From Bacteroidales bacterium (lineage in GTDB: Bacteria; Bacteroidota; Bacteroidia; Bacteroidales; VadinHA17): a stretch of DNA of 64,000 bases. The position numbers and the translations under genes were made by a program. The stretch is taken from assembly GCA_029932855.1 (NCBI GenBank), contig JAOZPG010000015.1, positions 1 through 64,000 on the forward strand, in the 5' to 3' direction. Shown piece after piece: positions 1 to 64,000 of the stretch (position 1 is the first letter of the stretch; each line of letters opens with the position of its first letter). Below the pieces are notes generated by a model, which was given only the letters and a program-made list of their open reading frames with translations, was not told the origin of the DNA and did not search any database.

Positions 1-111
1 TTGAAAAATCAACAGAAAAATTAAAATGCCCAGACTTATAAAAAGAATAATTTTAACATTATATCTTAAATCATCGTTGAAAGGGTAAGGTTTATTTAAA
101 AATTTAAACAT
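1..111 (-). CDS. LytTR-family regulator N-terminus (partial, runs off the left edge)
   Basis: Minus-strand translation from ATG at 111 gives MFKFLNKPYPFNDDLRYNVKIILFISLGILIFLLIFQ, open to the window edge; resembles the N-terminus of membrane-anchored Bacteroidota LytTR regulators. Confidence 0.5.
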   Translation of the reverse strand, partial: MFKFLNKPYPFNDDLRYNVKIILFISLGILIFLLIFQ

Positions 112-152
112 GTTTCAATCTTTTTTATATTGTTGACATCGATTTGAATATG

Positions 153-247
153 GTGCGTTTGGCATTTTAACGCTCCAAATTTTCAATATACTCCTATGTC
201 TATATATTGCTATTACCTTCATTGTTAGCACTATCTGCCAAATGCAC
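153..247. repeat. Intergenic imperfect palindrome A
   Basis: Arms GTGCGTTTGGCA (153-164) and TGCCAAATGCAC (236-247) are 11/12 complementary with 71 nt between; the interior resembles that of palindrome B. Confidence 0.6.
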
Positions 248-287
248 TATTTTTTTTTGTGTGTGTGTAGGTTCTTATTTATCCATT

Positions 288-863
288 TTAAAAATTATAT
301 CCCAATCCTAGCATTACTCCAAATTCAATTAGGCCCAATTTTTCATTTAGAAACAGATGTTTTTCATATTTAGGGTTTATGTAGATGAAATAATTATTGT
401 AATCATATTTAGCCCCCAAACCAAATCCTATCCCAATACCAAAACTATTTTCTTTATTATATACTTGATAATCTAACATTAATCCATAATTGAAATAGAA
501 GTATTTCCAAAAGTTATGATTTAGATAAATTGGAGTAGAAAGCAGCATGTAGTTTCTCATTTCAGGATCAAGATTTGGATCCGCATCGCTTTCAAATTTA
601 ACTTTAGCATTTAGATAGTTTACGCCTATTTCATAACCCATTTTTTTCTTTGATTTGAAATCAGAAAAGTATCTTATACCAAATGAATTGCTTTTATTCA
701 AACTATGTGAGCCAGTGCCCATTACAAATCCAGTTCTAAGAATACTTGGAAATAGGCTTCCTGTTGACTTGCCATAAACAAAAGCAACTCCTGTACCTAC
801 TTGGGCAAATGAGAAAAACGAGTAAGAAAAAAAGATGAATGTTAATAATAAGTATTTTTTCAT
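288..863 (-). CDS. Outer-membrane beta-barrel-like protein
   Basis: 191 aa ORF with signal peptide and glycine/aromatic alternating barrel-like composition. Confidence 0.6.
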   Translation of the reverse strand: MKKYLLLTFIFFSYSFFSFAQVGTGVAFVYGKSTGSLFPSILRTGFVMGTGSHSLNKSNSFGIRYFSDFKSKKKMGYEIGVNYLNAKVKFESDADPNLDPEMRNYMLLSTPIYLNHNFWKYFYFNYGLMLDYQVYNKENSFGIGIGFGLGAKYDYNNYFIYINPKYEKHLFLNEKLGLIEFGVMLGLGYNF

Positions 864-869
864 ATTAAT

Positions 870-998
870 CGGTTTGTATAAGAATAGTAGCCGACTGCAG
901 AACTCGAATTTTTCAAGTTACTACTAAATCTTATGCGGATTACAATGTTCATATCTATTGCTATTTCGGCTATTATTTTTATATATTGTTACCAAACG
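870..998. repeat. Intergenic imperfect palindrome B
   Basis: Arms TATAAGAATAGTAGCCGA (877-894) and TCGGCTATTATTTTTATA (966-983) are 16/18 complementary with 71 nt between; outer CGGTTTG/CCAAACG also partly pair. Confidence 0.65.
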
Positions 999-1002
999 TA
1001 TT

Positions 1003-2580
1003 TCAATGTTTTATTATTTTTTTTACAATTATTCTTTTTGATGTTATTACTTGAACAAAGTATATTCCTTTAGATAAATCACTCAAATCAACAACTAAGT
1101 TTTCAATACCATTTAAGTTTTGTTTTACTAACATAACTTTTCCACTTTCACTAATTATGGCTACTTTATTTAGATTCTTACCTTTTATCGTTACCCTTGA
1201 AGTTAACGGATTAGGAAACACCTTGATATCAGAAATGTATTCAGATGATAATTGTTTGATTGATAACAATTGTCCGGTCATTGACATTCGTTGATACCAA
1301 ATGTTCAATTTTCCGTTTCTGGTATCTCCCCATACGGCATTTAATGTATCATCTACTAATTTTATAGACATAAAGTCATTTCCTGAGTATGCAAGAATTG
1401 TATCATAAACAACAATAGTATCTGAAATTCGGAAATTTAGGGAAAAATTAACAGAATCATTATTTCTAATAGCGCCCCATATTTCTGACGAAGTGGCATA
1501 AGTTGAATCTGTTCCATTTCGTCTATCTCTCCAAGCAACCACAAGATCTCCATCATTATCAAAATCTGCCCAAATCAGATCTTGCATTCTATTATTAGCA
1601 ATTGGGTCGTCATTTATTCTAATTGCAGTAGACCAGCTTAGTCCGGCATCTGTACTCTCACGCATAAATACATCAATATCTCCATAAGTTACATCTAAAT
1701 ATAAAAATACCAAATGATTTGCATCTGCAGGATCGGCTATTAACAAGTAGCCTGTTTTTGCTAAACTATCAGTAACACTTGTAGCTAAAAAAAAAATATT
1801 ATTATGAGACAAACTATTCCCTCTGTCAGTTGAACTTGCCAAAATAAATTGAGCATAAAGCGATTGAGATGGGACATAACTTGGATATGCAGTATAAAAA
1901 GTTCCGTTTGCTGACACGCAATTAGTAGGCATTGGTTGTGGAATATATGATCCTGCTAACCAATTTGTAGTATCAAGATAACGCCACTGATTAAAACTAT
2001 TTTCACCATCAGTAGAAACTATTAAATATGGATTATAAGGAGCTGTTGCTCCTTTCGCATTCATTGAAGTTATATAGATATTACCTTGATTTACACCGCT
2101 TGATTGGTCTATAGAAATCCATGGTCTATCTATTGGTCTTTTGTTAGGGTCTGAGTTTAACGTAATTACTTCAACAGGATTACCCCAAGTTAGTCCACCA
2201 TCAGTTGATTTACAAACATAAATCCCACCATTTAACGGACTTACATCATAACCTGTAAAATCAATATAAGAAGAATAGATATTTCCATTATTATCAAACT
2301 CAAGAGAAACATCGGCAGATGTATATGTACTAACTGTATGAGGTAGATTATTTGTAACGGACCAATTTTGTCCGCCATTAAAACTTACTTTTGTTTTTAT
2401 AACAAGTCGATTGTTTAATTTCCAGCCCATCCACGCTACAACAATATGTTGCGAGTTATTCGGATTTATTGACAAATATGGTTCTCCGTCAAATACATTA
2501 CCTACTGATATATTTTGATTTTGCCCAAAAGAAGGTGCAATTAAAAATAATGTTAATGCAAAGATTAATATTGTTCTCAT
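1003..2580 (-). CDS. BNR/sialidase-like repeat protein with T9SS type A sorting domain
   Basis: Asp-box-like motifs (STDGGLTWG, STDAGLSWS) and C-terminal DIKVFPNPLTSRVTIKG...GIYFVQVITSKRIIVKKIIKH. Confidence 0.75.
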   Translation of the reverse strand: MRTILIFALTLFLIAPSFGQNQNISVGNVFDGEPYLSINPNNSQHIVVAWMGWKLNNRLVIKTKVSFNGGQNWSVTNNLPHTVSTYTSADVSLEFDNNGNIYSSYIDFTGYDVSPLNGGIYVCKSTDGGLTWGNPVEVITLNSDPNKRPIDRPWISIDQSSGVNQGNIYITSMNAKGATAPYNPYLIVSTDGENSFNQWRYLDTTNWLAGSYIPQPMPTNCVSANGTFYTAYPSYVPSQSLYAQFILASSTDRGNSLSHNNIFFLATSVTDSLAKTGYLLIADPADANHLVFLYLDVTYGDIDVFMRESTDAGLSWSTAIRINDDPIANNRMQDLIWADFDNDGDLVVAWRDRRNGTDSTYATSSEIWGAIRNNDSVNFSLNFRISDTIVVYDTILAYSGNDFMSIKLVDDTLNAVWGDTRNGKLNIWYQRMSMTGQLLSIKQLSSEYISDIKVFPNPLTSRVTIKGKNLNKVAIISESGKVMLVKQNLNGIENLVVDLSDLSKGIYFVQVITSKRIIVKKIIKH

Positions 2581-2634
2581 ATAATTGTTTTTGTTTAATT
2601 AATCCGACCTTCGCTATTCCTCATTATGTTTAGC

Positions 2635-2725
2635 AACCCAGATGTCAACAATTCAGTCAAAGACACAAAGACTGCGAAGCAGCATGGATTTGACTCCCGC
2701 ATAGCGGGATTGTTGACATCTGGTT
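2635..2725. repeat. Structured inverted-repeat element C (three-way-junction fold)
   Basis: Outer arms CCAGATGTCAACAAT/ATTGTTGACATCTGG; internal AGTCAAA/TTTGACT, CTGC-gaa-GCAG and CCCGC-ata-GCGGG. Confidence 0.75.
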
Positions 2726-3103
2726 ATATATGAAGTAAAGTTAATTAATAGCATTATAATTTGCCTGTTATGAGGAGCTTATTGTACTTATTATAGTTTT
2801 AGTAAGCCCTCAAAATCTGCTAATTCAGAGGATTTAGTATAATTTTCATAATATGGATAGTTTGCATTTTTATCTGGCTGATAAAATGCTGTTTTTTTTC
2901 TTAGCCTGAACATGAGAATATATTTCCTGACATTGGAAGGCTTATAAGCCATGGCCAAACAGTTGCTGACGGCAATAAAATGTAAGGGAGGGCAAATCTT
3001 TTTAAAGTATTGTTGTGTTTTTTATAATTCCTTTACCTTAAACACAGGAAATTAGTAAATTAGTGCCCAAAAGAGGAACTAAATCTAATCTTATTTCAGC
3101 ATT

Positions 3104-5644
3104 ATGAAACAATTTGCAAATATCCGCTTCTTTTTAGTTTTGTTTTCTTTTATTGGACTAAGCGGTCTTTCCTTTGCTCAGAGAGTGGATGAGTTCGAGG
3201 AAACATTTCATGAGGCAGAGTATGTATTTTTTTCAGAGGAGAATTATGAAGATGCCCTGAAGCTGTTTACCCGTCTTGAAAAGATGCAGGAAGAGAATGC
3301 AAATGTAAAGTATTACATTGCTGCCTGCTATCTGCGCTTAACAGGAGATAAAAATAAAGCCATTCCTTATCTTGAGGCTGCCGTAAAGAATGTTTCGGTT
3401 GATTATGAATATGGTTTTGAAGAAAAAAGAGCGCCCCTGGATGCTTTCTACTATCTTGGATATATCTATCATATTAATAACCGCCTGGATGAAGCTATGG
3501 AGGTTTACAATGAATTTTTGAGCAGGCTTAGCCCTGAAGAATACCTTAAGGTGGATTTTATTGAGCAGCAGATAGAGGCATGTAAGATAGCACACAAGTT
3601 TCAGGATGATCCGATAAAATTCGAGGAGCTGGAGATAAATGAAAATATAAACCGCCTGCCTTTTAATTTTTCTCCTGCAGTGTCCGGAGATGCTTCTGTT
3701 ATGGCTTTTACATCCAGCCTGGGAGGTGATAATAAGATATTTGTCTGCAGAAAGATATCTGGTAAATGGAGTAATCCTAAAGATATTACAAGCCTGCTTG
3801 AACTAAGGGGAAGTGGAACCAGCTCCTCTCTGTCATATAATGGGGAAGAGTTGTTTATTACAGTTGAGAATCAGTTTGAGTCTGATATTTATTTGAGCAG
3901 GAGGGAAGATGGTAAATGGATTAAAGCAAAGAAGCTGGGTAAAAATGTAAATACCAAATACTGGGAATCAGGAGGTTCCCTGTCTCCGGATGGAAAATGT
4001 CTGTATTTTGCCAGTAACCGGAAGGGTGGCTATGGTGAGCTCGATATATATGTGTCTGAGCTTAATGAAAAGGGAAAATGGGGGAAAGCCGTAAACCTGG
4101 GTTCAGAAATAAACAGCCCTTTTCATGATGCATCACCCGTTTTACAAAATGATGGGAAAAGCCTGTATTTTTCGTCACAGGGACATTATAATATGGGGGG
4201 ATATGATCTCTTTACTTCTGTTAAAGATGATGATGCTAAGTGGAGTACACCTGTAAATCTTGGATACCCGATAAATTCAACAGACGATGATATGAATATT
4301 GTGCCTGTGGGGAATGGAGATGTAGTATGCTATGCTCCCTTTACGGAAAGTGGTGAGCAGGGACAGAAGATAAGATTCATTGCCCTTGATACGGGGTCTG
4401 GTAAGCTTGAAGCCACAGTACAGGGAAAAATAGATACTGATGATAATTACCCGGAACTGACAAATGCATTTGTTAAAGTTGTGGAAAAGAATTCAGGAGA
4501 TACAGTGAAAGTTGTGAAAGTTGATCCTGAAACAGGAGAGTATTCACTCAGCATGCTTGAAGGGTCTTACTCCTTTATTTTTTCCGGAGATGGCTATGAG
4601 GAAAACGAATGCAATCTGATAATTCCTGAGCACAGGACTACCCCGGATATAAACCTGAACCAGGAGTTAAAGTCGGAAAAGCTGATGACAGGGGATTATA
4701 TTTTACTTAAGAATATACTGTTTGCTTTTAATGAGTATAAGCTTGATAAGGAAGCCAGGATGGAGCTGGAGCGTGCGATTGATGTTTTAAGGCTCTACCC
4801 TGATCTTGAGTTTGAGATTGAAGGCCATACTGATGCTATTGGCAATGCTGAATATAATATGGAGCTATCAGCCAAAAGGGCAAGATCTGTATTGAACTAC
4901 CTGGTTGGCAGAGGACTTGACAGGTCGAGGTTCAGGACAAAAGGATATGGAGAGATAGTTGCAGTGGCAATCAATGATGAAGAAGAAAAAGGCGATGATC
5001 CTGAAATAAGGAGGCTTAACCGCAGGGTAGAATTTAAAGTACTGAGGTCGGAAACAGAAGTATTGATAGAAAAGAATGTTTTTATTCCAGACTTGTTTAA
5101 AGACAATAAAAGTCTTAAATATACAGTTGTTGTCATGAAGGTTAAGGAAAAGCTTTCAAAAGACTTTTTTGACCAGTTTGCCATGAAAGAGCTCGAATAT
5201 GTAAAGGAGGAGAAAACAGCTGACGGATATATTTATACATTAGGTGTATTTCTTCAGAAGAATGAGGCTTTCAGGATAACAGGTGATTTGAAGAAGGTGG
5301 GACTTACTGAGGCGAGGGTTGTTGACCAGCATGAACTGTCTGAAATTGTTGGGGAGGACAGGGTGAAAACGGAAGCGTTTTTCGGATTGCCTGAGACTAC
5401 CAATGAACTGCCTGTTTATACCATACAGGTGCTGGCACTTAAATGGCTTATTGATAGCGAGAACTCTCCGAAATATCGTAAGTATAAAGGAACTACGGTC
5501 TATAAGTCGAAAAGTGGTTATTACAGGTATACTATTGGAGAATATAAGGGTTTTACAAAGGCAAAAGCGGCCTTAAAAGAGCTAAAGCTAAAGGGACATA
5601 AAGATGCATTTATCAGGCGCAAATCTGATTATGAGGGCATGTAA
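3104..5644 (+). CDS. TPR-WD40/PD40-CRD-OmpA protein with C-terminal SPOR-like region (PorE-like)
   Basis: TPR N-terminus, PD40-like repeats (SLSPDGKCLYFASNRKGGYGELDIYVS), OmpA motif (IEGHTDAIGNAEYNMELSAKRARSVLNYLV). Confidence 0.8.
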   Translation: MKQFANIRFFLVLFSFIGLSGLSFAQRVDEFEETFHEAEYVFFSEENYEDALKLFTRLEKMQEENANVKYYIAACYLRLTGDKNKAIPYLEAAVKNVSVDYEYGFEEKRAPLDAFYYLGYIYHINNRLDEAMEVYNEFLSRLSPEEYLKVDFIEQQIEACKIAHKFQDDPIKFEELEINENINRLPFNFSPAVSGDASVMAFTSSLGGDNKIFVCRKISGKWSNPKDITSLLELRGSGTSSSLSYNGEELFITVENQFESDIYLSRREDGKWIKAKKLGKNVNTKYWESGGSLSPDGKCLYFASNRKGGYGELDIYVSELNEKGKWGKAVNLGSEINSPFHDASPVLQNDGKSLYFSSQGHYNMGGYDLFTSVKDDDAKWSTPVNLGYPINSTDDDMNIVPVGNGDVVCYAPFTESGEQGQKIRFIALDTGSGKLEATVQGKIDTDDNYPELTNAFVKVVEKNSGDTVKVVKVDPETGEYSLSMLEGSYSFIFSGDGYEENECNLIIPEHRTTPDINLNQELKSEKLMTGDYILLKNILFAFNEYKLDKEARMELERAIDVLRLYPDLEFEIEGHTDAIGNAEYNMELSAKRARSVLNYLVGRGLDRSRFRTKGYGEIVAVAINDEEEKGDDPEIRRLNRRVEFKVLRSETEVLIEKNVFIPDLFKDNKSLKYTVVVMKVKEKLSKDFFDQFAMKELEYVKEEKTADGYIYTLGVFLQKNEAFRITGDLKKVGLTEARVVDQHELSEIVGEDRVKTEAFFGLPETTNELPVYTIQVLALKWLIDSENSPKYRKYKGTTVYKSKSGYYRYTIGEYKGFTKAKAALKELKLKGHKDAFIRRKSDYEGM

Positions 5645-5679
5645 TTTGCAGGATATTTTAAAACATAAATAATTAGTCA

Positions 5680-6834
5680 ATGACTATAAGGAATTTTGTC
5701 AGATTATCAAGTATCAGCTTATTGATTATTATGGTGGCCGTGCTTACTTCATGCGGGAATAAGACTGGTAAGAAGGAAATAAACACAACTAAGTCGAAAA
5801 TGAAAATAAGCAATAAGACTTTTGGAAAAGCAGGTGATAAGGAAATTAAACTTTTTGAGCTTGAGAATGAGAACGGAATGAAGATCAGCATTATTAATTA
5901 CGGTGCTATAATTACTTCTGTAATTGTTCCTGACAGGGATGGCAAGTTTGAAGACGTGGTGCTTGGATTTGATAGTTTGCAGGGGTATTTAGATGGGCAT
6001 CCTTATTTTGGAAGCCTGGTGGGAAGGTATGGAAACAGGATAGCAAAAGGAAAGTTTGAGCTTGATGGTGAAGTATATCAACTGGCAATAAACAATGGAG
6101 AGAACCATCTTCATGGCGGGCTCAAAGGATTTGACAAAAGGATATGGACTGCTGAAGCATTTGAAGACAAGAATAGTGTTGGCGTAAAAATGCAATACAC
6201 AAGTATGGATATGGAAGAGGGTTACCCCGGAACACTCAAAGTATTAGTCACTTACTTTCTGACAAATGAGAATGAGCTTAAAATTGATTATAAAGCTGTA
6301 ACAGACAAAGCTTGTCCGGTGAATCTTACGCAGCACAGCTATTTTAATTTTACCGCCGGTAAGGAAAATATACTAAATCACCAGCTAAAGATAAAAGCTT
6401 CTAAATATGTTGAAGTTGATCAGGAACTGATTCCCACAGGAAAGCTACCGGAAGTAAAAGCTACGGCTTTGGATTTTCTTGATTTTCATTCTGTAGCTGA
6501 GAGGATATCTCAGGTTCCCGGTGGTTATGACCATTCTTATGTCTTTGATAAGGAATATGGTAAGTATGAATCTGTTGTTGAAGTATATGAACCAGAGAGC
6601 GGAAGGTTTATGGAAATGTTTACAACTGAACCGGCTGTGCAGCTTTATACAGGCAACTTTCTGGATGGCAGCCTGACAGGCAAAAACGGGATAAATTATA
6701 ATAAGCATTACGGCTTTTGTCTTGAGGCACAGCATTATCCCGATTCGCCCAACCAGCCTGCATTTCCCAGTACAATATTAAGGCCTGGCGAAGAATACAC
6801 TCAAACAACTTTGTACAAATTCTCAACTAAATAA
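5680..6834 (+). CDS. galM: Aldose 1-epimerase (lipoprotein signal)
   Basis: NYGAIITSVIVPDRDGK, GRYGNRIAKGKFELDGEVYQL and NLTQHSYFNF motifs. Confidence 0.9.
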   Translation: MTIRNFVRLSSISLLIIMVAVLTSCGNKTGKKEINTTKSKMKISNKTFGKAGDKEIKLFELENENGMKISIINYGAIITSVIVPDRDGKFEDVVLGFDSLQGYLDGHPYFGSLVGRYGNRIAKGKFELDGEVYQLAINNGENHLHGGLKGFDKRIWTAEAFEDKNSVGVKMQYTSMDMEEGYPGTLKVLVTYFLTNENELKIDYKAVTDKACPVNLTQHSYFNFTAGKENILNHQLKIKASKYVEVDQELIPTGKLPEVKATALDFLDFHSVAERISQVPGGYDHSYVFDKEYGKYESVVEVYEPESGRFMEMFTTEPAVQLYTGNFLDGSLTGKNGINYNKHYGFCLEAQHYPDSPNQPAFPSTILRPGEEYTQTTLYKFSTK

Positions 6835-6851
6835 GTTATCCGGCAAGTAAA

Positions 6852-9629
6852 ATGAGTCGAGTCAAAAACAATCTTATCCTGGTCCTTTTCTTATCATTTG
6901 TATTTGCCTGGTATTCTGATGCCCAGACACTGAAGAGCTTTGGCTTCAGGTACTCAAACGGACTTGAGATTGCTTCTATAGGCTTTGAAGAAAGTGACGA
7001 GATTGTAATGACCCGTCCAATGCCGCTATTTAGTTTCCTTGTAAATGGCAGGCAGGTATTTTCGAGTGATGCAACTGTGCGTTATGAGGGCAATATTATT
7101 CGCTATATGTTTAAGGATGGTATAATTGGCACATTTAAAACGATAGAGGATGAAGAGAAAGGCTGGAAAGGAATATTACATATTCAAAACCACTCTACTG
7201 ACACATTAAGGATTGAAAATGTGGTTCCCTTTGGGGCCTATGACGACCATGTTTATCTAACTGCTGAAGGTCCTCCGGGTTTAGCACGATCACATTTGTA
7301 TCTTCCTGGGAAAAAGCCTGTAAGAGTTATCTTACCTGACAATGCATGGGAGCTTGGTTATGCTTCCATACAGCTGGACAATAATTATTCAGTATGTGCA
7401 TTTTGCAGGCGTACAGCCGGACATAATGCGGTGCAAAAAAGGTTTTATAGTCTTTTGTCACCTAATGCCAGCATAGAATATACATTTTTTGCCGATTTGT
7501 TTCAGGGCAAATGGCAGAATGGTTTGAAATTAATGTTTCGTGACAGGTATCTTGGTGACCTGGAAGGTTTTGATAACAGCCTTTATGAGCGTGAGGACCT
7601 GAAGTGGATCAGGGATAAATATCTTATCGCTCTTCAATTTGCCTGGGACAAAGAGTTTTATGATTCTGAAAAGTTGAAGTTCCGCTTTCCCTTTTTCCTT
7701 GATGATGCACAGAAAAAACTTGGCGGATACGATATATTCGGGATCTGGCCGGGATGGCCCCGCCTGGGGGTTGATCAGCGAAATCAGTGGGAGATGTATG
7801 AAGATCTTCCTTTTGGTCTGCCCAAACTGAAAGAGCTATCTATATATGCCAGGACCATGGGTACCAGTTTTTTCATTTCGTATAATCCTTGGGATAATAG
7901 TACAACTAAGGCTGACCATTTGCAGGAAATGGCCAGGATTATAAAGGAAGTGGATGCAGATGGTGTGGTTTTAGATACCAGGGGGAGCTCAAGCAGGGAG
8001 TTACAGGAAACTGCAGATATGGTTAAGCCCGGGGTTATTATGTATTCCGAAGGTATGGCGGTTCCTAAGGACATGCCCGGCATTGTTGCAGGAAGGGTAC
8101 ATAATGCAATTGAGAGGTCACCAATATTGAATCTTAATAAACTCATTAAGCCTGATTTTGCAATTTTCAGGGTTATTGACCTGAGCCGCGGATCTTTTGA
8201 AAGGGATATTGCCATTTCTTTCTTTAATGGATATGGTACTGAGATAAATTATTTCAGGCCCGGCAGGCCTGACTGGATGGACCCGGCATTTAAGTACCTG
8301 GGAAAGACATTGAGAATATTAAGGGAAAATAGTTCTGTTTTTCATGATCACGACTGGACACCATTAATAACTACATTAAAAGATAATATCTGGGTAAATG
8401 AATGGAAGTCTCCTTCAAAAAGTATTTACACAGTTTTAAATATGGACCCGGAGGGATATACAGGGCCGCTGTTTGAGGTGAAAGCATCTGTGGACCATCA
8501 TTTTGTTAGTCTGTGGAACCACATGGAAGTAAGTCTGGTAAAGCAAAAGACTAAATACTTTATAAGTGTTGATGCCAGTGAGTTTAATAAAAACTTAACG
8601 GGCACAAACCAGGAAGGCAGTATAGAATGTATTGTACGTTTTCCTAAGCTTTTGAAATGCAGGTTTAACAAAGACTCGCTGATGGTAACTACCACTAAGG
8701 CAGGCCAGATAAGAATATGGGAGTCTGAACCGTCATATGCCAGCGAGCCGGCTGTTTTTGAAAGTTCGCATGTTGCCATAAGGTTAAGGGATCATTTTAA
8801 TAAAACAGAAGGCAGGTTTATTATACAGCTGGTTCATGACGGAGAACTGCTGGATGAGTGTGTAGTTGAATTTATGTCAGGGATGCCTTACCTGGTTAGC
8901 AGCACTAAGGCTACAAAAAGGGTAAAGAAAGCTCCCCGAGGGATGCTTGAGGTAGATGCCGGCAGTTTTATGTTCAGTGTTTCCAATCCCGACCAATTTA
9001 TTCCATACCCCGATTATTCAACAGCCCGTGAAATGGAACTAAAGCGTTTCTTTATTGATAAATACCCTGTTACAAATCAGCAGTTCCTTGAGTTTATGCA
9101 GGCTACATTATATTCACCCGAAGATTCGAAAAACTTCCTTAAGCACTGGGAAGACGGAACATATCCACAGGGCCAGGCCAAATATCCTGTTGTTTATATA
9201 GATATTGAAGATGCCAGGACTTATGCCGAATGGGCAGGGAAACGGCTTCCAACAGAGATTGAGTGGCAATACGCTGCCCAGGGAAATGATTCCAGAACAT
9301 GGCCATGGGGTACTGAGTTTCATGGAACCAAGTGTAATAATTCATTTGGGAGACCCACTCCGGTAGATGCATTTTCTAAGGGAGAGAGTCCGTTTAAAGT
9401 AGCCGACATGGTTGGGAATGTCTGGCAACTTACAAATGATGTATATGATAACGGTAGTTATCGCTTTGTAATAATAAGAGGTGGTAGTTATTATAATCCC
9501 GAATCAAGTATATGGTATGTAAAGGGAGGACCCCAGCCTCTTGACCACACTCAGATGTTATTGCTTGTATCACCCGGTTTTAACAGGAATGCAACTGTTG
9601 GGTTCAGGTGTGTTAAGGATGCCGAGTAG
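6852..9629 (+). CDS. Glycoside-hydrolase-like protein fused to C-terminal FGE/SUMF1-like domain
   Basis: N-terminal TIM-barrel GH-like segment (DADGVVLDTRGSS...); C-terminal FFIDKYPVTNQQFLEFM...GKRLPTEIEWQYAAQG...GNVWQLTND...IIRGGSYYNP...GFRC. Confidence 0.7.
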   Translation: MSRVKNNLILVLFLSFVFAWYSDAQTLKSFGFRYSNGLEIASIGFEESDEIVMTRPMPLFSFLVNGRQVFSSDATVRYEGNIIRYMFKDGIIGTFKTIEDEEKGWKGILHIQNHSTDTLRIENVVPFGAYDDHVYLTAEGPPGLARSHLYLPGKKPVRVILPDNAWELGYASIQLDNNYSVCAFCRRTAGHNAVQKRFYSLLSPNASIEYTFFADLFQGKWQNGLKLMFRDRYLGDLEGFDNSLYEREDLKWIRDKYLIALQFAWDKEFYDSEKLKFRFPFFLDDAQKKLGGYDIFGIWPGWPRLGVDQRNQWEMYEDLPFGLPKLKELSIYARTMGTSFFISYNPWDNSTTKADHLQEMARIIKEVDADGVVLDTRGSSSRELQETADMVKPGVIMYSEGMAVPKDMPGIVAGRVHNAIERSPILNLNKLIKPDFAIFRVIDLSRGSFERDIAISFFNGYGTEINYFRPGRPDWMDPAFKYLGKTLRILRENSSVFHDHDWTPLITTLKDNIWVNEWKSPSKSIYTVLNMDPEGYTGPLFEVKASVDHHFVSLWNHMEVSLVKQKTKYFISVDASEFNKNLTGTNQEGSIECIVRFPKLLKCRFNKDSLMVTTTKAGQIRIWESEPSYASEPAVFESSHVAIRLRDHFNKTEGRFIIQLVHDGELLDECVVEFMSGMPYLVSSTKATKRVKKAPRGMLEVDAGSFMFSVSNPDQFIPYPDYSTAREMELKRFFIDKYPVTNQQFLEFMQATLYSPEDSKNFLKHWEDGTYPQGQAKYPVVYIDIEDARTYAEWAGKRLPTEIEWQYAAQGNDSRTWPWGTEFHGTKCNNSFGRPTPVDAFSKGESPFKVADMVGNVWQLTNDVYDNGSYRFVIIRGGSYYNPESSIWYVKGGPQPLDHTQMLLLVSPGFNRNATVGFRCVKDAE

Positions 9630-9640
9630 TTGTCCTTAAC

Positions 9641-12469
9641 TTATTGCACGGTTAATTCAAGTCCCTGGTTGATACCCTTTTCTATTGCAGGAACACCTCG
9701 CTCCATCCAAACAGGCATGGGCTGTCCCTTAAGGTAGTAATCAAAGAACTGGGCCAGCCTGATATTAAAATCTTTTCTGTTCTGCATTTTCAGGGGCCAG
9801 TGGGGCTCCCCGTTATAATTAAGGAACCAGGATTCTTTACCCAGCCTTCTGAGCGCCATAAAGAATTCAATACCCTGGTACCATGGCACATGGCCGTCGG
9901 CATCATTATGCATAATAAGTACGGGGGTATTTATTTTATCTATGTTAAAAATTGGAGAGTTTTCTATATACCTTGACGGGTATTCCCATGGTGTGCCACC
10001 AATACGGCTTTGAGTGTGCTCGTACTGGAACTGTCTGCTGAGGCCTGTCCACCAGCGTATGCCGCCATAGGCACTTATCATATTTGGGACAGGAGCACCT
10101 GCTTCGGCAGCTTTGAATATATCGGTTCGCGTTACCAGGTAGGCTATTTGATATCCTCCCCAGCTATGTCCCTGAACACCAATATTATTTTTGTCAACAA
10201 ATCCTTTGTTTATCAAAGCTGTTACTCCAGGAATGACACAGTTGAAAGCACTTTCACCAGGGTAACCAATGCGGTAATATACGTCGGGATTAAAGATCAG
10301 GTATCCCCGGCTGGCATAGAAACTATAATTTATTGTAGAGCGGCCGGGTGAAGGAGCATGATGCCTGTATAAGCCTTCTGAACTTTTCTCATAAAAGTTC
10401 ACTATCATGGGATATTTTTTATCGGGGTCAAAATTTTCGGGTTTTATTAACATACCCTCAAGCTCCCTGCCGTCAAGCGATGTCCATTTTACGATTTCTG
10501 CAGTGCCCCAGTTGTAGTCTTCCTGTTGAGGGTTGGCATGGCTTATCCTGACTTGTTTCTTAAAGCTCAGGTCTGAATACCTGATATCAGGGAATTCCCT
10601 GAATGATTCACGACTGAAGATCAGCCTGTCATTATTAATAGCCTTGACCGGACGGCCATAATGATATGCACCGAAAAGCAATTGTATTAATCTCCCGTTC
10701 TTAGAGTTATATTCATAATAGCCCGAATTCCTGCTTTCTTCATTAAAGGCAGACAATAGCCATTTGGCTTTATCATTTATAAAGTCTTGTTCATTATCAA
10801 GCTTAATATAACGATAGACTGTTTTGTTTTCCCTTCCTTTTGTCAGTCTTTCCATAGCCCCCTTCTCAGGATAGAATTTCCATATATCATAACGGTCGTA
10901 AATAAGTATGGCAGCATCATCTTCTGTCCATCCTGCTGAGCCGTAGGGGTATGGAGGGGTAGGGGAGTCATTCAGTTCATCGTAAAATACTTTTCCTTTT
11001 GTGAATTCGCTAAGTTTAGCTGTGGCAATAGAATATGTGAAATATGTACTATCGCTCATATTATAACCGTAAATATATTTTCCTTTGGGACTAAGGCTCA
11101 CGTCGCCACGAATTTTGGTTAGTATCTGTTTGAACTTTCCGCTATGTATATCCACAATGGCATAATCCTTATACAGGCCTCCTAACCACTGGCTTTCAAG
11201 TTGGTATGGTTCAGAATTAACAGCCAGGGCATAAGGAGCATTCCCTTTGTCTGATATTTCAACATCAGGAAAACTGCTTGTTGCCAGTTGTATCACCCTG
11301 CCGGGATCATCCAAATGTATTACCGCCGTATAAGATTTCTTCCTGTCCTTTTCAAGATCCAGTTCCTGCACGGTATAGAGCCTTGGCTCATTGTAGGTCC
11401 AGACTTCAACATTTACTATTTCATCTTCAAGCAGAGATGTGTCGTTTAAGACAGGTGGTGTAGCCAGTCCGAAATAGATACTTTCCCCGTCTTCAGAAAA
11501 GTTTATCTTTTTATTTGAAGACAGCAGGTAGCCTTCCGGAGCAGTATTATTATCGAGTAACTTTTCTGCCTTTTCCATGCCTTCACTCCAGCTGTATAGC
11601 CCGTAAGGCCTGATCCTTGTTTTTGTTGTGTCTGTATCTGCCACGAAAGCAAAGTCTTTGCCGTTTTTGCTGAATGCTATTTGGGGATATTTGCTTTTCT
11701 TTGCTGATAATAAATTTGTGAGCATCATGTTTTCGAGGTTTAGCACATATACACCTGCCAGGGTATTGGAATCAAGACCCGTTGATACAAAAGCCAGGCG
11801 TTTACCTTCCTCTGCAAAAATATAATTGCTTACATATCTGAATGTATCCTGCTTTGCAGTATTAATATTCCTGACAACAAGATGATAGCCATTTTCTTTA
11901 CCGGTTTTCCTGGTCTCATGAGAATTCTTATTTGTTTTGTTTCTTTCCTTCCCTGCCTGCAGGCCAGGTGATGAGCCTTCTTCTTTATCACTGCTTTCTT
12001 CCTTTGATGCTTTTATCTCTTCCAGTTGATATGCAATAAAGCCGGTCCACTTTTTGGGTATTTTATGCGATTTAATATTGGCAATCTTTATCAGCGATTT
12101 GTCTTTAAGTGAATAAATTCCCAGGCTGTCTTTTGGCATGTCTTCTGACTTGACTTTCCTGCGTTTCATTTCTTTTATTGTGTCCTGCCATGCCGTAATG
12201 GTGAAAATTGCATATTCCGAATTATAAGTAAACTCTCCTTTTTGTGCCCTGTTGTAACTAAAAGCGAGTTCTCCTGAGGGCATTCTTATTTTTAAAAAAT
12301 TATCTGTTTCACCTTTTTCAAGTGAATACATGATAGCATTCCCGTCTGGAGCAATAGTCTTGTTCTGAATAGTGTTCCAGATATCAAAATCGGGATGATC
12401 AAGTACTTTTTTCTGTGCTGCTGCTGATAGGCTGATAATTATTATCAGGGATGTGAATAAGGCTTTCAT
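9641..12469 (-). CDS. S9 family (prolyl oligopeptidase-like) peptidase
   Basis: Catalytic GHSWGGYQIAYL, downstream D in HNDADGHVPW, H in GEPHWPL. Start placed at MKALFTSLIIIISLSAAAQ rather than the upstream Met of the ORF track. Confidence 0.85.
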   Translation of the reverse strand: MKALFTSLIIIISLSAAAQKKVLDHPDFDIWNTIQNKTIAPDGNAIMYSLEKGETDNFLKIRMPSGELAFSYNRAQKGEFTYNSEYAIFTITAWQDTIKEMKRRKVKSEDMPKDSLGIYSLKDKSLIKIANIKSHKIPKKWTGFIAYQLEEIKASKEESSDKEEGSSPGLQAGKERNKTNKNSHETRKTGKENGYHLVVRNINTAKQDTFRYVSNYIFAEEGKRLAFVSTGLDSNTLAGVYVLNLENMMLTNLLSAKKSKYPQIAFSKNGKDFAFVADTDTTKTRIRPYGLYSWSEGMEKAEKLLDNNTAPEGYLLSSNKKINFSEDGESIYFGLATPPVLNDTSLLEDEIVNVEVWTYNEPRLYTVQELDLEKDRKKSYTAVIHLDDPGRVIQLATSSFPDVEISDKGNAPYALAVNSEPYQLESQWLGGLYKDYAIVDIHSGKFKQILTKIRGDVSLSPKGKYIYGYNMSDSTYFTYSIATAKLSEFTKGKVFYDELNDSPTPPYPYGSAGWTEDDAAILIYDRYDIWKFYPEKGAMERLTKGRENKTVYRYIKLDNEQDFINDKAKWLLSAFNEESRNSGYYEYNSKNGRLIQLLFGAYHYGRPVKAINNDRLIFSRESFREFPDIRYSDLSFKKQVRISHANPQQEDYNWGTAEIVKWTSLDGRELEGMLIKPENFDPDKKYPMIVNFYEKSSEGLYRHHAPSPGRSTINYSFYASRGYLIFNPDVYYRIGYPGESAFNCVIPGVTALINKGFVDKNNIGVQGHSWGGYQIAYLVTRTDIFKAAEAGAPVPNMISAYGGIRWWTGLSRQFQYEHTQSRIGGTPWEYPSRYIENSPIFNIDKINTPVLIMHNDADGHVPWYQGIEFFMALRRLGKESWFLNYNGEPHWPLKMQNRKDFNIRLAQFFDYYLKGQPMPVWMERGVPAIEKGINQGLELTVQ

Positions 12470-12665
12470 AAAAATACAGGTTTTGTGTTTCAACAAAAGT
12501 AGTATTTTATTTAGGATGAGAATTTTAAAAATTATTAATTGGAAAAAGAGTAATTTTACTGATATTGTATCAGATATATTTTTAATTGCAGAATAATTCC
12601 CGGAGATCAATGACTACGGCATGTATATGAGGCGATATATTTACACTTGGTTCGGCAATATAAGG

Positions 12666-14594
12666 ATGAAAGCATTTTTTTGGATATTGGTTTGTACTAT
12701 TACGATGTTGGGGGAAGCAGGTGCACAATACCTGGAATTCAAGGAGTCTTTTCCCGGGGAAGGGAGAGATGTCTTCATGGAGGATTCGAAGTCTGCCACA
12801 ATGATGGATTATTATGATGTGAAAAGTTATTCGCTCGATCTGGAAGTTGATAACAATTCCGTATTTATAAGAGGAAATGCAGGTATTCTTGTGGAGATTG
12901 TTAAGGAAGGGATGGATACACTGGTTCTGGACCTGGCTTCAGATATGTCTGTCGATTCTGTTATCCTGAATACACAAAAACTGGTTTTTAGCCATAGTAA
13001 CGACTTATTAAATATTACATTGGGCTATGTTCCTGTTACGGGAGAGCTGCTAGAATGTAAAGTATATTATCATGGCAGTCCTGCAGATGGATTATATAAT
13101 GCAAATAATTCATACTGGAATTTCAATGTTACATGGAGTCTCTCAGAACCCTTTTATGCAAAGAACTGGTTCCCCTGTAAGCAGGATCTGCTTGATAAGG
13201 CAGATTCTTCAAGGGTATTTATTACCGTTCCCGGGAATTTAAAAGCAGGCTCAAACGGATTGTTAAGGTCTGTTACAAATATGCCCGGCGACAAACTGAG
13301 GTATGAATGGTATTCTTCCTACCCAATAGCATATTACCTGATCTCGATTGCGGTTTCCGACTACCTCGACTATAGTTTCTATACTCATTTTAATAAGAAT
13401 GATTCCTTGCTGGTACAGAATTATATATATAATGATGCTTCCTGCCTGGATTATTACAAAGAAGATATGGATAAGAGTGCTGAACTGCTGATGCTTTATT
13501 CCGATCTGTACACCCGCTATCCATTCTATAATGAGAAGTATGGGCATTGCCTGATCCCTTCTGGTTCATATATGGAACACCAGACCATGTCAAGCATGAT
13601 AGATTTTAATTACGGGGTGGTGGCTCATGAAATGGCTCATCAATGGTTTGGCGACCAGGTAACATGCGCAAGCTGGCAGGATATATGGATAAACGAAGGA
13701 TTTGCTTCTTATTCGGAATATATAGTCCTTGAGAACCTGGTATCGGAGGAAGAAGCTGATTCATGGATGGATAATGCAATGAGACTGGCTCTTGAAAGAC
13801 CCCAGGGTTCTGTTTATGTTCCACTGGAGGAAGCAGGTCTGGTAAATCGAATATTTGACTACAGGCTTAGCTATAAGAAAGGAGCAGTTATCATTCATAT
13901 GTTAAGATATGTGCTTGACGATGATGATGTGTTCTATGATGTATTAAAAGAGTTTCAAACTGTTTTCAAAGATTCTGTTGCAAGCGGACTTGATTTTAAA
14001 GCTGTTGCTGAAAGGGTTTCAGGGAAAGACCTGGATGCTTTTTTCGATCAGTGGTACTTTGGTAAGGGTTATCCTGTATATAATATTTCGTGGACCCTTA
14101 AGGCTGACAGCCTTGTAATAGAATCCAGCCAGTCAACATCTTCTTTATCAACGCCCCTGTTTCGTATGCCCCTGGAATTCAGGATAAATTATGGGAGCAG
14201 GGATACAATTGTGAGCTTTTACCAGGATGCTTTGTTTAAGGAGTTTAAGCTAAAGGTCACGGATAATATTGAATCTATAGAACTGGACCCCAATAAGCAT
14301 TCTCTTATAGGTCCCAGCCTGGTGGTGAGCAGGGCAGGTACAGATCAATCATCCAGGGATTTAGGATTTACTTTATATCCTGTTCCTGTGGATGATAAGC
14401 TTAATATTAATTTTACTCAATCAGGGCAGCGGCGAAAAGTGAGGATATTAACTGTGGCGGGACAAATGATATTTGAAACAGAGACAGCTGATACATTTAT
14501 GGTACTGGATGTAAATGATTATTCTTCCGGCCTGTATTTTATAGAAGTAACAGAGGGCAATTCAGTTAAGAGGGCTAAATTTATCAGGAAATAA
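12666..14594 (+). CDS. M1 family metallopeptidase with T9SS sorting domain
   Basis: HEMAHQWFGDQ...INEGFASYSEY zinc motif; C-terminal YPVPVDDKLNINF...GLYFIEVTEGNSVKRAKFIRK; start placed at the signal peptide MKAFFWILV. Confidence 0.85.
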   Translation: MKAFFWILVCTITMLGEAGAQYLEFKESFPGEGRDVFMEDSKSATMMDYYDVKSYSLDLEVDNNSVFIRGNAGILVEIVKEGMDTLVLDLASDMSVDSVILNTQKLVFSHSNDLLNITLGYVPVTGELLECKVYYHGSPADGLYNANNSYWNFNVTWSLSEPFYAKNWFPCKQDLLDKADSSRVFITVPGNLKAGSNGLLRSVTNMPGDKLRYEWYSSYPIAYYLISIAVSDYLDYSFYTHFNKNDSLLVQNYIYNDASCLDYYKEDMDKSAELLMLYSDLYTRYPFYNEKYGHCLIPSGSYMEHQTMSSMIDFNYGVVAHEMAHQWFGDQVTCASWQDIWINEGFASYSEYIVLENLVSEEEADSWMDNAMRLALERPQGSVYVPLEEAGLVNRIFDYRLSYKKGAVIIHMLRYVLDDDDVFYDVLKEFQTVFKDSVASGLDFKAVAERVSGKDLDAFFDQWYFGKGYPVYNISWTLKADSLVIESSQSTSSLSTPLFRMPLEFRINYGSRDTIVSFYQDALFKEFKLKVTDNIESIELDPNKHSLIGPSLVVSRAGTDQSSRDLGFTLYPVPVDDKLNINFTQSGQRRKVRILTVAGQMIFETETADTFMVLDVNDYSSGLYFIEVTEGNSVKRAKFIRK

Positions 14595-14629
14595 AAAATC
14601 CCGGATCCTTATGTTGAATCCGGGATTCT
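14592..14629 (-). terminator. Hairpin terminator between convergent genes
   Basis: AATCCCGGATcc...GAATCCGGGATT stem with A6 on the + strand (T6 on the - strand). Confidence 0.6.
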
Positions 14630-14677
14630 CATAATGCTGTTGCTTATGCTTTAAGCATTTTTTGATTTGTTATTTCC

Positions 14678-15490
14678 CTATTTTACTTCTTCTTCAGGAG
14701 CTTCTTCTTCAACAGCTTCCAGTTCATCGGTCATTTCCTCAACAGCCTCCTGCATCTTATCTGTGGCATCTTCTACCTCATCTACCATATCATTCATTAC
14801 TTCTTCCATAGCTTCTGTGGCATCTTCCATTGTGACTTCCATGTCGTTTACAATCTCTTCCATTTTTTTATCTCCATAAGAATCCATAAAGCCTGAAGCG
14901 GCTTTTTTTGCACCCATACCTACAATAGCAGATATAGCTATTATAACAGCAAAAATAATTGAAAGTACCTTGGCGGAGGCTTCCTTTGTTTTTAATGAAC
15001 CATTAAGAGCATGGTAGAGCATCCATATAGAGTATAGTGAGATCAGTAGCCCTACAATGCTTCCCAGAGCAGACATAAAGCCCAGGAACCCGAACAATGC
15101 TTTTACAGGTGAAATAACCATAAGTGAAGCAACAACCCTTACATTGGCTTCGTAGTCGGTTGATCCGCCACATATGGCAGAAATAACAAGCATTATTGCT
15201 CCGCCGATAAACAGACCTATCAGTGCTCCGATTAAGGACCAAACCAGGCTCATAACTCCGACTGCATTTCCCAGCCATTTGCCGAGCATGCCTGCATCCA
15301 TCTCACTAATATTCAGCTTGGCCCAGATAAAAGTAAGAATACCTGCCAGCAGACCATAAATAAGTGCTTTGATAATAGGTTCACCAAAGCCGCCGCTTAC
15401 AGGCATTGATGCAAAATACTCTTTAGGTTTTAAGAGGGCATTCTTTGAATCATCAACAAATTTTGAAAAATTGAATCCTTCGTTACTCAT
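14678..15490 (-). CDS. Yip1-like membrane protein with acidic C-terminal tail
   Basis: Five or so hydrophobic helices followed by a Glu/Asp-rich helical tail (MEEIVNDMEVTMEDATEAMEEV...). Confidence 0.6.
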   Translation of the reverse strand: MSNEGFNFSKFVDDSKNALLKPKEYFASMPVSGGFGEPIIKALIYGLLAGILTFIWAKLNISEMDAGMLGKWLGNAVGVMSLVWSLIGALIGLFIGGAIMLVISAICGGSTDYEANVRVVASLMVISPVKALFGFLGFMSALGSIVGLLISLYSIWMLYHALNGSLKTKEASAKVLSIIFAVIIAISAIVGMGAKKAASGFMDSYGDKKMEEIVNDMEVTMEDATEAMEEVMNDMVDEVEDATDKMQEAVEEMTDELEAVEEEAPEEEVK

Positions 15491-15606
15491 AGTTGTGTTT
15501 TTTTGGTTAAAAAATCAAGTTTATATCAAAATTAGCTTTTAAAAAAGTGAATATACTAATTTAATCTAATTTTATTATCAGGAACAATTAAGAAAATTAT
15601 AGAGCA

Positions 15607-17250
15607 TTACCAGAAAACAGTATATAATACCACTAGTATTATAAGTATTCCATAGGCACTAATATTAAATACTTTACCTGTTTTGAATGTTGCAGATGTA
15701 AGAACTATTGCCTTAGGATCATCATCGTTTTTTGAAGTAGTAAGACTTACTCCAACAATAATAACCATGGTAATAATCAAGGTGTATAACATCTGATCCA
15801 TCCATGGAAGGTCCACAGCCGGGGTTTTTAACAACAGGGCTACCACTATGGATGATATAATCCCTATAATGGCTGCCTTATTTGTGGCTTTCTTCCAGAA
15901 CAGCCCCATCAGGAAAACTGCAAGTATGCCGGGACTTACCATTCCCGTATATTCCTGTATGTACTGGAACATCTGGTCAACACTTCCCAGTGGCTTAGCC
16001 ATGAATCCGGCGATTACCAGGGCAGAGGCAGCAGTTAGCCTTCCAACTGTAACTATCTGTTTATCGGAGGCATTGCGGTTTATGTAAGGCTTATAAATAT
16101 CCATAGTAAAAATAGTGGCTGTAGAGTTAAGCATAGAAGCCAGGGATGACACAATAGCTGCTATCAATGCCGCAATTACCAGTCCCTTTAAACCATTGGG
16201 AACAAAAACACTTATCAGCCAGGGGTATGCCTTGTCAACATTAAGGCTGCCATCAGCCTTTGTAAAGGCTTGTTGTACTCCGTCAATAACTGTTGTTCCT
16301 TCTCCCTGCATGAACATAACATATGCAATAATGCCGGGGACAACAACGAAGATTGGTATAATAAGTTTCAGGTACCCGGCGAATGCAATACCCCTTTGTG
16401 CTTCTTTCAGGGACTTTGCTGCAAGGGTACGCTGAATAATATACTGGTTAAATCCCCAGTAATACAGGTTTGCAACCCATAATCCTCCAATCAGCATTCC
16501 AATTCCCGGGAGATTGGAAAATTCAGGATTATCTTTTTTAAGTATCATGTGAAATTTATCACCTGCATTGGTGAATATATGTTCAAGTCCGTGAATAATG
16601 CCCCCTTCAGGTGTAACGGCATTCAGTGCAATTATAGTTGTTATCATACCACCTATAACCAGGAGCACAACCTGTATCACATCTGTCCATGCCACGGCGG
16701 CAAGGCCACCGTATATCGAATAGGCCGCAGCAATAAGTGATAGTATAAGTATGGCTCTTATCATAAGACTTCCGTCACCAACACCAAAAACGGTATCAAT
16801 TGCTTTTGCCCCCAGGAATAATACCGTGGTGAGGTTGACAAAGACAAACAGGGCTATCCAGAACACAGCCAGAATTGTCTTGAGGTTGGTACTGAACCGT
16901 TTTTCAACAAATTCAGGTATGGTATATATCTGTTTCTCTATAAATATGGGAAGGAAGAACTTACCAACGATAATCAGGACTATAGCTGCCATCCACTCAT
17001 AGGAAGCAATTGCAAGGCCTACGGCAAAACCGGATCCGGACATTCCTATAAACTGTTCGGCCGATATGTTAGCAGCTATTAGTGAAGCACCTATTGCCCA
17101 CCATGGTAATGATTTGCTTGCAAGGAAGTAATCCTCAGCATTTTTTTGATGTCCCTTTTTATCTCTTGATACCCATAAACCCACGCCTACTATTACGATT
17201 CCGTAAATAATAAAAATTGCATAGTCGATAATTGAAAAACCTGTGTTCAT
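15607..17250 (-). CDS. Sodium:solute symporter (SSS/SLC5 family)
   Basis: 547 aa polytopic protein; SLPWWAIGASLIAANISAEQFIGMSGSGF is characteristic of the family. Confidence 0.9.
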   Translation of the reverse strand: MNTGFSIIDYAIFIIYGIVIVGVGLWVSRDKKGHQKNAEDYFLASKSLPWWAIGASLIAANISAEQFIGMSGSGFAVGLAIASYEWMAAIVLIIVGKFFLPIFIEKQIYTIPEFVEKRFSTNLKTILAVFWIALFVFVNLTTVLFLGAKAIDTVFGVGDGSLMIRAILILSLIAAAYSIYGGLAAVAWTDVIQVVLLVIGGMITTIIALNAVTPEGGIIHGLEHIFTNAGDKFHMILKKDNPEFSNLPGIGMLIGGLWVANLYYWGFNQYIIQRTLAAKSLKEAQRGIAFAGYLKLIIPIFVVVPGIIAYVMFMQGEGTTVIDGVQQAFTKADGSLNVDKAYPWLISVFVPNGLKGLVIAALIAAIVSSLASMLNSTATIFTMDIYKPYINRNASDKQIVTVGRLTAASALVIAGFMAKPLGSVDQMFQYIQEYTGMVSPGILAVFLMGLFWKKATNKAAIIGIISSIVVALLLKTPAVDLPWMDQMLYTLIITMVIIVGVSLTTSKNDDDPKAIVLTSATFKTGKVFNISAYGILIILVVLYTVFW

Positions 17251-17275
17251 TATTAAAACATTTTTTTTTAATAAT

Positions 17276-18439
17276 TTATTTTATTTCTGAAGGAACAGCT
17301 CCCAGTTCAGGGACATAAAAGGAAGCTTCCAGTCCTGTTTTAGCCTTATAGTTTTTTTCTAATTGTTCAATAAAATTGTCCAGCATATTTTCCCTGACAA
17401 TGCTTACCGTGCAGCCTCCGAAACCGGCCCCTGTCATTCGCGATCCTGCAAGTCCCTCCAGCTTTCTGGCTTCTTCCACAAGTGTGTCAAGCTCCGAACC
17501 GGTTACCTCGTAAAGATCTCTTAGTGAATCATGTGATTCATTCATGAGCTTGCCGAATTTACTGATCTCCCCTGACTGTATTGCTTCAACTGCTTTAAGA
17601 ACCCTGCTGTTTTCATATATTACATGCTCAGCCCTTTTCCGTGCTGCAGGCATGCTTATCAGCGATTTTATTTCTTCAAACTCATCTGTTGTGAGGGCAC
17701 TCAGGTTTGGCAGTTTCCTTACTTTCTGCAGATCGCTCAGAGCCGTTTCGCATTCACTTCTTCTTTCATTATATTTTGAATCTGAAAGTTTTCTCTTTTT
17801 GTTTGTGTTAGATATAACAAGTTTATGATCCTTAAGTTGTAGTTTAACCTGTTTGTATTCAAGCGTGTCGCAATTCAGGAATGTGGCGGAATCTTTTTCT
17901 CCCATGGCCACAGCAAACTGATCCATGATACCACAATTTACCCCCACAAACTCATTCTCTGCCTTTTGTGACAATTTTGCAATTTCCACAAGGGATATGT
18001 TACCTTTCCATAAGCTGTTCAGAGCCAGGGCAGTTACTACTTCTATGGATGCTGATGACGAAAGTCCTGCACCATTTGGGATATTACCTGAAAAAAGAAT
18101 TTCTGCTCCTCTTGCTACCAGTCCCTTTTGGATTAACTGATCAATAACTCCCAATGGATAATCTATCCATTCACCATCATGGGTCTCTTTCAGTTTATCC
18201 AGGCCAACATCAGCACTGAACTTCATATTTACTGAATTGAAGGAAATGAGTGTTTTATCAGTTTCCCTGATAAGCATGTAGGTCCCAAAATTCAGGGAGG
18301 CTGGGAAAACATAACCTCCGTTATAATCGGTATGTTCACCAATGAGGTTCACCCTTCCCGGTGCAAAGAACAGGCGGGGTCTTTTGTCGGCATCACCATA
18401 TATCTCTGCAAACTTTTCGTAAAAGAAATTTATGTCCAT
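17276..18439 (-). CDS. galK: Galactokinase
   Basis: GRVNLIGEHTDYNGGYVFP, NIPNGAGLSSSAS and MTGAGFGGCTVSIV motifs. Confidence 0.95.
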   Translation of the reverse strand: MDINFFYEKFAEIYGDADKRPRLFFAPGRVNLIGEHTDYNGGYVFPASLNFGTYMLIRETDKTLISFNSVNMKFSADVGLDKLKETHDGEWIDYPLGVIDQLIQKGLVARGAEILFSGNIPNGAGLSSSASIEVVTALALNSLWKGNISLVEIAKLSQKAENEFVGVNCGIMDQFAVAMGEKDSATFLNCDTLEYKQVKLQLKDHKLVISNTNKKRKLSDSKYNERRSECETALSDLQKVRKLPNLSALTTDEFEEIKSLISMPAARKRAEHVIYENSRVLKAVEAIQSGEISKFGKLMNESHDSLRDLYEVTGSELDTLVEEARKLEGLAGSRMTGAGFGGCTVSIVRENMLDNFIEQLEKNYKAKTGLEASFYVPELGAVPSEIK

Positions 18440-18538
18440 AAATATAAATTAGTCCTCAAATATAAAAAATGATGATATCATAATATGTTTATACTGGTAA
18501 AAACAATTACTTAATATGATTTTTCGATTATATCTAAA

Positions 18539-18631
18539 CAGATTACAATTGTGGTCTGATTATAATAAAGCAGATTTATAATTGTGGATTGATAATAACC
18601 AGGCTGATTACAATCAAGATTCCATTGTAAT
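18539..18631. repeat. Degenerate tandem repeats in galK/mscS divergent intergenic region
   Basis: CAGATTACAATTGTGGTCTGATTATAATAAAG / CAGATTTATAATTGTGGATTGATAATAACCAGG / CTGATTACAATC..., plus ATTACAAT-N9-ATTGTAAT. Confidence 0.5.
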
Positions 18632-18771
18632 GACAAGTAGGATTATGTTTATTCGTCAGGAAAATTATGTAAAACGTCAAAATCAATACATAAATGACTT
18701 TCGCTAAAGTCAAAATTTCTAATAAATTAGCATCTTTGGGCAATAATTCAAACAATTAAAATTTATTAGTT

Positions 18772-19596
18772 ATGGAAGAAAATTTGGATAAGGGAATGGA
18801 TTTGTTGGCACAGGGCTGGGAGCTTCTTATGAGTTATGGACCCAAGCTGGTAGGAGCCCTGCTAGTATTGTTTGTGGGACTATGGGTAATAAAGATCATT
18901 AGCCGTAGTATTTCTAAGGTGATGGACAAAAAGAATGTTGATGCTTCACTGAAGCCTTTTATGAAAAGTCTTATATCGGTCTTGCTGAAAGTATTGCTTA
19001 TTATCAGTGTTATGGGCATGATAGGGATTCAGATGACCTCGTTTATTGCAATACTTGGTGCAGCAGGACTTGCTGTGGGTATGGCTCTTTCAGGTACATT
19101 GCAAAATTTTGCAGGTGGGGTGATGATACTTATTTTTAAGCCTTTTAAGATAGGTGATTATGTTGATGCCCAGGGACAGGCAGGCACTGTTAAAGAGATA
19201 CAGATATTCAATACTATATTGACTACTCCTGATAATAAAACCATTATTATTCCAAACGGGGGATTATCAACAGGTACCATGGTAAATTATTCAAAAGAAG
19301 AGACCCGCAGGGTTGACTGGACCTTTGGTGTTGCCTATGGTGACAATATTGATAAAGCCAGAGAGGTGTTAAGCAATCTTATGAAGGCCAATGACAGTAT
19401 ATTAAAAGATCCCGAACCTTTTATCGGACTGGTTGAGCTGGCCGACAGTTCAGTGAATTTTGCCGTTAGGGCATGGGTGAAAACTGCTGATTACTGGAGT
19501 GTATATTTCAGTATGAATGAGCAGGTATATAAAGTATTTGAGAAAGAGGGGCTTAGCATACCATTCCCACAGATGGATGTGCATATTCAAAAATAA
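18772..19596 (+). CDS. Small-conductance mechanosensitive channel (MscS family)
   Basis: AAGLAVGMALSGTLQNFAGGVMILIFKPFKIGDYVDAQGQ and IIIPNGGLSTGTMVNYS motifs. Confidence 0.92.
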   Translation: MEENLDKGMDLLAQGWELLMSYGPKLVGALLVLFVGLWVIKIISRSISKVMDKKNVDASLKPFMKSLISVLLKVLLIISVMGMIGIQMTSFIAILGAAGLAVGMALSGTLQNFAGGVMILIFKPFKIGDYVDAQGQAGTVKEIQIFNTILTTPDNKTIIIPNGGLSTGTMVNYSKEETRRVDWTFGVAYGDNIDKAREVLSNLMKANDSILKDPEPFIGLVELADSSVNFAVRAWVKTADYWSVYFSMNEQVYKVFEKEGLSIPFPQMDVHIQK

Positions 19597-19604
19597 TTTA
19601 AAAG

Positions 19605-20537
19605 ATGATGATATATTTATTTAAAAGATTTGCAGCTGTTTTAATAATTATACTGGCTGTTATAAATGTTAAGGCTCAGGATACTTCGTTTGAAGATGCT
19701 TTGAAGACACAAGTTACAGATACAGTGTATGGCTGGAAAAAGGGAGGCAACTTCAGCTTCCAGTTCTCACAGGTATCATTCGTAAACTGGGCTGCAGGAG
19801 GAGATAATTCAGTTTCAGGAATTAGCAGACTGGATGCTTACATTAACCTGGTACAGGAGAAATCGTTCTGGAACAATAAACTTGTTGTGGGTTACGGGAT
19901 GCAAAATCTGAAGGGTGATGTTACCAAGACAGATGACAGGCTTAATTTTACTTCACAGTATGGCCGTAACTTTTCGGGGGCCTGGTATTATTCGGGCCTG
20001 GTTGATTTTAAGACTCAGATGGATATTGGTTATAGCAGTGATGATGCTGACCTGAAGATATCTAACTTGCTGTCGCCTGCATACCTGTTTGCCGCACTTG
20101 GTCTTGACCTGAAAAAAGGAGATAATTTTAGTTTATTTATGGCTCCTCTCACACTTAAATCAACATTTGTTCTTGACCAGGCACTTTCAGATTCCGGGTC
20201 CTTTGGACTGGATCCCGGGGAAAAGTCACGCTATGAGATAGGTGGTTATATTAAGTTCTTCTTTTCACATGAGATAATGAAGAATATTGATTTTCAGACT
20301 AAGCTCGATCTGTTCTCTAACTATTTGAATAAACCTCAGAATATTGATGTTTTTTGGGAGCTGATACTTAATATGAAGGTCAATAATTTTATCTCTGCAC
20401 AGATTAGCACCAATCTTATCTATGATGATGATATTATGATTGCCTATGATTCATCAGGAGACGGAGTGCTTGATGCCGAACATCCCATTCTGCAGTTTAA
20501 AGAGCTGGTGGGAGTGGGTCTTCTTGTAGATTTTTAG
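19605..20537 (+). CDS. DUF3078-like barrel protein
   Basis: GWKKGGNFSFQFSQVSFVNWAAGGDNSVSGI is typical of this Bacteroidota family. Confidence 0.75.
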   Translation: MMIYLFKRFAAVLIIILAVINVKAQDTSFEDALKTQVTDTVYGWKKGGNFSFQFSQVSFVNWAAGGDNSVSGISRLDAYINLVQEKSFWNNKLVVGYGMQNLKGDVTKTDDRLNFTSQYGRNFSGAWYYSGLVDFKTQMDIGYSSDDADLKISNLLSPAYLFAALGLDLKKGDNFSLFMAPLTLKSTFVLDQALSDSGSFGLDPGEKSRYEIGGYIKFFFSHEIMKNIDFQTKLDLFSNYLNKPQNIDVFWELILNMKVNNFISAQISTNLIYDDDIMIAYDSSGDGVLDAEHPILQFKELVGVGLLVDF

Positions 20538-20581
20538 TTATTGAGACAGCCTTTGTGCTTTTTATTACTGATATGAAATTT

Positions 20582-20609
20582 AACCTGCTGTGAAACAGCA
20601 GGTTTTTTT
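20582..20609 (+). terminator. Rho-independent terminator
   Basis: AACCTGCTGT-gaa-ACAGCAGGTT followed by T run. Confidence 0.85.
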
Positions 20610-20702
20610 CTGAATGACCAGGCAGGATTAGAGATTGATTTTATACTTTAGAGCTTCTGTTTTCAGTCTTATTTATTAAGTATAAGATTAATGTAAGGAA
20701 TA

Positions 20703-22022
20703 ATGCTTAAACGCCTGCTAAATATTCTATTCTGGTCGGTGATATCGGCTGCTTTTATCGGTCCCGGCACAATTACCACTGCAGCAAAAGCAGGTGCAGA
20801 ATATGGTTTCAGCCTTTTATGGGCCCTGGTATTCTCAACAATTGCATGCCTTGTATTACAGGAAGCTGTAGCCAGGCTTAGCATTGATACCGGGGTAAAC
20901 CTGGGACAGGCGATTAGATCTCATTTCAGGGGGCGAAAATCTTTTACTCTTGTTTTAATTCTGCTTGTGGGTGCCATAATAATTGGTTCTGCCGCCTATG
21001 AAACAGGCAACCTTCTTGGTGCCGTTGCAGGCCTTGAAATATTACTCCCTGTAAGAAGCTGGTTACTGGTATTAGTCATAGGCCTCTTTGCAGCCATGGC
21101 TCTTTTCATGCCTTCATTGGGGAATATTGCAAAATTACTGGGTATTATTGTTGCTCTTATGGGGATTGCTTTTTTTACTACTGCAGTATTGCTCAAACCC
21201 TCAGTGGGTGAGATATTAAAAGGCAGTTTAGTACCCTTTATACCTCAATCACAGGGAGCAGGATTATTGATACTGGGACTTATAGGTACAACAGTAGTCC
21301 CATATAATCTTTTTCTTGGTTCGGGGATGGCAGACCCTTCCCAGGCAATAAAGGAAATGCGGTTCGGATTGGGTATTGCTGTTATACTGGGTGGTATGAT
21401 ATCAATGTCGGTACTTATTGTAGGTTCTTATGTTAACGGGATATTTTCTTATGATTCTCTGGTATCTGCCCTTGGCAATAAACTTGGATCATGGGCTGTT
21501 GTGATTTTTGCCATCGGAATGTTCGCGGCCGGTTTCTCATCTGCTGTTACCGCACCCCTGGCTTCTGCAATAACGGCGAAAAGCCTGTTTGAAGGAAATA
21601 AGGGCGGATGGAACCTGAGGTCGGGGAAATATATGGGAGTTTGGTTATCAGTCCTGCTTAGTGGTGTAATACTCGGAATGGCAGGCCTTAAGCCCATACC
21701 GGTTATAATTATGGCCCAGGCGCTGAACGGACTTATTCTTCCTTTTATAAGTATTTTTCTTATTATGGTTATAAATAACCCGCGCATAATGGGAGATGAC
21801 AAGCTTAACGGATTGTTCTCAAATATATTAATGCTTGCGGTGGTTTTTGTTACTATTGTACTGGGACTTATGAATCTGATGAAAGCAGCAGCTGACATAT
21901 CAGATACTCTTGATATTGGTAGCGGGAATTTATTGATAGTGAACCTTATTATTTCCAGCCTGGTATGGCTTATTGTTATATATAATGTTCTCAGGATCAG
22001 AAAATTAAAATTGCTAAGATGA
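20703..22022 (+). CDS. Nramp-fold transporter with non-canonical metal-site motifs
   Basis: FIGPGTITTAAKAGAEYGFSLLW and LIGTTVVPYNLFLGS align with Nramp TM1 and TM6, but DPGN reads GPGT and MPHN reads VPYN. Confidence 0.8.
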   Translation: MLKRLLNILFWSVISAAFIGPGTITTAAKAGAEYGFSLLWALVFSTIACLVLQEAVARLSIDTGVNLGQAIRSHFRGRKSFTLVLILLVGAIIIGSAAYETGNLLGAVAGLEILLPVRSWLLVLVIGLFAAMALFMPSLGNIAKLLGIIVALMGIAFFTTAVLLKPSVGEILKGSLVPFIPQSQGAGLLILGLIGTTVVPYNLFLGSGMADPSQAIKEMRFGLGIAVILGGMISMSVLIVGSYVNGIFSYDSLVSALGNKLGSWAVVIFAIGMFAAGFSSAVTAPLASAITAKSLFEGNKGGWNLRSGKYMGVWLSVLLSGVILGMAGLKPIPVIIMAQALNGLILPFISIFLIMVINNPRIMGDDKLNGLFSNILMLAVVFVTIVLGLMNLMKAAADISDTLDIGSGNLLIVNLIISSLVWLIVIYNVLRIRKLKLLR

Positions 22023-25000
22023 GCAGGAAGAATTTTAGTTTATTCGTAGATACGGGAGGTACTTTTACCGACTGTATTGCAGAGGACAGTAATGGAAATA
22101 TTATTAAAAAGAAGGTTCTTAGCAATGGTTCAGTAAGAGGCAGTATTGTTGGTTGGCGATCAGATACCTCTATGATAGTGCTTGAGCAATGGAAGCTTGA
22201 GAAAGATATACTGGAAGGATATAATTTCAAACTTCTCAACAAGTCTCATCCCGCTATCAGGGTCATGAGTTATGAGCCGGGAAAAAGAATATTACATATC
22301 AATAAGGCACTTCCGGCGAACTTTAAAGATTATTGCGGAGGATTTGAGCTGAGTACAGGGGAAGAGGCACCAGTTCTTGCGGCGAGACTTATAACAGAAA
22401 CCAGGCTTAATGAGAGTATCCCGGTATCAAAAATAAAGCTGGGATCTACCAGAGGGACCAACGCATTGCTGGAAAGAAAAGGTTCAGATACAATATTGTT
22501 TGTGACAGAAGGGTTCAGGGACCTGTTGGAGATACGTTACCAGAACAGGCCCGATATTTTTGCAAGGAACATTATAAAGCCGGCTCCATTATATACTAAT
22601 GTTATAGAGGTGAAGGAGCGTATTGATGCCGGGGGTAATGTGCTGGAGAAAATGGATATACAGGACTTTAATAAAAAGCTGGAGAAGGATGTTAAAAGAG
22701 GGGAATATGATAGTGCGGCGATAGCTTTTATAAATTCCTATAAGAACCCTGTTCATGAGCAGGAGCTGAAGAAGCTGTTGCAAGAATACGGATTTAGCTA
22801 TATCAGCATATCATCAGAGTTGTCGCAGCTTATAAAATATCTTCCCAGGGCAGAAACTGCTATGGTGAATGCTTACCTGGATGCGATAATACAGAACTAC
22901 CTCAATAATATTTCCGCTAAGCTGGGGCCCATAAGTTTTCATGTTATGAATAGCGCAGGGGGATTGATGAGAAAGGGGAATTTTAATCCCAAAGACAGCC
23001 TCTTAAGCGGTCCTTCCGGAGGTGTGGTAGGTGCTGCCGCCACAGGGAAAGCTGCCGGCTATGAAAATTTAATATCTTTTGACATGGGTGGTACCAGTAC
23101 GGATGTGTCGAGGATAAGTGGTAAATACGACTATAAGTTTGAACTTGAGATTGGTGATGCCAGGATTTTCAGTCCGGCCTTATCTATAGAAACTGTTGCT
23201 GCCGGTGGTGGCTCAATATGTTACTATGATGGTTTTAAATTGTCTGTTGGTCCCGAAAGTGCCGGGGCCTTTCCCGGACCCGCATGTTATGGTGCAGGGG
23301 GACCGCTTACTATTACAGATATAAACCTTCTTGCCGGAAGAATGGATGCAGATCAATTTAGTATCCCGGTTTATCCCGGAGAATCGGATAAAAAGCTGGA
23401 AGAGCTTGTCGAAGAAATATATTCCAGATCGGGAAGCAGGAGACAAAAAGAAGAACTGCTGAACGGCTTCCTGCTGATAGCCAATGAAATTATGGCGGCT
23501 GCCATACGAAAAGTATCGGTCAGTAAGGGATATAAGCCTGCCGATCATGCCATGGTAGCATTTGGTGGTGCAGGAGGAATGCATGCCTGCACTATTGCTG
23601 AACTGCTGGATATCAGCATTGTTCTGTTACCCCTTAATGCCGGTTTGCTGAGTGCCTATGGAATAAGTCGGGCAGGGATAGAGCGTATAGCAGAGAGACA
23701 GGTGCTTAAAGATTTTTATGATATTAAAGATGAACTGAATAATTACTTTAGTTTGCTTGATAAAGAGGCCATTGGAAAGATAACTGAAGAAGGGGAGAAG
23801 CCTGAGGATGTAGTAATAAAGGACAGGTATATTTACCTGAGATTCAGGGGACAGGATTCTGCTTTAGAGGTGACATATGATGATATTACCGGTGTTATAC
23901 CAGGTTTTAAGTCCAGTTATGAGCGTACTTATGGTCACTGGACGGAAAGCGAAGAAATTGAAGTTGAATCGATTCGTGTTATAGCATCAACTGTGAAAAA
24001 TACAGGGCAGGGGGACCATAGCACACAAAATGAAGTTTATCCTGAATACAAACATAAGATAAGATCATTGCTAAAAGCTTCATGGATAGATGCACCGGTA
24101 TATTTCAGGAAAGAATTGCCTGCGGGAGCGGTAATTAAAGGATTTGCACTTGTGCTTGATGAGTACAGTACCTGGGTGGTGGAGGATGACTGGATACTGA
24201 AGCTTGATGCTGAAGGTACAGCTGTTATTAAAAAAGCAGGCAGGAAGGAAGAAGAAGTTGCGGATAATAAGGGAAGAAAGATAGCTGAAGAGATAGAGCT
24301 GGAGCTTTTTACCAACAGGTTTATGCATGTGGCAATGAATATGGGGTCAATGTTGCAGAGGACCTCTGTTTCGGTAAATGTAAAAGAAAGGCTTGATTTT
24401 TCATGTGCCCTGCTTAATGAGAATGGTGAGCTGGTTGCTAATGCTCCACATATCCCTGTACACTTGGGTAGCCTGGGGGTTTGCGTAAGGGCTGTTGCCT
24501 CGAAATACGATATGGGTCCCGGTGATACAATTATTACAAATCACCCGGCATATGGAGGTTCTCATCTTCCGGATATCACTCTTATTACACCTGTGTTTAC
24601 AGCAGATGATGAGCTTGTAGGCTATGTTGTTAACAGGGCCCATCATGCCGAGATAGGCGGTATCCTGCCGGGATCAATGCCTCCTGATGCTTCTTGCCTT
24701 GCCGAAGAGGGGGTTGTTATTTCTCCAATATTCCTTGTTAGAAATAACAAAGCAAACTGGGGAAATATACGTAATATATTATCATCCGGTACTTATCCGA
24801 GCAGGGCGGTTGATGAAAATATTGCAGACCTGAATGCAGCACTGGCTGCAAACCGTGCCGGAGAGAGGGAATTGTTAAAACTGGTAGAGGAGCATGGCAG
24901 GGAAAAGGTGAAGAACTATATGAAGATTCTGGAATCTTATGCAGAGAACAGGATGAGGGAGACTATTAAGAAAATACCAGACGGAAAGTATAGCAGTATT

Positions 25001-25816
25001 GAATATCTTGATGATGGTACGGCCATAAGTGTGGAAATAGACATAAGGGAGAACAGCTGTAAAATCGATTTCTCGGGAAATTCTGAAGTACACCCGGGTA
25101 ATATGAATGCTACAGAAGCCATTGTTAACGGAGTTACAATCTATGTCTTGCGCCTGCTGATAAATGAAGATATCCCTTTGAATGATGGCCTTCTTAAGCC
25201 GGTAGAACTGGTGATACCTGAAGGATTGTTAAATCCTGATTTTAGCGGTACACCTGAGCAATGTCCGGCTATTGTCGGAGGGAATGTAGAGCTGAGCCAG
25301 AGACTTACAGATCTCTTGCTTAAGCCATTTGGAATTCTTGCCTGCAGTCAGGGCACTATGAATAATGTTTTGTTCGGTAATAAGAATCTCAGTTATTATG
25401 AGACAATATGTGGTGGTTGCGGAGCCGGTGACGGGTTTGACGGAGCTTCTGCCGTGCATCATCATATGACCAATACACGTATTACCGATCCCGAGATAAT
25501 GGAGCATCGCTACCCTGTAGTCCTAAACAGGTTTGAGATAAGAAAAGGCTCTGGTGGCAAAGGTCGCTACAGGGGAGGAGACGGGGTAATAAGGGAACTG
25601 AAGTTTTTAGACAGTTTATCTCTGTCAGTGCTGTCCCAGCACAGGAATACAGGTCCCTACGGTTTGAATGGGGGTGAGGACGGAAAACCAGGGGAACAAT
25701 ATATTATTTATGCAGACGGAAGAATAAGGAAGCTTGGCAGTATAGACGGAGCGGAGGTTGGGAAGGGGGATGTTTTTGTAATTAAGACCCCTGGAGGAGG
25801 CGCTTTTGGAAGTTAA
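22019..25816 (+). CDS. Fused hydantoinase A/B (5-oxoprolinase-like)
   Basis: HyuA half: DTGGTFTDCIAE, LGSTRGTNALLERKG, SFDMGGTSTDVSRI. HyuB half: NHPAYGGSHLPDITLITPVF, ALAANRAGERELL, GGDGVIRELKFL. 4-bp overlap with the upstream transporter. Confidence 0.9.
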   Translation: MSRKNFSLFVDTGGTFTDCIAEDSNGNIIKKKVLSNGSVRGSIVGWRSDTSMIVLEQWKLEKDILEGYNFKLLNKSHPAIRVMSYEPGKRILHINKALPANFKDYCGGFELSTGEEAPVLAARLITETRLNESIPVSKIKLGSTRGTNALLERKGSDTILFVTEGFRDLLEIRYQNRPDIFARNIIKPAPLYTNVIEVKERIDAGGNVLEKMDIQDFNKKLEKDVKRGEYDSAAIAFINSYKNPVHEQELKKLLQEYGFSYISISSELSQLIKYLPRAETAMVNAYLDAIIQNYLNNISAKLGPISFHVMNSAGGLMRKGNFNPKDSLLSGPSGGVVGAAATGKAAGYENLISFDMGGTSTDVSRISGKYDYKFELEIGDARIFSPALSIETVAAGGGSICYYDGFKLSVGPESAGAFPGPACYGAGGPLTITDINLLAGRMDADQFSIPVYPGESDKKLEELVEEIYSRSGSRRQKEELLNGFLLIANEIMAAAIRKVSVSKGYKPADHAMVAFGGAGGMHACTIAELLDISIVLLPLNAGLLSAYGISRAGIERIAERQVLKDFYDIKDELNNYFSLLDKEAIGKITEEGEKPEDVVIKDRYIYLRFRGQDSALEVTYDDITGVIPGFKSSYERTYGHWTESEEIEVESIRVIASTVKNTGQGDHSTQNEVYPEYKHKIRSLLKASWIDAPVYFRKELPAGAVIKGFALVLDEYSTWVVEDDWILKLDAEGTAVIKKAGRKEEEVADNKGRKIAEEIELELFTNRFMHVAMNMGSMLQRTSVSVNVKERLDFSCALLNENGELVANAPHIPVHLGSLGVCVRAVASKYDMGPGDTIITNHPAYGGSHLPDITLITPVFTADDELVGYVVNRAHHAEIGGILPGSMPPDASCLAEEGVVISPIFLVRNNKANWGNIRNILSSGTYPSRAVDENIADLNAALAANRAGERELLKLVEEHGREKVKNYMKILESYAENRMRETIKKIPDGKYSSIEYLDDGTAISVEIDIRENSCKIDFSGNSEVHPGNMNATEAIVNGVTIYVLRLLINEDIPLNDGLLKPVELVIPEGLLNPDFSGTPEQCPAIVGGNVELSQRLTDLLLKPFGILACSQGTMNNVLFGNKNLSYYETICGGCGAGDGFDGASAVHHHMTNTRITDPEIMEHRYPVVLNRFEIRKGSGGKGRYRGGDGVIRELKFLDSLSLSVLSQHRNTGPYGLNGGEDGKPGEQYIIYADGRIRKLGSIDGAEVGKGDVFVIKTPGGGAFGS

Positions 25817-25909
25817 TGCCTGTTTAGATTTATTAGTCTTGTTTTTGAGAATTCTTGGTTCAGAGGATGATGTGGCCCAGGGGAGTGATCACTAAGTAAT
25901 ATTTATACT

Positions 25910-26677
25910 TCAATCACAGACTGTTATAGTAATTCCTAAAGCTTCGATTTTCTTCACAATGTCAGGATCAATATTTTCATCTGTGATTATACGATCAACC
26001 TGTTCTATTCCACATATCCTTCCAAAGCCTTTCTTACCGAATTTTGTAGAATCAACCAGGACAATTACCTCTTTAGCAGATTCAATCATTTGTTGGTTCA
26101 GATGGGCTTCAGCTGCATTTGTAGTAGTGAGTCCATATTCTATGTCCAGTCCGTCAACTCCCAGAAATAATTTACTGCAAGCCGTTTCTTTTAGTATCAT
26201 TTCAGAATAATGGCCAATTGCAGAATAAGAGGCTGGTCTAATGTAACCACCTAACTGGAGCACCTCAATATTGTCTCTTTTAGTTAATACTATTGCAACA
26301 TTTAAATCGGGAGTAACAACAGTGAGTTTTTGCAGGGGATTTATACGTCTGGCCATTGCCAGCATTGTAGTGCCTGATGCCAGAATTATGTTTTGATCAT
26401 CCCGAATTATTTTTGATGCTTCCAGGCCAATAGCAGCTTTCTCGGCAGCATTGATAAATTCTTTTTCAGTAACTGAACGGTCATGTACATATGGACTTTC
26501 CAGTGAAGCCCCTCCATGGTTACGGAATAATAGTCTCTTCCCTTCAAGGATTTTCAGGTCCTTCCTAATCGTAACCAATGATGTTTGTAGGATTACACTT
26601 AAATCATGGACTTTAACTTGTTTCTCCTCTTTAAGTATTTCTAAGATCTTTTTGTGCCTGTTTTCCATAATTTCCAT
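25910..26677 (-). CDS. DeoR/GlpR family transcriptional regulator
   Basis: N-terminal HTH (ILEILKEEKQVKVHDLSVILQTSLVTIRKDLKILE) and DeoR sensor domain (LFLGVDGLDIEYGLTTTNAAEAHLNQQMIESAKEVIVLVDSTKFG). Confidence 0.92.
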   Translation of the reverse strand: MEIMENRHKKILEILKEEKQVKVHDLSVILQTSLVTIRKDLKILEGKRLLFRNHGGASLESPYVHDRSVTEKEFINAAEKAAIGLEASKIIRDDQNIILASGTTMLAMARRINPLQKLTVVTPDLNVAIVLTKRDNIEVLQLGGYIRPASYSAIGHYSEMILKETACSKLFLGVDGLDIEYGLTTTNAAEAHLNQQMIESAKEVIVLVDSTKFGKKGFGRICGIEQVDRIITDENIDPDIVKKIEALGITITVCD

Positions 26678-26704
26678 AATTTCTGCATTAAAGGTTAAAT
26701 ATTA

Positions 26705-27454
26705 TTAAACAAACAACATTTGCTGTAACAGGTATAGTGCGGCTGCGATGGCTGCACCGGCCATGGGACCGGCAACCGGGATCCAGGAATATTGCCAGTC
26801 GCTCGTGCCCTTACTTTTTATGGGCAGTATGGCATGCATAATACGGGGACCCAGGTCCCTGGCAGGGTTAATAGCATATCCCGTCGTTCCCCCCAGTGAA
26901 AGTCCTATGGCCGTGACCAGCAATCCTACGGGCAATGCACCCAGTGTACCCAGCCCGATACGGGCATCTTCGACACCCGGAATATTCATGCTGGGCTCCG
27001 AGATGTACAATATGACGAATATCAGGACGAATGTTCCGATTATTTCGCTGACCAGGTTGTTTCCTGTCCGCCGTATCGCAGGTGCTGTAGAAAAACAGGC
27101 GAGCTTTGTACCAGGATCTTCTGTTTTGTTAAAATGATGATAATAAAATATCCATACCAGGAAAGCACCTATGGATGCTCCCAGCATCTGTGCCAGTATA
27201 AAAAGGACTACTTTTGCCCATGGGAATAAGCCGGCCAGTGCAAGTCCTATGGTAACTGCAGGATTGATATGTGCACCCGATACAGGACCTGCTACGGTAA
27301 CAGCTACAAAAACAGCGAGTCCCCATCCAAGTGAGATGACTATCCATCCTCCATTATTTCCTTTGGTATCTTTTAGAACTACGTTGGCAACTACACCGTT
27401 TCCCAGGAGGATTAGCAGCATTGTGCCCAATACTTCAGCAATATATTCGTTCAT
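26705..27454 (-). CDS. glpF: Aquaglyceroporin (MIP family)
   Basis: SGAHINPAVTIGLAL and GYAINPARDLGPRI (two NPA motifs, the second with the GlpF-like Asp). Confidence 0.93.
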   Translation of the reverse strand: MNEYIAEVLGTMLLILLGNGVVANVVLKDTKGNNGGWIVISLGWGLAVFVAVTVAGPVSGAHINPAVTIGLALAGLFPWAKVVLFILAQMLGASIGAFLVWIFYYHHFNKTEDPGTKLACFSTAPAIRRTGNNLVSEIIGTFVLIFVILYISEPSMNIPGVEDARIGLGTLGALPVGLLVTAIGLSLGGTTGYAINPARDLGPRIMHAILPIKSKGTSDWQYSWIPVAGPMAGAAIAAALYLLQQMLFV

Positions 27455-27528
27455 CTATTTGGAATTTTGTAATTATCTGATAATATGTTAATTAAGAATT
27501 TGTAAATCTCTGTAACAGTTATTATATA

Positions 27529-29025
27529 TTATTTATGCCATTCTTTTGCCAGTCCTACTGCTTTGTTCCAGCCAGAAATCAAAGCTTCTTTCGCAGGCTC
27601 GCTAATGTCCTTCTCAAATCTCCGGTCCATGGCCCACTGACCCTTTATTTCTTCCACGCTTCCCCAGAATTTAACAGCCAGACCCGCCAGATAACAAGCT
27701 CCCAGTGCAGTGGTCTCGATTGTCCGGGGCCGGATCACAGGGATATCTATCAGATCTGCCTGAAATTGTAATAAGAGATTATTTACTGCAGCACCTCCGT
27801 CAACTTTCAGTTCTTTAATGGGAATACCAGAATCTTCCTCCATTGATCTGATAAGATCATTTACCTGAAAAGCGATACTTTCCAGTGCAGCACGTGCCAG
27901 GTGACCTGTATTTGTCCCCCTTGTCAGACCGGAAATGTTCCCTCTTGCATAGGGATCCCAGTGTGGCGCCCCCAGTCCGGTAAAGGCAGGCACAAAATAT
28001 ACCCCGCCATTATCTTTTACCGATCTGGCCAGCTCTTCAACCTCATTCGAATGCTTAATAATTTTTAGTCCATCCCGTAACCACTGGATAACAGCTCCCC
28101 CTATAAATATGCTGCCTTCAAGTGCATATGTAGTTTTTCCGTCAATCTGCCAGGCCACTGTGGTGATCAGCTTGTTCTTTGATTTCACAGGACGGTGTCC
28201 GGTATTACAGAGCAAGAAACAACCTGTTCCGTATGTATTCTTTACCGATCCCTCCTCCAGGCACATTTGTCCGAATGTAGCCGCCTGCTGGTCGCCGGCA
28301 ATTCCTGCTATGGGTATTTCTGCAGGGAAAAGTCCCTTGGCCGTGTAAGCGAAGATTTCTGAAGATGATCTTACTTCCGGCAATATGCTTCGGGGTATAT
28401 TGAACAGGTCCAGAAGTTCGGGGTCCCAGCTAAGGGTATTAATATTAAAGAGCATGGTCCTGCTGGCATTACTCACATCCGTGATATGTGTCTTCCCTCC
28501 TGTGAGTTTCCATACCAGCCATGAATCCACTGTTCCGAAGGCAAGTCTTCCGGCTTCTGCCTTTTCCCGGGCAGCTTCAACGTTTTCCAGTATCCATGCC
28601 AGTTTTGTGGCGGAAAAATAAGCATCAATAACCAGGCCTGTTTTATCCCTTATCATTTTTTCCAGGCCTTGCTCTTTCAGCCTGTCACAATAGTCGGCAG
28701 TACGCCTGTCCTGCCAGACGATGGCATTATATATTACTTGTCCGCTTTGCCGATCCCAGACCAGTGTCGTTTCACGCTGGTTGGTGATACCTATAGCTGC
28801 AATGCCGGCTGCGCCGGTATCGGCATCCCACAATGCTTTACGAGCGGTTTCAATCTGGCTAGACCAGATCTCCTCCGGATCATGCTCCACCCACCCGGGA
28901 TTGGGGAATATCTGTTTGAACTCCTTCTGAGCTGACCCTATGGCCTTTCCCATGTGGTCATATATAATACTTCTTGAGCTTGTGGTTCCCTGGTCAAGCG
29001 CCAGGATGTGTTTCTTATTGGTCAT
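27529..29025 (-). CDS. glpK: Glycerol kinase (canonical)
   Basis: [45 protein letters not shown]. Confidence 0.95.
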
Positions 29026-29068
29026 ATCTTATATATATTAAAGCAAATATAAAATTTGTCTATATACT

Positions 29069-30559
29069 TTATACCGTATTAATCCAGTTTCTCGATCTTG
29101 CTACTGCTTTTTTCCATTTTCCCATCATAGCCTTTCTTTGATTCTCGCTGATCTGAGGCATATATCTTTTATTTAATTTCCAGATACTTTTTATTGACTC
29201 AGCTGAATCTAATTCACCAATTCCCAATGCACCAAAGCAGGCCGCGCCTAAGGCGGTTGTTTCTGTAATAACCGGCACATCCACAGGAATACCAAGAATA
29301 TCTGCCTGAAATTGCATAAGAAATGCGTTTGCCACAGCGCCACCGTCAGCACGCATTGTTTTGATCTTAATACCGGAATCTTTTTCCATCACTTCAAGGT
29401 TTTCGGCAACCTGGTACGCGATTGCCTCTAAAGTAGCTCTGACAATATGTGCCTTTGTAGTTCCTCCGGTAATTCCAAGCATTGTCCCTCTTGCATATTG
29501 GTCCCAATAAGGCGCAGCTAAACCAGAAAAAGCAGGGACAAAATAAAGTCCGCCGGTATCGGGAACAGATATGGCTAATGCTTCAGTTTCACTGGCATTA
29601 TTAATAATTTCTATTCCATCACGCAGCCATTGGACTGCAGCACCGCCAATGTATACCCCTCCGTCTAAAGCATATACTATTTTCCCCTTTATGCTCCAGG
29701 CAGCAATAGTAAGCAAGCCATTATTGGAATAAACTGGTTTTTCTCCTGTATTCATGAGCATAAAGCAACCCGTTCCATAAGTAGTTTTTACAGTCCCCTT
29801 ATCGAAACAAGCCTGGCCGAATAGTGCAGCGACCTGGTCGACGACACTTCCGGCGATCGGAACACGGGCTTCAATAAAGCAATGGTCTGTGTAACCGTAT
29901 ATTTCGGCACTGGTTTTTATCTCTGGTAAAAGTGATACCGGAATTCCAACAATATCAAGTATTTCATCATCCCACTGATTGCTGTGAAGATTAAATAACA
30001 TGGTTCTTGAGGCGGTGGAAGGATCAGTTATATAGACTTTTTCTGTGGTCATTTTCCATAGAAGCCATGTGTCTAAGGTACCAATAAGCAGCTCACCTTT
30101 TTCTGCTTTTTCTTTTGTCCCCGGAACGTTTTCCAGTATCCATTTAATTTTTAATGCAGAAAAATAGGCGTCAACAGTCAAGCCTGTTTTTTGCGTAATC
30201 AGCTTGCCATATTTTTCTTTTAGTTCGTCAGCCTGCTTTGAAGTTCTTCTGTCTTGCCATACAATGGCATTATATACCGGTTTCCCGGTTTTTCTGTCCC
30301 AGGCCATACAGGTTTCACCCTGGTTATCCAGGCCAATAGCAGTTAATTCTTTGGCATTAATTTTTGACTGGGACAGTGCCTCTGCAACAGATTCTTTTGT
30401 TTTATTCCAGATTTCTTCCGGGTCATGTTCTACCCAACCGGGATTCGGATATATTTGTTTATGTTCAAAATACCCCTTACCGCAGATATTCCATTCTTCA
30501 TCAAAAACAATTGATGTTGTTCCGGTAGTTCCCTGATCAATGCCCAGAAAATATTTCAT
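29069..30559 (-). CDS. Glycerol kinase paralog (FGGY family) with altered active-site residues
   Basis: GIDQGTTGTTSIVFD, GLDNQGETC (Arg replaced by Gly), GSVVDQVAALFGQ, TTYGTGCF. Confidence 0.85.
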   Translation of the reverse strand: MKYFLGIDQGTTGTTSIVFDEEWNICGKGYFEHKQIYPNPGWVEHDPEEIWNKTKESVAEALSQSKINAKELTAIGLDNQGETCMAWDRKTGKPVYNAIVWQDRRTSKQADELKEKYGKLITQKTGLTVDAYFSALKIKWILENVPGTKEKAEKGELLIGTLDTWLLWKMTTEKVYITDPSTASRTMLFNLHSNQWDDEILDIVGIPVSLLPEIKTSAEIYGYTDHCFIEARVPIAGSVVDQVAALFGQACFDKGTVKTTYGTGCFMLMNTGEKPVYSNNGLLTIAAWSIKGKIVYALDGGVYIGGAAVQWLRDGIEIINNASETEALAISVPDTGGLYFVPAFSGLAAPYWDQYARGTMLGITGGTTKAHIVRATLEAIAYQVAENLEVMEKDSGIKIKTMRADGGAVANAFLMQFQADILGIPVDVPVITETTALGAACFGALGIGELDSAESIKSIWKLNKRYMPQISENQRKAMMGKWKKAVARSRNWINTV

Positions 30560-30715
30560 GTGTATGTTTATATTATATTTTCTCCATTTTGTAGGAAGAC
30601 TTTTTTGTTAATAAGAGAGCCATCACAATGGCCTGTATTCCGGTTGAGAGTTTCTCTAAAACAACCGGTTTTATCATTTCAGGTTATATGGCGACTGTAA
30701 ATTCAACTGTTAATG

Positions 30716-32236
30716 TTATTTTAATAAAGTGGAAGCGATTTCAGAACCGGGACCATTTTTTGTAATCTTATTTAAAGGGATTTCGCAATGCTTTGAAATA
30801 ATTCCGGCAATATTTACCATGCAGTCAAAGCCCTGGCAACGGCCCGTCTGGCTACGGGTTCTGCGTTTAATGGCATCCAGGGTTTTTGGCTGTAAAGGCG
30901 AATCCAGGTGGCGGATTATATCGCCATGAGTAACCTGCTCGCAAAAGCAGACAATCCTGGCGTTGTCCGGGTTATCATAACTCCGTTTCCACCATCCCGG
31001 CCAGCTTTCTTCGTCTCTGGTGTCAACCGCCTTGGGATCGGGCTCCAGGGATAAATTCATTTCATTCTTTAAGCTGTCAATCATGTAATCTGCCAGCGCA
31101 GGGGCTGTTGTGATCCCGGTGGAACGTATTCCTGCTACAGTCAGTATGCCCGGGTGTTTATCATTGCATCGTATCCAGTAGCTCCCCTGGCTGCAATTGG
31201 AGCGTACTCCCGAATAAATACCTATGGGTGCCTGTTCCTTTAATCCTGGATAGAGCTTTGAAGCTCCTTCCAGCACCCCTTCCAGTTGTTCAGTTGTCGT
31301 TCCGGTTAGCGATTCATGATTATGCGGTAAATCTTCGGCTGTCGGGCCCGCGATCAGATTGCCGAAGATTGTTGGTGTAACCAAAATACCTTTGGTTATT
31401 GCTGTAGGGATTGGCAGGAAAATCCGGCTGATCTGCGTATGACTGTACTTATCAAAAACAATGAATTGCCCGCGCCTTGGATTGGTGTCAAAGTTCTCGC
31501 CCTCATATAGTTTTGCCAACTTCTCACTCCCAAGTCCCGCTACATTAATTATTATCTTTGCTTTTAGTCTATGATTGCCGGAGGTGACGATGGTCTTTAT
31601 AGGGTTCCCCACATTCTCAAATCCGGAAACTTCAATGCCAAGCAGAATATCTGTCCCGTTTTGCAGTGCCAGCTCAGAAAAAGCAATTGAGGTGCTAAAG
31701 GGATCAACTATAGATTCACGCGGTACCAGTATACCTCCTTTTACATGGGTGGATACATTAGGTTCCAGTTCTCTGACCTCTTCTGCATTTAGCCTTTTTA
31801 TATCCTTAACACCGTTCTTAATGCTTTTATCGTAGATCCCATCCAGCTGTGCTTCCTGTTCTTTATCAATTGCAACAACTATAGCCCCGCATTTCTCAAA
31901 GGGGATCTTAAGCTTTTGTGCCAGTCCGGGCCATTCAAGTGATGCTTTCTTTATCAGTTCCGATTCCAGGCTGCCAACCGCAGCATCAAAACCTGTACAG
32001 ATAAGTGCACTGCTCCCTTTGCTTGTCCCTTCACCAACATCGAAGTTCTTGTCAATCAGGACAGTTTTCAGTTTGAATTGAGATAACTTATAGGCTAAAG
32101 CTGTTCCCACCACTCCGGCTCCTATGATAGCAATATCATAGGGCATATTCTTCAGTTGTGATGAATCGCTGAATATCAGCGACCTGTCCAAATCACTATC
32201 TGGCCAGTTGTACAGGATTTTACCGGTCTTACTCAT
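30716..32236 (-). CDS. FAD-dependent oxidoreductase with C-terminal BFD-like [2Fe-2S] domain (GlpA-like)
   Basis: DIAIIGAGVVGTALAYKLSQ dinucleotide fold; IVCFCEQVTHGDI...GRCQGFDC cysteine set. Confidence 0.85.
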   Translation of the reverse strand: MSKTGKILYNWPDSDLDRSLIFSDSSQLKNMPYDIAIIGAGVVGTALAYKLSQFKLKTVLIDKNFDVGEGTSKGSSALICTGFDAAVGSLESELIKKASLEWPGLAQKLKIPFEKCGAIVVAIDKEQEAQLDGIYDKSIKNGVKDIKRLNAEEVRELEPNVSTHVKGGILVPRESIVDPFSTSIAFSELALQNGTDILLGIEVSGFENVGNPIKTIVTSGNHRLKAKIIINVAGLGSEKLAKLYEGENFDTNPRRGQFIVFDKYSHTQISRIFLPIPTAITKGILVTPTIFGNLIAGPTAEDLPHNHESLTGTTTEQLEGVLEGASKLYPGLKEQAPIGIYSGVRSNCSQGSYWIRCNDKHPGILTVAGIRSTGITTAPALADYMIDSLKNEMNLSLEPDPKAVDTRDEESWPGWWKRSYDNPDNARIVCFCEQVTHGDIIRHLDSPLQPKTLDAIKRRTRSQTGRCQGFDCMVNIAGIISKHCEIPLNKITKNGPGSEIASTLLK

Positions 32237-32245
32237 TTATATATA

Positions 32246-32284
32246 AAAAGAGGAGGTTGCCTGCTTGCGACAGCCCCCTCTTTA
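32246..32284 (-). terminator. Hairpin terminator/attenuator between SusD-side genes and the FAD oxidoreductase
   Basis: Minus strand AAAGAGGGGGCTGTC-gcaagca-GGCAACCTCCTCTTTTT, imperfect stem then T run. Confidence 0.55.
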
Positions 32285-32303
32285 TGATTTTAAGAGATTT
32301 AGC

Positions 32304-33572
32304 TTACTGTATTATTTCAGCCTTAATATCATCAATTAGAATACGATTTTTGCCTTTCCCAACACCTGAGAGATTGTAATCGCCGGCTAGGAATTTAAGT
32401 TGTGTTGCCGAAGTAGCTCCGGTTATAGTAAAACTATATGCTCTTGCAGGATCCCAGATATCATTGACTATCAATGAATCATCCTGGGCCTTATTGTTGG
32501 GAACATTGTTAATCTCAAATACATCAACACTTGGAGTTCCTGCATTCAGGGCAAATACTTTAAGTACTCTGTCATCAATAGTTCCACCGGCAGAGCAATA
32601 AACGGCTGCTTTAAATGTAACTCTCAAATTGACAGTCCCTTCAATAGTACTAAGGGGTGAAGAAATAATGTCTCCCCCGTAGGTTGTCTTACCCAGTTTA
32701 AGGAATCCAGGCCTTGCATATACACATTTCTGGCTACCGGAGTATATGTTGGGGGTAACATCCCAGCCCATAGCCTTCTCTTCAGGTGTCCAGTCGTCAT
32801 AACGTACTTCACTCGGGTCGTAAAGGTAAGGAGTGGCATTACCATAATGCAGCCAGTTGAAATTCTCTTCAAGGACGATAGAGTAAGATGACTGTTTCAG
32901 GATTATCTGTTCTTCCAGTCCGGCGAATTCATTTGCACTTACCGTAAGTATTGCTGAACGCTCGTCACCTAAATTTTTAGCAGCTTGAAATTTGATCACA
33001 TCAGGAGCAACTTCTACTTCTGTCAGCCAGCTATCATCATCAAGAGAATAGGTCCAGTCAACATTTGCTTTTATAATAATATCGCTTACTCCTCCGACTG
33101 ATGGTATAGACATGATGGTGTCTCCGTTCATGATAAGGATATAGGGTACATTTGCTTCCTGATCGATGCGGAAAAGAACGGGTTGTTCTTCACCGTCAAC
33201 AATAAATGCAAAATTCATTGTACGGTTAACGAATACGTCATTTTCATTTATCAGGAATTTAAAAATACCGTCATCTTCTCCCTTATCGGGAAAAGCTCTG
33301 ACCCAATCACCTTCTTCCTGTGCAACTATTTCCCAGGGGCGGTTAGAACGTACCACATAACTTTGAGAATTTTCATTCATATCTACCGACAGACCAGTAG
33401 GACTCCCTTCAATTTGAAAATAAGGATCAGGCTGTTCTTCAGTCTTGTTACATGATATTATACTTAAAGATGCAATGAACAACAGTCCCAAAAGTACTGC
33501 AGCTCCTTTCTTAACATTAAAGATATTATAAGTATTCATATTATTAAGTTTATTATTATTTACCATTCTCAA
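32304..33572 (-). CDS. BACON-like lipoprotein, SusCD-associated
   Basis: Lipobox-like LFIASLSIISC; BACON-like SNRPWEIVAQEEGDWVRAFPDKGED and NVDWTYSLDDDSWLTEVE; C-terminal binding-type beta domain. Confidence 0.7.
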   Translation of the reverse strand: MRMVNNNKLNNMNTYNIFNVKKGAAVLLGLLFIASLSIISCNKTEEQPDPYFQIEGSPTGLSVDMNENSQSYVVRSNRPWEIVAQEEGDWVRAFPDKGEDDGIFKFLINENDVFVNRTMNFAFIVDGEEQPVLFRIDQEANVPYILIMNGDTIMSIPSVGGVSDIIIKANVDWTYSLDDDSWLTEVEVAPDVIKFQAAKNLGDERSAILTVSANEFAGLEEQIILKQSSYSIVLEENFNWLHYGNATPYLYDPSEVRYDDWTPEEKAMGWDVTPNIYSGSQKCVYARPGFLKLGKTTYGGDIISSPLSTIEGTVNLRVTFKAAVYCSAGGTIDDRVLKVFALNAGTPSVDVFEINNVPNNKAQDDSLIVNDIWDPARAYSFTITGATSATQLKFLAGDYNLSGVGKGKNRILIDDIKAEIIQ

Positions 33573-35133
33573 TTGCTTGTTTACTCCACCATACCGGTGT
33601 TTTCATATTGTTTTCTCCTCCCATCCTGTCAAGGGCTTCCTGTGCATTCTTATTATTCGTTGCCATGGTCGTATTGGGATATCCAAAACGTGTGGGAAGA
33701 ATCTTATTATTATATGTGGTTCCTTCACCAATTGTCAGTATCGGATAACCTGTACGGCGATACTCATGCCAGGCCTCCATCCCCATCCAGAACAGTGCCA
33801 GATATTTCTGGTTAGCAATAAGTTCTTCTTTTTCTTCCTGTGTGGCACCATTATCCCATTTTGCCAAATCGGAATAAAGAAAGCCGGTGATTTCCACGGG
33901 ACCAATGCTTACAGGTACTTCACTGTATTGTCCGTATTCTGCCCATTTGTTTAATGAAGCAGTAACTGCTTTATTGTAATGTATTTTGGCAGTGGATTCC
34001 CCTCCGGTAATTAAGCCTTTGAGGGCGGCTTCAGCCAGGATAAACTCTACCTCGGCATAATCCATAAACCACCCCGGAGCTTCCGGACGACATAATACAG
34101 CAGTATTCAGCCATGAGGTACCACGATCTACAATGAGTCGTTCTTCCTGAGTACATCCCGCTACCGTGCCAATCCATATGTTATCAGGGTTGCTGGTATT
34201 CGGGTTTTTCTTTCCAATAATAGGCAGGCGTGGATCTTCAAAAATTTGTGCTCCGAAATTATCGGTAATTACAGTCATTTTTATTAACTGCTGGGTTAAT
34301 TTACGTCCCGAACTTGTAAAATCTCCTTCACTTTTTATGGCAAACTCGTTACGATAGGGATCAATACCTGAATATTCAACAGTTGCATTATCTTCATTTG
34401 AAGTAAAGACCGGGTAGTCTGTCGGGTTATCCAGTATCTCAGTCATTTTAGCGCCAACATTCATCTCACTGCGTCCGCTTACCCTGCATAATAATCTGAG
34501 GTATATCGAATTGTTAAATTTCCTCCATTTTTCCATTGAACCGCCATACATTCCATCCAGGGCCGGTTTTATAAATACCGGGTCAGTAGCATAAATATCA
34601 TTTGCTTCCTCCAAATCTGCGAACATCTGTTCGTAAACTTCTTTCTGTGAATCGAATTTAGGTTTTATGGTACCACCGGGTTTACGCCCTGTAAAAGCTT
34701 CTGAGTATGGGATATCACCAAAGATATCAGTGAGGTTAGACATAAACATAACCTTTAATGTAAGTGCAACAGCCTCCAGCGAACGGTCTTCCTGTTCTAA
34801 GGCCAGGTCATACATATGCATAGTATTATTCGTATAACGTCCGTATAAGTTCCATACAGATTGCCAGTTCCCCTGGCTTATTGAGTAACGGTGTTCCTCC
34901 CTGGTAGTTCCACCGGTATGAGCAGTAAACTGGATAAGCTCATCATTCCAGAACCAGGTATAGTATAAAAAGGCATTGGCACCGTTATAGATCAGGGGTT
35001 CAAATATAGCGCTTGCCTGAACCTGACCTACGGTAGTTTTATTAGGGTTAACATTGATCTCTTCAAAATCAGATGTACATGCACTGAAAAAAGAGAAAAG
35101 CAGGATTGTAAATATTATTTTATTTATTTTCAT
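33556..35133 (-). CDS. SusD/RagB family nutrient-binding lipoprotein
   Basis: FSACTSDFEEINVNPNKT N-terminus, TLKVMFMSNLTDIFGDIPYSEAF, WFMDYAEVEFILAEAALKG. Confidence 0.9.
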   Translation of the reverse strand: MKINKIIFTILLFSFFSACTSDFEEINVNPNKTTVGQVQASAIFEPLIYNGANAFLYYTWFWNDELIQFTAHTGGTTREEHRYSISQGNWQSVWNLYGRYTNNTMHMYDLALEQEDRSLEAVALTLKVMFMSNLTDIFGDIPYSEAFTGRKPGGTIKPKFDSQKEVYEQMFADLEEANDIYATDPVFIKPALDGMYGGSMEKWRKFNNSIYLRLLCRVSGRSEMNVGAKMTEILDNPTDYPVFTSNEDNATVEYSGIDPYRNEFAIKSEGDFTSSGRKLTQQLIKMTVITDNFGAQIFEDPRLPIIGKKNPNTSNPDNIWIGTVAGCTQEERLIVDRGTSWLNTAVLCRPEAPGWFMDYAEVEFILAEAALKGLITGGESTAKIHYNKAVTASLNKWAEYGQYSEVPVSIGPVEITGFLYSDLAKWDNGATQEEKEELIANQKYLALFWMGMEAWHEYRRTGYPILTIGEGTTYNNKILPTRFGYPNTTMATNNKNAQEALDRMGGENNMKTPVWWSKQAIENGK

Positions 35134-35145
35134 GATCTGATTTGT

Positions 35146-38100
35146 TTAAAATGAAATTTTAGCATTAACTCCATAAGACCTTGTCATAGGAAATGCCATA
35201 CTCTCAATTCCTTTATGAATATTGTTCCCGTCTAACATACCTGTGTTAGGGTCATATTGAGGAAAATCAGTGATACAGAACAGGTTAGTGGCAAATACTC
35301 CAAGGCTTGCCCGCTGGATGTACTTGGTGCGTTGAAGTAAGCTGTTAGGTAATTGATAATCGAGCCTGACTTCCTGGAGCTTCAGGTATGAAGTACTAAA
35401 AGTATTGTTCTCTACATTGTTACGGTTCCACATATAAGTATTGTAATATGTCAGAGCGCTGCTTGTAATAGTTGTATTCTTAGTATATGAAACTGTTCCG
35501 TCTCCGTTATCGATAACATTTACACCCTCGTGTACCAATCCGTCGTACCTTCCTTCAACCGAATTATTCAGTTTTCCCTGGTAAGAAAGAGCGAAATTTG
35601 TTACGGAATAGGCATTTCCTCCCAGCTGGCCTGTGAAAGCAGCGGATAAGGAAAAGTTCTTATACCTGAAGCGCTGGGTCATCGAGGCTCTCCAGTCAGG
35701 ATTTACTGCCCCAATTTTCCTGTCTGGGGCCTCATCCAGTAATGGATAGCCATTTGCGTCAACTATATGCATTCCCGAGGCATCCACTTCTTTTCCGTCT
35801 TCATCGATGTAAGTTGCTCCTTCAGGAGCTCTCTGGAATCCTCTTCCGTAGATCATATGCATTTCTTCTCCAATATATGAATAAATAAATACACGGCTTC
35901 CTATTGTTGTTCCCATATCAGTCTGAAGCGGTTCTTCCGGGTCCCATCCATCCTGCAGGCTAACAAGTTTGTTATTGTTTTTTGACCAGCTAAGGTCGAA
36001 TGACCATTCAAAGTCCCCGGTTCTTACGGGAACAAATCTTGATGCAATCTCTATCCCTTTGTTTTCTATCTCCCCGGCATTGATCTTCATGCCAGTGGCA
36101 CCTGTTATCTGGTCTATGTCAACAGAAACTATCTGGTTGGTGGTTGAGGAATTGTAAAGCGCGATGTCGACTGATATACGGTTCTGAAAGAATTTAGCTT
36201 CCAGTCCGGTCTCCCAGCTTTCAACATTCTCGGGCATGATCATAGGGTCGGGGATAGTGCCTGGTAGTTTATAGGCACCCGAAAATGAGGTTGTACTGTA
36301 ATACTGGTCTAAAGAGTATGGGGATGTATCATTACCTACATTAGCCCAGGAAAGGCGGAGCTTCAAAAAATCGACCCATGATAGATTTGTTTTGAAGTCA
36401 AATGCTTCACTCAGTAATATACTGGCTGCAACGGAAGGATAGAAATATGACCAATTATTAGGAGAGAGTGTACTTGACCAGTCATTACGACCCGTAATAT
36501 CTACAAAATAGGTATTGTCCCAGCTTAGTGATGCCATTCCAAATAAGCTGTTGACTACTTTGATGCTTCGGTAATTATAGGGGTCGGGGTTAATTCCTGC
36601 AGGCAGGTTCTGGGTATGATATATACCTTCTTCACCTAACTGTGGTAAAGTGATCTTAGAGTTGAAATATTTTTTTACCATACTATTACCTCCAAACACC
36701 AAAGAAAGGCCAAATCGTTGATCTGCCAGTTCATTATTGGTATAGCGAAGCATAAAATCGTTGTTCATTTCAATATTCCTTACTGTTTGCTCGCGATAGC
36801 GACCATAAAGAGCTCCTGCGGTATAGAAAGGCATTCGTTGTGTCCTGAATTCATCCGACCAGTCCAATCCTGTCCTGACGGTCAGGCTGAGGCCTTCATA
36901 CAGGTCGAAAGTAAGACCGATATTTCCCAGAATCCTGTTTTTATCCTGTGTGCTGAGTATTTCATACAGAGTACGGTAAGGATTAAATGCCCAGCTGGAA
37001 GGGGTTACAAGGCCATGGCCGATATTATTACCTCCTACTGAATAGTTCGCATAATTATAACGTCCTTCAAAATATTCAGTTTTCCAGTCATTAATACTGT
37101 TTACATTGTATCCCCAGGCCAGGGCATACATAGCATTGTTCTCATCGTAGCCTCCTATAGGCATATTATCGCTGTTCTTTCGATAATAATTTACCTTGGC
37201 ATTAAGTTTAGTGAACTTATTCACTTTTGTGTTGAATGACAATGAAGCGCTTTGTTTGTCGAAACCGGTATTTGGCAGTATCCAGTTATTTCTGTAATCG
37301 GTAAATGAAAAGCGGGTGCTTGTCCCTTCACCATTACTTCCGTCTATGGTCACCGTATTAGAAGTTGTTACACCGGTTTTAAACAGACCGGTGTACCAGT
37401 CATCCTGGTAAACAAAGGGTAATTTAGTGAATTCATCTGTCTCCCAGTTTTTTGATGCATAAAGGTATCTCAACTTATTAGGGTCGAATTCCTCACCATA
37501 AGCATAACGTGACCAGTGAGATGGTTGTGCTATCCCGTCAGGTGCCAGTTCTGCTGGCATTTCCCATAAGGAGTATTCATCCATTCCCATATCCTCACCA
37601 TTTCCATATTGAGTTTGAAAGTCAGGAAAGTAGCCGGCCTTCTCAAAACTTGTAGTAGAGTTTATACTAACGCCGATTCCTTTATCTGTTCTGCCTGACT
37701 TTGTTGTGATCACTATTGCTCCGTTGGCAGCTCTCGAACCGTAAAGGGCAGTTGCTGCCGGACCTTTCAGTACAGAGACAGATTCTATGTCTTCGGGATT
37801 TATATCACTTGCCCCGTTACCAAAATCAACAGGAGCATCAACCTGTGCATAGTTAGAAACGCTGCGCGTTGCGGTCATGCCTGAAGTGATAGGTATCCCA
37901 TCAACAACGAATAAGGCTTCGTTGTTGCCATAATTCAGGGACTGGTCACCACGAAGCGTAACACGCATAGAACCACTGGGACCTGAACCTGCCTGGTCGA
38001 ATGTCAGACCGGCTACCTTTCCGGAGATTGAATTCAACCAGTTACCGGAAACCGTTTTTGTAAGCTCTTCATTTTCAATCTTGGATACTGAATATCCAAG

Positions 38101-38469
38101 AGACTTTTGTTCACGTGTTATTCCCATGGCAGTTACAACCACACTTTCAATAAGAAGTGCATCTTCCTCCAGTACCACATTGATAATACTTTGATTATTG
38201 ATGGGAATCTCCTGTGCTTTATATCCCAGAAACTGTACTAAAAGAACAGGGTCCTGGCCGGATATTTCAAGGCTGTATTCCCCATCCAGATTAGTTACTG
38301 TACCAGTTGTAGTACCTTTAATCTGTACTGTGGCACCGATGATGGTTGTTTCACCATCCGAGTCATACACAACTCCTGTTACCACCCTGTTCTGCCCCAT
38401 GGCTGTAATGCCAAAAAAAAGCAGTAACAAACCGGTAAAGAGTGTTTTCATAGTTGATTTTAATACCAT
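35146..38469 (-). CDS. SusC/RagA family TonB-linked outer membrane protein
   Basis: Carboxypeptidase-regulatory-like N-domain, plug with VSVLKGPAATALYGSRAANGAIVITTKSG, C-terminal barrel. Confidence 0.95.
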   Translation of the reverse strand: MVLKSTMKTLFTGLLLLFFGITAMGQNRVVTGVVYDSDGETTIIGATVQIKGTTTGTVTNLDGEYSLEISGQDPVLLVQFLGYKAQEIPINNQSIINVVLEEDALLIESVVVTAMGITREQKSLGYSVSKIENEELTKTVSGNWLNSISGKVAGLTFDQAGSGPSGSMRVTLRGDQSLNYGNNEALFVVDGIPITSGMTATRSVSNYAQVDAPVDFGNGASDINPEDIESVSVLKGPAATALYGSRAANGAIVITTKSGRTDKGIGVSINSTTSFEKAGYFPDFQTQYGNGEDMGMDEYSLWEMPAELAPDGIAQPSHWSRYAYGEEFDPNKLRYLYASKNWETDEFTKLPFVYQDDWYTGLFKTGVTTSNTVTIDGSNGEGTSTRFSFTDYRNNWILPNTGFDKQSASLSFNTKVNKFTKLNAKVNYYRKNSDNMPIGGYDENNAMYALAWGYNVNSINDWKTEYFEGRYNYANYSVGGNNIGHGLVTPSSWAFNPYRTLYEILSTQDKNRILGNIGLTFDLYEGLSLTVRTGLDWSDEFRTQRMPFYTAGALYGRYREQTVRNIEMNNDFMLRYTNNELADQRFGLSLVFGGNSMVKKYFNSKITLPQLGEEGIYHTQNLPAGINPDPYNYRSIKVVNSLFGMASLSWDNTYFVDITGRNDWSSTLSPNNWSYFYPSVAASILLSEAFDFKTNLSWVDFLKLRLSWANVGNDTSPYSLDQYYSTTSFSGAYKLPGTIPDPMIMPENVESWETGLEAKFFQNRISVDIALYNSSTTNQIVSVDIDQITGATGMKINAGEIENKGIEIASRFVPVRTGDFEWSFDLSWSKNNNKLVSLQDGWDPEEPLQTDMGTTIGSRVFIYSYIGEEMHMIYGRGFQRAPEGATYIDEDGKEVDASGMHIVDANGYPLLDEAPDRKIGAVNPDWRASMTQRFRYKNFSLSAAFTGQLGGNAYSVTNFALSYQGKLNNSVEGRYDGLVHEGVNVIDNGDGTVSYTKNTTITSSALTYYNTYMWNRNNVENNTFSTSYLKLQEVRLDYQLPNSLLQRTKYIQRASLGVFATNLFCITDFPQYDPNTGMLDGNNIHKGIESMAFPMTRSYGVNAKISF

Positions 38470-38501
38470 AGGTTTAAGGTTTAGTGTTAAATAAAATATA
38501 A

Positions 38502-40487
38502 TTATCTCATTAAGTATGTAAATTCTTTGGGTCGTTGCATTGATTCTGTATATATATTGCCAAAACGGTCGGTAACAGTAATCTCAAGTGTTGATGTTGG
38601 ACTTGAAGCCGTAACTATAAAGAAATGAGGAGTGGTGTTGGTAACAAAACTGCCGGTTGGGGTAGCTCCTGCGTTTAACCTTAAAGCTTCATAAGAAATA
38701 ATATGTAGCGGGTCTTTGAGGTTTGCACGGGTAACAGGCAGTTGATTACCGTTCTCTGTTACAGTTATATTCCAGCTTTTGTCCCAGCCCCAGATATTAA
38801 TAAGAACTTCATTAGAAGTACTCTGACTTGCATATTCACCTGCATATGGTGCCAATTTAGCGTCTGATGAGTTTGGTGCAAAGCTTGCGGCAGTTATATG
38901 AATTGTGTTTCGGTCGTATGACCTGAACTGGTAGTCGCTTTCATATCCTGTACTTTTATAACTCCATTGCAGTTCCGTACCGTCTATTTCCCATATACCA
39001 TATCCTCCGGGACTTCCATCTGTACATATATGATTTCCAGCATAACCGTCTTTTCCTGTCCACCACCATGTAGCACAAACAGCTGCAGTATTAACCTCCA
39101 TTAATGATTCTGTCGCTTCAACTGAGTAATTTACATGAGTATGCCCGGTAAGAATATGAACATTGCTAAAGTCTTGAAGTGCCGATTTTAGGGCGCTTCC
39201 ATTATCCAGTGCAAAATAAGCATCGTAATTACCGCTATTATCCACAACGGGCTTTCTATAAAGCGGACAATGCATACCCAGTATGATGGGTGTGTTTTTG
39301 TCGCTGATAGTTGCCAGGTCTTTTCTCAGCCATTCCATTTCATCGGGAATAATATAGTTATTGTAGTTACGTGCTCCAATTACACCCTGAGAGCCACCGG
39401 TATTCAGATATTCTACATCGTCAAGGACAATATAATGTACACTTCCCAGATTAAAGGAATAAAAATTCGGACCAACAATATCTTTAAAGGCCTGTTCGGT
39501 ATACCAGTCACCGGTGCAATAGGGATCATTATCGTGGTTCCCCATAGTGTTGAACATAGTACAATTTACTTTGTACATCTGGACAAGGTATTCAGGCAAT
39601 GCAAAATGGTTAGAGTACCAAAACAGATCCCATGTCAGATCTCCAAGAGTAAGTCCGTACACTTTAGTGCCCTGGGCTTCATAATTGCTTATAGTTGCAT
39701 TAATATCAGACAGGAAGCCGCTGCTGAACTGGGCTATATCATTGATGCGGTTTGCCAGGTGCCAGTCGGCCATGGTAAGTACCACATGCTTGCTGTTGTC
39801 AACTTCAATTAATGAAAAATCTTTTCGTTCTACAGTAGTACCTCCTCCAAGCCTCTTGTAAAACTGCGCAAGATTTTCTGTATTGCTTACTTCATAATTA
39901 CCGGGTACAGATATGAAGACATATTCGTACTTCTTTGCAGAAGGAAGATAATATATACCATTATCATCGGTAACAGTAACTTCAATACCATCAGAAACCA
40001 CTACGCCGGGGACCCCGTGCCCGTTGCAATAAACAATTCCTTTAATGGTCATCCCTTCCTTATCGGGAATATTTACATCTACAATAATATCAATATTAAC
40101 TACACCCATGACCTGGCTTTCATCATCCCTTAAAACGGTTATTTTATAGTTGCCTGAACTAATTTCGATAGGTAAAGTGAATGTGGCCGATACATCAGTT
40201 ACTGAATTTACGGTGATAGTGTATTCAATATTGCTGTCTGTTGTAGAAGTAAGTCGTATCTGATCACCTTCTTTAAAACCTTTACCGGTGATTGTAATGT
40301 CGCTGAGAGCAACTACATTAATGGATGAAGGAATGGAAACCCCTGTAATATTAAGCTTGTTGTCCGGACCATCAGGAATGTCATCACCGTCACATCCGGA
40401 AAAGACAAAGGCTGTTCCGGAAATAAAAAGAAATAAGATTATATTCTTTAGATTTAACTGGTATTTACTGTTTCGTTTTATCATCAA
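38502..40487 (-). CDS. Calcineurin-like metallophosphoesterase with N-terminal TIG-like domain (lipoprotein)
   Basis: MADWHLANRIND, LTLGDLTWD, MFNTMGNHDNDPY, ILGMHCPLY, ILTGHTHVN metal-site motifs. Confidence 0.88.
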   Translation of the reverse strand: MMIKRNSKYQLNLKNIILFLFISGTAFVFSGCDGDDIPDGPDNKLNITGVSIPSSINVVALSDITITGKGFKEGDQIRLTSTTDSNIEYTITVNSVTDVSATFTLPIEISSGNYKITVLRDDESQVMGVVNIDIIVDVNIPDKEGMTIKGIVYCNGHGVPGVVVSDGIEVTVTDDNGIYYLPSAKKYEYVFISVPGNYEVSNTENLAQFYKRLGGGTTVERKDFSLIEVDNSKHVVLTMADWHLANRINDIAQFSSGFLSDINATISNYEAQGTKVYGLTLGDLTWDLFWYSNHFALPEYLVQMYKVNCTMFNTMGNHDNDPYCTGDWYTEQAFKDIVGPNFYSFNLGSVHYIVLDDVEYLNTGGSQGVIGARNYNNYIIPDEMEWLRKDLATISDKNTPIILGMHCPLYRKPVVDNSGNYDAYFALDNGSALKSALQDFSNVHILTGHTHVNYSVEATESLMEVNTAAVCATWWWTGKDGYAGNHICTDGSPGGYGIWEIDGTELQWSYKSTGYESDYQFRSYDRNTIHITAASFAPNSSDAKLAPYAGEYASQSTSNEVLINIWGWDKSWNITVTENGNQLPVTRANLKDPLHIISYEALRLNAGATPTGSFVTNTTPHFFIVTASSPTSTLEITVTDRFGNIYTESMQRPKEFTYLMR

Positions 40488-41025
40488 TTCTAATATTGTT
40501 ATACCTTATAATATATGAAAAAAAATTTAACCGGCAAGTATATATAACCCCAATAATTTGTATTTATTATATACCTGATTCCGGATAATGTTTGCGACAT
40601 AAAAATAGAACAAGTTTTTAACAAAACAAAACATTAACGAAAGTTAAAGATTTTTAAAAGAAAGCTGTTATATTTTCGTATTTGTGTTGATATTTAAAAA
40701 AAAATCAAATCATTTTCACAGTTTACATCCATTTATTTTTCAACAATAAGAATAAAAGAAAACCAAAGTGATCTGAACTTAGCTGGCATACTTTATGTTG
40801 CTGGAATATAGGCTGCTTTAGTGTTTGTAGGAGAATTGCGAGTAGAAGCAAAAAATCTAATAATTTGAATATAGATTTTATGGATTTAATAATTATTGAT
40901 AAATATTTTTGCTTCCTGCTATGAATTATTATGAATAATAAATAAATAATATATACTTTTAGCGGAATAAATTAGCGAAAGAAAAAGAAACTATATTTCG
41001 TTTTGTTTCAGGAAAAAGTAATTAA

Positions 41026-42591
41026 ATGGAAAGAAGAGAGCTGTTAAAAAGTATTCAGTCTGACAATATATGGGATGTTATTGTAATTGGAGGAGGTGCA
41101 ACGGGCTTAGGGGCTGCTTTAGAAGCCACAACAAGATCTTACAAAACCTTGCTATTAGAACAATCTGATTTTACTATGGCTACTTCCAGCAGAAGCACTA
41201 AGCTTGTACATGGAGGTGTAAGGTATCTTGCCCAGGGGGATATTTTCTTAGTTCTTGAAGCCCTGAAGGAGAGGGGGCTTTTATTAAAAAATGCTCCACA
41301 TCTGGTTAAAAATCAAACTTTTCTTATCCCATCCTATAACTGGTGGACCAAACCATTTTATACACTGGGTTTAACATTCTACAATTTTCTTTCAGGGAAA
41401 TTGTCTTTTGGCTGGTCATTACCATTTTCAAGAAACAAGACAATCCTGAAAATGCCTGCACTTATAAAAAATAAATTAAGAGGAGGTGTTATATATCATG
41501 ATGGTCAGTTTGATGATTCAAGGTTAGGGATCAATCTGGTGCAGACAATAATAGAAAAGGGAGGAACGGCCCTGAATTATGTGAAAGTTAACAGTTTCTT
41601 AAAAAATAATGGAAAAATATCCGGTCTTGTTGCAACTGACCAGGAGACCGGAGAAGAATACCATATTAAGGCGAAAGTAGTTTTAAATGCAACAGGGGTT
41701 TTTACTGATGAAATAATGCAGAAAGACAATCCTGAAGCTGAACATATTGTAAAGCCAAGCCAGGGTGTGCATATAGTAATTGATAAAGAATTCCTGCAAT
41801 CCGATTATGCACTTATGATACCCAGGACACCCGACGGAAGAGTATTGTTTGCTGTGCCATGGTATAACAGGGTGATTCTTGGAACAACTGATATACCAAA
41901 AGATAAAGCATGTATTGAACCAGTGGCTACTGATGAAGAGATTGATTTTATACTGGAAACAGCAGGTCGCTACCTTGAAAAGAAACCAACAAGGGCAGAT
42001 GTTAAAAGCGTTTTTGCTGGTTTAAGGCCCCTGGCTGCACCAAAGAAAGAGAACGGGAAAACAAAAGAGATATCAAGGAAGCATAAGATCATTAGTTCAA
42101 AATCGGGTTTGGTTTCTATCATAGGAGGAAAGTGGACTACCTACAGGGAAATGGGGGAAGATGTTGTCGATAAGCTTTGTGCAGTTGCCGGTTTAGCTGA
42201 AAGTGAATCTGTAACGGAAGGACTACATATCCATGGATATAAAGAAGATGTTAATAAGGAAAATCCTTTGTATCCTTACGGTTCAGATCTGGATGAGATA
42301 GAAAAGCTGATAAAAGCAAAACCCGAACTGGGAGAATGGCTAAGTGAAGAACTAAAAATAAATAAAGCACAAGTTGTATGGGCTGTTAAAAAGGAATATG
42401 CAAGAACAGTTGAAGATGTTTTATCCCGGAGAGCCAGGGCTCTGATCCTTGATGCAAAGGAGAGTGTAAGGATAGCCCCGGTAGTAGCAGATATTATGGC
42501 TGATGAATTAGCTTATGATGAAAAATGGAAGAAAGACCAGCTTCTGAAATTCAATGAACTTGCAAAAAATTATATCCTAAATAATGTTTGA
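41026..42591 (+). CDS. glpD: Glycerol-3-phosphate dehydrogenase (FAD)
   Basis: DVIVIGGGATGLGAALEATTR, STKLVHGGVRYLAQGD, GGKWTTYREMGEDVVD. Confidence 0.95.
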   Translation: MERRELLKSIQSDNIWDVIVIGGGATGLGAALEATTRSYKTLLLEQSDFTMATSSRSTKLVHGGVRYLAQGDIFLVLEALKERGLLLKNAPHLVKNQTFLIPSYNWWTKPFYTLGLTFYNFLSGKLSFGWSLPFSRNKTILKMPALIKNKLRGGVIYHDGQFDDSRLGINLVQTIIEKGGTALNYVKVNSFLKNNGKISGLVATDQETGEEYHIKAKVVLNATGVFTDEIMQKDNPEAEHIVKPSQGVHIVIDKEFLQSDYALMIPRTPDGRVLFAVPWYNRVILGTTDIPKDKACIEPVATDEEIDFILETAGRYLEKKPTRADVKSVFAGLRPLAAPKKENGKTKEISRKHKIISSKSGLVSIIGGKWTTYREMGEDVVDKLCAVAGLAESESVTEGLHIHGYKEDVNKENPLYPYGSDLDEIEKLIKAKPELGEWLSEELKINKAQVVWAVKKEYARTVEDVLSRRARALILDAKESVRIAPVVADIMADELAYDEKWKKDQLLKFNELAKNYILNNV

Positions 42592-43921
42592 TTTTTTAAA
42601 AGCCCCACCTGCCAAACCTCTTATTGCCAAAGAGGAAATAGACAAGAAATATAAGAGATTACGCTTACAGGTTTTTATCGGGATCTTTGTTGGCTATGCA
42701 GGCTTTTATTTTATCCGCAAGAATTTTGCACTGGCAATGCCTAACCTTATTGATGAAGGTTTTACTAAAGGAGAATTAGGATTTGTATTTGCATTTTTAT
42801 CAATTGCCTATGGTTTAAGCAAATTTTTCATGGGGAATGTGTCAGACAGAAGTAATGTTAGGATATTTATGCCTTTAGGCCTGTTGCTCTCTGCCTTTAT
42901 AATGATATTTATGGGAGTTGTGCCGGTTGCAACAAGCTCTATATTATTAATGTCTGTTTTACTCTTCCTGAACGGATGGTTCCAGGGAATGGGCTGGCCT
43001 CCATCCGGAAGAACCATGGTTCACTGGTTTTCGTTAAGAGAGAGGGGAACCAAAATGTCGATATGGAATGTTGCACATAATGTTGGAGGTGCATTAATGC
43101 CAATACTGGCAATTCTGGGAATGGAATTATTTACTGACTGGCATGCCAAGTTTTATTTTCCCGGAATGGTGGCAGTAATTATTGCAATATTCATCTTTTT
43201 AATATTAAGAGACAGACCGGAATCATTAGGATTACCTTCCATCGAAGACTGGAGAGGAGATTATCCGAATAATAGCGGCTCCGGGACTAAATCAAAGAAT
43301 GGACTTTCGGCAAAGGAAATATTCACCAAACATATCTTCCCTAATAAATATTTGTGGTTTATTGCATTTGCAAATGCATTTGTTTATTTAGTGAGGTATG
43401 GCATTCAGGATTGGGCCCCAATATATCTTATTGAAGTAAAGGGATTTACTGAAGTAGAAAGTAGCTGGGCATATTCTGCTTATGAAATTGCTGCTATACC
43501 GGGTACATTAATATGTGGCTGGCTTAGTGACAAGGTTTTTAAAGGAAAGAGAGCCCCGGTAAGCATAATTTATATGGCATTGATCATTATTGCTGTTTTT
43601 GTTTATTGGAAGAATCCGGTTGGACACCCCATGGTAGATAATATTTGCCTTATCGCAATCGGCTTTTTAATATACGGTCCTGTAATGTTAATTGGAGTTC
43701 ATGCACTTGATCTTGTTAGTAAGGATGCAGCCGGGACAGCGGCGGGACTTACCGGATTGTTTGGGTACTTTATCGGGACATCTATATTGGCAAATATTGT
43801 TGGAGGACAAGTTATCGAGAATTATGGATGGCAGGGATATTTTTGGATGATGATATGTGCAAGTTTAGTAGCTATAGGATTAATTTCATTAACTATTAAA
43901 AGAAAGAAAAAAATAAATTAG
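42584..43921 (+). CDS. glpT: Glycerol-3-phosphate transporter (MFS, OPA family)
   Basis: GYAGFYFIRKNFALAMP, YGLSKFFMGNVSDRSN, NGWFQGMGWPPSGRTMVHWFS. Confidence 0.93.
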   Translation: MFDFLKAPPAKPLIAKEEIDKKYKRLRLQVFIGIFVGYAGFYFIRKNFALAMPNLIDEGFTKGELGFVFAFLSIAYGLSKFFMGNVSDRSNVRIFMPLGLLLSAFIMIFMGVVPVATSSILLMSVLLFLNGWFQGMGWPPSGRTMVHWFSLRERGTKMSIWNVAHNVGGALMPILAILGMELFTDWHAKFYFPGMVAVIIAIFIFLILRDRPESLGLPSIEDWRGDYPNNSGSGTKSKNGLSAKEIFTKHIFPNKYLWFIAFANAFVYLVRYGIQDWAPIYLIEVKGFTEVESSWAYSAYEIAAIPGTLICGWLSDKVFKGKRAPVSIIYMALIIIAVFVYWKNPVGHPMVDNICLIAIGFLIYGPVMLIGVHALDLVSKDAAGTAAGLTGLFGYFIGTSILANIVGGQVIENYGWQGYFWMMICASLVAIGLISLTIKRKKKIN

Positions 43922-43923
43922 AA

Positions 43924-45093
43924 ATGAGAAGTATATACACAGTAGTATTTTTTGCAATATTTGTTTTTTCAGCCTGTCATAGTGAAGATAAAAACAAAGC
44001 AGGAAACAATTATGAGGGGATAATTGTAAAAGAATTAAATGAAGGTGCCAGGCAGGTCAGGGATAATATGAAAAAAGATATTGTTATCGCTCACAGGGGC
44101 AGTACTTACTGGACACCTGAGGAAACTGAAGCTGCTTTCAGATGGGCAAGAAATATCGGGGCAGATTACCTGGAATTTGATATTCAATTAACAAAAGACA
44201 GCGTCCTGATAGCCTTTCATGATAATACACTGGGCCGAACCACAAATATTGCGGATGTTTTTCCTGGCAGGGCCGAACTTGAAATTAATGAATTCACATT
44301 AAAGGAACTGAGAAGCCTGGATGCAGGTTCGTCGTTCAATTCAGCAAATCCCGACAGAGCAAAGGATTCTTATGAAGGTCTTAAGATATTAAGCCTGGAA
44401 GATGTTGTTATGATAGCTGAAGGCTACAGGATAAAGAGTAATAAGGGACTGCCTGAACAGGAAATGGTTAACGGACAATGGACAGGCAATTATGTTTACG
44501 AAAAAGATCCGGATGATAATGGAAACAGGCCAGGCATATATATTGAAACAAAAAATCCAAAGCCGGGTGTTGAAAGGATACTGGCTGAAAAGCTCGGGGA
44601 ATTAGGATGGAATATTAATAAAGATCAGAAAGAGATAAGTGCGGAGGAAGGGAAAGTGAATATTGCCAATAGCCCTGCGCGTGTAATCCTCCAGTCCTTC
44701 TCTAAGGAAAGTATCACTAAACTGGAGCAGTATTTGCCCGGTATTCCTAAATGCTTCCTGCTTTGGAAAGCTAAAATGGAAGATGACCTGAAAGGGAATT
44801 ATATCAAAGCCATAAACTTCGGTGTAGACAATAATGTTCATATTATTGGTCCGAGTATTGCAGGGGAACCAAATAATTACGGAGAGCTTACAGCCGGCTG
44901 GATGGCAGAGCTTATCCACAGTTCAGGAATGCTGATACATCCATATACATTTGATACCGAAAAACAGCTAAATGATTATAATGACAGGGCAGATGGTGTA
45001 TTTACCAACAGGGCAGACCTGGCTTTGAAGTTTTACAGGAGGGAAAGTGATAAATCACCCCAGGAATGGCTAATAGAATTAGGATATCATTAA
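43924..45093 (+). CDS. Glycerophosphodiester phosphodiesterase family lipoprotein
   Basis: IVIAHRGSTYWTPEETEAAF, ADYLEFDIQLTKDSVLIAFHDNTLGRTTN. Confidence 0.93.
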   Translation: MRSIYTVVFFAIFVFSACHSEDKNKAGNNYEGIIVKELNEGARQVRDNMKKDIVIAHRGSTYWTPEETEAAFRWARNIGADYLEFDIQLTKDSVLIAFHDNTLGRTTNIADVFPGRAELEINEFTLKELRSLDAGSSFNSANPDRAKDSYEGLKILSLEDVVMIAEGYRIKSNKGLPEQEMVNGQWTGNYVYEKDPDDNGNRPGIYIETKNPKPGVERILAEKLGELGWNINKDQKEISAEEGKVNIANSPARVILQSFSKESITKLEQYLPGIPKCFLLWKAKMEDDLKGNYIKAINFGVDNNVHIIGPSIAGEPNNYGELTAGWMAELIHSSGMLIHPYTFDTEKQLNDYNDRADGVFTNRADLALKFYRRESDKSPQEWLIELGYH

Positions 45094-45270
45094 TGTAATA
45101 ATAAAAGTCTGAAGAGTGTAATCTGGATTTATACTTAATAATATTAATTTAATGTCAGAAGATTAAAATTCATTAAGTTTATAATCTAAAACTCAGTAGT
45201 TTTATAAATCAGAAACAGATATTTTGCAAATCATTAATCAATCATTATTCTTTAACTAAAATTTGAAATT

Positions 45271-47517
45271 ATGAGAAAACTTGTACTATTTTTTGCCTCT
45301 ATATTAATAGGGGGGATGTCTTTTGGACAGATATTTATTACAGAATTATCAGATCCAAATGATGACTATTCATTAAGGTATCTTGAACTCTATAATGCCG
45401 GCGATACGGATGTGGACCTGAATGCAGAGGGATATGGCCTGTTGCGTTATACTAATGCCAACACAGATCCACAACATACTATTTATCCTTTAACAGGTGT
45501 TATACCGGCAAAGGGATTTTATGTTGTGGCAAGATGGGCGGCTTATTTTAAGGAATTATACGGATTTCCACCAAATCAGGAGATTAGTAATTCCGGTAGC
45601 GTTATCGACAACAATGGTGACGACAAGACCCTGTTGTTAAAAATGGGTGCGGATACTGTTGTTATTGATATTTACGGAGTGCCTGGTATAGCTGCTTCCG
45701 GAACTTGTCAATGGTATCAGGATGGCAGGGCTGAAAGAAAAGCATCGGTAACAACCGGTAATTTGGGAGTCTGGGATGAAGCTAACTGGAATGTCTGGGG
45801 TGATAAAGATGCTACTGGTTGTACAAGCCATATCCATCAGGCGGTTAATACCGATGATGGTATTTACGATCCCGGATACTGGATAGGTCACGCGGTTACT
45901 TATGTTTCATTTGGAAGTATGATTTCACATGTTGACGAAGACGGATCATCAATAGAAGTTTGCGTTTATATCACAAATCCAGATGCTACTAATGCAACAA
46001 CTGTTGAAATTGATATGGATGCAGCGAGTACAGCAACTAACGGCACAGACTTTTCAAGTATTACATTCCCGCAAACACTTACATTCCCTGCAGGAAGCAG
46101 TGATAGTGTATGGGTAACGATTAATACTACTGCTGATACAGATGGTGAACTGGATGAAACAGTTATTCTGAATTTGCAAAATCCTGCAGGAGGAACATCT
46201 GTTGAACTGGGAAATATGCCCCAACATACAGTGTCAATCCTTGATAATGATCTGACGTCTCCTGCTAATGTTGGAGACCTTATCATTTCTGAAATAATGC
46301 AAAATCCTAATAAAGTTTACGATGATAAGGGAGAATGGTTTGAGATACATAATACAACTGCTGCCGATATTGATCTGTTAGGAATAAAATTTACAGACGA
46401 TGGGTATATGGCAGAGTCATTTCAAATAACCAGTTCATTGGTAATTCCAGCAGGGGGTTATTTATTATTTGCAAATAATGGTGATGCAGCTACAAACGGA
46501 AACCTGCCCACACCTGATTACGTATATGAACCTGGATTTCCTTTCCTGAGTAACGATTCTGATGGTCTTGTAATTCAGTGTGCCGGGTTTACCATCGATT
46601 CTGTAAACTGGGATGGCGGTCCTGTCTTTCCTGACCCGGACGGTGCAAGTATGTCTTTAATGGTTGATCACCTGAATTCTGTGGATAATGATAATGGTGC
46701 AAACTGGGAAACAGTTGATTTTGTATATGGTAAAGGCGATCATGGTACACCCGGATGTTCTAATGCTGCTGCCTGCAGCAATACCGTGATCAGTTCAGGT
46801 GAAGCAACGGATATTACATGTAATGACAGCATTGATGGAATGGTAAGTGTTATTGCTACCGGTTTCACTAATACTCTTAGTTACACCCTTACTCCAGGTG
46901 ATGTAACTAATGAAACTGGTGTATTTGAGGGCCTTGCTGCCGGTACATATTCTGTTAGCGTTACTGATGCGAACGGTTCAGCCCCTGAGTCTATCGGAGA
47001 CCTTGTGGTCAATGAACCTGCGGCTATCACCATTGACTCTGAAACAGCTGTTGATGTTTCTGTCAGCGGTGCCAGCGATGGTAGTATAACTGTTACTGCT
47101 TCAGGTGGTACAGGTGATCTTGTATATACTCTTAGCACAAATGATGCAAATACTACAGGTGTATTTGAAGGTCTTGGTGAAGGAGCTTATACCGTATCTG
47201 TTTCTGATGCTAACACTTGCGGTCCCGTTGTATCTGAAGCTTTAGTTATTGCTGTAGCTGTTTCAGTTGATCAGAATGAAATGAATAGCTTCTCAATATA
47301 TCCTAACCCGGTGAATAATGGCAGCTTTACTGTTGTTTCTGCCAGCGGTGCTGATATGTCTGTTCAGATATATAACCTGATCGGTAAGCAGGTGTATCAC
47401 AAAAAATCACTGTTCAGCGGTGAGAAAATTGATGTTTCTGATATGGATGCCGGAATATATTTATTAAAGATCAATGAGAAAGGTGAGATATCATCTTATA
47501 AACTGATAATTCAATAA
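45271..47517 (+). CDS. Lamin-tail domain/Calx-beta/SprB-repeat protein with T9SS sorting domain
   Basis: IFITELSDPNDDYSLRYLELYN and LIISEIMQNPNKVYDDKGEWFEIHN (LTD); Calx-beta-like segment; two SprB-like repeats; SIYPNPVNNGSFTVVS...GIYLLKI C-terminus. Confidence 0.8.
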   Translation: MRKLVLFFASILIGGMSFGQIFITELSDPNDDYSLRYLELYNAGDTDVDLNAEGYGLLRYTNANTDPQHTIYPLTGVIPAKGFYVVARWAAYFKELYGFPPNQEISNSGSVIDNNGDDKTLLLKMGADTVVIDIYGVPGIAASGTCQWYQDGRAERKASVTTGNLGVWDEANWNVWGDKDATGCTSHIHQAVNTDDGIYDPGYWIGHAVTYVSFGSMISHVDEDGSSIEVCVYITNPDATNATTVEIDMDAASTATNGTDFSSITFPQTLTFPAGSSDSVWVTINTTADTDGELDETVILNLQNPAGGTSVELGNMPQHTVSILDNDLTSPANVGDLIISEIMQNPNKVYDDKGEWFEIHNTTAADIDLLGIKFTDDGYMAESFQITSSLVIPAGGYLLFANNGDAATNGNLPTPDYVYEPGFPFLSNDSDGLVIQCAGFTIDSVNWDGGPVFPDPDGASMSLMVDHLNSVDNDNGANWETVDFVYGKGDHGTPGCSNAAACSNTVISSGEATDITCNDSIDGMVSVIATGFTNTLSYTLTPGDVTNETGVFEGLAAGTYSVSVTDANGSAPESIGDLVVNEPAAITIDSETAVDVSVSGASDGSITVTASGGTGDLVYTLSTNDANTTGVFEGLGEGAYTVSVSDANTCGPVVSEALVIAVAVSVDQNEMNSFSIYPNPVNNGSFTVVSASGADMSVQIYNLIGKQVYHKKSLFSGEKIDVSDMDAGIYLLKINEKGEISSYKLIIQ

Positions 47518-47540
47518 AAGACCGGATAAAACAAGTTAGA

Positions 47541-47580
47541 AGAGGGCTGTCTCAGGATATTGAGACAGCCCTCTTTTTTA
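47541..47580 (+). terminator. Rho-independent terminator
   Basis: AGAGGGCTGTCTCA-ggatat-TGAGACAGCCCTCT followed by T run. Confidence 0.92.
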
Positions 47581-47620
47581 TGAGGTTAAATAAGACTGGA
47601 TTAATAACGAAATATTACTT

Positions 47621-49432
47621 TTGTTTAATAAATACCGCTTAGAAATGTTTATAGACAAAAGATCATTACAAAACACTATTCTATATTTTTTACTGCTTCT
47701 TGTTTTTTCTTCGTGCAGATCCAAAGAGCTTAATATAACTATACTTCAGACATCTGATGTGCATGCTGCCATATTTCCCTACGATTTTATTAGGGCAAAG
47801 GAAACGGATCATTCCCTGGCTCAGGTTCATAGCTATGTTAAGAAGATGAGAAAGACGGGAAACCAGGAAGTGATTCTGCTTGATAACGGTGATATATTGC
47901 AGGGTCAGCCAACTGTGTACTATTCAAACTATGAAGAGCCTGAACTAGCGCATATATGCAGCCGGGTGATGAATTATATGCACTATGATGCCGGCACGGT
48001 GGGTAATCATGATATTGAAGCCGGCCACAGCGTATATGATAAGATTGTAAAAGAATTTGATTTTCCCTGGCTTGCAGCTAATGCAGTCGATACTGAGACA
48101 GGTGAGCCTTACTTCGAACCATATACGGTAATATATAAAAAAGGTGTTAAAATAGTTGTTTTCGGACTTATAACACCGGGTATTCCAAAATGGTTACCCG
48201 AAGAACTGTGGAAGGGTATAGAGTTCAAAGATATGGTTGAGACCGCCGGGGAATGGGTGCCGGCCATCATAGAAGATGAGAACCCCGACATACTGGTGGG
48301 ACTGTTTCATGCAGGCCATGATGCTTCTTACGGTGGAGTATCGGCCGGGGATTATTTAAATGAGAATGCATCACTAAGGGTGGTACAGGAAGTACCGGGT
48401 TTTGATATTGTATTTATAGGTCATGATCATGATGTGTATAAAGAATGGGTGGAATCTGTTGACGGAAGTAAAGTGCTGGTGCTTGATCCGGGAAGCAGTG
48501 CCCGCTATATTTCAAGTGCAAGTATTAAACTTGAATACGAGGGCAAAGGGAAGTCGCGATCATATAAAAAGCAAATATCAGGCAGGCTGCTTGAAACATC
48601 CGGGCTTGATCCTGACAAGTCTTTTATGAAGAAGTTTTCTTCTTATAGCAGCAAGATAGATCTGTATGTCTCAAGAAAGGTGGGTGAGACAGACAGGGCA
48701 TTAAATTCAACGGATGCACTTTTCGGAGACAGTCCCTTTGGCGATCTTATTCATTCTGTGCAGCTTGAGCTGTCGGGAGCCGATATTTCTTTCACTGCCC
48801 CATTATCAATAAACGCAAGGCTTGATTCAGGTAATCTGCTTGTTAAAGATATGTTTCAGCTCTACAGGTTTGAAAATTTTCTTTATACTATGATGTTATC
48901 CGGAAAAGAAGTTCATGATTATCTCGAATACTCCTATGAGCTGTGGTTTAACACTATGCAGTCGGATAAGGATGATCTCCTGAAGTTTATTGTGGATGAG
49001 AAGGGCAGGCCCCTTAAGCATGAAAGATATCCTGTTTACAGGCTGGCAAATGCGTACTACAATTTCGATTCTGCTGAGGGTATTGAATATATTGTGGATG
49101 TGTCAAAAAAAATTGGGGAGAGGGTTGAGATACTTTCAATGACAGATGGTTCGGTTTTTGAACCCGGTGGCAGTTATAGCGTTGCTATAAATTCTTACAG
49201 GGCTAATGGCGGTGGGGGACATCTGACAGTGGGAGCAGGTATCCCGCGGGAGGAACTGGCTGATCGCATATTGAATTCCACAAGCAGGGACCTGAGGTAT
49301 TATTTAATGAAGTGGATAGAGAGTAACAGCCCCCTGAGCCCTGAAGCAAACATGAACTGGAAAGTGATTCCCCGGGATTGGTGGGAAAAAGCATATAAAA
49401 GGGATTATGAACTTTTGTTTAAAGGAGAATAA
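47621..49432 (+). CDS. 5'-nucleotidase/2',3'-cyclic phosphodiesterase-like metallophosphatase (lipoprotein)
   Basis: ILQTSDVHAAIFP, LLDNGDILQGQP, GTVGNHDIEAG, IGHDHDVY motifs; C-terminal 5'-nucleotidase domain. Confidence 0.88.
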   Translation: MFNKYRLEMFIDKRSLQNTILYFLLLLVFSSCRSKELNITILQTSDVHAAIFPYDFIRAKETDHSLAQVHSYVKKMRKTGNQEVILLDNGDILQGQPTVYYSNYEEPELAHICSRVMNYMHYDAGTVGNHDIEAGHSVYDKIVKEFDFPWLAANAVDTETGEPYFEPYTVIYKKGVKIVVFGLITPGIPKWLPEELWKGIEFKDMVETAGEWVPAIIEDENPDILVGLFHAGHDASYGGVSAGDYLNENASLRVVQEVPGFDIVFIGHDHDVYKEWVESVDGSKVLVLDPGSSARYISSASIKLEYEGKGKSRSYKKQISGRLLETSGLDPDKSFMKKFSSYSSKIDLYVSRKVGETDRALNSTDALFGDSPFGDLIHSVQLELSGADISFTAPLSINARLDSGNLLVKDMFQLYRFENFLYTMMLSGKEVHDYLEYSYELWFNTMQSDKDDLLKFIVDEKGRPLKHERYPVYRLANAYYNFDSAEGIEYIVDVSKKIGERVEILSMTDGSVFEPGGSYSVAINSYRANGGGGHLTVGAGIPREELADRILNSTSRDLRYYLMKWIESNSPLSPEANMNWKVIPRDWWEKAYKRDYELLFKGE

Positions 49433-49449
49433 CCATATTTTTTTAGATT

Positions 49450-50382
49450 ATGCAACAAATGAAAATATTACCAGGATTAAGCCTGTTATTACTGATTACT
49501 TCTCTCTTTATTGCGGGCTGTAAAATCCCATCAAATACTAAAGAATATGCCTGCTCAGCCACTGATACGGCTATAGTTGTCAGCCCCCTGGTCTTTATTG
49601 AAAAGCTTCCAGGGGAAGTAATGGAAACATCGGGACTGATGATTTATGACAGTCTGATATGGACCATTAATGACAGTGGTGGTGAGAATGTTGTTTACGG
49701 GCTGAACATGCAAAGCGGGAAGATAGAGCGAAGGATAAGGATAAAGAATGCCGTGAATCATGACTGGGAAGCTATGGCAAGGGATTCTGCTTATGTGTAT
49801 ATCGCAGATGCCGGAAATAACCATGGTACGCGTAGCGATCTGTGCATATATAAAATTGACTTGTCTGCTTTCGATTCAGCATACAAGGAAGTTGAGGCTG
49901 AAGTGATATATTTTTCCTGGCCGGGACAGAAGAGTTTTATTAAGGCTACAAATAGTAATCCATGGGACTGTGAGGCGATGTTGAGTTACGGTGACAGCCT
50001 TGTGCTTTTTTCCAAGGACTGGGTAAACCAGACCAGCAGGATGTATGTTATTTCAAAGGAGGCCGGAGATCAGGCTGCCGTCTATCACTCTGGTTGTGAT
50101 GTAGGTGTACTGGTTACCGGGGCTGATCTTAGTCCCGATAAAAAAAGCATGGTGCTGTCGGCATATAGCGATTATGATCCTTACCTCCTGCTTTTTGAGA
50201 ATTTTGAGGGAATTAACTTTTTCAGCGGTTCGGTCAGAAAATTTATCTATCCGGCATTTCATGATACCCAGACAGAGGGGATTTGTTTCACCGGAAATGA
50301 TACTCTGCTGATATCTGCCGAAAAGTCCAGATCATTTAAGCAGGCAGTTTATATCTTTTCCCTTTCCTCCCTTGATCTTTAA
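49450..50382 (+). CDS. Lipoprotein with predicted beta-propeller-like fold, unknown function
   Basis: Lipobox LFIAGCK; ETSGLMIYDSLIWTINDSGGENVVYGLN... resembles uncharacterised Bacteroidota propeller-like proteins. Confidence 0.5.
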   Translation: MQQMKILPGLSLLLLITSLFIAGCKIPSNTKEYACSATDTAIVVSPLVFIEKLPGEVMETSGLMIYDSLIWTINDSGGENVVYGLNMQSGKIERRIRIKNAVNHDWEAMARDSAYVYIADAGNNHGTRSDLCIYKIDLSAFDSAYKEVEAEVIYFSWPGQKSFIKATNSNPWDCEAMLSYGDSLVLFSKDWVNQTSRMYVISKEAGDQAAVYHSGCDVGVLVTGADLSPDKKSMVLSAYSDYDPYLLLFENFEGINFFSGSVRKFIYPAFHDTQTEGICFTGNDTLLISAEKSRSFKQAVYIFSLSSLDL

Positions 50383-50394
50383 TGTCCAGTATTC

Positions 50395-51825
50395 TTATTT
50401 CCTGTAATCAAAAGGTGGTTCCCTGTCTCCCAGTAATGGCTTATAAACAAAATCCACACCTCTTTTTTCAAGGAATTCATTCTTTATGCCTGTTATGATC
50501 TCAGGATCCGAATAAATGTCTGCCGCTGATAATGCTATGGCTTTGGCAGCATTGATCATCGCTTTCATGGCAATTGAAGTTCCTCCGCATGAAACAGCCT
50601 GCCAGCTGTGAGCTGGTGTTCCAGGTACCCAGACGGCAGTTATAAGTCCGGCTGTGGGAACCATCCAGCTAACATCTCCCACATCGGAAGAAGCAGGAGA
50701 TGCATAGGATTGAAAGGGAAGGATACTCTCAGCCATACTCATGGCTTTAATGCTTCCATTTAGAGTGAGCCTGATCTTTTCTGCATATTCCTTCTCCTGC
50801 TTATCGTAAATAACGCCTCCTACCTTTCTGAGGTTCTTATCCATTATCTCAGAAAGTTTAATGTTTGGAAGAACAGGATATACGCCGCCCATTATCTCAT
50901 ATGTCATTTTTGTACCCGTCCCCAGTGCTGCTCCTTCAGCAGCTTTTAATATTCTGTCAAATATTTGATTAAGCTCTTTAACATTCTTATATCTCACATA
51001 ATAATATACCTCTGCAAATGAAGGGACAACATTTGGAGCATCTCCTCCCTTGGTTATTACATAATGTATCCTGGCCTTATCAGGAATATGTTCCCTCATC
51101 ATGTTTACCATATAGTCAAGTGCTTCAACGGCATCCAGTGCAGAACGACCTTTTTCCGGTGAGCCTGCAGCATGTGAGGCAATTCCATAATACCTGAACT
51201 TTACAGATATATTGGCATTTGTTGTTCCCGGGCTTGCAGCGTTCATATCGGCCGGGTGCCAGTGCAGGGCAATATCCAGATTATCAAAGACTCCCTCTCT
51301 GACCATATAAACTTTTCCCGAACCACCTTCTTCTGCTGGTGTACCAAAGAATTTAATGGTTCCCGGGGTATTAGTGTCTTCTAACCAGTGTTTTACAGCT
51401 ATAGCCGCTGCTGCCGAGGCAACACCGAAAACATGATGACCGCAGCCATGACCCGGAGCACCTTCTATAACAGCTTTCTTTTCTGGAATGGCTAATTGTG
51501 ACATAGCCGGAAGAGCATCATATTCACCAATTATTCCTATAAGCGGTGTACCTTGTCCGTAGGTGGCTACAAAGGCGGTTGGAAGGCCTGCAACTCCTTT
51601 TTCAATTTTAAATCCTTCTTTAGCCAATAATGCCTGCAGCTTTGCGGAACTCTCAAATTCAAGGTATCCCAGTTCAGGATTGTTCCATATATCCATAGCA
51701 AGTTTCTCATATTCCTTTTTATTCCTGTCAAGAAAAGCTCCAATTTCCTTCTTAGTATTCTGAGAGTGTAGCTGAAATATGTTTAGAAGAAAAATTAATA
51801 TTGCCAGATGGATTTGTGTTTTCAT
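50395..51825 (-). CDS. M20 family amidohydrolase (AbgB-like)
   Basis: GIIGEYDALPAMSQ, GHGCGHHVFGVA, PAEEGGSGKVYMV, ALHWHPAD motifs; signal peptide. Confidence 0.85.
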   Translation of the reverse strand: MKTQIHLAILIFLLNIFQLHSQNTKKEIGAFLDRNKKEYEKLAMDIWNNPELGYLEFESSAKLQALLAKEGFKIEKGVAGLPTAFVATYGQGTPLIGIIGEYDALPAMSQLAIPEKKAVIEGAPGHGCGHHVFGVASAAAAIAVKHWLEDTNTPGTIKFFGTPAEEGGSGKVYMVREGVFDNLDIALHWHPADMNAASPGTTNANISVKFRYYGIASHAAGSPEKGRSALDAVEALDYMVNMMREHIPDKARIHYVITKGGDAPNVVPSFAEVYYYVRYKNVKELNQIFDRILKAAEGAALGTGTKMTYEIMGGVYPVLPNIKLSEIMDKNLRKVGGVIYDKQEKEYAEKIRLTLNGSIKAMSMAESILPFQSYASPASSDVGDVSWMVPTAGLITAVWVPGTPAHSWQAVSCGGTSIAMKAMINAAKAIALSAADIYSDPEIITGIKNEFLEKRGVDFVYKPLLGDREPPFDYRK

Positions 51826-51929
51826 GTTGTTTTAGTGTTGTGTTAAGCTTATTGTTCTCCTCATCTAAGGTGAAAGGCTGCTAAAATTATTAAATTTGCA
51901 GTTAACTAAAGCAAATTGCAGCTAAAAAC

Positions 51930-52571
51930 TTGATGCAAAAGGAAAATATGGAGAAGGATATATATAAAGGAGGGGAGATGCTACCCCTGGTAGAGGCTTT
52001 TTATACTATACAGGGAGAAGGCTTTCATACTGGCAAGGCTGCTTACTTCTTAAGGATTGGTGGCTGTGATGTGGGATGCAGCTGGTGCGATACTAAGTTT
52101 GCATGGGATCCTGAGCTTCATGAGCTCACCGGCATAAATGATATTTTAAAAGGAACGTTAGATTCAGGGGCTGATTCGGTAGTGGTTACCGGTGGAGAAC
52201 CGCTTACATATAAGCTCGACAAGCTATGTGCTCTTTTCAGGAAACATGGATTAAAAACCTTCCTTGAAACATCCGGTGCATATCCTCTTAGTGGTGACTG
52301 GGACTGGATATGCCTGTCTCCAAAGCAGAATATGCCTCCCGGAGATGCAATTTTTGCTAAAGCGGATGAACTGAAAGTGATAATCCAGAATGAAGAGGAT
52401 CTTGACTGGGCCGAGAATAATGCCCGCAGGGTTCCGGATTCCTGTCGCTTGTTTTTGCAACCCGAATGGAGCAGGTATGAAAAAATCATCCCACGGCTGG
52501 TTGAATATGTGAAAAGCTATCCAAAATGGAATGTATCCCTGCAATCGCATAAGTTCATGCATATCCCCTGA
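51930..52571 (+). CDS. queE: 7-carboxy-7-deazaguanine synthase (radical SAM)
   Basis: EAFYTIQGEGFHTGKAAYFLRIGGCDVGCSWCDTKFAWD with Cx3Cx2C, VVTGGEPL, CLSPKQN. Confidence 0.93.
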   Translation: MMQKENMEKDIYKGGEMLPLVEAFYTIQGEGFHTGKAAYFLRIGGCDVGCSWCDTKFAWDPELHELTGINDILKGTLDSGADSVVVTGGEPLTYKLDKLCALFRKHGLKTFLETSGAYPLSGDWDWICLSPKQNMPPGDAIFAKADELKVIIQNEEDLDWAENNARRVPDSCRLFLQPEWSRYEKIIPRLVEYVKSYPKWNVSLQSHKFMHIP

Positions 52572-52608
52572 TCCGTAATTATGGCCTTTTTTTTGTAGCT
52601 TTATTGTT

Positions 52609-54549
52609 ATGGAACAAAAGCATATGATAAATATGTTTCGTATTGTATTGGCACTGATGATTTTGCCGGCATCAGTACCAGGCTATTCCCAGCTACATTC
52701 AGAATCGAGGAAGGCTGTGGCTTATTATAATCAGGCTATGCAGAGCTACCGCTTCCTTGATTATAAGAAGGCAGAGCAGGAACTGGAACTGACCCTGAAG
52801 GCCGATCCTGAATTTATTGAGGCCTACCTGTTGAGGGCAGAGATGAGTTCAGATATGAAGAAATTTGACATTGCTATCCGGGCCTACAGGAAAGTTATTG
52901 AAATAGATCCGGATTTTTATAAGAATGCTTTCTATAACCTGGGCCACCTTGAAATGTTAAGAGGTGAGTATAGATACGCCCTGGATCATCTGCAGGCATT
53001 TTTGTCCCTGGAGGGGACTTCTGAAAAACTTATCCCCAAAGCAGATAAAGATATTGCAAACTGCAGCTTTGCCCTTGAAGCAATGGAGAAACCGGTTGAT
53101 TTCAATCCTATAAGGATGGGAGATGAGATAAACAGCAAATATGATGATTACTGGCCTTCTGTAACTGCCGATGATAAAACCATGGTATTTACAAGGCTCG
53201 ATCTTTTGGATCCCAAAATGCCGCCTGAAGGAGCTAAGAATGAGAATTTTTATTTAAGTGATAAGCAGGACGGAATATGGACAGAGGCTCAAAAACTGGG
53301 TCCACCGGTAAACACTATAAGAAATGAAGGAGCCCAGTCACTTACTGCTGATGGTAACTTTATGTATTTCACTGCCTGCAACAGGGAGGATGGCCTTGGG
53401 AGTTGTGATCTTTATGTCTCTTCAAGACTGAAGGGTAAATGGCTGCCTCCCTCAAACCTGGGTAGTCCCGTAAATTCAAAGGGCTGGGATACGCAGCCAT
53501 CAATAGCCCCCGACGGGAGAACCCTTTATTTTACAAGTAACCGTCCGGGAGGAAAAGGGAAAATGGATATCTGGTATTCCACACTTAGTGATGAGGGCAA
53601 GTGGAGTGAGCCTGTAAACCTGGGCGACAGTATTAATACTGCAGATAATGAGATGTCACCCTATATTCATAAAGACAACAGGCGCCTTTACTTTTCTTCT
53701 GATGGCTGGACGGGGATGGGGGGATTTGATCTTTTTGTTTCCGTAATGAAAGCCGACAGTAGCTGGCAAAAGCCGCAAAATATGGGATATCCCATAAATA
53801 CCTGGTCTGATGAGGTGGGACTTGTTCTTACCGCCAGGGGGGATGTGGGATATTTCTCTTCAGCCAAGGAGGAAGAAACAGGAAGAGACATATACTATTT
53901 TGAGCTTCCCGTGGAAATGAAGCCTGAGCCTGTCTCATATATTGAAGGGAAGGTGTTTGATAAACTTAGTGAGAAAGCCCTTATTGCAAGGATTGAGTTA
54001 ATTGATCTTGAGAACAGCAGAAATATTCTCAGGGCATTTTCCGACTACAAGGGAAGCTTCCTTGTCAGCCTGCCTGCTAATAAGAACTATGCTCTTAATG
54101 CATCCAGGGCTGGTTACCTGTTTTATTCAGCCAATTTTAGCTTTAAGGGTGATTTTTCAATTGATGAGCCAAGGCAACTTGATATACCACTGAGCCCGCT
54201 GCTTAAAGGTGAAAGGACAGCACTTCGTAATATTTTTTTCGATTATGATTCTTATGAATTACTGGATGAGAGCATGGTAGAGCTGGATAAGCTCGTACAG
54301 TTTCTTAAAGATAATGATCAGATAAAAGTACTTATAGAGGGGCATACCGACAGCAGGGGAGAGCCTGCATATAATCTTAGCCTTTCAGCAAAAAGGGCCC
54401 GTGCAGTGAGGGGATACCTGCTTGATAATAATATTTCATTATCCAGGCTGTCATATATAGGATACGGAGAAAGCCGTCCACTTGCCGGTAACGAAACCGC
54501 TGAGGGCCGGGCCCTGAACCGCCGCATAGAGATAGTTATTGTTGAGTAG
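52609..54549 (+). CDS. TPR-PD40-CRD-OmpA family protein (PorE-like), second copy
   Basis: TPR N-terminus; PD40 repeats (SIAPDGRTLYFTSNRPGGKGKMDIWYS); OmpA motif IEGHTDSRGEPAYNLSLSAKRARAVRGYL. Confidence 0.83.
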   Translation: MEQKHMINMFRIVLALMILPASVPGYSQLHSESRKAVAYYNQAMQSYRFLDYKKAEQELELTLKADPEFIEAYLLRAEMSSDMKKFDIAIRAYRKVIEIDPDFYKNAFYNLGHLEMLRGEYRYALDHLQAFLSLEGTSEKLIPKADKDIANCSFALEAMEKPVDFNPIRMGDEINSKYDDYWPSVTADDKTMVFTRLDLLDPKMPPEGAKNENFYLSDKQDGIWTEAQKLGPPVNTIRNEGAQSLTADGNFMYFTACNREDGLGSCDLYVSSRLKGKWLPPSNLGSPVNSKGWDTQPSIAPDGRTLYFTSNRPGGKGKMDIWYSTLSDEGKWSEPVNLGDSINTADNEMSPYIHKDNRRLYFSSDGWTGMGGFDLFVSVMKADSSWQKPQNMGYPINTWSDEVGLVLTARGDVGYFSSAKEEETGRDIYYFELPVEMKPEPVSYIEGKVFDKLSEKALIARIELIDLENSRNILRAFSDYKGSFLVSLPANKNYALNASRAGYLFYSANFSFKGDFSIDEPRQLDIPLSPLLKGERTALRNIFFDYDSYELLDESMVELDKLVQFLKDNDQIKVLIEGHTDSRGEPAYNLSLSAKRARAVRGYLLDNNISLSRLSYIGYGESRPLAGNETAEGRALNRRIEIVIVE

Positions 54550-54584
54550 CAGCTAATTTCCATTCTATCCGGAGAGGATATTTT

Positions 54585-55397
54585 TCAACTTAGCTTATTA
54601 ATCATTGCCTGACTTAAATTCCAGAGCCTGTCCTGGATACTTTCGTCGTAAGATATTGCTGCTGAAGGAGTAATGTTGTTGTTCATAAAGTACATTCCAC
54701 TGATGCCGGCAAGTTCTTCGGCATTTGCAAGGTAATAAATGCGTTTTGCACCTTCAATCGGATCATCACCTATTGCTCCCCAGCCTGCTTTTAGTAGCTT
54801 GGTATTTATTACTCCGGGATGCATTGAATTTACGGTGATATTGAAATTTTTTAGTTCCCTGCTTAGTTTATTGGTAAAGAGTATATTACATAGCTTGGAT
54901 AAAGAATAAGCATTATCTCCATTATAGAATTTTTCTCCATTGAGATTATCAAAATCTATGCTTGTGGCATGTATCATTGAGCTTAGATTAATAATCCGGG
55001 CAGCATCAGATTTTTTTATTAAATCCATGAGCTTTAGGCTGAGGCCAAAAGGAGCAAGGTAATTAACCATAAATGTTTTTTCCGGCCCCTTATCCGGGAT
55101 AATCCTCTCTTCTTCGTAAATACCTGCATTATTTACAATTATGTCTATTCTCGGAAATTGCTTATGTATTGCATCAGACATTGCAATTATCTGGTTGTAA
55201 TAACAAAAATCGGCATTCAGGTAACTTACATTTTTATTCCCGGTTTTATTTATTATTTCCCGGCATATTGCCCTGCCTTTTTCAGGTCTTTTTCCATGCA
55301 TCAACAAGATCGCACCTTCCTTTGCCAGCATAAAGGCAGTTTCTTTTCCTATACCGTCTGTTGCACCGGTTAATAAGACTATCTTATTATTAAGCAT
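54585..55397 (-). CDS. Short-chain dehydrogenase/reductase
   Basis: LLTGATDGIGKETAFMLAKEGA, VNNAGIYEE, YSLSKLCN motifs. Confidence 0.9.
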   Translation of the reverse strand: MLNNKIVLLTGATDGIGKETAFMLAKEGAILLMHGKRPEKGRAICREIINKTGNKNVSYLNADFCYYNQIIAMSDAIHKQFPRIDIIVNNAGIYEEERIIPDKGPEKTFMVNYLAPFGLSLKLMDLIKKSDAARIINLSSMIHATSIDFDNLNGEKFYNGDNAYSLSKLCNILFTNKLSRELKNFNITVNSMHPGVINTKLLKAGWGAIGDDPIEGAKRIYYLANAEELAGISGMYFMNNNITPSAAISYDESIQDRLWNLSQAMINKLS

Positions 55398-55554
55398 TGT
55401 TTGAAGATATTATTCTTATCCCTGTAAATCTAATCAGAATTGATGTAATAATTATACTATTTAAGTTTGAAAAGTATTTGATAACTAATAATTTACTAAT
55501 TTTAATATGTGGAAACATGAAGAATGAATAAATAGTTCTATGTAGTTGTATAAT

Positions 55555-55632
55555 AAAAAAACGACCTCCGGGGAGGCCGCTTTAAATGTTTTCACAACGG
55601 AATAATCCTTATTGTGAATTGCTCAAATTGTA
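55555..55632 (-). ncRNA. tracrRNA of the type II-C system
   Basis: Plus strand 55611-55632 ATTGTGAATTGCTCAAATTGTA matches the CRISPR repeat GTTGTGAATTGCTTTCAAATTGTA (2-nt gap); the minus-strand RNA is complementary to crRNA and ends in GCGGCCTCCCCGGAGGTCGTTTTTTT hairpin-plus-U-tract. Confidence 0.9.
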
Positions 55633-55636
55633 ATAA

Positions 55637-55644
55637 CAAAGATA
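55637..55644 (-). promoter_or_regulatory. Bacteroidota -7 element (TATCTTTG) of the tracrRNA promoter
   Basis: Perfect TAnnTTTG match on the minus strand, about 5-8 nt upstream of the anti-repeat start. Confidence 0.65.
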
Positions 55645-55674
55645 TATAAAAGCAGACAAATAAAAAATATTGAG

Positions 55675-58600
55675 ATGAAGAAGATATTAGGATTGGACAT
55701 TGGTACTACATCTATTGGATGGGCTTATGTATATGAAGCAGAAAATAATAATGAGAAATCCTTGATCAAGAAGTTAGGTGTAAGGATTATTCCAATTTCA
55801 ACAGATGAGGAAAATGATTTTCAGAAGGGTAAATCAATTACTATAAATGCTGATCGTACTCTTAAAAGAAGTATGAGACGAAACCTGCAACGATATAAAC
55901 TGAGGAGAAATGCACTCATTACTATTTTGAAGGAGCAAGGCTTAATAGATGCAGATACTGTTCTTGCAGAAAACAATAATAATTCAACCTTTGAAACATA
56001 CAGATTACGTGCCGAAGCTGCCAAAAAGAGAATAGCAAAAGAAGAGTTTGCCAGGGTTCTACTTATGATAAATAAAAAAAGGGGGTATAAGAGTAGCCGT
56101 AAGGCAAAAAACGAGGAAGAGGGAAGCTTAATTAACGGTATGGATGTAGCGAAGCAACTGTACGAAGAAGGATTAACTCCTGGGCAATTAGTATATAATA
56201 TATTGATGAAAGGAGGGAAGATAATACCTGAATTTTACAAGTCTGACTTGTTAAATGAATTCGATAAAATCTGGAACTTTCAGAAAGGATTTTTCCCAGA
56301 TTTATTAACCGATGATTTCTATGAACAGTTGAAGAATAAAGGGAAAAGAGCGACTTCACAGTTATTCTTTGCGAAGTACAATGTTTATACTTCTGAAAAT
56401 AAGGGTAGCCGGGATGAGAAAAGAAAACAAGCATATAAATGGAGGAGTCAGGCTGTTAATACAAGGCTTTCAATCGAGGAGCTTGCTTTTGTTTTAACGG
56501 AGATAAACAATAATATAAATAGTTCAAGCGGTTATCTTGGAAAAATTAGTGATTATAGTAAGGAATTGTATTTTAATAAAGAAACGGTTGGACAATATCA
56601 GTATAAACAACTTGTAAATAATCCCCATACAAGGCTAAAAGACCAAGTATTTTTTAGGCAGGATTATCTGGATGAATTTGAAAAGATATGGGAGGTGCAA
56701 TCCAAATATTATCCTGTACTAACAGATGAGCTAAAAACTGAGATCAGGGATGTTATAATATTTTATCAAAGAAGACTTAAGTCACAAAAGCACCTTATTA
56801 GCAACTGTGAATTTGAGAGATACCATAAAGTTATTCCTAAATCATCTCCCTTGTTTCAGGAATTTAAGATTTGGCAGGTAATTAATAATATTAAAATGGT
56901 CAACTTAGAGGAGATTGGAGATGAGGCCTTGTCGCAAGATCAGAAGAATCTGTTGTTCAGGGAACTACAGTATGTTGCTACAGCAAAAAAAGTTAAAGTC
57001 TTAAATATCCTTGGTCTTAACCCCAAGAAGTATGATCTCAATTTTAAGGAATCCATAGAAGGTAACCGGACAAATGCAGCTATTTTTGAGGCTTTTCAGA
57101 AGATTCTGGATATTGAAGGCTATCTGATGGATTTTGAGAAAATGAGAGCTGAGGATATTTATGATGAAATTCATTCTGTTTTTTCTGACATCGGAATTGA
57201 TACAGGTCTATTAAGATTTGATTCTACACTTGTAGGAGAGAATCTTTTCAAACAACCTGCCTATATGTTGTGGCATCTTCTATATTCTTTTGAGGATGAT
57301 AACGATAAGCTGTATAGTAAGCTTCAAGAAAAGTATGGTTTCAAAATAATTCATGCAAAAATAATTTCTAATATTTCATTACAACAGGATCATGGGAATC
57401 TGAGTGCGAGGGCAATTAGAAAGATTTTGCCATTTATGAGAAAAGGGGATCGTTATGATGAAGCATGTGTTAAGGCTGGATATAATCATTCATTTTCAAG
57501 AACTAAAGAGGAGCAAAGATCAAGAGAGTTAAAGGATAAGCTTGAAGTATTTCCGAAGAATAGCCTAAGAAACCCTGTCGTAGAAAAGATCCTTAGTCAA
57601 ATGAGTAATTTGGTTAATGCTATAATTGATGATAATGAGCTGGGAAGACCCGACGAAATACGTATTGAGCTTGCACGTGAGCTAAAGAAGAGTGCAAAAG
57701 AACGCGATGAAATGACAAAGGGAATAAGCAGGGCAACAAAAAGACATCAGGAGATAAGGGAATTGTTGCAAACTGAATTTCACATTAATAAAGTCACACG
57801 TAATGATATAATTCGCTATAAGCTATATGAGGAGCTGGCTGCCAATGGATATAAGACATTATATATGAATAAATATATACCCCAGGAAAAGTTGTTTTCA
57901 AAAGAGTTTGATATTGATCATATTATCCCTCAGTCAAGATTGTTTGATGATTCATTTTCAAATAAAACGCTTGCGAAAAGAGAAATCAATATTGAAAAGG
58001 GGAACAAGACCGCATATGATTATCTGGTAGTTAAACTTAGTGAAGAAGATTTTAGTCAATATCTTCTAAGAGTGAAAGATATGTATAAAGATCGTAAGTT
58101 AACAAAAGCAAAGTATCAGAAGCTTTTAATGAAGGAATCTGATATTCCTGATGATTTTATTGAAAGAGATCTTCGGAACAGTCAGTATATTTCAAAAATG
58201 GCAAGACAGGTGCTAGAGGAAGTAGTCAGGGATGTTACAACTACCACGGGTAGTATAACTGATAGATTGAGAAAAGACTGGCAGCTTATTGATGTAATGA
58301 AGGAGCTCAATTTCTCAAAATACAGGGAATTAGGGTTAACAGAAACTATTGAAGGTAAGAATGGAAAGATGGAGGAACGAATTATTGAATGGACGAAGAG
58401 GAATGATCACCGTCATCATGCAATGGATGCCCTGACTGTTGCCTTTACAAAACTAAATCATGTGCAATATTTGAATAACCTCAATGCCAGAAGTGATAAA
58501 AGTAGTAGCATATATGGCATTGAGCAAAAGGAGTTATACAGGGATAAGAATAATAGAGTTCTTTTTAAACCGCCAATTCCACTGGATGAGTTCCGGTCAG

Positions 58601-59733
58601 AAGCAAAAAAACATCTAGAGTCTCTGCTGGTTTCATTTAAGGCAAAGAATAAAGTTGTAACCAGAAACCTTAATAAAACCAGGAAATTGGGTAAGGATAA
58701 CTATAACAAACAAATATCATTGACTCCCCGTGGTCAATTACATAAAGAAACTATTTATGGGAGGATTCGTAAGTATGTAACAAAGGAAGAAAAGGTAGGA
58801 GTCAGGTTTAACATAGATACAGTTGAAAAGATTGCAGTAAAAAGGTACAGGAAAGCCATTTTAAAACGTTTAATTGATAATGGATATGATCCGAAAAAAG
58901 CCTTTACCGGGAAAAATAATCCGGTAAAGAATCCACTATTTGTTGATGAATTACATACAGAACAGTTGCCTGAGAAGGTTAAGCTGGTTTGGCTTGAGGA
59001 GTTATATACTATAAGAAAAAATATTGATCCCAAACTGAAAATTGAAAAAGTAATTGATAAGAAGATTCAAAGAATTCTTAAACAAAGGTTAAAGGAATAT
59101 GATAATGACCCGAAAAAAGCATTTATTAATCTTGATCGGAACCCTATCTGGTTAAATAAGGACAAGGGGATCTCAATTAAAAGGGTTACGATCTCGGGGG
59201 TAAGCAATGCAGAACCCTTGCATGAAAAAACCGATCATTTGGGCAAATCTGTTCTTGATAAAAATGGGAATCCAATACCTGTAGATTTTGTGAGTACGGG
59301 CAATAATCATCATGTAGCAATATACAGAGATGAAAAAGGGAATCTACATGAAGAGGTCGTTTCATTTTATGAAGCCGTTCATAGGGTTAATATGGGTGTT
59401 CCGATAATAAATAAGGAGCATTTTAAGGGTTGGCAGTTTCTATTCTCAATTAAGCAAAACGAGTATTTTGTTTTTCCATCTGATGGATTTGATCCTTCTG
59501 AGGTTGATTTGCTTAATCCTGATAATTTTTCTTTAATTAGTCCTAATCTTTTTAGAGTGCAAAAGATTGCAACATTAAATTATTTCTTTCGCCACCACCT
59601 TGAGACTCAACTCATTAATAGAAATGAAACAAAAGAGGTTACATATTATAATATTAGGAGTCTTCTTAGGTTAGAGGGACTTATAAAGGTTAGATTAAAT
59701 CATCTTGGGAATATTGTTGAAGTAGGGGAATAA
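55675..59733 (+). CDS. cas9: Type II-C CRISPR-associated endonuclease Cas9
   Basis: RuvC-I LGLDIGTTSIGWAYV; Arg-rich bridge helix RTLKRSMRRNLQRYKLRR; RuvC-II IRIELARELKKSAKER; HNH FDIDHIIPQSRLFDDSFSNKTL; RuvC-III DHRHHAMDALTVAF. Confidence 0.98.
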   Translation: MKKILGLDIGTTSIGWAYVYEAENNNEKSLIKKLGVRIIPISTDEENDFQKGKSITINADRTLKRSMRRNLQRYKLRRNALITILKEQGLIDADTVLAENNNNSTFETYRLRAEAAKKRIAKEEFARVLLMINKKRGYKSSRKAKNEEEGSLINGMDVAKQLYEEGLTPGQLVYNILMKGGKIIPEFYKSDLLNEFDKIWNFQKGFFPDLLTDDFYEQLKNKGKRATSQLFFAKYNVYTSENKGSRDEKRKQAYKWRSQAVNTRLSIEELAFVLTEINNNINSSSGYLGKISDYSKELYFNKETVGQYQYKQLVNNPHTRLKDQVFFRQDYLDEFEKIWEVQSKYYPVLTDELKTEIRDVIIFYQRRLKSQKHLISNCEFERYHKVIPKSSPLFQEFKIWQVINNIKMVNLEEIGDEALSQDQKNLLFRELQYVATAKKVKVLNILGLNPKKYDLNFKESIEGNRTNAAIFEAFQKILDIEGYLMDFEKMRAEDIYDEIHSVFSDIGIDTGLLRFDSTLVGENLFKQPAYMLWHLLYSFEDDNDKLYSKLQEKYGFKIIHAKIISNISLQQDHGNLSARAIRKILPFMRKGDRYDEACVKAGYNHSFSRTKEEQRSRELKDKLEVFPKNSLRNPVVEKILSQMSNLVNAIIDDNELGRPDEIRIELARELKKSAKERDEMTKGISRATKRHQEIRELLQTEFHINKVTRNDIIRYKLYEELAANGYKTLYMNKYIPQEKLFSKEFDIDHIIPQSRLFDDSFSNKTLAKREINIEKGNKTAYDYLVVKLSEEDFSQYLLRVKDMYKDRKLTKAKYQKLLMKESDIPDDFIERDLRNSQYISKMARQVLEEVVRDVTTTTGSITDRLRKDWQLIDVMKELNFSKYRELGLTETIEGKNGKMEERIIEWTKRNDHRHHAMDALTVAFTKLNHVQYLNNLNARSDKSSSIYGIEQKELYRDKNNRVLFKPPIPLDEFRSEAKKHLESLLVSFKAKNKVVTRNLNKTRKLGKDNYNKQISLTPRGQLHKETIYGRIRKYVTKEEKVGVRFNIDTVEKIAVKRYRKAILKRLIDNGYDPKKAFTGKNNPVKNPLFVDELHTEQLPEKVKLVWLEELYTIRKNIDPKLKIEKVIDKKIQRILKQRLKEYDNDPKKAFINLDRNPIWLNKDKGISIKRVTISGVSNAEPLHEKTDHLGKSVLDKNGNPIPVDFVSTGNNHHVAIYRDEKGNLHEEVVSFYEAVHRVNMGVPIINKEHFKGWQFLFSIKQNEYFVFPSDGFDPSEVDLLNPDNFSLISPNLFRVQKIATLNYFFRHHLETQLINRNETKEVTYYNIRSLLRLEGLIKVRLNHLGNIVEVGE

Positions 59734-59744
59734 GTTTAATAGAA

Positions 59745-60644
59745 ATGATAAAACGAACACTTTTTTTTGAGAATCCCTGCTATCTAAGAAAGAAACAGGA
59801 ACAACTTATTATTGAATTTCCTGAGGGTGAAAAAGAAGACAGGTCTGTACCAATTGAAGATATTGGCGTTGTTGTATTGGATAATTCAAGAATAACAATT
59901 ACTCAAGGATTATTGGCGACACTATCGGAGAATAATGCGGCAATAATAAATTGTGATTCCAGGCATATGCCTTTTTCCTTAATGTTACCAACAGCAGTGC
60001 ACAATGCATATACAGAGAAGCTTCGATTTCAGCTTGAAGCATCATTGCCGCTTAAGAAGAATTTGTGGCAACAGACAGTTGTGGCCAAAATCAATAACCA
60101 GGCTGCATTGCTCGATAAATATGATATTGATTCAAAAAGGCTTAAGTATTTGGCAGGTATTGTAAAAAGTGATGATGTTGAAAATTGTGAAGGAAGGGCT
60201 GCTTCTTATTATTGGAAAGTATTGTTTTCTGAAGCTGAGGGTTTTAAGAGGCAGAGGTATGGAGGACCTCCAAATAACTTGCTAAATTATGGTTATGCTG
60301 TCTTAAGGGCAGTAGTTGCAAGATCTCTTGTGGCAAGTGGTCTTTTATCAGCAATGGGAATTCATCACAGAAATAAATATAACCCTTATTGTCTTGCTGA
60401 CGATATAATGGAACCATACAGACCTTTTGTTGATGACATTATTGTGCAGATAGCTGCAAGTTATGTGGATATTAATGAGCTTACAGGGGATATTAAGAAG
60501 ATGTTATTACAAATACCTGTTCTTGATATATTAATAGAAGGGCAAAGAAGCCCTCTTATGGTTGGTATGCAGAGGACAACAGCTTCATTAATGCAGTGTT
60601 TTGAGGGAGGATCAAGAAAATTGATTTATCCTGAGTTAGAATGA
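59745..60644 (+). CDS. cas1: CRISPR-associated integrase Cas1 (type II)
   Basis: KRTLFFENPCYLRKKQEQLIIEF, VPIEDIGVVVLDN, LNYGYAVLRAVVARSLVASGL; position between cas9 and cas2. Confidence 0.97.
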   Translation: MIKRTLFFENPCYLRKKQEQLIIEFPEGEKEDRSVPIEDIGVVVLDNSRITITQGLLATLSENNAAIINCDSRHMPFSLMLPTAVHNAYTEKLRFQLEASLPLKKNLWQQTVVAKINNQAALLDKYDIDSKRLKYLAGIVKSDDVENCEGRAASYYWKVLFSEAEGFKRQRYGGPPNNLLNYGYAVLRAVVARSLVASGLLSAMGIHHRNKYNPYCLADDIMEPYRPFVDDIIVQIAASYVDINELTGDIKKMLLQIPVLDILIEGQRSPLMVGMQRTTASLMQCFEGGSRKLIYPELE

Positions 60645-60982
60645 CAAAGATACCAAGACTAAATCAATACCGTATTGTGTGGGTTCTCGTATCATTTGAT
60701 CTTCCGACAGATACTAAAAAAGACAGGAAGAATTATGCCTTATTCAGGAAAAGATTAGTTAAGGATGGATTTACTATGTTACAATATTCAATTTATATCC
60801 GTCATTCCAGTAGCAGGGAAAATGCAGATGTACATCAAAAAAGGGTTAAATCTATTCTTCCACCAAAAGGAGAAGTAATTATGTTCAGCCTTACGGATAA
60901 ACAATTTGAAATGATGGAATTTTTCAGAGGACCAAAAGAATCATATCGTCCGGATACTCCTCAGCAACTTGAACTATTTTGA
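60641..60982 (+). CDS. cas2: CRISPR-associated Cas2
   Basis: VWVLVSFDLPTDTKKDRKNYALFRKRLVKDGFTMLQYSIYIRH; ATGA overlap with cas1. Confidence 0.97.
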   Translation: MTKIPRLNQYRIVWVLVSFDLPTDTKKDRKNYALFRKRLVKDGFTMLQYSIYIRHSSSRENADVHQKRVKSILPPKGEVIMFSLTDKQFEMMEFFRGPKESYRPDTPQQLELF

Positions 60983-60986
60983 GAAT

Positions 60987-61015
60987 AAAAAAGCCCCAGA
61001 AAAATATTCCGGGGC
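60987..61015 (-). terminator. Terminator for leftward CRISPR array transcription
   Basis: Minus strand GCCCCGGAATATTTTTCTGGGGCTTTTTT: hairpin plus T6 between cas2 and the first repeat. Confidence 0.75.
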
Positions 61016-61090
61016 CTTAAACACAGCATTGATTTTTTGATCCTGTTTTCCTGTCTAAGACACTCTAAATCACCTAATTCCGGTCCAGAT

Positions 61091-64000
61091 ACTGTGTCAA
61101 AGATCGTTAATCTACAATTTGAAAGCAATTCACAACACTGACGAAGATCTATTATCCGAGCTTAAACTGTGTCAAAGATCGTTAATCTACAATTTGAAAG
61201 CAATTCACAACAAACCGGGATATTAATTGCGTAATCCTCACACTGTGTCAAAGATCGTTAATCTACAATTTGAAAGCAATTCACAACGTCAAGGTCTGTG
61301 TTTATCTGCATTGAGGCACTGTGTCAAAGATCGTTAATCTACAATTTGAAAGCAATTCACAACGCAGGATTAATCATCTTTTTAATACCTGTGACTGTGT
61401 CAAAGATCGTTAATCTACAATTTGAAAGCAATTCACAACCATCAGCCAGGGAAATTATGAATAACAACCACTGTGTCAAAGATCGTTAATCTACAATTTG
61501 AAAGCAATTCACAACGGAGAAAAAAATACAGAAAGAGTTCATTTAACTGTGTCAAAGATCGTTAATCTACAATTTGAAAGCAATTCACAACGCCAAAAAC
61601 TCATTCATCATGCCTATCTCTCACTGTGTCAAAGATCGTTAATCTACAATTTGAAAGCAATTCACAACAACCCCGTAACGATAGGAAAATTATTGGAAAC
61701 TGTGTCAAAGATCGTTAATCTACAATTTGAAAGCAATTCACAACTCCAAATCGTTATACAGAGTCCTAAATAACTGTGTCAAAGATCGTTAATCTACAAT
61801 TTGAAAGCAATTCACAACGTATTGCAAGCTTTTGGTTTTTAGGGCTTAACTGTGTCAAAGATCGTTAATCTACAATTTGAAAGCAATTCACAACTAACCG
61901 GCAAAAATGTAGAGATTGTTATAAACTGTGTCAAAGATCGTTAATCTACAATTTGAAAGCAATTCACAACTGACGTTGTTCAGGCTGGTATTGCGAAAAC
62001 TACTGTGTCAAAGATCGTTAATCTACAATTTGAAAGCAATTCACAACTCAATCCATGAATTAGCAATAAGGGAAAAGACTGTGTCAAAGATCGTTAATCT
62101 ACAATTTGAAAGCAATTCACAACACAGAGCCGGAAAGGATAACAGATCGCACCACTGTGTCAAAGATCGTTAATCTACAATTTGAAAGCAATTCACAACG
62201 ACCAGCTTCGGGGACTACGCCATAATTCAACTGTGTCAAAGATCGTTAATCTACAATTTGAAAGCAATTCACAACTGAGCTGTTATTTGATGAAGATATA
62301 GAGGAACTGTGTCAAAGATCGTTAATCTACAATTTGAAAGCAATTCACAACTTATCGACCCCTCGTACTCAACAGATGCCACTGTGTCAAAGATCGTTAA
62401 TCTACAATTTGAAAGCAATTCACAACAATAGATAGAAGAGAAATAGAAGAAAGCAACTGTGTCAAAGATCGTTAATCTACAATTTGAAAGCAATTCACAA
62501 CAAGACAAGCACAGATAATTACGGTCTTCGGGCACTGTGTCAAAGATCGTTAATCTACAATTTGAAAGCAATTCACAACATTTATTTTGACTGACTTTTT
62601 TTTGAGTCTACTGTGTCAAAGATCGTTAATCTACAATTTGAAAGCAATTCACAACACCAGCCATAGCTTTGACAGGACAATAAACACTGTGTCAAAGATC
62701 GTTAATCTACAATTTGAAAGCAATTCACAACAATCAATTTATTATAACTGATGATTTTAGGACTGTGTCAAAGATCGTTAATCTACAATTTGAAAGCAAT
62801 TCACAACGCCTTCATTTTCATCTGCGTTTGTTGCTATACTGTGTCAAAGATCGTTAATCTACAATTTGAAAGCAATTCACAACAAGTAAAAGCAATGAAA
62901 TAAATATCCTGAAAACTGTGTCAAAGATCGTTAATCTACAATTTGAAAGCAATTCACAACGTCTGGTTGTTTATATTCTATTTTCTTCCCTACTGTGTCA
63001 AAGATCGTTAATCTACAATTTGAAAGCAATTCACAACGATAAGTGAAACAGGAAACAATAAATTGGACTGTGTCAAAGATCGTTAATCTACAATTTGAAA
63101 GCAATTCACAACCTTGATGATTTGTTCCTTTCTTTTTATATACTGTGTCAAAGATCGTTAATCTACAATTTGAAAGCAATTCACAACTTAACCGTAAACA
63201 CAAAAAAAAATAAAGAACTGTGTCAAAGATCGTTAATCTACAATTTGAAAGCAATTCACAACTTTAATTATTTGTTCCTTTCTTTTTATATCACTGTGTC
63301 AAAGATCGTTAATCTACAATTTGAAAGCAATTCACAACTCCTGCTATTCTCTTTGCAACAATTGATTCACTGTGTCAAAGATCGTTAATCTACAATTTGA
63401 AAGCAATTCACAACTTTGTCCGTAGCATCTCCATTAGCATATTACTGTGTCAAAGATCGTTAATCTACAATTTGAAAGCAATTCACAACTGTCAGAGAAT
63501 ACTTGCGCTTCTTTCGGGTACTGTGTCAAAGATCGTTAATCTACAATTTGAAAGCAATTCACAACCATTTGATAAAATGTATCTTGAGGCCGAAAACTGT
63601 GTCAAAGATCGTTAATCTACAATTTGAAAGCAATTCACAACGGTCATTCTCTGTCATATCTCCTGCCTGGAAACTGTGTCAAAGATCGTTAATCTACAAT
63701 TTGAAAGCAATTCACAACGCATTGGCAGATATATATTTGCCATATCTAACTGTGTCAAAGATCGTTAATCTACAATTTGAAAGCAATTCACAACGCAGAG
63801 GCTAAGTTTAAAGACTACCAGGTTACTGTGTCAAAGATCGTTAATCTACAATTTGAAAGCAATTCACAACGTTATTCGGTATTTTCCTAGTGTTACAAAG
63901 ACTGTGTCAAAGATCGTTAATCTACAATTTGAAAGCAATTCACAACAGTTTCTTCTAGTTCTTTCATAGTCTTTTACTGTGTCAAAGATCGTTAATCTAC
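61091..64000 (-). CRISPR. CRISPR array: 39 repeats (38 complete), 38 spacers of 28-32 nt, continuing beyond the window
   Basis: 46-bp repeat ACTGTGTCAAAGATCGTTAATCTACAATTTGAAAGCAATTCACAAC on the + strand (crRNA sense GTTGTGAATTGCTTTCAAATTGTAGATTAACGATCTTTGACACAGT), period 74-78; repeats look identical by eye. Minus-strand transcription inferred from the tracrRNA anti-repeat. Confidence 0.99.

What the first reader, a model, noticed from the sequence alone, without database searches (positions are those of the whole stretch)
63113..63292. Two spacers in the same register encode the same peptide and differ only at three synonymous positions in the PAM-proximal seed
In crRNA sense, the spacer at 63113-63141 is ATATAAAAAGAAAGGAACAAATCATCAAG and the spacer at 63263-63292 is GATATAAAAAGAAAGGAACAAATAATTAAA. 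They share 22 contiguous nt and differ only at positions 1, 4 and 7 counted from the repeat-adjacent 3' end, which is the Cas9 seed. In the frame that places these at codon position 3, both read IKRKEQIIK (ATC/ATA, ATC/ATT and AAG/AAA are synonymous). This implies two acquisitions from the same protospacer register of a conserved protein-coding target in two diverged alleles, with differences exactly where they would disrupt Cas9 targeting. It fits re-immunisation after seed escape, or paired coverage of related phages; a single spacer lies between them. The shared register and codon pattern are direct observation; the escape/re-acquisition history is inference.
Basis: partly seen in the sequence, partly recalled or inferred. 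Interest (0 to 1): 0.8.

Follow-up and report, generated by a model that had tools for sequence, protein, structure and literature searches.

The report
Twin CRISPR spacers with seed mismatches
A bacterial CRISPR memory array holds two almost identical entries that differ only in the part the Cas9 enzyme reads most strictly, most likely because the cell sampled the same spot of two related invaders, a pattern that also turns up in a few related arrays.

Summary
Spacers 27 (63113-63141) and 29 (63263-63292) of a type II-C array share 22 contiguous nt and differ only at positions 1, 4 and 7 from the PAM-side end; no other of the 40 spacers pairs this way. A tracrRNA anti-repeat beside cas9 confirms the crRNA strand. 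Independent acquisition from two homologous targets is the best reading: same PAM-side register, a 1-nt difference at the free end, changes one codon apart, and 40 letter-perfect repeats.

The coding claim is only partly secure. The opposite strand is also open, has its wobble positions at the same three sites, and reads LMICSFLFI/LIICSFLFI, like a signal-peptide core. No protospacer was found in viral contigs, species genomes, phages, plasmids or 117 family genomes, so target and PAM are unknown.

In 103 related arrays (2,381 spacers) I found five more such pairs. Two others have only codon-spaced changes; one matches a phage DNA polymerase motif. All six differ within the last 3 PAM-side nt (p about 0.0005; 0.0014 without this pair). 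This fits seed-escape or seed-mismatched alleles being resampled: a known kind of process, recorded unusually cleanly. In-situ escape remains inference.

The parts
63113..63141 (-). Spacer 27 (29 nt), crRNA sense ATATAAAAAGAAAGGAACAAATCATCAAG
63263..63292 (-). Spacer 29 (30 nt), crRNA sense GATATAAAAAGAAAGGAACAAATAATTAAA
63188..63216 (-). Spacer 28, the single unrelated spacer between the pair
61091..64000 (-). CRISPR array: 40 letter-perfect 46-nt repeats at 61091-64096 of the contig, and a 41st copy with a degenerate end just beyond; continues past the window edge
55675..59733 (+). cas9 (1352 aa; TIGR01865, 523 bits)
59745..60644 (+). cas1 (type II, TIGR03639)
60641..60982 (+). cas2 (TIGR01573); no csn2 or cas4 between it and the array, hence subtype II-C
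55555..55640 (-). Probable tracrRNA: anti-repeat at 55612-55632, then a G+C-rich hairpin with a T run near 55555-55580
   Evidence: anti-repeat; RNA ends inferred from sequence

Best explanation
The spacers are two independent acquisitions by this type II-C system from the same PAM-anchored site of two related invaders whose sequences differ at three codon-spaced positions. The PAM fixed the repeat-adjacent end of both (same register) while the free end was cut one nucleotide apart (29 against 30 nt). The second allele could be sampled because the crRNA from the first mismatched it in the seed and did not prevent infection. Shown: anatomy, crRNA strand, shared register, recurrence in sister arrays. 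Inferred: phage target, coding function, the order (29 before 27 if II-C arrays grow at the crRNA 3' end, as reported), and failure of cross-cleavage.
For: 26/29 identity with 22 contiguous nt. Differences at 1, 4, 7, all synonymous in one frame. Lengths 29 and 30 differ only at the free end, while all 40 repeats are identical, so duplication plus mutation would need four changes in 30 nt and none in 1,840 nt of repeats. tracrRNA supports the crRNA sense. Survey of 103 related arrays, 2,381 spacers: five further pairs (L091, L101, L109, L115, L206), three of them in the identical register and two shifted by 1 nt. The L091 pair has six differences, all three-spaced, and reads GYQGSEGA(I/M), which in a viral contig is a motif of a 650-aa DNA polymerase A-like protein. 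The L206 pair also has only three-spaced, synonymous changes. No pair of spacers from different arrays reaches this similarity over the full length. All six pairs differ within 3 nt of the PAM side; scan-corrected p 0.00055, or 0.0014 without this pair.
Against: No protospacer or PAM found. Two sister pairs (L101, L115) lack the codon pattern. One array (L123) shows that noisy near-duplicates can also arise by duplication plus error. Only six pairs underlie the seed statistic.
Confidence: 0.8

Rival explanations
1. In-situ escape: the invader sampled first gained seed changes under Cas9 pressure and the escaped lineage was sampled again (a narrower form of the best explanation).
For: Differences hug the PAM side in all six pairs. 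Under Cas9 pressure phage target mutations were confined to PAM and seed in PMC10132644.
Against: Three changes at successive wobble positions look like ordinary allele divergence between related phages; one seed change would be enough to escape.
Confidence: 0.3
2. Array duplication of one spacer followed by mutation.
For: Exact duplicates are common in these arrays (for example blocks in L110 and L172).
Against: The neighbours are not duplicated, all repeats are perfect, changes are codon-spaced and clustered, and the length differs at the free end. Block duplicates found in the survey are letter-identical.
Confidence: 0.08
3. Both spacers come from one invader that carries two paralogous copies of the sequence (for example a repeated signal-peptide start).
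For: The antisense frame resembles a signal-peptide core, and one viral gene start (L012) is seed-perfect to spacer 29 at 25/30.
Against: L012 and its relatives show only one such site and match no other spacer.
Confidence: 0.1
4. The target is non-coding, such as a ribosome-binding region, and the spacing of three is chance.
For: Several pattern hits are AAAGGAG-N-ATG start regions.
Against: Single-phase changes within the last 7 nt have a chance of 2.7e-4, and two sister pairs show the same phase pattern.
Confidence: 0.1

Closest known systems
Type II-C CRISPR-Cas of Bacteroidota (B. fragilis type, PMC9367070)
   Same: cas9-cas1-cas2, 46-47 nt repeats beginning GTTGTGA-TTGCTTTCA, 30-nt spacers, tracrRNA next to cas9
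   Different: Nothing in the system itself; its PAM is unknown here
Seed and PAM escape followed by new spacer acquisition (PMC10132644 for Cas9 escape mutations)
   Same: Changes concentrate next to the PAM
   Different: Here two alleles of one site are archived in one natural array; experiments usually show new spacers elsewhere in the phage (general knowledge)

Membership tests
Type II-C CRISPR-Cas | Cas9 with HNH and RuvC | tested here: met
   HNH_4, RuvC_III; TIGR01865
Type II-C CRISPR-Cas | Only cas9, cas1 and cas2; no csn2 or cas4 | tested here: met
   array follows cas2 directly; the gene before cas9 reads as a dehydrogenase-like protein
Type II-C CRISPR-Cas | tracrRNA with anti-repeat | tested here: met
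Re-acquisition from a diverged allele of one protospacer | Same PAM-side register, different free end | tested here: met
Re-acquisition from a diverged allele of one protospacer | Two target alleles exist, with a common PAM | tested here: inconclusive
   no protospacer found:
Re-acquisition from a diverged allele of one protospacer | First crRNA fails on the second allele | not testable with these tools
   needs a cleavage or plaque assay

The most novel reading that the evidence does not exclude
In II-C arrays, near-identical spacer pairs are a readable record of seed escape: a second spacer at the same site is kept only when the target differs in the few PAM-adjacent nucleotides, near where Cas9 cuts. 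Natural arrays could then be used to map the functional seed of each Cas9.
Probability: 0.3. Interest if true: 0.6.

Novelty: new member of a known kind. Interest (0 to 1): 0.42.

Why it matters
Escape from Cas9 is mostly known from laboratory phages. Pairs like this record, within one natural array, which target differences led a cell to sample the same site again, and they recur in about 1 of 17 related arrays. A larger survey could measure the natural seed of many II-C Cas9 enzymes without experiments.

Tried and rejected
Exact shared 22-mer in viral contigs: none. Exact pattern in species genomes: none. Wobble patterns gave 24 viral and 8 genome hits, mostly chance: start-site regions or short open frames. 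BLAST against phages and plasmids gave chance matches only. L012, a viral gene start MKKLLIICSFLLIG behind a virion structural gene, looked promising, but neither it nor its related loci match any other spacer. The same repeat was sought in 117 family genomes: only the own array. Patterns for the L101 and L206 pairs: no viral hit. L123 set aside as a noisy duplicated array. Closeness of the paired spacers within arrays was not formally tested and is not used.

Full report
The locus. cas9 (55675-59733), cas1 and cas2 are followed by an array of 40 identical 46-nt repeats, 61091-64096 of the contig, and a 41st copy with a degenerate end beyond the window. An anti-repeat at 55612-55632, pairing with the repeat as minus-strand RNA, fixes the crRNA sense as minus strand, spacer first and then GTTGTG. 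The subtype is II-C.

The pair. Spacers 27 and 29 are as described: 22 contiguous identical nt, three differences at positions 1, 4 and 7 from the end next to the repeat. The next best pair among the array's spacers is at chance level. The shared sequence is nowhere else in the window or the genome, so this is not a self-derived repeat.

In crRNA sense the spacers read IKRKEQIIK, with all differences synonymous. On the opposite strand a second open frame has its third codon positions at the same sites and reads LMICSFLFI and LIICSFLFI, with one Met/Ile change. The latter looks like the core of a signal peptide, and one viral gene start (L012, MKKLLIICSFLLIG) is seed-perfect to spacer 29 with 25/30 overall. 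That hit is not proven: 24 viral stretches match the same loose pattern, and no other spacer matches L012 or its relatives. A third possibility is a ribosome-binding region. The coding strand is therefore open, although the spacing of three favours a coding target.

The search for the target failed in IMG/VR, GTDB species genomes, INPHARED, PLSDB and 117 genomes of the family. The PAM is unknown. For B. fragilis II-C a C at downstream position 6 is reported (PMC9367070), which L012 does not have.

Duplication or two acquisitions? All 40 repeats are identical, the neighbouring spacers are unrelated, the PAM-side ends coincide while the free ends differ by one nucleotide, and the changes are codon-spaced. 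That is what two acquisitions give, not a mutated duplicate.

A yardstick. I collected II-C arrays from the order and class: 103 arrays with 2,381 spacers. Setting aside one noisy array (L123) and one weak partial match (L188, 16/19), six non-identical near-duplicate pairs remain, including this one: L009 (1,4,7), L109 (3), L115 (3,19,27), L101 (1,2,3,19), L091 (3,6,9,24,27,30) and L206 (1,16,25), numbered from the PAM side. Four are in the same register and two are shifted by one. The single-phase pattern holds for L009, L091 and L206. The L091 pair reads GYQGSEGA(I/M), and a wobble search found one viral match, in frame inside a 650-aa protein that reads as a family A DNA polymerase (polymerase assignment by my reading of the sequence). 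No pair between different arrays comes close over the full spacer length, so within-array pairs are not chance.

Seed bias. Eight of 20 differences fall in the last 3 PAM-side nt, against about 2 expected; every pair has one there. The scan-corrected probability is 0.00055, and 0.0014 with this pair left out. The opposite end shows 2 of 20. The sample is small and the cut at 3 nt was chosen after seeing the data, although the correction covers that choice. Cas9 pressure confines phage target mutations to PAM and seed in one experimental study, whose authors note that repair at the cut site may contribute (PMC10132644).

Order. II-C arrays are reported to gain spacers at the 3' end (PMC12638026). 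Here that is the cas2 side, and the degenerate repeat at the other end agrees with it being the old end. Spacer 29 would then be older than 27, with one acquisition between. This is inference.

Conclusion. The finding is real and its main reading, two same-register acquisitions from diverged homologues, is likely (0.8). Escape in place is possible but not separable from sampling of two standing alleles (0.3). It belongs to a known kind of process. The recurring PAM-side difference across arrays is the part worth extending.

Noticed in passing
   Followed up: partly
L172 spacers 12-16 and 21-25; L110 spacers 0-1 and 23-24: Exact block duplications of several spacers inside one array.
   Followed up: no
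L091 spacers 12 and 14; L117 10278-10306: A sister spacer pair with six codon-spaced differences matches a GYQGSEGAM motif in a phage DNA polymerase-like gene.
   Followed up: partly
L012 2247-2699 and relatives L211-L223: A small signal-peptide-bearing phage gene family, in several of these phages directly behind a virion structural gene (phrog_7231 relative); no PHROG match.
   Followed up: partly
window 61091-64000: Forty letter-perfect repeats and no exact spacer duplicate; none of the 40 spacers gave a convincing hit in the phage collection, nor the subset tried in the plasmid collection.
   Followed up: partly
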